From assembly GCA_020721345.1 (NCBI GenBank), contig DYMX01000010.1, positions 1 to 45,428 on the forward strand: a stretch of DNA of 45,428 bases. Reading direction: 5' to 3'. The notes beneath the pieces were generated by a model. It had not been told where the DNA came from. It saw only the letters and a list, made by a program, of their open reading frames with translations, and did no database searches. A program made the translations under genes and the position numbers. Positions 1 to 45,428 of this stretch are shown here, one piece after another; the first letter of the stretch is position 1; each line of letters begins with the position of its first letter. The stretch comes from Sulfurovum sp. Its GTDB lineage: Bacteria > Campylobacterota > Campylobacteria > Campylobacterales > Sulfurovaceae.

Positions 1-130
1 CAGAAAAGAGATTTTAATTGATACCAACGAGGAACATATCTGATCATTTGGTCATTATTATCTAAAATTTGATATTGCATTATAATAAAATTGAACTGTA
101 AGCATGGTCATAAATAGGTATGTATTAAAG

Positions 131-152
131 TTTAAAATTATTTTGGTATAAT
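131..152 (+). promoter_or_regulatory. Promoter of the rplY operon
   Basis: A TATAAT hexamer at 147-152 is preceded by TGG (extended -10) and by a T/A-rich TTTAAA stretch at 131-136, the shape described for Campylobacter housekeeping promoters, which often lack a -35 box. It lies 31 bases before the rplY start. Bases 1-130 upstream are AT-rich and I see no gene in them. Confidence 0.7.
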
Positions 153-183
153 TTGCACCTAAAAATTACAAAAAAGGAATCCA

Positions 184-720
184 ATGTTAGAAGGTATCGT
201 TAGAGAGAGTATCGGTAGCGGCGCAGCGAAGCGTCTAAAACGAGATGGTTATCTAATTGCCAATATTTATGCTAATGGCGTAGAAAGCGTTTTTGCAGCA
301 TTTAAAAGAGGTGATTTTATAAGAGCGGCCAGAGCTAAAACAACACTTACACTTCCAGTAAGCGTTGACGGCAAAGAGTATAATGCAGTTATACAAGAGT
401 ATCAATTTCATCCGGTAACAGGTGATATTACTCACGTTGATCTTAGAGTTGCGCTTCCGAGCGTAGTGACAGATTACCTAGTACCTGTTAAAACGACAGG
501 AACACCAAAAGGCTTAAAAAACAAAGGTGTACTTATTCAGTCTAAAAAAAGATTGAAACTAAGAGGGGCTATCGAAGATATGCCTGCAAACATTACTCTT
601 GATGTAAGCGATCTTGATAGAGATGATTCTATACTTGTAAGAGATATAGAAGTTCCTACAAATACTCGTATCATGGATAGAAGCCATGTTGCGATCTGTG
701 GTGTGATCAAGTCTAAATAA
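184..720 (+). CDS. rplY: 50S ribosomal protein L25 / Ctc
   Basis: Ribosomal protein L25 of the long Ctc/TL5 type, which binds 5S rRNA in the large subunit. The 178-residue protein has the N-terminal L25 domain (about 1-90, starting MLEGIVRESIG and including the conserved FHPVTGDITHVD segment) and the C-terminal TL5-type beta domain (about 95-178, with the LRGAIEDMPANITLDVSDL stretch). A short Shine-Dalgarno (AAAGGAA) lies just before the ATG. Its stop overlaps the pth start in TAATG, so the two are translationally coupled. The rplY-pth-permease-lysA order is conserved in Campylobacter. Confidence 0.95.
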   Translation: MLEGIVRESIGSGAAKRLKRDGYLIANIYANGVESVFAAFKRGDFIRAARAKTTLTLPVSVDGKEYNAVIQEYQFHPVTGDITHVDLRVALPSVVTDYLVPVKTTGTPKGLKNKGVLIQSKKRLKLRGAIEDMPANITLDVSDLDRDDSILVRDIEVPTNTRIMDRSHVAICGVIKSK

Positions 721-1289
721 TGTTACTTTTTGTAGGTCTTGGCAATCCCGGCAAGGAATACGAAAATAACAGACACAACATTGGCTATAAAGCCATTGAT
801 GTGTTACTTGAATCTGAAAATTTTTCAGAAGTATCTAAAACTTCATTTCACGGTAAATTATACAAATCTTCAAATGATCTATTTTTAAAACCATCAACAT
901 ATATGAATCTATCTGGCAAAAGCGTACAAGCTGTTGTAAATTTTTACAAGATAGAATCGGAAAATATTATAGTAGTTCACGATGACTTAGATCTTCCTTT
1001 TGGTTCTCTTAGGTTTAAAATAGGCGGCGGTGACGGTGGGCATAACGGGCTTAAGTCAATTGATGGTATGATAGGCAAAAATTATATTAGATGTCGAATC
1101 GGCATAGGAAAGCCTGCACGCAAAAGTGAAGTTGCAGGCTATGTTTTGGGTGATTTTAGCGACAATGAAAAGATAGTGATGGATAAAGTGCTTGATTTTT
1201 TAAAAGACGCTATAATGGATATTGATCGTATGTCATTTTCGCAGTTTCAATCAAAACACACTTTAAAACCGATAGAGGCTAACAAATGA
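720..1289 (+). CDS. pth: Peptidyl-tRNA hydrolase
   Basis: Releases tRNA from peptidyl-tRNA that has dropped off ribosomes. The 189-residue length is typical. The N-terminal GLGNPGKEYENNRHNIGY signature carries the catalytic His (H19). The N of YMNLSG (N63), the Asp of VVHDDLDLPFG (D88) and the GGGDGGHNGLKSI loop (about 102-114) complete the active site. It starts on the last base of the rplY stop codon and its end overlaps the next gene by four bases (ATGA), so it is the middle gene of a tightly coupled operon. Nothing unusual. Confidence 0.96.
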   Translation: MLLFVGLGNPGKEYENNRHNIGYKAIDVLLESENFSEVSKTSFHGKLYKSSNDLFLKPSTYMNLSGKSVQAVVNFYKIESENIIVVHDDLDLPFGSLRFKIGGGDGGHNGLKSIDGMIGKNYIRCRIGIGKPARKSEVAGYVLGDFSDNEKIVMDKVLDFLKDAIMDIDRMSFSQFQSKHTLKPIEANK

Positions 1290-2353
1290 AACTCTATTAT
1301 CTTTACATTTCAAAGCACTTTTTGAAAAACTTTATAGTTATACTGCTTGGCATTACTATAATGTTTGTTTTGATAAATTATCTGACATACGGCTCTAGAA
1401 TCAGCGGCGCCTTCAACCAAAAGATATCATATATATTTTACAGCTGGGAACACTCCTTGTCTGTTTTGTACCCTCTAGCGTTAGTATTTGGAGTCATTGC
1501 CACAAAGATACAACTGGTAAAAAATAATACAATGGGTGCATTGTATTCATTTGGATATACAAATAAAAGATTGTTTTTGCCTATACTTGCCATAGCAATG
1601 ACGGTATATATGATTTTCTTTTTTCTACAAACAACATCTTTTGCTTATGCAAAGGACGATGCCGATGCTTTTGTCGGAGCAGGAACTAAAGTCAGCGCAG
1701 CTCAAAAGCTTTTTTTAAAATATAACGATACATATGTGTATATCGACAAACTTGATCCAGTAGCCAAAAAAATATATGGATTGTCTCTTTTTGAAATTAA
1801 AGACAACAAGATCAAATATACTATGAAATCTCCTGTTGGAGTGTATAATGGTAATTCTTGGACGCTTAAAAACGCTGTTATGAAAACAAATTACTATGAC
1901 GGCGATCTTCTCCAAAGGTATGGGATAAAAAATTATACAAACTTTGATACGCTTAATGGATACAAGCCAGCCGTAATTGATACCGTTGGTGATGATGGGG
2001 GCTCCATGAGGCTTGTCGACGCCTATGAGACATATAAACTTTTAGTTTCTCAAAATATAGACACAACTAAGATAAGAGCATCGGTATACAATAAAGTCAT
2101 ATCACCAATGTTTATATTTGGCCTTATAGTCTTAATATTTTTTAAAATACCTTATTTGGCTAGATATGAAAATATGACGCGTGTTGCATCCATTGCCATC
2201 TCTGTCTCTTTGTTGATCTGGGCAAGTTTTATAGGTATAAATTTCCTTGGATCTAATGGGGTTATATTGCCTGAATTGGCATCTTTCGTACCTATTGCCG
2301 CACTCTCTTTCTTTGGGTTTAAAAGCTATTTTGCCAAAGAGATGCTAGCTTAA
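1286..2353 (+). CDS. LptF/LptG-family permease (YjgP/YjgQ)
   Basis: Inner-membrane permease of the YjgP/YjgQ family, the LptF/LptG subunits of the lipopolysaccharide export ABC transporter. In the 355 residues I see the family layout: an N-terminal membrane segment (about 12-34), two more up to about residue 120, a long periplasmic beta-rich domain (about 125-260), and three C-terminal membrane segments (about 268-350). It overlaps pth by four bases, matching the position of permease Cj0313 in C. jejuni. Whether it is LptF or LptG cannot be decided here because the partner gene is outside the window. Confidence 0.85.
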   Translation: MKLYYLYISKHFLKNFIVILLGITIMFVLINYLTYGSRISGAFNQKISYIFYSWEHSLSVLYPLALVFGVIATKIQLVKNNTMGALYSFGYTNKRLFLPILAIAMTVYMIFFFLQTTSFAYAKDDADAFVGAGTKVSAAQKLFLKYNDTYVYIDKLDPVAKKIYGLSLFEIKDNKIKYTMKSPVGVYNGNSWTLKNAVMKTNYYDGDLLQRYGIKNYTNFDTLNGYKPAVIDTVGDDGGSMRLVDAYETYKLLVSQNIDTTKIRASVYNKVISPMFIFGLIVLIFFKIPYLARYENMTRVASIAISVSLLIWASFIGINFLGSNGVILPELASFVPIAALSFFGFKSYFAKEMLA

Positions 2354-2401
2354 AATATTTTTAGATAAAATATAAGTATTAAATTTAGGAACAAAGACAT
2401 T

Positions 2402-3610
2402 ATGAACATAGATTTTTCTTCACTTGCCGCAAAATACGGTACGCCATTATACATATATGATTTTAATTATATTAAAGATAGATACGATGAGCTAAAAGAG
2501 GCTTTTTCCGGACAAAAAAATATTATAAACTATGCCGTGAAAGCAAACTCGAATCTCTCTGTTATCTCTCACTTGGCCGCGCAGGGCGCTGGCGCCGATT
2601 GCGTTAGTATAGGAGAGGTTAAAAGAGCGGTAATGTCCGGAGTTAATAAATATAAGATCATTTTTTCAGGTGTAGGCAAAAGCGATGAAGAGATAAGAGA
2701 GGCATTGAATCTTGATATTCTGCTTATTAACCTTGAGAGCGAAGGAGAGATGAAAAGGGTTGAAGCAGTTGCCTCCGAGCTTGGCAAGATTGCTAGGATA
2801 TCCATCAGGGTCAATCCAAATATAGATCCAAAAACCCATCCTTATATATCAACAGGGCTGCACGACAATAAATTCGGCGTCGAGATAGATATGGCAAAAA
2901 GAATGTATATCTATGCTAAAAAATCCCAATTTCTAAATCCTGTCGGAATTCATTTTCATATAGGATCACAACTGACAGAGCTTGAGCCGATCTCTGAGGC
3001 GTGTCAAATTGTTGCCGATTTGGCAAAAACATTAAAAGCCATTGATATTGATATTAAGTTTTTTGATGTCGGCGGAGGGCTTGGAGTCGTTTACAGCGAT
3101 GAAACAACTATGAATGTGCAAGAGTATGCCGATATGATAAAGAGCGTGACTAAAAACCTAGATGTTACGATTCTTTGTGAGCCAGGAAGATATATGGTAG
3201 CAAATAGCGGATATTTTTTAACCAAAGTGCTATACGAAAAGAAAAACGATAAAAAAAGATTTGTTATAATCGACGGTGCCATGAACGATCTGCTTAGACC
3301 GTCCTTATATAATGCCTACCACAAAATAGAAGCTATAGCCAAAGCAGGAGAAGCAAGTGCTGCCGATGTTGTCGGTCCCGTGTGTGAAAGCGGAGATTTT
3401 TTGGGCAAAGATGTTCTTTTGCCACCATTAGAACATAATGATCTGCTTGTGGTTAAAAGTGCAGGCGCATACGGATTTAGCATGTCAAGCAACTACAATA
3501 CAAGAGGCAGGGTTGCAGAGGTTGCTCTAAGAGACGGAGCTGATAGGATCATACGCAAAAGAGAGAGTTTTGAGGATATGATAGCATCTGAAAAAGAGTT
3601 TTTGGTATAA
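2402..3610 (+). CDS. lysA: Diaminopimelate decarboxylase
   Basis: PLP enzyme that converts meso-diaminopimelate to L-lysine, the last step of the DAP pathway. The 402 residues show the fold-III decarboxylase: PLP-binding lysine in NYAVKANSN (K47), the HFHIGSQ histidine, the glycine loop FFDVGGGLGV, CEPGRYMVANSG, and the substrate/dimer motif GPVCESGDFLG. Start is ATG with GGAA upstream. It follows the permease after a 48-base AT-rich gap that could hold a weak promoter (TAAAAT near 2365). Next comes pheA, 18 bases downstream. Confidence 0.95.
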   Translation: MNIDFSSLAAKYGTPLYIYDFNYIKDRYDELKEAFSGQKNIINYAVKANSNLSVISHLAAQGAGADCVSIGEVKRAVMSGVNKYKIIFSGVGKSDEEIREALNLDILLINLESEGEMKRVEAVASELGKIARISIRVNPNIDPKTHPYISTGLHDNKFGVEIDMAKRMYIYAKKSQFLNPVGIHFHIGSQLTELEPISEACQIVADLAKTLKAIDIDIKFFDVGGGLGVVYSDETTMNVQEYADMIKSVTKNLDVTILCEPGRYMVANSGYFLTKVLYEKKNDKKRFVIIDGAMNDLLRPSLYNAYHKIEAIAKAGEASAADVVGPVCESGDFLGKDVLLPPLEHNDLLVVKSAGAYGFSMSSNYNTRGRVAEVALRDGADRIIRKRESFEDMIASEKEFLV

Positions 3611-3628
3611 TCTATCAAAGGAAAAGAA

Positions 3629-4696
3629 ATGGATTTAGAATCATTAAGAGGTCAGATAGATCAAATTGACGATGAGTTATTGGAACTTATCAATAAAAGG
3701 ATGGAAGTTGTCCATTTGGTCGGAGAGTTAAAAAACAGTTCAAAGTCTCCAATATATAGACCAGAACGTGAACAATCTATCTTGACAAGACTAAAAGAAA
3801 AAAATGCAAATATGCACGGCAGACTAAATGACAAATCCATAGATGCTCTGTTTTTGGAGCTTTTTGCAGTTGCTAGAAATCTTGAACTTCCAGAAGCTGT
3901 TGCATATTTAGGACCGGAAGCGAGTTTTACCCATCAAGCAGCTGAGGTTAAATTCGGCGCAACGAGCACCTATTTCCCGATTGCCTCTATTGAAGGTGTT
4001 TTCAGGGAAGTGCAAAAAGGAACCGCGAAGTTCGGGGTTATTCCGATAGAAAATAGCTCAAACGGGATTGTAAGCGATACGATACACGGTCTTGATATGT
4101 ATAATCTAAAAATAGTGGCGGAAGTGATGATAGATATACATCTTGCTTTTGCTTCATTGAATGATAATATCCACAATATAAAAACGATATATTCAAAAGA
4201 TATTGCATTCGAACAATGCCGTAACTTCTTAGAAGACCTTGGATTCAATGAGGTTGCTTTGATACCGGTTGAATCTACGGCAAAAGCAGCAAAAATGGCT
4301 GCAAGTGAGCCAAATTCGGCAGCCATTTGCCCTGACATCGCCGCTAAAATGTATAATCTCCCGATAAGATTTAGTGATATAGAAGACAATAGCAATAATA
4401 GAACCAGATTTTTTATAATAAGTGATTTTGAAAATGCTCCTTTCGGAAATGATAAAACATCTTTATTGGTAAAGCTGCTTAACAAGCCTGGAGCTTTGGT
4501 GGAATTTTTGAATGATTTTGAAGAAGCAAAAATAAATCTAACAAAAATTAAATCACATATCGTTGGCGGTGAGTCTATATTCTTTATAGAATTCAACGGG
4601 CATAAAGATGATATTGTTATTAAAAATATACTTGATAAACATAAAGAGAGTATCAAAATTTTGGGGTCATACATAAAAGAGGTAGAGGATATATAG
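3629..4696 (+). CDS. pheA: Bifunctional chorismate mutase / prephenate dehydratase
   Basis: Makes phenylpyruvate for phenylalanine synthesis from chorismate. Three domains can be read in the 355 residues: an AroQ-type chorismate mutase (about 1-90), a prephenate dehydratase (about 93-272, starting VAYLGPEASFTHQAA and carrying the NNRTRFFII catalytic TRF motif), and a C-terminal ACT domain (about 278-350, NKPGALVEFLNDF) that in the family binds phenylalanine for feedback inhibition. Shine-Dalgarno AAAGGA precedes the ATG. Its TAG is immediately followed by the hisC ATG, so the two aromatic/histidine genes form one operon. Confidence 0.95.
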   Translation: MDLESLRGQIDQIDDELLELINKRMEVVHLVGELKNSSKSPIYRPEREQSILTRLKEKNANMHGRLNDKSIDALFLELFAVARNLELPEAVAYLGPEASFTHQAAEVKFGATSTYFPIASIEGVFREVQKGTAKFGVIPIENSSNGIVSDTIHGLDMYNLKIVAEVMIDIHLAFASLNDNIHNIKTIYSKDIAFEQCRNFLEDLGFNEVALIPVESTAKAAKMAASEPNSAAICPDIAAKMYNLPIRFSDIEDNSNNRTRFFIISDFENAPFGNDKTSLLVKLLNKPGALVEFLNDFEEAKINLTKIKSHIVGGESIFFIEFNGHKDDIVIKNILDKHKESIKILGSYIKEVEDI

Positions 4697-5794
4697 ATGA
4701 AATTTAATGAAACATTAAAAGATATTACACTGTATGAAGCAGGGAAGCCGATAGAACTTGTTGTTAGAGAGTTCGGTATAGAGCTCGGGAAAGTCGTAAA
4801 ACTGGCTTCAAACGAAAATCCATTAGGAACTCCGCCGTCAGTTGCGAAAGTTTTGAGCGAATATTCTGCAAAAGCTCATTTGTATCCTGATGACAGTATG
4901 TATGAACTAAAAGAGTCTTTGGCTAAAAAATACGAGGTAGATCCAAAAGAGATAATCATAGGCGCAGGAAGCGATCAAGTGTTGGAATTTATATCAAGAT
5001 CACTTCTTTCAAGTAATGACAGCGTTCTTATGAGCAAGGTAACTTTTGCAATGTATGAGATATATGCAAAACAGATGGGAGCAAAAACAATAAGAACTCC
5101 TAGCTTTGTGCATAAAGTGGATGAATTTATATCATATTACAAAGAGCATAAACCAAAGATCGTTTATCTTTGCATTCCAAATAATCCGGTCGGCGACTGT
5201 TTGTCAAAAAAAGAGGCTTTCGAGATAATAGAAGCAATTGATAGTGATACGCTAGTAGTGGTTGATGGTGCCTATATGGAATATGCAGCCTATAAAAACA
5301 AGGACTATCTAATAACACCGCAAGATACTCTAAAATATGACAATGTAATATATCTTGGAACCTTTTCAAAAGCGTATGGACTTGGCGGAATGAGAGTCGG
5401 ATACGGTATAGCAAAAAGCACTCTTATCAAAGAAATTGCAAAAATGAGACCACCTTTCAATATTACTTCACTCTCTCTTGCAGCTGCGGTCGAGGCATTA
5501 AAAGCAGAAGAATTTTTAGAAGAGACTTGCAAGCTCCATTTTGAGCAGATTGTAAGATATGAAGAGTTTGCTAAAAATAATAACATAGAGTACATAGACA
5601 GCTATACAAACTTTATAACATATATGTTTGATGACTCTTATAATTCCACAGTCATAGCAGATGCGCTTTTGAAACAAGGCGTAATTATAAGAAATCTTGC
5701 AAGTTACGGTTTGAACGCTATTCGTATAACGATAGGCACAAAAAAACAGAATGATAGATTTTTTGATAGTTTTTTGCCGCTTTTGAAGAGATAG
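4697..5794 (+). CDS. hisC: Histidinol-phosphate / aromatic aminotransferase
   Basis: Class I/II PLP aminotransferase. The 365-residue protein carries LASNENPLGTPP near the N terminus, the CIPNNPVGDCLS loop, VDGAYMEYA and the PLP lysine in GTFSKAYGLGGMRVGYG (K225). HisC converts imidazole-acetol phosphate to histidinol phosphate. The tight link to pheA fits a second role in phenylalanine/tyrosine transamination, known for HisC homologues, but that is inference. No flagellar genes follow it, unlike C. jejuni, where fliF-fliG-fliH separate hisC from dxs. Confidence 0.93.
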   Translation: MKFNETLKDITLYEAGKPIELVVREFGIELGKVVKLASNENPLGTPPSVAKVLSEYSAKAHLYPDDSMYELKESLAKKYEVDPKEIIIGAGSDQVLEFISRSLLSSNDSVLMSKVTFAMYEIYAKQMGAKTIRTPSFVHKVDEFISYYKEHKPKIVYLCIPNNPVGDCLSKKEAFEIIEAIDSDTLVVVDGAYMEYAAYKNKDYLITPQDTLKYDNVIYLGTFSKAYGLGGMRVGYGIAKSTLIKEIAKMRPPFNITSLSLAAAVEALKAEEFLEETCKLHFEQIVRYEEFAKNNNIEYIDSYTNFITYMFDDSYNSTVIADALLKQGVIIRNLASYGLNAIRITIGTKKQNDRFFDSFLPLLKR

Positions 5795-5795
5795 A

Positions 5796-7622
5796 ATGGA
5801 AATTAAAAATTACACGCTTGATGAGCTTGATGAGCTATCTGCCAAAATAAGAGATAGGATATTAAATGTTGTCAGTAAAAACGGCGGACATCTTAGTTCT
5901 ACCTTGGGCGCAACAGACTTAATAGTTGGCATGCACTATGTATTTGATGCAAAAACAGATCCATTTATTTTTGATGTTAGCCATCAGTGTTATGCCCATA
6001 AGCTTTTAACGGATAGGTGGGATGAGTTTGATACATTAAGACAATTTAACGGCATTAGCGGATATACAAAGCCAAAAGAATCGCCATTTGATTATTATGT
6101 TGCTGGGCATAGTTCGACGTCTATATCAATTGCAACCGGAGCCGCAAAGGCAATAGCTTTAAAAGATGAAGATAGAGTGCCGGTTGTATTGATAGGAGAC
6201 GGCTCTATGAGCGCCGGTATGGTTTATGAGGCACTAAATGAACTTGGGGATAGAAAATATCCCGTTGTTATTATACTAAATGATAATGAGATGAGTATAT
6301 CAAAGCCGATAGGTTCAATTAGTAAAATCTTATCCCAAAGTATGGCAAGTCCTTTTTACCAAAAATTTAAAAAATTCATCGATAAATCGTTGAATGGGCT
6401 TGAAAGCGCCAAATATCTTGCAAAAAGATTTGAAGAGTCTTTTAAGCTTATAACACCGGGTGTTATATTTGAAGAGATGGGCGTAGAGTATATAGGACCG
6501 ATAAACGGTCATAATATCGCAGAAATAATACAAACTTTACAGATTGCCAAAGAGCTTAAAAAACCGGTTATTATTCATGCTCAGACAATAAAAGGGAAGG
6601 GGTATGAAATAGCCCAAGGCGCAGGAGCCGGCAAAGAGCATTGGCATGGGGTAGGCGCATTTGACCTAGAAAGCGGTGAAATTTTTAAAAAATCATCATC
6701 AAAAAGCGCCACCTCTATTTTTGGTGAAACTCTGCTCGAATTTGCACGTAAAGATGAAAAAGTTGTCGGTATCACAGCAGCTATGCCAAGCGGAACAGGG
6801 CTTGATATAGCAATGAAAGAGTATCCGACAAGATTTTGGGATGTAGCGATAGCAGAGCAGCATGCGGTCACTCAGTGTGGCGCATTGGCAAAAGAGGGTT
6901 TTAAACCTTTTTGCGCTTTGTATTCTACATTTTTACAAAGAGGATATGACCAGCTTATTCATGATGTTGCCCTAATGGATGTAGGTGTTGTTTTTGCGAT
7001 CGATAGAGGTGGGATCGTCGGAGAAGACGGTGAAACTCATCAAGGAGTATTTGATATATCATTTTTGAGAGCTATTCCAAATATGACGATTTTTGCTCCA
7101 TATAATGAAACAACCATGATGCTCTCTATGGAATTTGCAAAAGAGATGAGAACACCTTGCGCATTTAGGTATCCAAGAGGCGCATTTATTGCGCAAGATC
7201 GCGCTTCTTTGCCTTTTATTTTGGGCAGATCGGTTGTTTTACAAGATGGAAGCGATATAGCGTTTATAGGATACGGTAACGGCGTTGGCAGGGCTATAGA
7301 AGTTGAAAAGTTGGTTGATTTTACTCCAACTGTTGTGGATTTGAGATTTGTTAAACCGTTAGATGGTGAGGTTTTGATGAATTTAAGCAAAACTCACAAA
7401 AGCTGGTTTGTCTTTAGCGATAGCGCAAAAATAGGCGGAGTAGGGTCTGCAATATTGGAATTTTTAAATGTTTCAAGAATTAATGATATAAATTTAGTAA
7501 CTTTTGAGTATGATGATACTTTTATAACTCATGGAGCAACAAGCGATGTTGAGTATTCTTTAGGATTAACTCCGTTGCAGTTGTCGCAAAAGATTAAAAA
7601 AACTTTAGAAGGAAATATATGA
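5796..7622 (+). CDS. dxs: 1-deoxy-D-xylulose-5-phosphate synthase
   Basis: Thiamine diphosphate enzyme that joins pyruvate and glyceraldehyde 3-phosphate in the first step of the MEP isoprenoid pathway; ispG of the same pathway lies at 23950. In the 608 residues the ThDP/metal motif runs from [15 protein letters not shown] to [10 protein letters not shown]. The transketolase pyrimidine domain carries [12 protein letters not shown] and [15 protein letters not shown], and a C-terminal transketolase domain ends the protein. It starts one base after the hisC stop and overlaps metK by four bases, so it sits in a continuous pheA-hisC-dxs-metK operon. Confidence 0.96.
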
Positions 7623-8776
7623 GCAGTAGATATATATTTACTAGCGAGTCTGTAACTGAGGGTCATCCAGATAAGATGGCCGATCAGATAAGCGACGCTA
7701 TATTAGATGATATTTTATCAAAAGATACTAATGCCAGAGTTGCATGCGAAACACTTGTCAGTAATGGATTTTGCGTAATTGCGGGAGAGCTTAAAACTAC
7801 AGCCTATTGCCCTATGCAAGAGATCGCAAGAGAAGTTATAAGAGAGATAGGCTATACCGATGCAAGTTTTGGATTTGATTATAGAAGTGCAGCGGTTCTT
7901 AATGGCATAGGAGAACAAAGCCCAGATATAAATCAAGGCGTTGATAAAAGCTGCGGAGAGATAGGCGCAGGAGATCAAGGACTTATGTTTGGTTACGCAT
8001 GTAATGAAACAAGCGAGCTTATGCCGCTGCCTATATCTTTAGCGCATAGATTGACATCAAAATTAGCCGAAGTTAGAAAAAACGGCAGGATACCGTTTCT
8101 TAGACCTGACGGTAAAGCGCAAGTTAGCGTTATTTATGAAAACGGTAAACCGGTCGGCATTGATACGATCGTAGTATCGGCGCAGCATCATGATGATATT
8201 CCTGAAAATATTATCAAAGATGCTATTATGCAAGAGGTTATAAAAGAAGTAATTCCAACGCATATGTTAAATGACAGTATCAAATACCACATAAATCCGA
8301 CAGGACGATTTGTCATAGGCGGTCCTCAAGGCGACGCCGGACTAACAGGCAGAAAGATCATAGTGGACACATACGGCGGAAGTTGTCCTCACGGTGGTGG
8401 GGCATTTAGCGGTAAAGATCCGACAAAAGTCGATAGAAGCGCAGCGTATGCGGCAAGACATATCGCTAAAAATTTAGTTGCTGCGGGCGTTTGCGATAAA
8501 GCAACGATACAGCTGGCATATGCGATTGGCGTCGTACGGCCGGTTTCGATCTATATAAACACACATGGCACTTCAAGCATAGATGAAGCGGATATTACAA
8601 AATGTGTTGAGGAACTTTTTGATCTATCTCCGAAAGGTATCACAAATGCACTCGATCTACTTAAGCCAATTTATCGTAAAACGGCGGCTTATGGACATTT
8701 TGGAAGAGAAGATCAAGGTTTTGGCTGGGAGATGCTAAATAGAGTTAATGACATAAAAGAGTACTTTAAGATATAA
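7619..8776 (+). CDS. metK: S-adenosylmethionine synthetase
   Basis: Makes S-adenosylmethionine from methionine and ATP. The 385-residue protein has the standard landmarks: [16 protein letters not shown] near the N terminus, [12 protein letters not shown] (ATP-binding hexapeptide GAGDQG), the [12 protein letters not shown] loop, and [19 protein letters not shown] (the GGGAFSGKD nonapeptide). ATG overlaps the dxs stop (ATGA). A weak AGAGC/GCTCT hairpin lies just after the stop (8777-8791) without a clear T-run, so termination there is uncertain. Confidence 0.97.
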
Positions 8777-8839
8777 AGAGCGTTTTGCTCTATGGATTTT
8801 AAAATCAATTATGCCAATCAAAAATAAAAGGAAAACAAT

Positions 8840-9136
8840 ATGCAAATTTATGTAGGAAATTTATCTTATGGAACAACAGACGAGTCACTAAAAAATTTAT
8901 TTGAGCAATACGGTGAAGTCGCATCTGCTAAAATTATCACAGACAGAGAAACAGGAAGAGCAAAAGGCTTTGGTTTTGTAACAATGAATGACGATGCAGC
9001 GGCTCTTGAGGCAATAGATTCTTTAAACGGTAAAGATTTTGATGGCAGAACGCTTAGGATCAACGAAGCAAAACCAAGAGAAAACACCGGTTCAAGAGAC
9101 AATAGACCAAGAAGAAATTTCAACGATAGATACTAG
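8840..9136 (+). CDS. RRM-domain RNA-binding protein
   Basis: Small single-RRM protein of the bacterial cyanobacterial-Rbp/glycine-rich type. The 98 residues hold one RNA recognition motif (about 1-80) with RNP2 (IYVGNLSY at 3-10) and RNP1 (KGFGFVTM) complete, followed by a short basic, disordered Arg/Asn-rich tail. It probably binds single-stranded RNA; a specific target cannot be read from sequence. AAAAGGA lies upstream of the ATG. It stands alone, separated from ferredoxin by a 233-base stretch (9137-9369) in which I see no gene, only an AT-rich region ending in a promoter. Confidence 0.9.
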   Translation: MQIYVGNLSYGTTDESLKNLFEQYGEVASAKIITDRETGRAKGFGFVTMNDDAAALEAIDSLNGKDFDGRTLRINEAKPRENTGSRDNRPRRNFNDRY

Positions 9137-9331
9137 TCTAAACATATGAGTTGTGTATAGCTAAATAAAATGTTTTTAAATATGATTTAAAACATCAAAT
9201 CTAGACTTTACACCCTCTTTTATCTCCTATTTACCCATAGTCAATCATTCTATAAGTATGTGTTAAGAAACATATTTGAAAAAAGCCAAAGAATTTATAC
9301 AAAATAAAGAAAATTTTTAAAAAAGATTTGA

Positions 9332-9337
9332 TATAGT
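9332..9337 (+). promoter_or_regulatory. Probable -10 box for the ferredoxin gene
   Basis: A TATAGT hexamer, preceded by A/T-rich sequence, lies 32 bases before the ferredoxin start, which has a strong AAGGAG ribosome site. No clear -35 box is seen. The call rests on position and similarity to the other -10 boxes in this window. Confidence 0.45.
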
Positions 9338-9369
9338 GGTATTCGAAATTGATTTAAGGAGAAAACAAT

Positions 9370-9642
9370 ATGGCTGTAATGATTACAGATACCTGTATCA
9401 ACTGTGGTGCATGTATAGATGAGTGTCCGGTTGAAGCGATCGTTGATGAGGATGAGAACCCGACTGGTGAAGAGATCTATTATGTTTATGCTGATAAATG
9501 CGTAGAATGTGTTGGATATCACGATACTCCGGCATGCGCAGAAGCATGTCCAACTGAGGGTTGTATCCAATGGGATGACGCAACTGACGGTATGCCGGTA
9601 AGCGAAAACAGAAAATCAAAAGGCACTCCAGTAGTAGAGTAA
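9370..9642 (+). CDS. fdxA: 2[4Fe-4S] ferredoxin, YfhL/Allochromatium type
   Basis: Small electron carrier of 90 residues with two iron-sulfur cluster motifs. The first is regular (CINCGACIDECPVEA). The second has the enlarged spacing typical of the YfhL/Allochromatium ferredoxin family, CVECVGYHDTPACAEACP, plus one extra Cys in PTEGCIQW. Very acidic overall. Strong ribosome site (AAGGAG). It is followed by a good intrinsic terminator, so it is monocistronic. The ferredoxin-ndk neighbourhood is conserved in Campylobacter (fdxA/Cj0333c); the redox partner cannot be inferred. Confidence 0.9.
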   Translation: MAVMITDTCINCGACIDECPVEAIVDEDENPTGEEIYYVYADKCVECVGYHDTPACAEACPTEGCIQWDDATDGMPVSENRKSKGTPVVE

Positions 9643-9650
9643 ATGCCTGC

Positions 9651-9676
9651 CTGCCACATCTCGTGGCAGTTTTTTT
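9651..9676 (+). terminator. Intrinsic terminator after ferredoxin
   Basis: A perfect 7-bp stem (CTGCCAC / GTGGCAG) with a 5-base loop is followed directly by seven T residues, nine bases after the ferredoxin stop codon. This is the cleanest rho-independent terminator in the window. Confidence 0.9.
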
Positions 9677-9707
9677 ATCTTCAATTTATTTTTAATCATC
9701 TTTTATG

Positions 9708-9713
9708 TATAAT
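9708..9713 (+). promoter_or_regulatory. -10 box of the ndk/fab operon
   Basis: A perfect TATAAT hexamer lies 69 bases before ndk and just downstream of the ferredoxin terminator, so it probably drives ndk and the DUF177-rpmF-plsX-fabH genes behind it. T-rich sequence precedes it at the usual distance. Confidence 0.6.
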
Positions 9714-9782
9714 AATGCCTCGAAAATCCCAAACAGTTATTTTTAAAATAAAACAGGGAAAAACAAACAAGGATAAAGTAAA

Positions 9783-10196
9783 ATGGAACAAACATTATCG
9801 ATCATTAAACCTGACGCAGTTGCTAAAAATGTTATAGGTAAAATTTTAAGTAGATTTGAAGATGCAGGACTAAGAATTGCAGCAACAAAAAAACTTCAAC
9901 TCACTCATGAACAAGCAGAGGCTTTCTACGAAGTACATAAAGCCAGACCTTTCTATGGTGAGTTGGTTAGCTTTATGATCTCTGGACCGGTTGTAGTTTC
10001 AGTATTAGAAGGTGAAAATGCAATGACAAAAAATAGAGATCTTATGGGCGCAACAAATCCAAAAGAAGCGGCAGCAGGTACAATAAGAGCAGATTTTGCA
10101 GACAGTATAGATGCAAATGCTGTTCACGGAAGCGACTCTTTGGAAAATGCTAAAAAAGAGATAGCATTCTTCTTTAAGCCTGAAGAGATTTGCTAA
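9783..10196 (+). CDS. ndk: Nucleoside diphosphate kinase
   Basis: Transfers the gamma phosphate between nucleoside tri- and diphosphates through a phosphohistidine. The 137-residue length, N-terminal [10 protein letters not shown], the MISGPVVV segment, and the active-site motif NAVHGSDS (phosphorylated His followed by GSDS) identify it. The ATG follows AAGGATAAAGTAAA. It is followed after 12 bases by the DUF177 gene, the same order as in C. jejuni. Confidence 0.97.
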
Positions 10197-10208
10197 GCGG
10201 AATTTCTT

Positions 10209-10580
10209 GTGGAAATCTCATTTGACAAAATAAGCGCAACTCCAAAATCATTTAGTCTAGCGCTGGATGATGTTGTACTTAGCGGCACATTAAGTAAGAT
10301 CGATTTCAATACGGTCAAGCTTAACGGTGAGCTAAATGGGAATCTAGAAGTGTGTTGTGATAGATGCGGCATAGTTTTTAAAACCGCTATAGAGCAGCCC
10401 ATAAACCTAGAGCTTAGTCAAAAAGCCAGACAAAACAAGGATAATTTGGATATAATAGAGTTTTTAAATGGAACTATTGATTTGGAGTATATGCTTCAAA
10501 GTGAAATAGATTCTATAAAAAGTTCATACCATTATTGCCAAAAATGTGATGGTATAGAAGAATTTGAAGTCGAAATTTAA
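10209..10580 (+). CDS. YceD/DUF177 family protein
   Basis: 123-residue protein of the DUF177 (YceD) family, which nearly always sits just upstream of rpmF and is linked to 23S rRNA or large-subunit metabolism in plants and bacteria. The central CCDRCG and C-terminal CQKC pairs look like a metal-binding site, as in other members. Start is GTG with a poor ribosome site (GCGGA), so the exact start is less certain than for its neighbours; no better in-frame ATG is available. Position before rpmF and plsX is the strongest support. Confidence 0.85.
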   Translation: MEISFDKISATPKSFSLALDDVVLSGTLSKIDFNTVKLNGELNGNLEVCCDRCGIVFKTAIEQPINLELSQKARQNKDNLDIIEFLNGTIDLEYMLQSEIDSIKSSYHYCQKCDGIEEFEVEI

Positions 10581-10596
10581 ATAAAAGGATAATTAA

Positions 10597-10752
10597 ATGG
10601 CAGTACCTAAGAGACGAGTTAGTAAAACTAGATCAGCAAAAAGAAGAACACACTACAAGTTGACTCTTCCAATGCCCATAAAAGACAAAGATGGAACATG
10701 GAGAATGCCTCACCATATGAACATGACTACCGGCGAGTATAAAGCAAACTAA
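10597..10752 (+). CDS. rpmF: 50S ribosomal protein L32
   Basis: Basic 51-residue large-subunit protein. It begins [17 protein letters not shown], the L32 signature, and ends MTTGEYKAN. It lacks the four cysteines of zinc-binding L32, so it is the zinc-free form. AAAGGA lies before the ATG. The plsX ATG begins on the base after its stop codon. rpmF-plsX-fabH is a classic link between ribosome and membrane synthesis. Confidence 0.97.
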
Positions 10753-11748
10753 ATGATAAAAATAGCAATAGATGCTATGGGCGGGGATTTCGGTCCCGAG
10801 CCTATTATAGATGGTGTAGTACAAGCTCTTGAAGAGAAAAGATTTATCCCTATTTTGGTTGGCGATAAGTTTCAAATACTCTCATTTTTACCACAATACT
10901 ATCATGATAAAGTTGAAATAATTCACACTAGTGATGTGATAAGCATGAGCGACTCATCAACAGATGTACTAAAAAGAAAAGAATCATCTATATATAAAGC
11001 TGTCGAGCTTGTAAGAGGAAAAAATGCGTCGGCCGTAGTATCAGCAGGTCATAGCGGAGCGACTATGACAGCAGCAACTCTTAGAATAGGCAGGCTTCCG
11101 CATATTTCAAAGCCCGCGCTTGCTACACTTATGCCAAGCCTTGGCAAAAATAAAACTTTAGTACTTGATGTCGGAGCAGTTGTTGAGTGTAAACCGCAAA
11201 ATCTATATGAATTTGCCATTATGGGAGAAGCTTATGCAAAAAGTGTTATGGGTATCGAAAATCCAAGAGTAGGACTTTTAGCAAACGGCGAAGAAGAGAG
11301 CAAAGGGAATGATCTTACAAAAGAGACATTTCCTATGCTAAAAAAGTTTGATTGGTTCATAGGAAATGTAGAAGGTCGCGATATATTTAACGGACATGTC
11401 GATGTCGTCGTATGCGATGGATTTACCGGAAATATTTTGCTTAAAACAAGCGAAGGCGTAGCGTCTACTATTTTTGCATTTATGAAGCAGTATATCAGAA
11501 AATCACTTCCGGCAACGCTGGGCGCTATGCTGATGAAAAGAAAAGTATTTGCTAATCTGAAAAAACAAATTGACTATGCAGAGTACGGCGGAGCTCCGTT
11601 ATTGGGAGTTGACGGATGCGCTATCATAGGGCATGGAAGCTCAAACGCCAAAGCCATTAAAAATGCTATATTTCAAGCCATAAATTACTGTGATTCAAAC
11701 GTAAACAATACAATAGAATTGCTGCTAACAAACAATATAGACAAGTAA
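10753..11748 (+). CDS. plsX: Phosphate acyltransferase PlsX
   Basis: Peripheral membrane enzyme that makes acyl-phosphate from acyl-ACP for the PlsY step of phosphatidic acid synthesis. The 331 residues begin IKIAIDAMGGDFGPEPI, the family signature, and contain VSAGHSGATMTAAT and DVGAVVECKP further in. It directly abuts rpmF with no separate ribosome site beyond the end of that gene, suggesting translational coupling. fabH follows after 12 bases. Confidence 0.96.
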   Translation: MIKIAIDAMGGDFGPEPIIDGVVQALEEKRFIPILVGDKFQILSFLPQYYHDKVEIIHTSDVISMSDSSTDVLKRKESSIYKAVELVRGKNASAVVSAGHSGATMTAATLRIGRLPHISKPALATLMPSLGKNKTLVLDVGAVVECKPQNLYEFAIMGEAYAKSVMGIENPRVGLLANGEEESKGNDLTKETFPMLKKFDWFIGNVEGRDIFNGHVDVVVCDGFTGNILLKTSEGVASTIFAFMKQYIRKSLPATLGAMLMKRKVFANLKKQIDYAEYGGAPLLGVDGCAIIGHGSSNAKAIKNAIFQAINYCDSNVNNTIELLLTNNIDK

Positions 11749-11760
11749 AAGGATAAAGTA

Positions 11761-12765
11761 ATGGCCGTATATGCTAGTTTTAGATCTATTGGAGCATATG
11801 CGCCTGAAAAAATTTTATCAAATAGTGATTTAGAGAAAATGGTAGATACTACCGATGAATGGATAGTAAAAAGAACAGGGATCAAAGAAAGACGTATTGC
11901 CGATAAGCATATTTCAACAAGTGATATGGGTGCTATGGCGGCTCGTGCTGCTATTGAGCGATCAGGGCTTAGCAAGGAAGATATAGATCTTGTAGTTTGC
12001 GCGACAGTTACGCCTGATTATTTCAATATGCCGTCAACGGCTTGTATCATAAGCGATAAAATTGGAATTTCAAATGTTCAAGCATTTGATATAAGCGCAG
12101 CTTGCAGCGGTTTTGTTTACGGACTATCAATAGCGAAAGCTTTTGTGGAGTCCGGAATGAAAAAAAATGTTCTTGTGATAGGAGCCGAAAAATTTAGCTC
12201 GATCGTTGATTATACGGATAGAAGCACTTGTATATTATTCGGTGACGGCGCAGGCGCGGCTGTTATTAGCGCAACTACAGATAAAAGCGAAGCATTTATA
12301 GATATACATGCAAGCGCTGACGGCTCATACGCAGATTTTTTAGTGACTCCTGCTCCAGGCTCGGTTCATCCTGCAAATCAAAAAATGTTAGATGAAAAAT
12401 TGAACTTTGTTCAAATGAAAGGCAATGAAACATTTAAGCTTGCCGTTAAAACATTAACTAAAGATGTTGTAGATATACTTGAACATAACAATATAGAATC
12501 TTCCCAAATAAAATATTTTATTCCTCATCAGGCAAATTATCGTATCATTAAAGCAGTCGGTGATGCGCTTGGCATGAGAGAAGATCAAGTAGTGCTTACA
12601 GTTCAAAAGTACGGAAATACATCTGCAGCCTCAATTCCTATGGCAATAAATGATATATTTGAGTCAGGCAGACTAAAAGAGGGTGAGCTTATGCTGCTTG
12701 ATACATTTGGCGGCGGGCTTACTTGGGCAAGCGCGCTTATTCCATTTGCCGGAAAAGTTAAATAG
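11761..12765 (+). CDS. fabH: 3-oxoacyl-ACP synthase III
   Basis: Starts fatty acid synthesis by condensing acetyl-CoA with malonyl-ACP. The 334-residue thiolase-fold protein has the catalytic Cys in [13 protein letters not shown] (C115), the His in [10 protein letters not shown] and the Asn in [27 protein letters not shown] near the N terminus is the FabH signature. AAAGGA lies before the ATG. It forms an operon with rpmF and plsX. Confidence 0.96.
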
Positions 12766-12773
12766 GAAGTCTT

Positions 12774-13583
12774 ATGACCATTGGCTTTATCGGCGACATA
12801 GTCGGCAAACCGGGGCGAGATATGATAGCCGCCAATCTAGCTATGCTCAAAGTTGATTTCGGCATAGATCTTGTTATTGCTAATTATGAAAATGCAAGTC
12901 ACGGATTTGGATTGAGCGCTAAAAATGCGTCTGAGCTTTTTGATTGCGGTATAGATGTAATGACAGGCGGAAATCACAGTTTTGATAAAAAAGAGATATT
13001 AGCGCTTTTTGATTCGCTTCCTATCATCAGACCTATAAATTATCCGGATGAAACTGTCGGAGAGGGTATTTTTGAAGCAATGGTAAAAGGTACAAAAATA
13101 GCGGTTATTAATTTGATGGGGCATTACTGTATGCCGATGGTGGATAATCCATTTACAAAAATCATCAAAACCGTTGACGAGTTGGAAAATAGCGGATATA
13201 AGCATATAATCATAGATATGCATGCCGAAGCAACAAGTGAAAAAAATGCGCTTTTACATATATTAAAGGGACGCGTGAGCGCCATTATCGGCACTCATAC
13301 GCATATAGGCACAGATGATCTTATGGTTGCGGATGGATGTTGTTATGTTACCGATGTTGGCTTAACGGGGTGCATGGATGGTGTTATCGGTATGGACGTA
13401 AAAGCCCCGATAAAAAGATTTTTAAGTGGGGTCGGCGAGTATTTTGATGTTCCGAAAGATTGCAGAGCTATACTGCAAATGATCATATTTGATTTGGACG
13501 CAAACGGACATACTTTTAATGCAAAAAAAGTGAAGCTTTTTGATAATGGAAATATGATAGCTACTAACGCTATTTTGATATAG
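12774..13583 (+). CDS. YmdB/TIGR00282-family metallophosphoesterase
   Basis: 269-residue calcineurin-like phosphoesterase of the YmdB family, members of which hydrolyse 2',3'-cyclic nucleotides in Bacillus. Metal ligands are visible in FIGDIVGKPGR (Asp near the N terminus), NYENASHGFG, TGGNHSFDKKE, DMHAEATSEK and GTHTHIGTDD. It lies 8 bases after fabH and looks cotranscribed with the fab genes. The biological substrate here is unknown. It ends 11 bases from the end of convergent dnaX. Confidence 0.88.
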   Translation: MTIGFIGDIVGKPGRDMIAANLAMLKVDFGIDLVIANYENASHGFGLSAKNASELFDCGIDVMTGGNHSFDKKEILALFDSLPIIRPINYPDETVGEGIFEAMVKGTKIAVINLMGHYCMPMVDNPFTKIIKTVDELENSGYKHIIIDMHAEATSEKNALLHILKGRVSAIIGTHTHIGTDDLMVADGCCYVTDVGLTGCMDGVIGMDVKAPIKRFLSGVGEYFDVPKDCRAILQMIIFDLDANGHTFNAKKVKLFDNGNMIATNAILI

Positions 13584-13593
13584 TTTTTTAAAA

Positions 13594-15360
13594 CTATATC
13601 TTTTGCACAACTGTAACTTTTTTTGGACTAAAAAGTTCAATGGCTTCTTTTACCATCGGCTCATTCATGAGATCCTCGGGATTTTTTTCTTTCCCTGCTT
13701 CGTTTGCAGCTTCGGGCATGATGCATGAGCTTGGCATCTCTATATCTTCTATCATTGAGCCGACTTCATTTGCACATTCATCTTTTTCTTTTCTGTTGTC
13801 TTCTATCTTTTGCGCATTCAACTTTGGACTTTCATCAAAATTTTGTTTTTGCGCTAAAGGTGTATTTTTTATTTGCGTTGTGCTTCCAAAAATATCTTGA
13901 ACAAATTTTCTAATAACTCCAAAACCGGCTTTTAGTTTTTCCTTGTCGTCATCGTTTGCGCTTGATATCCAGTAAAGCGTATTGTCCTCAAATTTATCAA
14001 AAATAGTTGTTCTCTCAAAGCAACTGCCAAGAACAAAATCTCTATCATAGATCTTTGCCACCAAATCACTGAAAAGCTTTTGATGAGTTGTATTTTGTGT
14101 GTAAATCTGGGTGTGTGTTTGAGTTTGGGCGTGGGTTTGTGAAACTGTTGAGGCGCTAATATTTTCGTCACTGCGAGATGATTTATCATCGCGGCAGTCT
14201 ATTTGAGTGGATTGACCTTGAGCAGAGCTCTGCGAGATTTCATGCCGCACTTCGTTCGCAATGACATAGGATGGCAAAGTTTGAGTTTTCGGCATTAAGT
14301 GTATATCCTTTTGCAACTCTTTTATGAGTGAATCAATATCTCTTAGCTCGAGTGATTCCATCATTTTAAACAGTGTCAAATATAAAACAAAGTCACCATC
14401 TGAACCAAGTTTTAAGAGTTCTTTCGAGTTTGCTATAACCCTAAAGAAACGCTCAATTATAAGTGGTGAAAGAAGCTTATCGTGTGCAAACATCATATCT
14501 TTGATAAAAAGCGTAAGCTCATCAAGTATTATTTCACACTCATATTCTGAGGCGAGTTTTATAAATTCATTCATTTTTTCCAAATCTTTTGACAGGATCG
14601 AAGAGATAAGATTTTTTAGATGACTCGGTTCTATGATGCCTAGCATGCTTGTGATAGTGGCTACATCAACAAAATTTTTACTATATACGATAGCTTGATC
14701 CAATAGTGTCAAAGAATCCCTGAGGCTCCCTGCGCCGCTTCTTGCTATTATTTCTATAGCATCATTCTCGTACCCTATGCCTTCAAGATTTAAAATATAC
14801 TCAAGATGACTTACTACAAGGTTATGTGGTATTTTTTTAAATCTAAAGTGTTGCGTACGAGAAAGTATGGTTGCAGGAAGTTTAAGGGGATCAGTTGTTG
14901 CTAAAATGAATTTAACAAATGGCGGAGGTTCTTCAAGCGTTTTTAAAAGCGCATTGAATGCCTGAGGAGTTAGCATATGCACTTCATCTATGATAAATAT
15001 CTTATATCTCGCGCTTGATGGTCTATATTTGGAATGTTCTATGAGCTCTTTTATGTCATCGATCCCTCTATTGCTCGCAGCATCCATTTCGATGATATCC
15101 ATATGGCGGTTTTCGTTTGCCATGATACAATTTGGACATTCGTTGCAAGGAGCGGATGTTTCTCCTTTGTCACAAATAAGCGCTTTTGCAAAAATTCTTG
15201 CAGTTGATGTTTTACCGCTTCCTCTTAATCCTGAAAAAAGATATGCATGAGATAGTCTTTTTGAATCAAGCGCAAGTGAAAGTGTGCTGGAGATGGAGTC
15301 TTGACCAATTAGGTCAGAAAAGAGATTAGGACGATATTTTCTTGCTAGTACTAATGACAA
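13594..15360 (-). CDS. dnaX: DNA polymerase III subunit gamma/tau
   Basis: Clamp-loader ATPase. Walker A is GLRGSGKTSTARIFAK, the zinc module is CNECPNC, Walker B is FIIDEVHML, and sensor 1 and the arginine region follow. I place the start at TTG (15360): AAGGAGG stands five bases upstream and the protein then begins MSLVLARKYRP, the universal DnaX N terminus, giving 588 residues. The in-frame ATG 24 codons earlier would run through an intergenic palindrome and is rejected. Residues about 366-398 are encoded by an in-frame palindromic repeat (14167-14265), followed by a Thr/Gln/His-rich tract; both lie in the linker between the clamp-loader core and the C-terminal tail. Confidence 0.94.
   Translation of the reverse strand: MSLVLARKYRPNLFSDLIGQDSISSTLSLALDSKRLSHAYLFSGLRGSGKTSTARIFAKALICDKGETSAPCNECPNCIMANENRHMDIIEMDAASNRGIDDIKELIEHSKYRPSSARYKIFIIDEVHMLTPQAFNALLKTLEEPPPFVKFILATTDPLKLPATILSRTQHFRFKKIPHNLVVSHLEYILNLEGIGYENDAIEIIARSGAGSLRDSLTLLDQAIVYSKNFVDVATITSMLGIIEPSHLKNLISSILSKDLEKMNEFIKLASEYECEIILDELTLFIKDMMFAHDKLLSPLIIERFFRVIANSKELLKLGSDGDFVLYLTLFKMMESLELRDIDSLIKELQKDIHLMPKTQTLPSYVIANEVRHEISQSSAQGQSTQIDCRDDKSSRSDENISASTVSQTHAQTQTHTQIYTQNTTHQKLFSDLVAKIYDRDFVLGSCFERTTIFDKFEDNTLYWISSANDDDKEKLKAGFGVIRKFVQDIFGSTTQIKNTPLAQKQNFDESPKLNAQKIEDNRKEKDECANEVGSMIEDIEMPSSCIMPEAANEAGKEKNPEDLMNEPMVKEAIELFSPKKVTVVQKI
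14167..14265 (-). repeat. Palindromic GTCATTGCGA-type element inside dnaX
   Basis: A 99-base element (33 codons, in frame) with ends GTCACTGCGAG and GCAATGAC in inverted orientation and an internal CTCGCAGAGCTCTGC palindrome. It is read as YVIANEVRHEISQSSAQ and so on, ending CRDDKSSRSDE. The same peptide type (VIANEVKQS...SSRDDG) is encoded by the element inside priA, and intergenic relatives lie at 15426-15448 and 36938-37020. It sits in a region of DnaX that tolerates variation. Confidence 0.8.
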
Positions 15361-15377
15361 AATATCCTCCTTGATGT

Positions 15378-15502
15378 TAAATAAATTGACACAAAAACTT
15401 ATTAGATTGCCACGCTTCTTTGAAGCTCGCAATGACAGTCATTGCGAGGAGTTTATGACGAAGCAATCCATATTTACATAGTATTTTGTGTCAATTTATT
15501 TA
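15378..15502. repeat. MITE-like palindromic element between uvrB and dnaX
   Basis: Perfect 19-base terminal inverted repeats, TAAATAAATTGACACAAAA at 15378-15396 and its complement at 15484-15502, enclose a core with CTCGCAATGAC / GTCATTGCGAG (15426-15436 and 15438-15448) and weaker outer arms (attgccacgcttc / gacgaagcaat). No coding capacity of its own. It lies directly upstream of the dnaX ribosome site and 28 bases past the end of uvrB, so the hairpin may also terminate or process the uvrB transcript. Confidence 0.75.
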
Positions 15503-15530
15503 TATAAAATTATATTCTATTTTTACTAAG

Positions 15531-17510
15531 TTATAGATTTTTAATTTTTGCTATTTGATCTCTAAGTCTTGCAGCTTCTTCAAATTCCAAACTCTTTGCA
15601 GCAACTAGCATTTTTGTTTTTAGCTCATTCATTAGTTTCTGTCTCTCACTCTTTGGCATCTTGTCAAGTTTGCTTTTTTTATCAAATATCTCACCGTGTT
15701 CTTCAAGCTTTAGATTGGTATCGAGTTCTCTTATGGTAGTGCGAGGTGTGATATTATGAAGTTTATTGTATTCGATCTGCTTTTCTCTTCTTTGTGACGT
15801 TATCTCTATCGTCTCTTTCATAGCATTTGTCATGCGATTGGCATACATTAAAACCTTGCCGTTAGAGTTTCTAGCAGCCCTCCCTGATGTTTGAATAAGT
15901 GAAGTAAGAGATCTTAAAAATCCTTCTTTGTCGGCATCAAGAATTGCAACGAGGCTGACTTCAGGCAGATCAAGCCCCTCTCTAAGCAGGTTGATACCTA
16001 TGAGTATATCAAACTCTCCTAAACGCAATGATCTAATTATTTGATTTCTCTCTATAGCATCAAGATCAGAGTGCATATATTTGGCTCTTAGCCCAAGGTC
16101 GTTGTAGTATTTTGTAAGCTCTTCCGCCATTTTTTTGGTGAGTACGGTTATTAAAACTCTTTCACCTCTTGCAATGACGCTTTTCATCTCATCGTATAGA
16201 TGTTCTACTTGATTTGTGCTTGGCGCCACTTCGATAGGGGGATCTAAAAGTCCTGTCGGTCTTACAACTTGCTCGGCGACTACGCTTGAGTGTTCCATCT
16301 CCCAATTTGAAGGAGTTGCTGAAACAAAGAGATAATGAGGGGCTTTGTTGATAAATTCATCGAACATCAAAGGACGATTATCAAGCGCGCTTGGAAGCCT
16401 GAAGCCATACTCTACAAGTACCTCTTTTCTGCTTCTATCCCCAGCATACATTCCGCGAAACTGAGGTAAGCTCACATGCGATTCATCAACTATGAGCAGG
16501 TAGTCCTCGCCCATTGCTTCAAAGTAATCTTGTAAAGAATATGGAGTTTCTCCCTCTTGTTTACCGGTTAAGTGTCTTGAGTAATTTTCTATTCCCTTGC
16601 AAATTCCGGTTGCTTCAAGCATCTCTAGATCAAACTCTGTTCGTTGTTTGAGCCTTGTATACTCGACCATGCGACCTTCTTTTTCATAAAATGCAAGTCT
16701 AGATGCTAGCTCTTCTTCTATATTTTTCATAGCAATGGCAAGTTTCTCTTTTCCAACTATAAATTGATTTGCGGCATATAGCGTAAACTCTTTTACCCTG
16801 CCATCTTTTTCGCCTGTGAGCGTGTCAAAATAGTACATATCTTCTATCTCATTGCCAAAAAATTCAACTCTCAAAGCCGCCTCTTCATTGTAAGCGGGAT
16901 AGATATCCACGATATCACCGTTTACTCTAAAATCACCTCTGTCAAAATAGTTGTCATTTCGCCCATAGCCCATCTCTACAAGTCTAAGCAATAACTCTTT
17001 TTGGGTATATGATGAGCCGACTTCAAGGTTTTGTACTATGGAGCTATACTCCTCAGGCGATCCTAAGCCGTAGTTTGCCGAAACCGATGCGATTACAATT
17101 ACATCTTTGTGGCTTAGAAGTGATGCCGTGGTGCTTAATCTCAATCTCTCCAGCTCTTCGTTTATGGAGCTGTCTTTTTCTATAAAAAGGTCTTGCCTTG
17201 GGATGTATGCTTCAGGCTGATAGTAGTCATAATAACTTATAAAATACTCTACATGGGCTTGCGGGAAAAAGCTTTTGAACTCGCTGTACAGCTGAGCAGC
17301 TAGAGTTTTGTTGTGCGTCATGATAAGGGTCGGTTTGGCTGTTTTTTGAATGACCTGAGCCATCGTGTATGTTTTACCTGAGCCAGTAACTCCAAGAAGG
17401 GTTTGGTATCTATTGCCGCTCGTGATAGAATTTACAAGTTTTTCAATGGCTTCGGGCTGATCGCCTGAGGGCGTATATGCGCAGCTTAGTTCAAAATCTT
17501 TTTTTTTCAT
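15531..17510 (-). CDS. uvrB: UvrABC excision nuclease subunit B
   Basis: Damage-verifying helicase-like subunit of nucleotide excision repair. The 659 residues show Walker [16 protein letters not shown] near residue 40, the beta-hairpin [29 protein letters not shown] (helicase motif II region), TSGRAARN (motif VI), and a C-terminal UVR motif (about 622-657) for UvrA/UvrC contact. The ribosome site before its ATG (17510) is weak. It points away from the small-ORF/pilin cluster, as in C. jejuni (uvrB Cj0680c next to Cj0681). Confidence 0.97.
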
Positions 17511-17557
17511 TATATGGTTCTTTATTTCAATTTATATTTTTTTGTCATTTTATTTTT

Positions 17558-17596
17558 CACTCACTCACACCCATACTCACCCACAACACACACTTA
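17558..17596 (+). other. C/A-rich, G-free tract upstream of uvrB
   Basis: About 39 bases composed almost only of C, A and T, with repeated CACTCAC, CACCCA and CACACAC units and no G on the plus strand. It lies in the divergent space between uvrB and the next gene. Similar ACCCACACTCAC tracts occur on the coding strands of priA (21028-21064 and 22133-22169) and dnaX (around 14095-14150), in both cases next to a palindromic element. Confidence 0.5.
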
Positions 17597-17647
17597 AATA
17601 ATTTATGTTATTATATCAAATATAACAGATCAAACCAAAGGCAGAAA

Positions 17648-17845
17648 ATGAGCGCGCTTGAAAAGCTGAGTGAAAAGATAGCAACACTAAAAGCATCTCA
17701 AGATGAGTTAAGGTCTAAAAACGAAGAGCTTGTATCAACTATATCCCAGATGCAAAAAGAGATAGATACTCTGAAGAGTGAATTGGCAGAAAAAGATGAA
17801 GAGATAGAGTCTATCATAGCAAAAATAGAAGATTTACTGGGGTAG
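17648..17845 (+). CDS. Small coiled-coil protein
   Basis: 65-residue protein predicted by eye to be one continuous coiled coil: heptads of Leu/Ile/Met run from ALEKLSEKIATLKAS to IESIIAKIEDLL, rich in Glu and Lys. Start is ATG at 17648 with AAAGG upstream. It corresponds by position to Cj0681 of C. jejuni (uvrB - Cj0681 - Cj0682). Size and all-helical character recall the cell division factor ZapB, and its partner gene looks ZapA-like, but this is a structural resemblance only and no function is proven. Confidence 0.7.
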   Translation: MSALEKLSEKIATLKASQDELRSKNEELVSTISQMQKEIDTLKSELAEKDEEIESIIAKIEDLLG

Positions 17846-18076
17846 ATGATGGAGAAAGATTTTAAAAAAGTTTCTGTTACTATTGCGGGTACGAGATATG
17901 AGTTTGCGCTTGAAGAAGAGTTTGCAAAATTTGTTCTTGATATTTTTAACAAAAATGATATTTTTACAGATCAAGACAATCGCCCCGATAAGTTACTCAA
18001 AGCTTTTTTGACCATTTCAAAAGAGTATTTTGAGTATGAAGAAAATATAAAAGCCCTTATGGACGAGATCGAATAA
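17846..18076 (+). CDS. Small conserved protein, weakly ZapA-like
   Basis: 76-residue protein starting on the base after the preceding stop codon (a second ATG follows at 17849). The N-terminal KKVSVTIAGTRYEF is a two-strand pattern, followed by helices, as in the N-terminal half of the cell division protein ZapA; the C-terminal part is helical and acidic (EYFEYEENIKALMDEIE). It corresponds by position to Cj0682. Coupled with the coiled-coil gene, it may form a complex with it. Function is unassigned. Confidence 0.65.
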   Translation: MMEKDFKKVSVTIAGTRYEFALEEEFAKFVLDIFNKNDIFTDQDNRPDKLLKAFLTISKEYFEYEENIKALMDEIE

Positions 18077-18125
18077 AGTGATTATACAAATAAACTTTAT
18101 TATTTAAAAATAATTTCATAAATAC

Positions 18126-18155
18126 TTGACATTTATTTATAAAAAGTATTATAAT
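18126..18155 (+). promoter_or_regulatory. Consensus sigma-70 promoter of pilin gene 1
   Basis: A perfect TTGACA (18126-18131) and perfect TATAAT (18150-18155) are separated by 18 bases. It is the only promoter here with a full consensus -35 box, suggesting strong expression of the first pilin gene. The leader to the ATG is about 55 bases. Confidence 0.8.
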
Positions 18156-18215
18156 TTAAATCAGGATATAGGAGTTTATCGTTTATCCGAAATTTTATTT
18201 TTCAAAGGAGTTATT

Positions 18216-18626
18216 ATGAGAAAAGGTTTTACAATGATCGAGTTGATCTTCGTAATCGTAATTATAGGGATTTTGGCTGCTATTGCAGTACCAAGAATGA
18301 TGGGAACTAGAGATGATGCAAAAATATCTGCACAATTATCTTCTGCAAAACAAGTTATTAGTAATCTAGGTGCGGAATATACTGCAAAAGGTATATTGGA
18401 GGATGCAACTGTTACAGCTGCAGATAATGGTCTTGACTGCTTTACGGTTGCAAAAGCAGCTGTGGGAGAAGGAAATCTTACTCTTGCTGTTGCAGCAAAA
18501 GATGCTACAAGATGTCCTACTGAAGTTGAAGATGCTTTAAAAGTAGAAGCAGAAAAAAATGGTCTTACAGAAGCTGCTGGCGCTGAAAAAGTATTCACAT
18601 TTAGTGGAAGCAACATAGTAAGATAA
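18216..18626 (+). CDS. Type IV pilin-like protein 1
   Basis: 136-residue class III prepilin. I start at ATG 18216, which has AAAGGAG six bases upstream and gives MRKG|FTMIELIFVIVIIG: a short basic leader, Gly at -1, Phe at +1 and Glu at +5, followed by the hydrophobic helix. PRMMGTRDDAKISAQ continues the helical stalk. Two Cys (LDCFT and TRCPT) in the globular part probably form the C-terminal disulfide loop. It is a tandem paralogue of pilin 2. Likely a (pseudo)pilin of a type II secretion/type IV pilus or competence system; the machinery genes are not in the window. Confidence 0.88.
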   Translation: MRKGFTMIELIFVIVIIGILAAIAVPRMMGTRDDAKISAQLSSAKQVISNLGAEYTAKGILEDATVTAADNGLDCFTVAKAAVGEGNLTLAVAAKDATRCPTEVEDALKVEAEKNGLTEAAGAEKVFTFSGSNIVR

Positions 18627-18634
18627 TCTTTCAA

Positions 18635-18661
18635 AACAAAGGAGTACTTTTCTCCTTTGTT
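18635..18661 (+). terminator. Hairpin after pilin gene 1
   Basis: A 10-bp perfect stem (AACAAAGGAG / CTCCTTTGTT) with a 7-base loop begins eight bases after the stop codon. No long T-run follows, so it may be a weak terminator or a 3' stabiliser of an abundant pilin mRNA. Confidence 0.55.
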
Positions 18662-18774
18662 CCTCTCGCATTTATTATAACTTCTTTTATTCTTTTGTAT
18701 TTTTTATCTTATTTGATGTGTGTTGATTTTAATTATTTTTTTTAAAAATGTAATTCTAATTTTTAAATATATGA

Positions 18775-18780
18775 TATAAT
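18775..18780 (+). promoter_or_regulatory. Extended -10 promoter of pilin gene 2
   Basis: TGATATAAT (extended -10; TATAAT at 18775-18780) lies 44 bases before the start of the second pilin gene, preceded by T-rich sequence. Together with the hairpin after pilin 1 it indicates separate transcription of the two genes. Confidence 0.6.
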
Positions 18781-18823
18781 AAATTTGTAAGCTAAAATCA
18801 TTTTTTAGATAGAGGGGTTGTGT

Positions 18824-19231
18824 ATGAAAAATGGATTTACAATGATTGAGCTTGTATTTGTGATAGTAATTATAGGTATTTTGGCAGCAGTTGCAGTACC
18901 GAGATTATCGGCAACAAGGGATGATGCTAAAATATCCAAAGAGCTTGAGTCCGCAAAACAGTCAGTTTATAATTTGGGTATGGAATATACTGCAAAAAAT
19001 AGTTTGGATGCTGCAAAAATTACAGCCGCTGATAACGATCTTGATTGTTTCACGATAACAGATGAAGCGGGGGATGGAAATATTTCATTGGATGTAGAGG
19101 CAAAAAGCGAGAGCCGTTGCCCTGATAGTATTTTGAATGTTGTTCGAGAATCGGCGATAAAGAATGGGCTAATAGCAAGAGATGGCTCAAAGCAGGTTTT
19201 TGACTTTGGCAGGATTTCGGTAACTAGATAA
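18824..19231 (+). CDS. Type IV pilin-like protein 2
   Basis: 135-residue prepilin closely related to its upstream neighbour. ATG at 18824 has GAGGGG six bases upstream; the leader reads MKNG|FTMIELVFVIVIIG with Gly at -1 and Glu at +5. A TTG two codons earlier is in frame but is less well placed. The stalk (PRLSATRDDAKISKELESAKQ), the LDCFTI and SRCPDS cysteines and the C-terminal strand match pilin 1 along the full length, so the pair arose by tandem duplication. Role as for pilin 1: a subunit or pseudopilin of a type IV pilus/type II secretion/DNA-uptake machine. Confidence 0.87.
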   Translation: MKNGFTMIELVFVIVIIGILAAVAVPRLSATRDDAKISKELESAKQSVYNLGMEYTAKNSLDAAKITAADNDLDCFTITDEAGDGNISLDVEAKSESRCPDSILNVVRESAIKNGLIARDGSKQVFDFGRISVTR

Positions 19232-19256
19232 GCATATTTTTATTTATTTGAAATTA

Positions 19257-19262
19257 TATAAT
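19257..19262 (+). promoter_or_regulatory. Possible -10 box of pilin gene 3
   Basis: TATAAT stands 18 bases before the pilin 3 start codon. That distance is short: the transcript would begin close to the AAAAGGAG ribosome site. It is therefore only a possible promoter in an A/T-rich gap. Confidence 0.3.
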
Positions 19263-19280
19263 ATAAAAAAGGAGTTAGGG

Positions 19281-19757
19281 ATGAAAAAAGCATTTACAAT
19301 GGTTGAGCTTATTATGGTTATAGTCGTTATAGGGATACTTGCAAGCATTGCTGTTCCGAGACTTGTTGCCACAAGGGATGATGCAGAGATAGCAAAGGCA
19401 ACAGCAACTGTAGCATCTGTTAGAGCAGCGCTTTCAACCGAGAGACAACTTAGGGTTTTAAGAGGTGATTTTGCGCCGGTAGATTCACTTAATGCAGATG
19501 GCAATGGAGCATTTTCTACTTTTGGTAATGGCGCAGGCGGAGATACCGGCAGAACGGTTCTTGAGGGTTCTGTAGCAGCTTGTGCCAATGCAGCTGATAC
19601 GGGATGTTGGGCTGCAGCTGCGCCGACATACACCTATAGAATGCCAACAGGAGTTGGCGGAACTGTTGCGTTTTCTTTGCAAGATGCAGGAGGAAATTAT
19701 GACGGGCGGTTCACTTGTGACACAGATGATGAGAATTGTCAAAAGCTTACACAGTAA
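19281..19757 (+). CDS. Type IV pilin-like protein 3
   Basis: 158-residue prepilin, more distant from pilins 1 and 2. ATG 19281 is preceded by AAAAGGAG. The leader reads MKKA|FTMVELIMVIVVIG: Glu at +5 is kept but Ala replaces Gly at -1, a change tolerated by some prepilin peptidases. The globular region is Gly/Ala-rich with four Cys (CANAADTGCWAA and FTCDTDDENC). Lying just upstream of the priA region, it occupies the place of Cj0683 of C. jejuni (uvrB-Cj0681-Cj0682-Cj0683-priA), so it is probably the ancestral pilin-like gene of this locus. Confidence 0.85.
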   Translation: MKKAFTMVELIMVIVVIGILASIAVPRLVATRDDAEIAKATATVASVRAALSTERQLRVLRGDFAPVDSLNADGNGAFSTFGNGAGGDTGRTVLEGSVAACANAADTGCWAAAAPTYTYRMPTGVGGTVAFSLQDAGGNYDGRFTCDTDDENCQKLTQ

Positions 19758-19780
19758 TTTGATTTAAGTGTGTGAGTTTC

Positions 19781-19864
19781 TCTCGCTCCCATGCTCCTGC
19801 GTGGGAGTGTATATCGGCGTTTTAGAATTCAGTATGCATTCCCAAGGAGACCGTGGGAACGAGA
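19781..19864. repeat. Dispersed palindromic repeat (CTCGTTCCC type)
   Basis: The ends TCTCGCTCCC and GGGAACGAGA are inverted with one mismatch, and inner arms (tgcgtgggagtg / gcattccca, and ccaaggagaccgtggg) give further pairing. This GCGTGGGA/GGGAACGAG type of repeat is familiar from many proteobacterial genomes as an intergenic dispersed element. It fills the space between pilin 3 and the toxin-antitoxin promoter and has no coding capacity. Confidence 0.65.
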
Positions 19865-19865
19865 T

Positions 19866-19888
19866 AAATCGATTTTGTGATATAATAA
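19866..19888 (+). promoter_or_regulatory. Promoter of the MntA/HepT-type pair
   Basis: Contains an extended -10 TGATATAAT. The 23-base stretch AAAT-C-GATTTTGTGATATAATAA matches the stretch at 21061-21083, before the MazF-type pair, at 22 of 23 positions. The two toxin-antitoxin units thus share the same promoter sequence. Confidence 0.65.
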
Positions 19889-19913
19889 GCCTATAATCAA
19901 TTAGGATAAAAAA

Positions 19914-20222
19914 ATGAATAAAATATTATTATCTAAAATAAAAGAAAAAAAATTATCACTTATAAAAGATGGATTTGAAATAATAGGAGTATTTGGCTCA
20001 TACGCCAAAGGCAAAGAGACTAAAAACAGTGATATCGATCTTTTGTATGATATAAAGCCTTTGTTTATTCAAAAATATGGTGGTTTTGAAGCATTTGCTA
20101 AAATAAATGAGATAAGAAATGAATTAAAACAAGACTTGGGGCATGATGTAGATCTGGCAACTATAGATAGTAATAGTAGAACTTTTAAAAAATTTGCACT
20201 AAAAGATGTAATCTATGTCTAG
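19914..20222 (+). CDS. MntA-like nucleotidyltransferase antitoxin
   Basis: 102-residue minimal nucleotidyltransferase (MNT) domain. The defining GSX10DXD motif is intact: GSYAKGKETKNSDIDLLYD (about residues 28-46), with the third acidic residue in DVDLATID. In described MntA/HepT systems this protein is the antitoxin and transfers AMP to a tyrosine of the HEPN RNase HepT. AGGA lies before the ATG. It overlaps the HepT gene by eight bases, the usual arrangement. It is intact while its partner is frameshifted. Confidence 0.85.
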   Translation: MNKILLSKIKEKKLSLIKDGFEIIGVFGSYAKGKETKNSDIDLLYDIKPLFIQKYGGFEAFAKINEIRNELKQDLGHDVDLATIDSNSRTFKKFALKDVIYV

Positions 20223-20551
20223 CATAAATGAGAAATTAATATTTATATTAGAAAAAATAGACGACTTGGTTTTGTACAAGGAGTCTTTTTTAAATGCGCA
20301 TGATATGTTAAATAATAAAATGGCATTTGATGCATCATTGATGTGTTTGCTTCAAATCGGCGAAACACTTAATAAATTGAGAGATAGCGCTTATAGAGAA
20401 TTGTTGCCCATAAAAGGCACATATGATGTAAGAAATTTTATAGCGCATGACCTATGAAGGCGTCAATAAAGCTATAATCGAGGACATAATAAGGGTTCAT
20501 ATACCAAAATTGAAAAGTACGATCGAAAATATCTTAGAGCAAAATTGTTAA
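20215..20551 (+). pseudogene. HepT-like HEPN RNase toxin, frameshifted
   Basis: Read as it stands, the frame stops at 20457 after 80 residues (...YDVRNFIAHDL). Removing one C at 20451/20452 restores a 111-residue HepT that continues HD-YEGVNKAIIEDII and ends ...ILEQNC at 20551. The break falls inside the HEPN RNase/AMPylation motif RX4HXY (R-NFIA-H-D-Y): Arg and His survive but the Tyr and the last helix are lost. The product is probably inactive, unless the extra base is a sequencing error or is bypassed. The truncated priA copy starts right behind it. Confidence 0.8.
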
Positions 20552-20576
20552 AGGCTTATTATATTTTACTACCAAG

Positions 20577-21064
20577 TAGCATTATCAAAATCATCGGCTC
20601 CGTTGTTAACCTATGCAAGTGAAGCGAAACTTGAGATAGGTACTGTGGTAAAAGTTCCAGTCAAAAGTACGGTTAAAAGTGCCGTGGTTCTTGAGGAAGT
20701 AAAAAAGCCCGAGTTTGAAACCTCTGAAATTTTAGAAATAACCCCACACTTTTATACCCAAAAGCAGCTCATTATTGCCAAGTTCATATCAATATACTAT
20801 TTTTCTACTATTTCAGAAGCTTTGGCGCTTTTTGTACCGTTTAGGAAGTGTATGAGTGAAACTGTCATTGCAAACGAGGTGAAGCAATCTATTATTAAAA
20901 ATGTTGATCGCCGCGACTTTGCCTACACAGCTTCACTTCGTAAAGACCGTTTCGGTTCCAAAGCTACAAACGATAAGCAGTTATCGTTTGCTAAACGCTT
21001 TTCATCTCGCGATGACGGTATTTACCAACCAACAACCATTCACTCTCTACCCACACTCACAAAT
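20577..21064 (+). repeat. 488-bp perfect direct repeat, left copy
   Basis: Compared with 21682-22169 (offset 1105), all 488 bases are identical as far as I can read. The flanking bases differ on both sides (G versus T before, A versus T after). The repeat covers the priA 5' coding region, including the in-frame palindromic element, and ends in a C/A-rich tract. The MazF-type pair lies between the two copies. Confidence 0.93.
20864..21016 (+). repeat. In-frame palindromic element in truncated priA
   Basis: 153 bases (51 codons) bounded by GTCATTGC and its near-complement GCGATGAC, with inner inverted pairs (gtgaagc / gcttcac and gcttttcatctcgc). Encodes VIANEVKQSIIKNVDRRD and so on, ending SSRDDG. 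An identical copy is at 21969-22121 in complete priA. Same family as the dnaX element at 14167-14265. Confidence 0.8.
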
Positions 21065-21083
21065 AGATTTTGTGATATAATAA
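21061..21083 (+). promoter_or_regulatory. Promoter of the MazF-type pair
   Basis: Extended -10 TGATATAAT (TATAAT at 21076-21081) within a 23-base stretch matching the MntA/HepT promoter at 19866-19888 except for one base. Its first four bases, AAAT, are also the last four bases of the 488-bp repeat, so the toxin-antitoxin unit begins exactly at the repeat boundary. Confidence 0.7.
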
Positions 21084-21113
21084 TTTATTAAATTGCAGTG
21101 AAGGAGTTTGGTC

Positions 21114-21341
21114 ATGCAAAGATTTACAATACAAGTACAGGATTCTTTTGTTAATGATTTTATACTGTTTTTAAATAGATATGGAAGCAATATCAAGATA
21201 TTAGAGTCAAAAAATAGTTTTTCAGATAAACATGAAAAAAAAATCCAAAATAATAGCAAAAATGATATTATAAAAGCTCAAAATATATCCATGGAAAAAA
21301 CATGGGACAATGATGCAGATAAGGCTTGGGATGAGTTATAA
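21114..21341 (+). CDS. Probable antitoxin of the MazF-type pair
   Basis: 75-residue protein translated from ATG 21114, with AAGGAG seven bases upstream. The N terminus (MQRFTIQVQDSFVNDFILFLNRYG) looks like a short strand plus helix, as in small ribbon-helix-helix or Phd-like antitoxins; the rest is hydrophilic and probably flexible, ending EKTWDNDADKAWDEL. I do not recognise the family by name. The call rests on size, the 11-base overlap with the toxin gene, and the frequency of such N-terminal motifs in Campylobacterota antitoxins. Confidence 0.65.
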   Translation: MQRFTIQVQDSFVNDFILFLNRYGSNIKILESKNSFSDKHEKKIQNNSKNDIIKAQNISMEKTWDNDADKAWDEL

Positions 21342-21657
21342 AAAAGGAGATATTGTTCTTATCAATTTTCCTTTTACTGATCTTGCAAATTCTAAAAAAA
21401 GACCCGTTTTGATCATATCCGATGAAAGCAGTTTAAATGACATAGTATGTTTTCAGATTACATCAAGATCAACTCAAAATAATTTGATGCTAATAAATAA
21501 AAGTGAAATAGCAAGCGGTGAGTTAAAGCTTATATCATTTGTAAAATATGATAAGTGTTTTACATTGGATTCAAGTATCATAGATAAAAAATTAGCCTCT
21601 GTCAATGATGAATTTATGAACAAGTTAAAAACATTATTTTGTAAAACCATATTTTAG
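21331..21657 (+). CDS. MazF/PemK-type endoribonuclease toxin
   Basis: 108-residue MazF/PemK-like protein starting MSYKKGDIVLINFPFTDL, followed by KKRPVLIISDE: the GDIV..NFPF-TD..KKRPVLI pattern is the hallmark of this mRNA-cleaving toxin fold. The conserved C-terminal segment LKLISFVKYDKCFTLD is also present. ATG at 21331 overlaps the antitoxin stop (ATGAGTTATAA); an in-frame ATG at 21310 would lie inside the antitoxin gene and lacks a ribosome site. The gene is intact. It lies between the two copies of the priA 5' repeat. Confidence 0.85.
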   Translation: MSYKKGDIVLINFPFTDLANSKKRPVLIISDESSLNDIVCFQITSRSTQNNLMLINKSEIASGELKLISFVKYDKCFTLDSSIIDKKLASVNDEFMNKLKTLFCKTIF

Positions 21658-21665
21658 GACACTCT

Positions 21666-23666
21666 ATATACTATTTTCATTTAGCATTATCAAAATCATC
21701 GGCTCCGTTGTTAACCTATGCAAGTGAAGCGAAACTTGAGATAGGTACTGTGGTAAAAGTTCCAGTCAAAAGTACGGTTAAAAGTGCCGTGGTTCTTGAG
21801 GAAGTAAAAAAGCCCGAGTTTGAAACCTCTGAAATTTTAGAAATAACCCCACACTTTTATACCCAAAAGCAGCTCATTATTGCCAAGTTCATATCAATAT
21901 ACTATTTTTCTACTATTTCAGAAGCTTTGGCGCTTTTTGTACCGTTTAGGAAGTGTATGAGTGAAACTGTCATTGCAAACGAGGTGAAGCAATCTATTAT
22001 TAAAAATGTTGATCGCCGCGACTTTGCCTACACAGCTTCACTTCGTAAAGACCGTTTCGGTTCCAAAGCTACAAACGATAAGCAGTTATCGTTTGCTAAA
22101 CGCTTTTCATCTCGCGATGACGGTATTTACCAACCAACAACCATTCACTCTCTACCCACACTCACAAATTCTCAATTTGATGCTCTTAATGAGATAAAAA
22201 CTCATCAAAGATCACTCCTCTTTGGCGTGACGGGTTCCGGTAAGACAGAGATCTTCATTCATCTTATAGCAGATGCTTTGCAAGAAGGTAAAAATGTGAT
22301 CCTGCTTATGCCAGAAATCTCCCTAACGCCGCAAATGAAAAAAAGACTTACAAAATATTTTGGCGAAGAAATAGTTTTATGGCATTCTAAGTTATCCAAA
22401 AAACAAAAATTAGATATATTGGATGGAATTTATAGCGGCAAAGTTAGAATTGTAGCAGGGGCAAGGTCAGCTCTTTTTACGCCTTTGGATAATGTGGGAC
22501 TTATCATAGTGGACGAAGAACATGATGATAGCTATAAGGCTATGACAACTCCTAGGTATCACGCTAGAGATGTTGCTGTGATGATGGCTGAAAAATTAGA
22601 TGCCAAAGTAATATTGGCCAGCGCTACTCCGTCTTTGGGATCTTATATAAATTATCCCATTGTGAGACTAAAGGTCACTTATAACAAAAGTGATAAAACA
22701 TATAAGTTCATTGGCGGAGATAGCATAAATAACCACATATTGGGCGCCGTAACACAAACGCTAAAAAATGGCGAACAAGTTATCCTGTTTTTGCCGACAC
22801 GAGGCAATTTTAAATATCTACACTGCCCGGCATGCGGAGATACCCACAAATGCCCGTTTTGTTCAGTCGGTATGGCACTGCATAGAGATAGCCGCCACTT
22901 AAGATGCCATTACTGCGGATATAGTGAAGCAATAATCACCAAATGTACAACTTGTGGATATGAGCCTCTTGTCTCGAACAGGATAGGCACAAAAGAGGCG
23001 GTGGAGATAATAGGTGAAAATTTGCCAAATGCAAGGATAGCTCAGTTTGACAAAGACAGCATAACAACTCCCAAAAAACTTGACTCTTTACTGGATAGTT
23101 TGTCAAAAAAAGAGATAGATGTACTTGTCGGTACACAAATGATAAGCAAGGGGCATGATTATCCAGATATTACACTCTCGGTTATCATGGGCATTGATCA
23201 TATTTTAGGGCTTGCTGACTTTAGAGCCAAAGAGCGAGCTTGCAGTTTGATGTTTCAGATAGCGGGACGAAGCGGCAGGGACAAAGATGCTTTGGTGCTT
23301 ATACAAACACAGTATAAAGAGCAGTTTGCGCCGTATTTGAGTGATTATGAACTCTTAATTAAAGATGAACTCGAGTTTAGAAAAATGGCTTTTTATCCGC
23401 CATTTTCTAGAATAGCTAGAGTTATCATTGAAAATAGAGATAAAGAGAAAGCTAAAAATTTAACTAATTCTATAGGTAAAAAATTGCGAGAATTTGATAG
23501 AATAGAAATCATGGGAGAGGGCAAAGCTCCTATTGAGAAAATAGCAAATAGATATAGGTATCATATAATAGTCAAATCAAGCTCTCAAAAAGAGCTTTTG
23601 AAGGCTTTGCATAGTGTTAATGTGGCAGGTGTTAAGATAGATATGGATGCAATTGATTTTTCATAA
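21666..23666 (+). CDS. priA: Primosomal helicase PriA (probable AUA start)
   Basis: Restarts stalled replication forks. Helicase motifs are complete: GVTGSGKTE (Walker A, about 186-194), VDEEHDDSYK (DEEH box), and the zinc-binding Cys pairs CPACGDTHKCPFC and CHYCGY...CTTCGY. No ATG, GTG or TTG precedes the conserved N terminus: the first is TTG at 21708, which would cut into it. ATA at 21666, with AGGA six bases upstream, gives a natural start (YYFHLALSKSSAPLLTYASE) and 666 residues, about 50 above the usual length because of the in-frame element. priA is normally important, so a working start is expected. Confidence 0.9.
   Translation: MYYFHLALSKSSAPLLTYASEAKLEIGTVVKVPVKSTVKSAVVLEEVKKPEFETSEILEITPHFYTQKQLIIAKFISIYYFSTISEALALFVPFRKCMSETVIANEVKQSIIKNVDRRDFAYTASLRKDRFGSKATNDKQLSFAKRFSSRDDGIYQPTTIHSLPTLTNSQFDALNEIKTHQRSLLFGVTGSGKTEIFIHLIADALQEGKNVILLMPEISLTPQMKKRLTKYFGEEIVLWHSKLSKKQKLDILDGIYSGKVRIVAGARSALFTPLDNVGLIIVDEEHDDSYKAMTTPRYHARDVAVMMAEKLDAKVILASATPSLGSYINYPIVRLKVTYNKSDKTYKFIGGDSINNHILGAVTQTLKNGEQVILFLPTRGNFKYLHCPACGDTHKCPFCSVGMALHRDSRHLRCHYCGYSEAIITKCTTCGYEPLVSNRIGTKEAVEIIGENLPNARIAQFDKDSITTPKKLDSLLDSLSKKEIDVLVGTQMISKGHDYPDITLSVIMGIDHILGLADFRAKERACSLMFQIAGRSGRDKDALVLIQTQYKEQFAPYLSDYELLIKDELEFRKMAFYPPFSRIARVIIENRDKEKAKNLTNSIGKKLREFDRIEIMGEGKAPIEKIANRYRYHIIVKSSSQKELLKALHSVNVAGVKIDMDAIDFS
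21682..22169 (+). repeat. 488-bp perfect direct repeat, right copy
   Basis: Right copy of the repeat at 20577-21064. It is continuous with the complete priA gene. The junction with the toxin-antitoxin unit lies at 21681/21682, within the first codons of priA. Confidence 0.93.
21969..22121 (+). repeat. In-frame palindromic element in complete priA
   Basis: 153-base element identical to 20864-21016, translated without a stop as 51 residues of PriA between the N-terminal DNA-binding domain and the helicase core. The following C/A-rich linker (TTIHSLPTLTN) precedes the helicase domain. Confidence 0.8.
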
Positions 23667-23687
23667 TTGCCTAAAGAGTATTTTTTT

Positions 23688-23863
23688 GCTACCTTTTTAG
23701 TAAAGGTAGCGCCAAAAGCGTAAACACTCAGAGTTCGCTTCGCTCGTAAGGTGCTTCGTGTTTACATTATTTAAAATAATTTTGTCATCGTATGCATCCT
23801 TAGAAGCAGCACGAATTCAAGCGAAGTCGCAGAAGTAGTGCGTCGCGATTTGCTTACGATGAC
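23688..23863. repeat. Three hairpins between priA and ispG
   Basis: The 283-base gap after priA holds no gene but three inverted repeats: GCTACCTTT / AAAGGTAGC (23688-23696 and 23702-23710); GTAAACAC / GTGTTTAC (23720-23727 and 23758-23765); and GTCATCGTA / TACGATGAC (23784-23792 and 23855-23863). The last resembles the GTCATTGCGA elements elsewhere in the window. A further AAAAG-type palindrome (cttttcttta / taaaaagaaaag) follows near 23877-23899. The T-run lies 5' of the first stem, so it is not a standard terminator for priA. Confidence 0.65.
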
Positions 23864-23949
23864 GCTTTTCTTTTGTTACTTTTCTTTATAAAAAGAAAAG
23901 TTATACTTAATTGTGATAAAATCATAATAATTTAGAGTGAAAGCAGTCA

Positions 23950-25017
23950 ATGAAAGATAGATATCCAACCAAAAAAATATATGTAGGTGGTGTTGCGGTC
24001 GGTGGAGATGCTCCGATATCTGTTCAATCAATGACATATAGCAATACATCAGATATCGCATCAACAGTGGAACAGATAAATAGGCTTCATTTTGCAGGCG
24101 CTGATATAGTTCGCGTTGCAGTCCCGACCATGGAAGATGCGCTTGCTCTTAAGGCTATAAAAGAGCGCTCAAGCCTGCCTATAGTCGCAGATATTCATTT
24201 TAATTATCGTCTTGCACTAGAAGCCGCCAAGTGGGTTGACTGCATCAGGTTTAACCCAGGCAATATCGGCGAAAAAAGCCGTATAAAAGAGATAGTAAAA
24301 GCATGCAAAGAGAGAAATCTGCCTGTTAGGATAGGTGTCAATGCCGGCAGCTTGGAAAGCGAATTTGAAAATAGATACGGTGCAACTGCTAAAGGCATGG
24401 TTGAGAGCGCATTGTACAATATAAAATACCTTGAAGATCTTGATTTTACTGATATTAAAATATCACTCAAAGCCAGCGATGTGGATAGAACGGTGGAAGC
24501 TTATCGAATGCTGAGACCTCTAAATAACTATCCTTTTCATTTAGGCGTAACGGAAGCAGGGACTATTTTCCATGCAACTATCAAATCCGCGATAGGTTTG
24601 GGCGCATTGCTGCTTGACGGCATAGGCGATACTATGAGAGTCTCCATCACGGGAGAACTTGAGGAGGAGATAAAAGTAGGCAAGGCAATACTTAAAGACA
24701 GCGGCAGAGTAAAGGACGGTATCAATATCATCTCTTGTCCGACTTGCGGCAGGATAGAAGCTGATCTGGTAAGCGCGGTTGCGGAAGTTGAAAAGAGACT
24801 CTCGCATATTAAAACTCCTCTTGATGTGTCGGTAATGGGTTGTGTGGTAAATGCCATAGGCGAAGCAAAGCATGCCGATGTGGCGATCGCATATGGTAAG
24901 GGAAGCGGGCTTGTAATGGTTCGAGGTGAGGTTGTAGCAAAACTCGAAGAGAGTAAACTTGTAGACAGGTTTGTAGAGGAAGTAGAAAAAATGGCAAAAA
25001 TAAAAGAGGCAAATTAG
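23950..25017 (+). CDS. ispG: 4-hydroxy-3-methylbut-2-enyl diphosphate synthase
   Basis: Iron-sulfur enzyme of the penultimate MEP isoprenoid step. 355 residues, with N-terminal [17 protein letters not shown], an eight-strand barrel half including [19 protein letters not shown] and LGVTEAGT, and the C-terminal [4Fe-4S] ligands in SCPTCGR and [10 protein letters not shown] followed by the conserved Glu. The priA-ispG order is shared with C. jejuni. Its stop is followed immediately by the dnaB ATG. Confidence 0.96.
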
Positions 25018-26451
25018 ATGGAGCATATGTACAATCTAAATATAGAAAGAGCAGTTTTAAGCGCGATCATATTTGATCCGAAAATATTTGAGGATATCGC
25101 TGTTAGCTTGAAAGTTAAAGATTTTTATCTGCCGTTTCATCAATATATTTTTAAAGCCATGGATGAATTAGCAAGGGAAGATAAACCTATCAGTGAAGAG
25201 TTTTTGATATCTAAACTTCAAGATATCGGCAAATTTGACGAAACATTGATGCTGGAGATATTATCGTCAAATCCGATAACAGATACAAAAGCATATTCTG
25301 CTGAAATAAAATCAAAGTCCATAAAAAGAGCTATCGTAACGCTTGCTACAGAGATAAAGAAAGTAACGGTAGAGGATAATTTGCCAAGTGATGACGTTAT
25401 GAACTTGGTAGAAAAAAAGCTTTATGAGATAACGCAAGAGAGTATAAACGATGATTTTAGAGAGTCAAAAGATATAATAGTATCAACACTTAAAGAGATA
25501 GAAGAGAGAAAAAAACAAGGTAATTCAAAACTTATCGGTGTTGATACTGGGTTTTTAAATCTAAATGATAGAACCAGCGGTTTTGGTAAAGGGGATTTGG
25601 TCATAGTTGCGGCTCGTCCTGCTATGGGAAAAACAGCACTAGTTTTAAATATGGCGCTAAAAGCGATAGAGAGAGATGAAGGGGTAGCTTTTTTTTCACT
25701 TGAGATGCCGGCAGAGCAGCTTATGCTAAGACTATTGTCTGCTAAAACATCTATTATGCTGCAAAACCTAAGGCAAGGCAATCTAAGAGACGATGAATGG
25801 ACTAGAGTAGTAAGCGCTACAAATGAGTTAGGTCATAAAAAACTTTTTGTTGATGACGGCGGATATGTGACCATTCATCATGTGAGAAGCAAACTTAGAA
25901 AATTAAAAACAAAACATCCAGAAATTACCATGGCGTTCATTGACTATCTTCAGCTGATGAGCAGCGAAGGCGGCAACTCATCCAATCGCCAACAAGAGAT
26001 CTCAGATATTTCTAGAGGGTTAAAACAGCTTGCGCGTGAACTTGAAATTCCCATCATTGCGCTTTCTCAGCTAAATAGGGGACTTGAGAGCAGAGAAAAC
26101 AAAAGGCCGATGCTGAGTGACCTTAGGGAGTCTGGAGCCATAGAGCAAGATGCCGATATAATCCTTTTTGTTTATCGCGATGATGTCTATAGGGAGGCAA
26201 AAGAAAAAGAGCGAGAGATGAAAGCTAAGGCTGAAGGAAAAGAGTTCAAAAGCGAGTATGTCAAAAAGCCCGAAGAAGAGACCGAACTGATCATTGGAAA
26301 GCAGAGAAATGGACCAACCGGTACTGTGGATCTTGTGTTCCAGAAAAACTTTACTAGATTTGTGGACGATCTCTCAAAAACTAAAAAAACATTTCACGGT
26401 ATTGAAGTAGAGTTCCAAAAAGAGGGCTCCATAAGTTTGCCTCCTATCTAA
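25018..26451 (+). CDS. dnaB: Replicative DNA helicase DnaB
   Basis: Hexameric fork helicase, 477 residues. The N-terminal domain (about 1-105, NLNIERAVLSAIIFDP) contacts primase; a linker leads to the RecA-like motor with Walker A ARPAMGKTALVLNMA, FSLEMPAEQL, Walker B MAFIDYLQLM and LSQLNRGLESRENKRPMLSDL. An acidic/Lys-rich insertion (KEKEREMKAKAEGKEFKSEY, about 397-416) interrupts the C-terminal part, a feature seen in other Campylobacterota. It begins on the base after ispG; the ATG three codons later is an alternative start. Confidence 0.96.
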   Translation: MEHMYNLNIERAVLSAIIFDPKIFEDIAVSLKVKDFYLPFHQYIFKAMDELAREDKPISEEFLISKLQDIGKFDETLMLEILSSNPITDTKAYSAEIKSKSIKRAIVTLATEIKKVTVEDNLPSDDVMNLVEKKLYEITQESINDDFRESKDIIVSTLKEIEERKKQGNSKLIGVDTGFLNLNDRTSGFGKGDLVIVAARPAMGKTALVLNMALKAIERDEGVAFFSLEMPAEQLMLRLLSAKTSIMLQNLRQGNLRDDEWTRVVSATNELGHKKLFVDDGGYVTIHHVRSKLRKLKTKHPEITMAFIDYLQLMSSEGGNSSNRQQEISDISRGLKQLARELEIPIIALSQLNRGLESRENKRPMLSDLRESGAIEQDADIILFVYRDDVYREAKEKEREMKAKAEGKEFKSEYVKKPEEETELIIGKQRNGPTGTVDLVFQKNFTRFVDDLSKTKKTFHGIEVEFQKEGSISLPPI

Positions 26452-26455
26452 TCAG

Positions 26456-27727
26456 ATGAAGATATCAAAGCCGCAATTTTTTTTAACAAATAAGTCTTTT
26501 ACTTTGACAATATTGTTTTTTACGGCGCTTTTGCTTTTAAGGCTCGGATTGGTATATAAAGATTATCAGGAATTCAAGCTTAAGCCGTTTTATTTTACCT
26601 ATGCCAATACGCTAAGTATAGAAAATAAACCAAATGCCATGTATCCACATACACTTTTAAGGCTGCAAAGCGACAATGGTTTGGAATTCTATACAAAATC
26701 ATATGACATTGTGCCTCATGATACAAAAAGAGTCAGGGTTGAGATTTTTCCGGATTCAAATATAACTTTTTTAAAATTCTTGGGGGCATTTTTTGTAGAT
26801 AGCAGACTTAAAGAAGTTGTTCCTGTAGAGAAAAGTATCAAAGACAAGGTTGTAGAGAATATCAAAAATCAACATAATGACAATCTCACTTCAAATATAT
26901 ATCCGGCTATATTTTTCAATACACCGTTATCAAAAGAGATAAGAGACAAAGTTATCGTTTTGGGGGCAAGTCACTTAATAGCTCTTAGCGGGTTTAATCT
27001 TACGATTTTATGGGGTGTTGTTTTTGGTATTTTAGCATTTTTTTACAAACCGCTTCAGAGTAGATTTTTTCCTCATAGATATACCGTTATAGACCTAGGG
27101 CTTATCTCTCTTTTATTTTTGGGAGCTTATGTTTGGTTTGCAGATTTTTCTCCATCTCTCATACGCGCGTATGCCATGGTTTTATTTGGTTGGCTGATAC
27201 TTATTATGGGACTTGAACTTGTCAGTTTTTCATTTTTGGCTTTTATTGTTACTGTTCTTTTGGTCATTTATCCAAAATTTTTAGCATCGATCAGTTTTTG
27301 GTTTTCTGTCGCAGGAGTGTTTTATATAATGCTTGTGGCTCATCATACAAAAAATATAAACAAATATTTGATTGGATTTTTTATAATGCCTATATCTATG
27401 TTTTTGCTGATGCAGCCCATTGTGCACTCTATATTTGGACAAACATCAATGTATCAGCTTTTGTCAATTCCTCTTGAGCTTGCTTATGTCATATTTTATC
27501 CTCTCATGATGTTTTTACACATAGTGGGTTTTGGAGGAGTGTTAGATGTATGGCTGGTTTGGCTTTTGAATTTTGCGCCAAGCGAACTGAAAGAGAGTAT
27601 ATTCCCACTTTATTTGCTGATAGGTTATGCTGTTTTGTCTCTCGCTTCTATGTTTCATAGATATCTATTTTTTATACTTTTAGCTTCGGCTTTTATCTAT
27701 TCTCTCTATCTCTTCATCTTTGTCTAA
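26456..27727 (+). CDS. comEC: ComEC/Rec2 competence channel protein
   Basis: Inner-membrane protein of DNA uptake, 423 residues. It has an N-terminal membrane segment (about 13-33), an OB-like periplasmic part (about 45-130), and then the competence domain with many membrane helices from about residue 165, starting VIVLGASHLIALSGFNLTI, the typical HLxAxSG..L motif. It lacks the metallo-beta-lactamase domain of long ComEC proteins, as is usual in Campylobacterota. It lies four bases after dnaB. The three pilin-like genes at 18216-19757 could belong to the same uptake system, which is an inference. Its last 48 bases overlap the convergent YihY gene. Confidence 0.9.
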   Translation: MKISKPQFFLTNKSFTLTILFFTALLLLRLGLVYKDYQEFKLKPFYFTYANTLSIENKPNAMYPHTLLRLQSDNGLEFYTKSYDIVPHDTKRVRVEIFPDSNITFLKFLGAFFVDSRLKEVVPVEKSIKDKVVENIKNQHNDNLTSNIYPAIFFNTPLSKEIRDKVIVLGASHLIALSGFNLTILWGVVFGILAFFYKPLQSRFFPHRYTVIDLGLISLLFLGAYVWFADFSPSLIRAYAMVLFGWLILIMGLELVSFSFLAFIVTVLLVIYPKFLASISFWFSVAGVFYIMLVAHHTKNINKYLIGFFIMPISMFLLMQPIVHSIFGQTSMYQLLSIPLELAYVIFYPLMMFLHIVGFGGVLDVWLVWLLNFAPSELKESIFPLYLLIGYAVLSLASMFHRYLFFILLASAFIYSLYLFIFV

Positions 27728-28507
27728 AAGAAAACAAAATCTCATACCATGCAAAAATATAGCCCACGATATATATATCCATAAAAAGAAAAACAACACG
27801 ATACTAATACTTCCATAAATGGTTGTATATGTTTGGTTATAGTAAATATACAAAACAAAAGCTTTTTTTGATAAAAACCAAACAAAAGAGGCTATAAATG
27901 AGCTTGAAATTGATGCCTTTAGAGAAACGGGCGTATTTGGTGACAGCTGATAAGAGATGAAAAATATACCCCACGTGATAATAAAGGGCATTAATGAATC
28001 GATCAAGAAATCGGATTCTATGTTTTCTCCTATAAAAAATGATGCATAGGTTGATATACTTATTCCCACAGATATAATAAATAAAAACAGCAGATAAATC
28101 TTAAGAGCGCTCCAAAAATCTCTTTTGTTTGTTTCAAAGATGTCATTAACGATATAATCATATGTTTTAAAAAACAGTGTTACGGCAAAAATAACATATA
28201 TAAATCCAAGCACGCCAAGCTGATCGGCATTGTTTAAAAACTGTTCCAGCGAGTCTAATATATATTTTGAATTAGATGGAACGATGATCGAAAAGAGATA
28301 AATTTCAAATTTTTTAAATAACAGATCAAATATAGGCATTGACGTAAAAATATAAAGGAAAATCGCCATAAGAGGGATTATAGCAAAAATCGTATCCCAA
28401 CTTAGACTTGAGGCATAGTAGCCGATCTTATCATCGAAAAGTTTATAAAAAAAATCTTTTATAAATATATAATAGTTTCTAAGGAGTTTTTTTAGATTTT
28501 CGTTCAT
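27680..28507 (-). CDS. YihY/RNase BN-family membrane protein
   Basis: 275-residue integral membrane protein of the YihY family, long mis-annotated as ribonuclease BN. I start at ATG 28507, with AAGGAG seven bases upstream. Six hydrophobic segments can be followed, with the family pattern YYASSLSWDTIFAIIPL near the N terminus and YYNQTYTTIYGSISIVLFFF near the C terminus. Its transport or envelope role is unknown. It lies just downstream of glcD on the same strand, as in C. jejuni (Cj1212c next to glcD Cj1213c), and its 3' end overlaps comEC by 48 bases. Confidence 0.85.
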   Translation of the reverse strand: MNENLKKLLRNYYIFIKDFFYKLFDDKIGYYASSLSWDTIFAIIPLMAIFLYIFTSMPIFDLLFKKFEIYLFSIIVPSNSKYILDSLEQFLNNADQLGVLGFIYVIFAVTLFFKTYDYIVNDIFETNKRDFWSALKIYLLFLFIISVGISISTYASFFIGENIESDFLIDSLMPFIITWGIFFISYQLSPNTPVSLKASISSSFIASFVWFLSKKAFVLYIYYNQTYTTIYGSISIVLFFFLWIYISWAIFLHGMRFCFLLDKDEEIERIDKSRS

Positions 28508-28526
28508 TGTAACTCCTTGTTTGTTT

Positions 28527-29909
28527 TTAAAGTCCCATTTTCCCCGGATTAAGAATGTTGTTAGGGTCAAATGCTTTTTTTATAGATCTAAACAGGTCCA
28601 ATTCATTCTTGTTAAATGCAATTTCCATAAACGGAGCTTTGCTTAGTCCTATACCATGCTCACCGCTTAAGGTTCCGCCCATATCAACAACAAGTTTAAA
28701 TATCTCTTCGATCGCATGATGTCCAAGCTCCAACTCTTTTTCATTGCTGCCGTCAACCATTACATTGACATGTATATTGCCGTCCCCTGAGTGTCCGAAA
28801 CATGGAACTTTAAAACCGTATTTTTCTCCTACGGCATATATAGCTTTAAGTGCTTCTGGGAGTTTGCTGCGAGGCACTGATATATCTTCATTTAATTTTT
28901 TTGAACCATATATCGTAATTGATTGAGATGCGTTTCTTCTCGCATACCAAAGTTTATCTCGCTCTTTACCGTCGTCTGCTACCACAAAACTGCTTGCGCC
29001 GTTTTCTTCAAATGATCTTTTAAGAGTATTTAGCTGAAATTCGACTTCTTCGCTGACATTTCCGTCAACATCTCCAATGAGAAGCGCGCCAGCATCTTCA
29101 GGCAAGTCAACTTTTATCTTTTCTTTGAGCGCTTTTACTACAAGTGAGTCTAGAAATTCCATCGCAACGGGATCTGCTCCTGCGGCAAGTGATTTGAAAA
29201 CGGCATTCATGGCATTTTCAACACTAGGGAATATTCCCATATATGCTTTTGTAAAACGAGGTTTTGGTATAAGCTTTAGCGTTATCTCGGTTGTAACCGC
29301 AAGTGTCCCTTCGCTTGCTATGAGAATGCCTGCCGTGTTGTATCCTGCTACATCTTTGATGGTTTTTTTGCCCGCTCTTATAATATCCCCATTTGGAAGC
29401 ACGGCGCGCATAGCCATAACGTAATCTTTTGTTATGCCGTATTTTGCCGCTCTCATACCGCCGGCATTTTCATTTACATTTCCGCCAAGCGTTGAATACT
29501 CTTCACTTGCAGGATCAGGCGGATAAAACAGTCCAACTTCTTCAACCGCTCTTTGCAGATCTTTATTTATAACTCCGGGCTGAACAACCGCCACAAGATT
29601 TTGCATATCAATTTCTAAGATCTTGTTCATATATTTTTCAAGCGCTAGTACAACGCCTCCGTTTGCAGGAAGCGCGCCGCCTGTAAAACCGCTTCCTGCA
29701 CCTCTTGGCGTAATTACTATTTTATGCTCGTTGCAATATTTTAAAACTTTACTTACATCTTCTTCGTTTTTTGGGAAAACGACTGCATCGGGCTCATATT
29801 TTGTTCTTGTGGCATCATAACTATATGCGATAAGGTGAGCTTTGTCGCTATAAACATTTTCGCTGCCTACAATCTTCTTTAAAGCATCTATATGTTTAAT
29901 ATCTATCAA
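28527..29909 (-). CDS. glcD: Glycolate oxidase subunit GlcD-type FAD dehydrogenase
   Basis: 460-residue FAD-linked oxidase. The FAD-binding domain has PRGAGSGFTGGALP and GGNVNENAGGMRAAKYG; the C-terminal FAD-oxidase domain has FGHSGDGNIHVNVMVDG and GTLSGEHGIGLSKAPFM, the standard GlcD landmarks. It oxidises a 2-hydroxy acid such as glycolate or lactate; the actual substrate is not readable. The partner subunits (GlcE/GlcF) are not adjacent. It overlaps the upstream PgbA-like gene by four bases and is followed by YihY after 19 bases. Confidence 0.9.
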   Translation of the reverse strand: MIDIKHIDALKKIVGSENVYSDKAHLIAYSYDATRTKYEPDAVVFPKNEEDVSKVLKYCNEHKIVITPRGAGSGFTGGALPANGGVVLALEKYMNKILEIDMQNLVAVVQPGVINKDLQRAVEEVGLFYPPDPASEEYSTLGGNVNENAGGMRAAKYGITKDYVMAMRAVLPNGDIIRAGKKTIKDVAGYNTAGILIASEGTLAVTTEITLKLIPKPRFTKAYMGIFPSVENAMNAVFKSLAAGADPVAMEFLDSLVVKALKEKIKVDLPEDAGALLIGDVDGNVSEEVEFQLNTLKRSFEENGASSFVVADDGKERDKLWYARRNASQSITIYGSKKLNEDISVPRSKLPEALKAIYAVGEKYGFKVPCFGHSGDGNIHVNVMVDGSNEKELELGHHAIEEIFKLVVDMGGTLSGEHGIGLSKAPFMEIAFNKNELDLFRSIKKAFDPNNILNPGKMGL

Positions 29910-30586
29910 TTTATTTGCTCCATTAGAGTATAATAGTCGCCGTCTACGACGCTTCCGAACCAGCCACTCCTAACTTTTTCAAAGTGGCTAAAGAACGGTG
30001 TTTGCGTTTGTGATTGCATACCAAATGGCTCTTTAGAGATTATTTTTTCACTTACCGGATCATATATAACAATGCCGTCTTTTTTTACGATCGCTATAAG
30101 TCCGACTTGGTAAGACCTTGCAAAAGATGACAGATTTTCTTTTGTTGGAACGCCGTCTTTCTTTTGAGAAATAAATGCAGCGTAATTGTCAGGATTTATC
30201 CAATGTTTTTTATACTTTGATGTTATTTCATTATATGTATTTTCATTTGGAGCAAGGAGAAGTACATTGTCATATAGATATCCGCCTATAACCTTGTCTC
30301 CAGCAACTACCTTCGTAGCAATTTCAGGCAAATTGCTATTTTCCATCAATGGGTTATCTAGAGTTGTCAATGTTCCGTTATCGTTTTGTACAACCGCCGT
30401 AGTTGCAGGACTTGCGCCATCTTTGTACGTGTGAAGGATGATGCCGCTCATGCCGTTTTTAGGAAAAGCGGGTGAAACTTGAAGAGTATTGTTGTTCACG
30501 TTTATAATTGTGCTTTGTATTGTTGCAGGGAATAAGTCCGCAAATAGCGGCAATGATAAAAATAAGCCTATAAATATTTTAAACAT
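29906..30586 (-). CDS. Exported protein, PgbA N-terminal domain-like
   Basis: 226-residue protein with an N-terminal signal peptide (MFKIFIGLFLSLPLFA, cleavage probably after LFA). The mature part begins DLFPATIQSTIINVNNNTLQ and resembles the N-terminal domain of the Helicobacter plasminogen-binding proteins PgbA/PgbB, but lacks their long charged C-terminal region. The position beside glcD matches Cj1214c of C. jejuni. The conserved role is probably in the periplasm or outer membrane and plasminogen binding should not be assumed here. It overlaps glcD by four bases. Confidence 0.75.
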   Translation of the reverse strand: MFKIFIGLFLSLPLFADLFPATIQSTIINVNNNTLQVSPAFPKNGMSGIILHTYKDGASPATTAVVQNDNGTLTTLDNPLMENSNLPEIATKVVAGDKVIGGYLYDNVLLLAPNENTYNEITSKYKKHWINPDNYAAFISQKKDGVPTKENLSSFARSYQVGLIAIVKKDGIVIYDPVSEKIISKEPFGMQSQTQTPFFSHFEKVRSGWFGSVVDGDYYTLMEQIN

Positions 30587-30619
30587 ATGTTTTCCTTGTT
30601 TTTTTTGTTTTATAATAAG

Positions 30620-30625
30620 ATTATA
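30620..30625 (-). promoter_or_regulatory. -10 box for the PgbA-like/glcD/YihY operon
   Basis: On the minus strand TATAAT lies 34 bases before the ATG of the exported protein, a normal distance. With the M23 peptidase promoter it forms a divergent promoter region of about 130 bases. Confidence 0.6.
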
Positions 30626-30677
30626 CTAGCCAAATGTTAAAAATTGGCTCATTTATAGCTTGTTTACCTTTTTTGGT

Positions 30678-30683
30678 TATAAT
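30678..30683 (+). promoter_or_regulatory. -10 box for the M23 peptidase gene
   Basis: TATAAT, preceded by TTTTTTGG, lies 35 bases before the peptidase ATG. No clear -35 box. Confidence 0.6.
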
Positions 30684-30717
30684 TTTGTACTTTGGATTTG
30701 GATAAGCTGGAATTTTT

Positions 30718-32001
30718 ATGACAAGAATCATTTTATTATTATTTTTAATCGCTACATCGATTTTCGGTAATGTTGTTACAAAACAGAAATGGAAACATGG
30801 GCAGAAATTTACAAATTATTTACAAATCAATAATGTTTCGCTTGATCTTCTTAAATCTCTTGATGAGCTTGAAAAGCAGGTTGTTGGAGACATAAGGGGA
30901 GGTCAAGTCTTTTATGAAGTAAAAGATGACAGCGGAAAGCTGGTAAAATCTTACATACCAATAAGCTCAACACTACAGATAAAAATCGCAAAAAACAGAA
31001 CAAATGAATTTAGATTTTCAATTATTCCTATTAACTTTAAAGAAGATATTTATATCGGAAATATAACTATCAAAAATAGTATTTGGAGTGATATAACAAG
31101 CGGGACACACAATAGTAATTTAACAAAAAAGCTACAAAAAGCCCTCGAGGGCTTTTTGGCAGGCATCTCTAAAGGCGATAATATAGCATTTCTTTATTCG
31201 CAAAAATCTCTTGCAGGATTTTTATCCGAAAGTCCAGAGATACATATAGTAAAAATAACAAAATCAAACAAAGAGATGTTTGTATATATTGATGAAGAAG
31301 GGAATGGCAGAAATGAGCTTTTTGAGAGCGTATCTTATGTTATTGACAAGCCAATCATCGGAAAACAAACTACAAAAAAAGTCGATATGAGAAGCGATGC
31401 AAAAGTCGAAAAATTCGCTTATCCGGTTAGGAATCCTAGGATAACATCACATTTTTCATACGGAAGATATCACCCTGTTTTACATTATGTGCGACCTCAT
31501 TTCGGTACGGATTTTGGAGTTAAAAGAGGAAACCCTGTGATGGCAATAGGCGACGGCGTCGTAATATCCGCAGGATATGACGGCGGATACGGGAAGGTTG
31601 TAAAAGTTCAACACAGCGGAGGCTATATGTCTTTATATGCGCATTTGGACGGTTTTAGGGCGAACGTAGGGGATAGAGTAGGCAGCGGCGATGTCATAGC
31701 TTACAGCGGCAATACCGGAACAAGCAGCGGACCTCATTTGCATTTAGGCATATATGTAAACAATTCCCCGATAGATCCTATGAGCGTTATAGGAAAAGAG
31801 TCATCGCCGGTTGATTTCATCTTGGATCGCGTGGCTGATGTTGTAAGTACAAAAACATATGAAACCAAAAAGATACCTATTGTAAATGCAAGTAAATATC
31901 GAGAAATGTTAAATTCTCGTTTAAATAGCGGAGCGCAGACATATGATTGGAGCAGTGATGACGATACAAAAGCAAAACTCTCCGAGGATGATTTTGAATG
32001 A
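30718..32001 (+). CDS. M23-family peptidoglycan endopeptidase
   Basis: 427-residue exported zinc peptidase. It has a signal peptide (about 1-17), a long N-terminal domain without familiar motifs, and a C-terminal LytM/M23 domain (about 240-365) with both metal motifs: PHFGTDFGVKRG (HxxxD) and GPHLHLGIY (HxH). These enzymes cut peptide crosslinks and shape the cell wall; the position matches Cj1215 of C. jejuni. The C-terminal tail after about 370 is hydrophilic and acidic. A terminator-like palindrome lies inside the gene (31136-31157). It overlaps the Nudix gene by four bases. Confidence 0.92.
   Translation: MTRIILLLFLIATSIFGNVVTKQKWKHGQKFTNYLQINNVSLDLLKSLDELEKQVVGDIRGGQVFYEVKDDSGKLVKSYIPISSTLQIKIAKNRTNEFRFSIIPINFKEDIYIGNITIKNSIWSDITSGTHNSNLTKKLQKALEGFLAGISKGDNIAFLYSQKSLAGFLSESPEIHIVKITKSNKEMFVYIDEEGNGRNELFESVSYVIDKPIIGKQTTKKVDMRSDAKVEKFAYPVRNPRITSHFSYGRYHPVLHYVRPHFGTDFGVKRGNPVMAIGDGVVISAGYDGGYGKVVKVQHSGGYMSLYAHLDGFRANVGDRVGSGDVIAYSGNTGTSSGPHLHLGIYVNNSPIDPMSVIGKESSPVDFILDRVADVVSTKTYETKKIPIVNASKYREMLNSRLNSGAQTYDWSSDDDTKAKLSEDDFE
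31136..31157. repeat. Terminator-like perfect palindrome within M23 gene
   Basis: AAAAAGCCC-TCGA-GGGCTTTTT: a 9-bp perfect stem, four-base loop and T-run on both strands, inside the coding frame (read KKLQKALEGFLAG). It has all features of a bidirectional intrinsic terminator although it lies about 420 bases into the gene. Confidence 0.75.
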
Positions 32002-32570
32002 ATATAACAAATTTCTCGCTTGAACCTCTAGAAAATCCAAAATTTGTCTTTACATCTTTGGCGCTCTATGAACAAGACGGAGTAAAGAAGAGTTGGGAGA
32101 TAGTAAAGGCTCATGATAGCGTGGCTGTTCTTTTATATCATAAAGATAAAAATAGCTTTGTGTTGGTTAGTCAGTTTCGTCCGGCAACTTATGCCAATGG
32201 TCATGATAGCGGCATAAGCTTGGAGCTTTGCGCAGGGATTTTAGATAAAGATATGAGTTTGCCTCAAATTGCCAAAGAAGAGATATTTGAAGAGTGCGGA
32301 TATGATGTAGATGTATCAAAAATAGAAAAGATCGCATCTTTTTACACATCTGTGGGTTTTGCCGGGAGTAAACAGATATTGTATTATGCAGTTGTCGATG
32401 AGAGCATGAAAGTCGGCACAGGGGGCGGTGTGGATGATGAGTTTATAGAGATAGTCTATATCGATGTAAACGAAGCAAGAAAAGTTATTTATGATGATAG
32501 TATTATCAAAACGCCAGGGCTTATGTTTGCTTTTTGCTGGTGGCATGAAAAGAGGCAAGGGAAAGTTTAA
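31998..32570 (+). CDS. Nudix hydrolase, UDP-sugar diphosphatase-like
   Basis: 190-residue Nudix protein. The Nudix box reads GILDKDMSLPQIAKEEIFEECGYD: the EE..EE metal ligands and final G are present, while Glu after Gx5 is Met and Arg of REUxEE is Glu. This variant box and the surrounding LELCAG resemble the NUDT14/UDP-glucose pyrophosphatase subgroup rather than MutT, so a nucleotide-sugar or ADP-ribose-like substrate is more likely than 8-oxo-dGTP. ATG overlaps the M23 peptidase stop (ATGA), suggesting a link to envelope or cell-wall precursor metabolism. Its end is six bases from convergent cprS. Confidence 0.85.
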   Translation: MNITNFSLEPLENPKFVFTSLALYEQDGVKKSWEIVKAHDSVAVLLYHKDKNSFVLVSQFRPATYANGHDSGISLELCAGILDKDMSLPQIAKEEIFEECGYDVDVSKIEKIASFYTSVGFAGSKQILYYAVVDESMKVGTGGGVDDEFIEIVYIDVNEARKVIYDDSIIKTPGLMFAFCWWHEKRQGKV

Positions 32571-32576
32571 AGGATT

Positions 32577-33794
32577 TTAAACTAACTTGATTATAAAGAC
32601 ATTGTATCCGTCTTCATGTCTGTATTTTAGTTTCAAATTTATTTTCTCAAGTATATTTTTAACTATATAAAGCCCTAGCCCAAAACCGCTATTTCTTTTT
32701 TCTCCTTGAGAAAAAGGTTCTGTATAGTATCTTAGCGGATGTTTTAATTCTTCGCCTTTTGAAATGATCTCTATAGCTTCCGGTGTTGTTTGAAGTTTCA
32801 CTTTTTGATCTATACCATACTTTATGCCGTTATCTAAAAGATTTTTAATCGCTAAACTTAAAAGTTTAATATCAGTATAAATAGGACGATTATCAATATT
32901 CTCTATCATGCGCTCTTTTTCGTTTAAAAGTAGATTTTGACCTATCTTTATTGCATTATCTATTGTTGTCATCTCGAAGTGCGGCTGAAAATTTTGGGCT
33001 GTTAATTTTTCAATGGTAGCAAGTTCGGCTATAAGCTCATTCATTCTATCAAATGATCTTATTAGCATATTTTTTGTATTTTCATCATCTATCGATTCTG
33101 TTAATATCCGTCCTTTTGTTATAGGGGTTTTAAGTTCATGCATGATGTTTCTCATGAAAAGATTTTTTGAATCGCTTAGATCATTTATACGCACAATCGC
33201 ATTATCAAAACTTTTAGCAATTTTTCCTATCTCATCATCATTTTTATATCTTATTCTTTTTTTTAGATTGCCTCCGGCAAACTCTTCGATGTCACGGTGC
33301 AGTTTTTTAAGAGGCTTTAGTTTTTTTAGTATCGCATAGTATAGCAGTATCAATATACCTATTATGACTACAGACAACCCAACTGCTATTGTTGAAACAT
33401 AGTTTTTGAGACGATTGTCTTTTAGCATCAGGCTAAACCCGAGTCTTTGAATATAGATATAATGTCCCGATGGAGTATCGAAGATCTTTATATTTCCGAT
33501 TGCCGATTCTCCGCCAAAAATTGTAGTTCCAACTTCTTCTATCTCTTGTTTTGTTTTTAGCAGATCTACATTTTGAACATTAAATTCGTCATAAAGTTTA
33601 TCAAGCTCTACATCCGTCATATCCAATTCGATATTTGACAAAAATGCATCTGCAATAAGTTTATGATGGTACATTTCGTCTATTTTTGTCTTATTTTTAT
33701 TCCACGATAAAAATATAAAAACAGTAGATATAGCAATAGCAATTGCCAATGAAAATAAAATATGTATAAAAGAAGTTACTGAAAGGTTTTTCAT
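32577..33794 (-). CDS. cprS: Sensor histidine kinase, CprS-like
   Basis: 405-residue membrane sensor. A short N-terminal helix (about 10-30) and a second (about 136-158) enclose a periplasmic sensor of about 100 residues, followed by HAMP (about 160-210), a dimerisation domain with the phospho-accepting His in FMRNIMHELKTPITKG, and an ATPase domain with N box NLLDNGIKYG and G2 box SGFGLGLYIV. The G1 box is degenerate (ISKGEEL), as in the ArsS/CprS kinases of Campylobacterota. It overlaps the response regulator by four bases and lies in an htrA-cprR-cprS order identical to C. jejuni Cj1228c-Cj1226c, where the system controls envelope and biofilm genes. Confidence 0.88.
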   Translation of the reverse strand: MKNLSVTSFIHILFSLAIAIAISTVFIFLSWNKNKTKIDEMYHHKLIADAFLSNIELDMTDVELDKLYDEFNVQNVDLLKTKQEIEEVGTTIFGGESAIGNIKIFDTPSGHYIYIQRLGFSLMLKDNRLKNYVSTIAVGLSVVIIGILILLYYAILKKLKPLKKLHRDIEEFAGGNLKKRIRYKNDDEIGKIAKSFDNAIVRINDLSDSKNLFMRNIMHELKTPITKGRILTESIDDENTKNMLIRSFDRMNELIAELATIEKLTAQNFQPHFEMTTIDNAIKIGQNLLLNEKERMIENIDNRPIYTDIKLLSLAIKNLLDNGIKYGIDQKVKLQTTPEAIEIISKGEELKHPLRYYTEPFSQGEKRNSGFGLGLYIVKNILEKINLKLKYRHEDGYNVFIIKLV

Positions 33795-34468
33795 TGACGC
33801 GTTGAGAGCATATAGCCTATACCTCTTACGGGTTTTATATAGGAATGTTCACTATCTATTTTTGACAATTTCTGACGAATTCTTGAAATTATAACATCGA
33901 TATTTTTTATAGAGCTTTCATCATCAATATGTTCACTTTCGTACAAAAGATGCTCTCTTGATACCGGAGAGTTCTTGTTTTGAAATAAAATAGACAACAG
34001 ATCAAACTCTGCCGCTGTTAGTTCTAGCAGCTCGTTTTTAAATATTGCCATTCTTGTTGTAAAATCAATTTGAAAAATAGATGCTGATTCTTTTGGCGCA
34101 GATATAGTGTGCGTTCGTCTAAGAATAGTTTTTATTCTAGTGACCAGTTCTCTAGGATCATACGGTTTTGGCATATAATCATCCGCGCCTCGCTCAAGCC
34201 CTATGACCTTATCTGTTATATCGTCTCTTGCTGAGGATATAATAATGGGGATATTTGATATCTCTCTTATTTTTGGAATTACCTCTAAGCCGTCTATCTC
34301 AGGAAGAGTAAGATCCAATATAATAAGATCAAATTCATTTTGAGTGATCAAAGAAAGCCCCATAAAAGGCTCCTCTGCAATCGTAACTTTCATATCATGC
34401 TTTGAAAGATAATTGCTTAAAATTTGAGCTAACTCTAAATCATCTTCTATTAGTAGTATCTTGATTAT
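33791..34468 (-). CDS. cprR: OmpR-family response regulator, CprR-like, AUA start
   Basis: 225 residues if begun at ATA (34468), which has AAAGGAG five bases upstream and gives the normal N terminus (M)IKILLIEDDLELAQIL with the acidic pocket EDD. The first ATG (34393) would remove 25 residues including that pocket and cannot be right. The receiver continues with the phospho-accepting Asp in LIILDLTLPEIDG, Ser of IISSARDD and Lys of YMPKPYDP; the winged-helix output domain (about 130-225) ends RPVRGIGYML. It lies 16 bases after htrA on the same strand and overlaps cprS by four bases. Confidence 0.88.
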   Translation of the reverse strand: MIKILLIEDDLELAQILSNYLSKHDMKVTIAEEPFMGLSLITQNEFDLIILDLTLPEIDGLEVIPKIREISNIPIIISSARDDITDKVIGLERGADDYMPKPYDPRELVTRIKTILRRTHTISAPKESASIFQIDFTTRMAIFKNELLELTAAEFDLLSILFQNKNSPVSREHLLYESEHIDDESSIKNIDVIISRIRQKLSKIDSEHSYIKPVRGIGYMLSTRQ

Positions 34469-34484
34469 AGTAACTCCTTTAATG

Positions 34485-35915
34485 TTATAATATTATTATA
34501 CCCATAACACCTTGACGATTCACATAAACCCTCTTCTTGATATTTGAGCTTAGCATTTTTTTGGCATCGTTCGGCGATATTATAGGCGTATTTTCAATCT
34601 GTACTATAACATCCCCCTTTCGAAAACCGGCATTCGCCCCAATGCTTGCAGGGTCAATTTCTGTAATTATAGCACCTTTTTTAGACATTAATCCAAGTTT
34701 TTCTTGCATATCGGAAGTAATAGAGCCCAAGCTCAAGCCTTTCACTTTTATATTTAACTGAGCTATTGCTTTTGCTTTATCTCCCAGTGTGAGATATATG
34801 ATCTTGTTTTTTTTGTCTCTCTCAATTGTTAGAGCTACTTGCTCTGCAGGTCTTTTTTCCCCAATGATTCTTTGTAATGTTGAAGGTGAATCAACTGCTG
34901 TGCCGTTGATGGCTACGATAAGATCACCTCTTTGCAGTCCTGATTTTGAAGCCGGACTATCATTTTCGATGTCGGCTACAATAGCTCCGCTTGCAGCATT
35001 GTAAAATTGTGATGATTTTTCATTTAGGGAAGAAAGGTTTATCCCCATATAGCCTCTGCTTACTTTACCGCTTTTTACTATTTGAGTTACTATATTTTTT
35101 ACCATATCAACAGGAATAGTAAAACCTATGCCGTCATTTCCGCCGCCTTTAGAAAATATTGCAGAATTTATGCCGATGAGGTATCCTCTGCTATCAACTA
35201 AAGCTCCTCCTGAATTACCGGGATTTATAGAAGCATCGGTTTGGATAAAGTTTTCGTATTGATTGATTCCAAGACCGTGTTTGTTTAATGCCGATACGAT
35301 TCCCTGCGTTACCGTTTCTCCTACGCCAAACGGATTTCCTATCGCAAATACGATATCGCCTACTTTTACATCTTGGATATTTGCCATTTTAATCGGACTT
35401 AGGTTTTGAGCGTCTATTTTTATTACGGCTAGGTCGGCTCCTTTGTCGGTGCCTATAATTTTTGCGGTATACTCTTTTTTACTATTCGGCAATGTTACCT
35501 TGATCTCGTTCGCTCCGTCGATCACATGATTATTTGTTACTATAAAACCATCTTTTGTCAGTATTACGCCTGAACCCAAACCTCTTTCAACTTTTTCATT
35601 AGGAATTGAACCGTATCTTTGACCGAAAAAATGTCTAAACAAAGGATCATTTAGCATCATTTGAAGTTGATTGTTGACAACTTTTGTTTTTACCGATATG
35701 TTTACTACCGCACCCATAGGTTCTTTAAGTATATCGTTAAATGAAACTATTTGAGCCGCACTTGGAACAATTCTGCTTTGAGGAGCAGCAGGCGCTTGTA
35801 AAAATACCGGTTCGTTGGCATTGGCTTGACTTCCAAAGTATAGCCATGTAGAGCCTATTATTGTGATAGCGCCAAAGGATATCATAATGGTTTTATGTAT
35901 TTTAGGAAATTGCAT
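34485..35915 (-). CDS. htrA: Periplasmic serine protease HtrA/DegP
   Basis: Envelope quality-control protease and chaperone. I start at ATG 35915 (AAAAGGAGA upstream), giving 476 residues; an ATG 18 codons earlier lacks a ribosome site. A signal peptide or anchor (about 8-34) is followed by the trypsin-like domain with the triad His of VTNNHVIDGANE, Asp of GADLAVIKID and Ser of NPGNSGGALVD, and by two PDZ domains (about 285-370 and 390-470). It leads the cprR-cprS operon, so sensor and effector of envelope stress are cotranscribed. Confidence 0.95.
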   Translation of the reverse strand: MQFPKIHKTIMISFGAITIIGSTWLYFGSQANANEPVFLQAPAAPQSRIVPSAAQIVSFNDILKEPMGAVVNISVKTKVVNNQLQMMLNDPLFRHFFGQRYGSIPNEKVERGLGSGVILTKDGFIVTNNHVIDGANEIKVTLPNSKKEYTAKIIGTDKGADLAVIKIDAQNLSPIKMANIQDVKVGDIVFAIGNPFGVGETVTQGIVSALNKHGLGINQYENFIQTDASINPGNSGGALVDSRGYLIGINSAIFSKGGGNDGIGFTIPVDMVKNIVTQIVKSGKVSRGYMGINLSSLNEKSSQFYNAASGAIVADIENDSPASKSGLQRGDLIVAINGTAVDSPSTLQRIIGEKRPAEQVALTIERDKKNKIIYLTLGDKAKAIAQLNIKVKGLSLGSITSDMQEKLGLMSKKGAIITEIDPASIGANAGFRKGDVIVQIENTPIISPNDAKKMLSSNIKKRVYVNRQGVMGIIIL

Positions 35916-36063
35916 TTTTTCTCCTTTTTTTAAATATTTTCTTCTTGCTATCAGAGCAAAGCTCTTCATGCAATTAATCTCACTAAAGTTTCGGCTAAAA
36001 CCTCAATATGATTTTATGTAATTATAAACCTAAAAGGTTAATTAAATGTAAATGCCAAAATGA

Positions 36064-36069
36064 TATAAT
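36064..36069 (+). promoter_or_regulatory. Extended -10 promoter of lgt
   Basis: TGATATAAT (TATAAT at 36064-36069) lies 27 bases before the lgt start. The gap 35916-36063 carries nothing else recognisable; the divergent htrA promoter must also lie here but I cannot place it with confidence. Confidence 0.6.
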
Positions 36070-36096
36070 ACTTAAATATTAGTGATAAGAGGTTTT

Positions 36097-36915
36097 ATGG
36101 AGTATTGGCAATCTATATATGAGCATTTTGATCCTGTAGCGCTGAATTTAGGTTTTATAAATGTTCATTGGTATGGCATTATGTATGTATTAGCGCTTGT
36201 AACGGCACTTTGGTTTGCAAAATGGATAAATACTCATGATAAGATCAATGTTCCTGAAAATATAATTGATAATTATTTTATATGGGTCGAGATAGGCGTT
36301 ATTTTAGGAGCGAGATTAGGTTTTGTGCTTTTTTATGATCCTTCATATTACTATATATCCCATCCACTCGCTATTTTCAGTCCATTTGACGAAGTTGGAA
36401 ATTTTACAGGCATCAGAGGTATGAGTTACCATGGAGCTGTTGTAGGAGCTTTGATAGCTACTGTTCTTTACGGATTGAAAAATAAGCAATATGTTTATAA
36501 GCTTTTGGATATTAGCGCACTTGGAATTCCTGTTGGGTATGTATTTGGCAGAATAGGGAATTTTTTAAATCAAGAACTTGTCGGAAATACAACAACCGTT
36601 CCTTGGGGAATATATGTAGATGGTGTCCTTCGTCATCCGTCGCAGCTATATGAAGCATTTTTAGAAGGCATTGTGATAGCTGTTATTTTATTTTTAATTA
36701 GAAATAAAAAGTCTTTTGACGGTTCGCTGATCGCAATTTACGGAATGCTCTATGGCGCCATGAGGTTTATTGTTGAATTTTATAGAATGCCAGACATTCA
36801 GCTGGGGATCGTTTATTGGGGTATGAGCATGGGGCAGATCATGAGTTTGTCCATGACCATCTTTTTTGCCGCTTTGTATATTGTTTTGATGAGGATATCT
36901 GTAAAAACTATTTAA
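36097..36915 (+). CDS. lgt: Prolipoprotein diacylglyceryl transferase
   Basis: Membrane enzyme that attaches diacylglycerol to the lipobox cysteine of prelipoproteins. Start is ATG 36097, preceded by AAGAGG; a GTG five codons earlier is less likely. The 272-residue protein has about seven membrane segments, NVHWYGIMYVLAL near the N terminus, GMSYHGAVVGAL (catalytic His), the signature GRIGNFLNQELVG and HPSQLYEA. Monocistronic between divergent htrA and convergent rsfS. Confidence 0.94.
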   Translation: MEYWQSIYEHFDPVALNLGFINVHWYGIMYVLALVTALWFAKWINTHDKINVPENIIDNYFIWVEIGVILGARLGFVLFYDPSYYYISHPLAIFSPFDEVGNFTGIRGMSYHGAVVGALIATVLYGLKNKQYVYKLLDISALGIPVGYVFGRIGNFLNQELVGNTTTVPWGIYVDGVLRHPSQLYEAFLEGIVIAVILFLIRNKKSFDGSLIAIYGMLYGAMRFIVEFYRMPDIQLGIVYWGMSMGQIMSLSMTIFFAALYIVLMRISVKTI

Positions 36916-36937
36916 ATTTATGAAAAATATGTCTTTG

Positions 36938-37020
36938 GATTAACCGCGCTTCTATGAAGCTCGTAATGACGGTCATTGCGAGAAACCGCGAGCGATGCGT
37001 GGCGGGACGAAGCAATCCAT
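36938..37020. repeat. Intergenic palindromic GTCATTGCGA element
   Basis: GGATT and AATCC mark the ends. The core CTCGTAATGAC-G-GTCATTGCGAG (36960-36982) is a near-perfect inverted repeat, with outer arms cgcttc / gacgaagc. The sequence is closely related to the core of the element at 15426-15448 and to the in-frame elements in dnaX and priA. It lies between the ends of lgt and rsfS and may serve as a transcript end for both. Confidence 0.75.
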
Positions 37021-37047
37021 TCTTTTTACAATACTGATAAAATAGAT

Positions 37048-37389
37048 TTATTGGGCGCTTTTTTTGCTTGCAAGTTCGCTTAAAAACTCTTCTAATGAAT
37101 ATCTTTGTCTGTACTGAGGTATCATTATGTGTATTAGAATATCTCCCAAGTCAGCCACTACCCATTCATCGCTTACATCAGAAGCTAAAAATTGCTCGCC
37201 AAGTGGCTTGAGTTCATTTTTCAGGTGATCAAAAAGTGCCTGTGTATGTTTACCTCCAAGTGAATTGGCTATGATAACTTTTTTTGCTATATAGTCAGTA
37301 TCATCGAGATTAAATACTTCTATATCTTCAGCTTTTTTATCATCCAATACTTTTACTATTTGGTCAACTCTAGTTTGTATATCTGTCAA
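37048..37389 (-). CDS. rsfS: Ribosomal silencing factor RsfS
   Basis: 113-residue RsfS/YbeB (DUF143) protein, which binds L14 on the large subunit and blocks subunit joining when nutrients are low. The family pattern is visible: YIAKKVIIANSLGGKHTQAL followed by DEWVVADLGDILIHIM and the C-terminal YRQRYSLEEFLSEL. It starts one base after nadD ends on the same strand; the nadD-rsfS pair is conserved across bacteria. Confidence 0.93.
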   Translation of the reverse strand: MTDIQTRVDQIVKVLDDKKAEDIEVFNLDDTDYIAKKVIIANSLGGKHTQALFDHLKNELKPLGEQFLASDVSDEWVVADLGDILIHIMIPQYRQRYSLEEFLSELASKKSAQ

Positions 37390-37390
37390 T

Positions 37391-37939
37391 TTATTTTCCT
37401 TCTAATTGTGTTTTTACGCTCTGCTTTATTTTGTCATCGATATATATCAAATCACCATTTTCTCTGATCTTTGTAGAGCTGATCGGCATATCAATCTTTA
37501 TGACTTTATATCGTTTAAGCAAGCTAGTATCCAAGCAAATCTCATCTCTGGTGAATACGATCCATGTAATTGTATCATTGATCCACTCAAAATTTCGCCA
37601 TTTCGCCAAATCTTTCAGATTATCGGCCCCTATAATAAGATATTTTGTATCGTAAATCTTATTAAAATACTCAAGAGATTGGTACGTATATAATATTTTA
37701 TTATCTATTTCGTATGAACTGACCTCTATTTTTTTGTCACTAAAAACATCTTTGCACCATTGAAGTCTCTGCTCCGGTGAAGCTGATGATCTATTTTTGA
37801 GTGGATTTTGATATGCCGGTAAAATGATCAGCAGATCAACATCAAGAACTTCTAAAACTTTTTTAGCAATAAGCTGATGAGCTAAATGGGGGGGGCTAAA
37901 ACTTCCGCCAAATATTGCAACTCTAAGCTCTTTAATCAA
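37391..37939 (-). CDS. nadD: Nicotinate-nucleotide adenylyltransferase
   Basis: Adenylates nicotinate mononucleotide in NAD synthesis. The 182-residue protein has the nucleotidyltransferase motif FGGSFSPPHLAHQ (GxFxPxHxxH) at the N terminus and ISSTKIREN (ISST-R) near the C terminus; YLIIGADNLKDLAKWRN also fits. Divergent from gapA, in the same arrangement as C. jejuni (Cj1404/Cj1403c, opposite orientation to the glycolytic genes). Confidence 0.93.
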   Translation of the reverse strand: MIKELRVAIFGGSFSPPHLAHQLIAKKVLEVLDVDLLIILPAYQNPLKNRSSASPEQRLQWCKDVFSDKKIEVSSYEIDNKILYTYQSLEYFNKIYDTKYLIIGADNLKDLAKWRNFEWINDTITWIVFTRDEICLDTSLLKRYKVIKIDMPISSTKIRENGDLIYIDDKIKQSVKTQLEGK

Positions 37940-38001
37940 AAAATAACCTTAATTTAAGTAAAATTGCTCATATTTTATCACAATAATAATTAGGAGATAC
38001 T

Positions 38002-39003
38002 ATGGCGGTAAAAGTCGCGATAAACGGACTTGGACGAATAGGCAAATGTGTTGCAAAGATCATATCCGATAGAGATGATATAGAGCTCGTAGCGCTCAAC
38101 GCAGGCGGCGGTAGCGATAGTGAAATAGCTTATGGTCTTAAGTTTGACAGCATTTTTGGTACAAGAAATGATGTGAAAGTTGAAGACGGCTATCTTTATA
38201 TGGGAAATACAAAAGCAAAAATTTTAAATAGCCGTGATCCGAAAGAGCTTGATTTTGCTTCATTTGGCGCCCATGTTGTGCTTGAATGTACGGGTGTGTT
38301 CTTAACTGCCGAATCTGTACAGCCATTTCTTGATAATGGAGTAAAAAAAGTTGTTTTTTCTGCTCCAGCGAAAGATGACACTGCAACTTATGTCATAGGA
38401 GCAAATGAAAATGAATATAAAGGTGAAAGTATAGTATCAAATGCCAGCTGCACTACAAACGGTCTAGCGCCACTGGTAAAAGTGCTTGATGATGCTTTTG
38501 GTATCCAAAAAGGACTTATGACAACAATTCATAGCTATACCAGCTCGCAGCCGATACTTGATGGAAAACCGAGTAAAAAAGATATGAGAAAAGGCAGAGC
38601 AGGGGCGGCAAATTTGGTTCCTACTACAACAGGAGCTGCTAAAGCTATAGGCAAAGTATTGCCAAAACTAAACGGTAAACTAAACGGTCGATCTATAAGA
38701 GTTCCAACCTCTGATGTATCTATCGTAGATTTGACTGTAACTTTGGAAAAAAATATCACTCTTGATGAGGTTAAGCAGGCTTTTGAAACAGCAAGTGCTA
38801 CAACACATAAAGGTATTTTGGGAGTTGATCATGAATATAGAGTTTCTACCGATTTTATAGGAGAGGCTACAAGTACGGTTGTGGCAATGGATACCATACA
38901 AGTTATCGGAGATAATATGGTAAAGGTGCTTAGCTGGTATGATAATGAGTGGGGATACTCATGCAGGCTGGTTGATATGGCTGTGCTAGTAAGCAAGAAG
39001 TAA
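38002..39003 (+). CDS. gapA: Glyceraldehyde-3-phosphate dehydrogenase (possibly NADP-type)
   Basis: 333 residues. Rossmann motif [10 protein letters not shown], catalytic Cys in [13 protein letters not shown], the His partner later in the chain, and [11 protein letters not shown] at the C terminus. In the coenzyme-binding loop, NAD-specific enzymes have Asn-Asp (Asp32 of the Bacillus enzyme); here the segment is [10 protein letters not shown], so Ala replaces Asp, as in NADP-accepting GapB enzymes. This suggests use of NADP and possibly the gluconeogenic direction. AGGAG precedes the ATG; pgk and tpiA follow in one operon. Confidence 0.93.
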
Positions 39004-39020
39004 TTAAAGGAGAATTTTTT

Positions 39021-40214
39021 ATGCCAAAAACTATAAAAGATATCAAAATAGAAGGTAAAAGGGTTTTTATAAGATGTGATTTTAACGTTCCAAAAGACGA
39101 TGAAGGAAATATCACGGACGATAGACGAATAAGGGAAGCCTTGCCTACTATCAGATATTGCTTGGATAGAGATTGTAAAATTATCCTAGCTTCTCATTAT
39201 GAAAGACCGACACCCGGTGTTTATGAAGAGAAGTATTCTTTAATGCCGGTAAAACTTAGGCTCAGAAAATTACTTAAATTAGATAATGAAATAAAAATGG
39301 CCAATGATGTAGTAGGACCTGATGCAAAAGAAAAAGCAGCCAATTTGCAGCCAGGAGAGATATTGCTTTTAGAGAATCTAAGATATGAAGCAGGCGAAAC
39401 AAATAATAATGAAGCTTTTGCAAAAGAACTCGCAAGTCTAGCAGATGTTTATATCAATGATGCATTTGGCGCTTGCCACAGAAAACACGCTTCCATATAC
39501 GCGCTTGCCCAGCAGTTTGCGCCGGAAAATAGAGCTGTCGGCTTTCTTATGAATAAAGAGATAAACTTTTTTCATAAAGTTATAGATAATCCGACAAGAC
39601 CATTCATAGCAGTAGTTGGGGGCAGTAAGGTTTCCGGTAAACTTGAAGCTCTTGTAAATTTGGTAGAGAAGGTTGACAAGATCTTGATCGGCGGTGGAAT
39701 GGCATTCACTTTTTTAAAGGCAAATGGTCTTGAGATAGGAAAGTCATTGGTTGAAGACGATTTGATAGAAGATGCAAAACGTATTATGCAAAGAGCAGAA
39801 GAGAGAGGCGTAAAGCTATATCTTCCTGTTGATCTGGTAGTTGCTGATAAATTTAGCAGTGAAGCGATGATAAAATACCTGCCTTCTCAAGAGATCCCTG
39901 CTGATTGGATGGGGCTTGATATCGGTCCTGCTACAAGCAGGCTATTCCGTGAAGCTTTGAATGATGCTCAAACAATTATGTGGAATGGACCTATGGGTGT
40001 TTATGAGATAGATAAATTTTCAAAAGGCAGTATTCAAATGTCTCACAATATCGCGCAAAGCCACGCTATAACAATAGTCGGCGGAGGTGATACGGCAGAT
40101 GTTACTGCGCGCGCCGGAGATATAGAAGAGATGAGTTTTGTAAGTACCGGAGGGGGAGCTAGTTTGGAGCTTATAGAGGGTAAAAATCTTCCCGGCATTG
40201 CGGTCCTTAAATGA
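39021..40214 (+). CDS. pgk: Phosphoglycerate kinase
   Basis: 397 residues. The N-terminal domain has [21 protein letters not shown] (the FNVP signature) and HYERP; the C-terminal domain has [34 protein letters not shown], and [11 protein letters not shown] for nucleotide binding. Strong AAAGGAG before the ATG. Its stop overlaps the tpiA ATG (ATGA), so gapA-pgk-tpiA is translationally linked. Confidence 0.96.
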
Positions 40215-40891
40215 TATTTGCCGCAAACTTTAAAACAAATCACACTAGGACTTCTACCAAAGAGTATCTTGCAACACTAGAATCTCTTGCTCAAAACAGT
40301 AGTGATGAATTTTATCTGTTTCCCCCATTGAGCGCACTGCAATCACATATCGGTAAAATAACAATCGGTTCACAAAATGCTTATCCGACAAAAAAAGGAG
40401 CATTTACAGGTGAAATAGGATTGGAGCAGCTTAAAGAATTTGAAATTAGAACCATTTTAATAGGACATAGCGAGAGAAGGGTATTGCTTAGTGAATCGCA
40501 AGATTTCATTGCAAAAAAGTTTGATTTTTTTAAAAATAACGGCTTTAAGATAATCTACTGCATAGGTGAACCTCTTGAAATTAGAGAAGAGGATGAGTTA
40601 AAGGTAATAGAGTTTTTGGCCGAACAATTTAACGGTATTGATACAAGCTATGAAAATCTTATAGTTGCATATGAACCTATTTGGGCTATAGGAACAGGCG
40701 TGAGCGCAACAAATGAGCAGATAGCATCAACTCATCAAGCTATCAAAACAATATGTGATAAACCACTTTTATACGGCGGAAGTGTAAATGCGGCAAATAT
40801 CAAAGATATACTTAAGATACCAAATGTAGATGGTGTGCTCGTTGGTTCAGCATCATTGGATCCACAAAACTTTTTTAGTTTGACAAAATAA
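40211..40891 (+). CDS. tpiA: Triosephosphate isomerase
   Basis: 226 residues, shorter than the roughly 250 of most bacteria but usual for Campylobacterota. N-terminal [10 protein letters not shown] carries the Asn/Lys pair, the catalytic His is in LIGHSERR, the catalytic Glu in [12 protein letters not shown], and the phosphate loop is [10 protein letters not shown]. It overlaps pgk by four bases. No clear terminator follows; a decayed peroxidase gene starts 90 bases on. Confidence 0.95.
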
Positions 40892-40981
40892 TTTTTAAAA
40901 TTTTCTTCATATTGATGTAAAATATTTTTTAAGCTCTAAAGGAATACAATAGACTATCAATATCAAGAAGAGGAGAATGTT

Positions 40982-41500
40982 ATGAAAACAAATAAGATGT
41001 TTTTATCTATGGGGTTGGCTTGTTTTTGGTTTTAACAGGTTGCGGCAAGAACGAAGACTCAAATGTAACATGTGATATAAATAAAACAGGCGCTAAAACA
41101 TTAAATAGTGATTCGCTGGCACAAAAAGTTTTAAGTTTGGGAATTAAGCCTATACCGGCAGATGAGCAAGAATTGAAAAAACTCATTGAAAATTCTAAAA
41201 ATCCTATAACTGAAGCAAAAGTTGAGTTGGGAAAAAACTTTATTTTGATCCAAGGCTGTCAAAAAGTGATCTAATCAGCTGCAACACTTGCCATAATCTT
41301 GCAACAGGCGGCGTGGATGGAGTTGAAGCTGCAATTGGTGACGGATGGAAAGCAAATCCTCATCATTTAAATTCCCCAACGGTTTATAATTATGTTTTTA
41401 ACAAAGTACAATTTTGGGATGGAAGAAGCCCGCACTTGGAAGATCAGGCACAAAGACCAATTCAGGCTATGCCGGAAATGGCAGCATCAAAAGAACTCTT
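40982..41500 (+). pseudogene. Di-heme cytochrome c peroxidase-like lipoprotein, decayed
   Basis: Three pieces line up only if two bases are restored. Frame 1 begins MKTNKMFLSMGLACF at 40982 (GGAG upstream) and stops at 41035; one extra T in the T5 run at 41023-41027 leads into FLVLTGCGKNEDS, a lipobox signal. One extra A in the A6 run at 41232-41237 then leads from KVELGKK into LYFDPRLSKS, ISCNTCHNLATGGVDG (first heme motif CNTCH) and NSPTVYNYVFNKVQFWDGR. The similarity ends near MAASKE at about 41500, where murD's end begins, so the second heme domain is missing. A periplasmic peroxide-detoxifying enzyme was lost here. Two one-base homopolymer gaps could be sequencing errors, but the 3' loss cannot. 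Confidence 0.85.
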
Positions 41501-42713
41501 TGACGCTATTCATAAATACATCACCTCGTTCTTTATACGAGCTAAACTGATCTAGACTTGCTGCAGCAGGCGCAAGAAGGGCAACGGAATTTAAGTCGTG
41601 ATCTTTATCTATCTCTTTTACTGCATTCGCTATTGTTTTGCAAGGCGAGGCTTTGAGAGAAAATTTTTCTGATAACTTGATAAGCTTTTCTTCATTTGCT
41701 CCGATAGCATAAATAGTAGGATTATATGGCTTTATATCGGCAAAAAAATCATCCAATTCAACGCCTTTATCATCACCGCCTAAGATCAAATGAAGCGGTC
41801 TGTCTCCAAAAACCTTGATTGCTTGCAGCGCGGCATCGACATTTGTTGCTTTAGAATCATTTACCCAGAGTCTGCCTTTGGCATCCTTGAACTCTTCTTG
41901 ACGATGTCCCTCAATCACAAAACCGTTTATTAGCTCATAATCAACTTCATCAAACAAGGCTTTTACGACAGCCATCGCAAGAATGGCATCTTGCAAGAAT
42001 GCGCCCTTAAATCTTATTTTGGACATATCTATATCAAAATACTCACATAAGAATTCATTAGTGTCGTATTCAACTACAAAAGCGTTGGTGTGAGGCAGTT
42101 CTAAACCTTTTGGAATGAGAGCCATTTCTCCTTCTCTCATTGTAAGCAGAGGTTTTAGTTTGTCCGCCGTGTATCCTTGTGCGCTTCTATGCCAGTCAAG
42201 ATGATCCGGTGTTATAGGCAATAGCAGATATATGTTCGGCGATGCTTTATCAGTATAATGTAATGTAAATGAACTGGTCTCTAAAACCCATATCGGAGCA
42301 TTAAAATCAAGCTCTGCTAAAGGAGTTCCTATGTTTCCTCCGCTAAGCGCACCTTTTTTTTCGAGCAAGTGCGTAAGCATTTGGGTAGTTGTGGTTTTTC
42401 CGTTTGTTCCGCTTATCCATATATTAAATGGCTTTTTATCTTCAAAACCTAAAAAATAATCATATTCACTAAGCAGATTTTTTGCACTCATTACCAGTGG
42501 ATGCGAAGGTTTAAAGCTCGGCGTCATGACTTCCAACTCACTTGCACTCGGATCAAAAAGGTGTGAAGGCAAGATATGATTTCCTGAGTCATCAAAAAAA
42601 GGTTCATTGGTATTGTCATCAAAAAATGTACAGCCTCCGTCGTGAAGCTTGGCTATTGCTTTTGTTGTTTTTCCATAACCCAAAAGGGTCGGTTTTATCT
42701 CATTTTTATACAT
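41487..42713 (-). CDS. murD: UDP-N-acetylmuramoylalanine-D-glutamate ligase
   Basis: Adds D-Glu to UDP-MurNAc-L-Ala in the cytoplasmic steps of peptidoglycan synthesis. 408 residues with the Mur-ligase P-loop SGTNGKTTTTQML, the TPDHLDWHR segment, NDSKATNVDAALQA, and the C-terminal LILGGDDKGVEL. It lies nine bases after mraY, in the usual mraY-murD order. Its 3' end meets the broken end of the peroxidase pseudogene, with the last ~14 bases shared. Confidence 0.94.
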   Translation of the reverse strand: MYKNEIKPTLLGYGKTTKAIAKLHDGGCTFFDDNTNEPFFDDSGNHILPSHLFDPSASELEVMTPSFKPSHPLVMSAKNLLSEYDYFLGFEDKKPFNIWISGTNGKTTTTQMLTHLLEKKGALSGGNIGTPLAELDFNAPIWVLETSSFTLHYTDKASPNIYLLLPITPDHLDWHRSAQGYTADKLKPLLTMREGEMALIPKGLELPHTNAFVVEYDTNEFLCEYFDIDMSKIRFKGAFLQDAILAMAVVKALFDEVDYELINGFVIEGHRQEEFKDAKGRLWVNDSKATNVDAALQAIKVFGDRPLHLILGGDDKGVELDDFFADIKPYNPTIYAIGANEEKLIKLSEKFSLKASPCKTIANAVKEIDKDHDLNSVALLAPAAASLDQFSSYKERGDVFMNSVKEFF

Positions 42714-42722
42714 TGATGTCCA

Positions 42723-43781
42723 TTAACGAAATTTTAGAGTAATAAGAGCTAGTACATTCGCTAAAAATGCAACCATCCAAAATCTTACTATTATTTTATT
42801 TTCTGCCCATTTTTTTAGTTCAAAATGGTGATGAATAGGAGCCATCAAGAAAACTCTTTGTCCTCTAAGCTTATAGCTTCCGACTTGCAGAATTACCGAT
42901 ACTGTTTCAGCAACAAATACAGCGCCGATAAGTATAAGCAAAACCTCACTTTTTGCTAAAATGGCAAGATATGCTATAAAACCTCCGGTCGCAAGGCTGC
43001 CGGTATCTCCCATAAATATTTCGGCCGGATAACAATTATAATAAAGAAAGCCTATGAGCGCGCCGATATAGGCTCCTATTAGTATACTAATTTCTCCGAC
43101 ATCACTAATATGAGGTATAAGTAGATAACGACTGAGTTCCGCATGTCCTGTTGCGTATATGATAAACCCGAGCGTCGTAAGAGCAAGGGAGGACGGAACC
43201 GTTGCAAGACCATCTAATCCGTCTGTTAAGTTTACCGCATTTGTAGTTGCTAAAAAAACCAAAACCCAAAAAGGAATTGCCACATAATTCATATCAAACA
43301 GAGGAGTTTTCAAAAAAGGTATATAGAATGTTGTTGGAAAGTTTTTGTAGTACAAAAGTCCGACCACAATTAGGGAGATAAGGATCAGCAGCCCCATTTT
43401 ACCTTTAGGCGTAAGTCCTTTTAGGTTATTTCCTGAAGCAACTTTGCCATAATCGTCTTTAAAGCCAACAAACGCAAAACCGATAATTGTTATAAGACCA
43501 CCCACTAAGTATATATTTGTAAAGTTACCGGCAATCAATGTTGCTATTACTGCTGAGAATACAAATATCGCGCCGCCCATAGTTGGGGTATGTTTTTTGC
43601 CCTCATGCGCAGGTACAAATTTATTGATAGGCTGATTTGCTTTTTTTGCTGTTGCCCAGCGAATATATCTCGGCATTAAAAATAAGGCAAGAGAAAGAGA
43701 GAGAAAAAAAGCAATCCCGACTCTGACGGTAATATAGCTAAAAAGTTTAAATGATAGAAATTGTGACAACAAGTAAAGCAT
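42723..43781 (-). CDS. mraY: Phospho-N-acetylmuramoyl-pentapeptide transferase MraY
   Basis: Forms lipid I from UDP-MurNAc-pentapeptide and undecaprenyl phosphate. The 352-residue polytopic protein has about ten membrane segments, [13 protein letters not shown], the catalytic [29 protein letters not shown], and [13 protein letters not shown]. It is directly upstream of murD on the same strand. The start ATG lies after an AT-rich 157-base gap that separates it from gdhA. Confidence 0.95.
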
Positions 43782-43898
43782 CTTATATCTTTGTTTTAAA
43801 ATTTATATCTTATTTTACAATTATTTCAATGAAAAAAAGAAATTATCAAATTAAATAAAATTTATTTTACAAGAGATGTCAAGTTTTTAATATTTAAT

Positions 43899-43925
43899 AA
43901 AGGCATATTGTATAAATATGCCTTT
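43899..43925 (-). terminator. Hairpin after gdhA
   Basis: A 10-bp perfect stem (AAAGGCATAT / ATATGCCTTT) with a 7-base loop begins 14 bases past the gdhA stop on the minus strand. The following sequence is AT-rich but has only short T-runs, so terminator strength is uncertain. It lies before mraY on the same strand. Confidence 0.65.
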
Positions 43926-43938
43926 ATAATTTTAGAAA

Positions 43939-45303
<1,365 letters not shown>

Positions 45304-45325
45304 TTAATAATTTGTTTAGATACAA

Positions 45326-45331
45326 ATTCTA
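45326..45331 (-). promoter_or_regulatory. Possible -10 box of gdhA
   Basis: On the minus strand TAGAAT lies 35 bases before the gdhA ATG, in the proper place for a -10 box but one base from consensus. Bases 45332-45428 hold no gene that I can see. Confidence 0.4.
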
Positions 45332-45428
45332 TCCAATAAATATTTACCAAAAGATAAAATTAGAAATTTTTTTATAAATTTTTGTAAATAAAAATAATTC
45401 AAAGTAAAATCAAACTTTGATATAACTT

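Follow-up and report, generated by a model that had tools for sequence, protein, structure and literature searches.

Why does a perfect copy of the 5′ end of priA, a DNA-repair helicase gene, stand upstream of the intact gene in this Sulfurovum genome, with a toxin-antitoxin pair between the two? The window, by which we mean the whole 45,428-nt stretch analysed, is contig C28 of a 1.24-Mb genome in 51 contigs. Among named genomes, those nearest to it are Sulfurovum-like and derive from metagenomes, and the relatives compared here are mostly metagenome-assembled. By exact comparison, positions 20577–21064 (copy 1) and 21682–22169 (copy 2) agree in 488 of 488 bases, as the initial annotation had it, and form the longest repeat of the window. 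The annotation also described the flanking bases as different. Identity does stop at both ends, with zero extension on either side, but the left flanks are not unrelated, both being diverged, alignable priA starts (IFYYQVA and IYYFHLA). With 0 differences in 488 positions, the 95% upper bound on divergence between the copies is 0.6%, in agreement with the recent event that had been proposed.

Both copies encode the PriA 3′-DNA-binding domain (PF17764). Copy 1 is contained in a truncated priA open reading frame (20561–21091), while copy 2 lies inside a whole priA of 666 aa read from an ATA codon (21666–23666), in which Pfam recognises all the PriA domains: the 3′-DNA-binding domain, the helicase core (PF00270), the zinc ribbon (PF18319) and the C-terminal domain (PF18074). 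All of these features, like the promoters and toxin-antitoxin genes described below, are on the forward strand. Two different toxin-antitoxin pairs are stacked upstream of the one intact priA, with the duplicated priA start between them. The locus reads (P-MntA-HepT-priA 5′ end) followed by (P-PemK pair-whole priA), where P is a promoter, and amounts to two priA transcription units in tandem.

The unit directly upstream of copy 1 (19914–20549), which was absent from the initial annotation, is a type VII MntA-HepT pair. The antitoxin gene mntA (19914–20222) encodes an adenylyltransferase (PF01909, E 8.8e-11; E 1.2e-11 against the NCBIfam MntA model, below its curated cut-off). It carries the GSX10DXD motif as GS-YAKGKETKNS-DID, which together with RX4HXY in HepT marks such systems (PMC7641770). 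The hepT gene (20215–20457) is frameshifted. Comparison with the intact copy in G009, the closest relative (its priA motor region is 87% identical in DNA), places the frameshift at 20445–20460. The frame ends just after RNFIAHD, and the rest runs out of frame to 20549. The window HepT consequently departs from described type VII toxins after RX4HX, having lost the C-terminal third and the Y of the motif, the tyrosine that is adenylylated. The HepT of G009 is intact (111 aa; PF01934, E 3.1e-12) and retains RX4HXY. MntA relatives above 90% identity are found only in the window and in G009. Because hepT is frameshifted, MntA-HepT has probably ceased to enforce its retention in the window genome.

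Between the repeats lies the PemK/MazF-type pair that had been reported there. The toxin gene (21331–21657) matches PF02452 (E 3.8e-12; 46.8 bits against a cut-off of 23.1). Its sequence alone gave no match in a PDB search, for which the family profile was needed; that profile aligns weakly but consistently to MazF structures, for example 4of1 (E 0.0009). The 75-aa gene overlapping it upstream (21114–21341) is a putative antitoxin by its position, its overlap with the toxin and its conservation in G009 and G078, and has no family match in Pfam, NCBIfam or PADLOC. Its product has a conserved C-terminal WDNDADKAWDEL. The pair resembles PemK/MazF type II modules in being an overlapping two-gene operon whose PF02452 toxin keeps the MazF-conserved RPV and IT positions. 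It differs from them in the antitoxin without a known family and in its placement within the priA leader, where the toxin stop codon TAG overlaps the priA Shine-Dalgarno sequence. This placement is shared: in the window and in G009, G078, G189, G169 and G158, the toxin frame terminates in a TAG, or has one at its end, that adjoins or lies inside the priA ribosome-binding site.

The promoter of the PemK unit had been noted to begin at the repeat boundary. The sequence TTTTGTGATATAATAA is indeed present there (P2, 21068–21083), but it is an exact second copy of a promoter further upstream (P1, 19873–19888, with the extended -10 element TGATATAAT) and is of native priA type. The motif also occurs upstream of priA in toxin-free relatives (G010, TTTGTGATATAATA; G005, TTTTGTGGTATAATA; G002, TTTTTTGGTATAAT); it is the same in G010 and shows a few changes in G002, G005, G158, G169 and G189. 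It precedes the toxin-antitoxin pair in G078, G189, G169 and G158. Because it stands before priA even in relatives without any pair, the 16-bp P is most simply read as the native priA promoter, so that the pairs would sit between P and priA. P2 is predicted to drive both the PemK pair and the whole priA.

The PemK unit appears to have come from elsewhere. In G078, where the same pair lies before a single priA, DNA identity to the window is 90.8% in the antitoxin gene and 91.4% in the toxin gene against 65.5% in the priA motor region. High identity continues past both the stop codon of the toxin gene and the ATA start before declining within priA: it is 92% at the start codon and falls to 62–67% within about 200 bp. 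Since the pair is about 91% identical and the motor region only 65.5%, the comparison indicates that the pair and the first priA codons came from another genus-level lineage. The two priA starts differ accordingly in type. Upstream of copy 1, the region 20550–20576 (Shine-Dalgarno AAAGG at 20550–20554, ATA start at 20561) is most similar to the priA starts of G009 and G010. Upstream of copy 2, the region 21656–21681 (Shine-Dalgarno AGGA, ATA start at 21666) resembles G078 and a priA fragment in G009, not copy 1, and its first codons (21666–21681) are of the G078 type. From these matches we read the start of copy 1 as native and that of copy 2 as foreign, with the repeat beginning where foreign sequence turns native, at 21682. 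The exact donor was not found among the sampled genomes. The arrangement best fits the alternative that the initial annotation had held in reserve, DNA from a relative in which the pair already stood before priA.

The annotation had favoured an analogy with restriction-modification units. On a reading of this kind, the PemK pair would be a self-mobile insertion into priA that duplicated 488 bp of its target, like the restriction-modification units proposed in Helicobacter. For restriction-modification systems, target duplications that are long and vary in length have been suggested (PMC3874152, PMC3031569), and the outward form agrees: a selfish pair lies between perfect direct repeats (488/488), and relatives such as G010 and G002 have single-copy sites. 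The insert is not unrelated to its target, however. It represents another allele of this locus, bearing a priA promoter and a foreign, diverged priA start, and in four other genomes the same kind of pair stands before priA without any duplication; neither feature would be expected of target-duplicating insertion. Because the inserted unit carries the target's own promoter and start, we do not class it as a target-duplicating insertion, a reading that we regard as improbable, although the locus may act like one at the level of selection.

The same site was compared across the family. It is empty, the state that the initial annotation had proposed to look for, in G010, G002, G004 and G005, which have a single toxin-free priA. 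The PemK pair stands directly before a single priA, with no duplication, in G078, G189, G169 and G158, the last in degraded form. The 5′ end of priA found a match in 137 genomes of the family; a true extra priA 5′ fragment occurs, judging by the doubles that were checked, only in the window genome and in G009. Six further genomes with two 5′ matches each (G048, G055, G064, G075, G096 and G152) were rejected as duplications, the matches being contig-end overlaps or split genes. In G009 the order is the reverse of that in the window: (U-P-PemK pair-priA mosaic fragment) is followed by (U-P-MntA-HepT-priA start), and the U-P stretch is repeated perfectly over 121 bp. Its priA fragment has a mosaic structure, with a foreign start, about 65 bp identical to the genome's own priA, and then a deletion. 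Because close relatives have empty and single versions of the site as well as one with the reverse order of pairs, it appears to collect selfish genes by recombination.

An assembly could also produce such a tandem by merging a strain with MntA-HepT-priA and a strain with PemK-priA. The genome is in 51 contigs and the 488-bp repeat exceeds short reads; moreover, the two contigs of G009 share exactly 55 bp where they meet at the priA start, possibly at a branch of the assembly graph. The priA-P2 junction (21064/21065), on the other hand, exists in neither single allele, and reads must have crossed it unless a match of a few bases sufficed to join contigs. Independently, a single contig of G009 carries both units, separated by a decayed priA fragment. 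We consider an artefact very unlikely, while noting that the tandem in the window rests on one assembly.

We consider it probable that P-MntA-HepT-priA and P-PemK pair-priA alleles were joined in tandem at a priA-leader exchange site of the Sulfurovaceae. The interval from P to the priA start would serve as the site at which toxin-antitoxin cassettes are exchanged in this family. In a first step, a PemK-pair allele from another genus would have entered the lineage by homologous recombination, with its right edge within the first priA codons, at the switch from foreign to native sequence at 21682. In a second, a short-homology or illegitimate junction would have linked a point about 504 nt inside priA, on the MntA-HepT allele, to one just upstream of the P of the PemK allele. 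The outcome would be a truncated 5′ piece of priA, the 488-bp repeat and a single intact priA that is now read from the PemK operon. At the junction (21061–21067) the bases AAAT are common to priA (CACAAAT) and to the region upstream of P1 (GATAAAT), a microhomology of up to 4 bp.

A sub-variant with the same donor and another topology holds that a circularised (P-PemK pair-priA 5′ end) integrated into priA by a single crossover. It yields exactly the observed arrangement, the priA-P junction with its shared AAAT being the point of circle closure. It requires a circular intermediate and a donor priA near-identical over 488 bp, or later conversion, and there is no vector trace; we think it rather unlikely. 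Recombination could undo the tandem. An in-silico deletion of 1105 bp by recombination between the repeats leaves P-MntA-HepT-priA with the intact 666-aa frame, bearing out the earlier remark that loop-out restores one priA. Recombination between the two P copies instead would leave P-PemK pair-priA.

What would hold the tandem in place is likely selection. Swapping one pair for another would expose the cell to an orphan toxin, and recombinants that keep both pairs would outlive clean swaps. Chromosomal restriction-modification systems reportedly withstand attempts to replace them with allelic DNA (PMC3874152), a precedent for this step, and by analogy addiction could favour retention of both pairs. 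Against the tandem-allele explanation, the hepT frameshift means that addiction by MntA-HepT cannot hold now, the sample holds only two tandem cases, and the donor lies outside it; hepT function may have been lost after the fusion. We also advance, tentatively, a broader possibility: the pairs would be leader cassettes of priA, an important housekeeping gene, with P as left edge and the priA start as right edge. Using these two arms for homologous recombination, they would spread from genus to genus, take over priA expression and punish loss of the resident, so that tandem stacking results in place of allele replacement. The window and G009 would then represent two independent outcomes in opposite order.

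Restriction-modification units inserted with long target duplications, and their tandem multiplication, have been described (Nobusato 2000, Furuta 2010 and Sadykov 2003, as cited in PMC3031569 and PMC3874152). The present locus is like them in that long direct repeats enclose selfish genes for post-segregational killing, in the possibility of loop-out and in resistance to allelic replacement as the suggested driver. It is unlike them in that the genes are a PemK-type pair and that the inserted unit, with its promoter and gene start, is a homologous allele; moreover, the window stacks two unrelated pairs, whose order is reversed in a sister species. The site allows the empty, single and double states of one toxin-antitoxin locus to be compared side by side, with one recent, perfect duplication and one older, decayed one. 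It makes testable whether chromosomal toxin-antitoxin genes resist allelic replacement and thereby drive gene duplication, as has been argued for restriction-modification.

The expression signals of an important gene have apparently been taken over here by a mobile toxin operon. Integrative elements can likewise give a target gene a new 5′ end and promoter, as SXT does at prfC. As with SXT-type elements, the target gene is left intact under the start signals of the incoming unit. In contrast to them, no integrase or attachment site is seen at the window locus, and exchange looks homology-driven. No transposon or integrase gene lies between the repeats, none was recognised by eye among the open reading frames of 17000–26000, and an Rfam scan of 15000–27000 gave no match.

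Both priA starts in the window lack ATG, GTG and TTG, and a Shine-Dalgarno sequence stands 6 nt before ATA (20561–20563 and 21666–21668). Across 113 distinct priA loci, the codon in the start column is TTG in 37, GTG in 17, ATA in 17, ATC in 12, ATG in 8, ATT in 6 and another in 16, most of these last having a canonical start a few codons away. ATA, ATC or ATT thus occupies the column in about a third of the loci (35/113), mostly in Sulfurovaceae. In these 35, differences by codon position are 0.34, 0.20 and 0.61 downstream of the start codon and flat upstream (0.62 each), the three-base periodicity beginning exactly at that codon. Codons 2–13 contain no canonical start in 32 of the 35, and a Shine-Dalgarno motif precedes 25 of them, compared with 7 of 54 TTG/GTG loci. 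The neighbouring gene ispG, chosen as the control (uvrB and dnaB were left out for few or ragged N-termini), has ATG in 54 of 72 cases and ATA, ATC or ATT in none. One clear non-canonical priA case was seen in 60 genomes of the class, nearly all from other families. Judged by codon periodicity and strong ribosome-binding sites, AUA, AUC or AUU often serves as the start codon of priA in Sulfurovaceae. Non-canonical starts are described for infC, pcnB and sigR (GTC, repressed by IF3; PMC5472188), and ccpN starts at AUA (PMC13009471); a limited literature search found no paper on such starts in priA. An initiation-factor-3-sensitive control of replication restart would be possible.

Within the repeat, the PriA linker carries a dispersed palindromic repeat in frame (about 20850–21040 and 21955–22145; fold z-score -3.55), with a 93% copy at G000:C33. 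Relatives seem to bear other repeats in the same linker (SLRG.CDEAI-, CEGRNLM- and HSGLDPES-like peptides), and several assemblies break there. Upstream of the locus, three pilin-like genes are clustered at 18126–19757, and a pilin gene beside priA is kept across most of the family.
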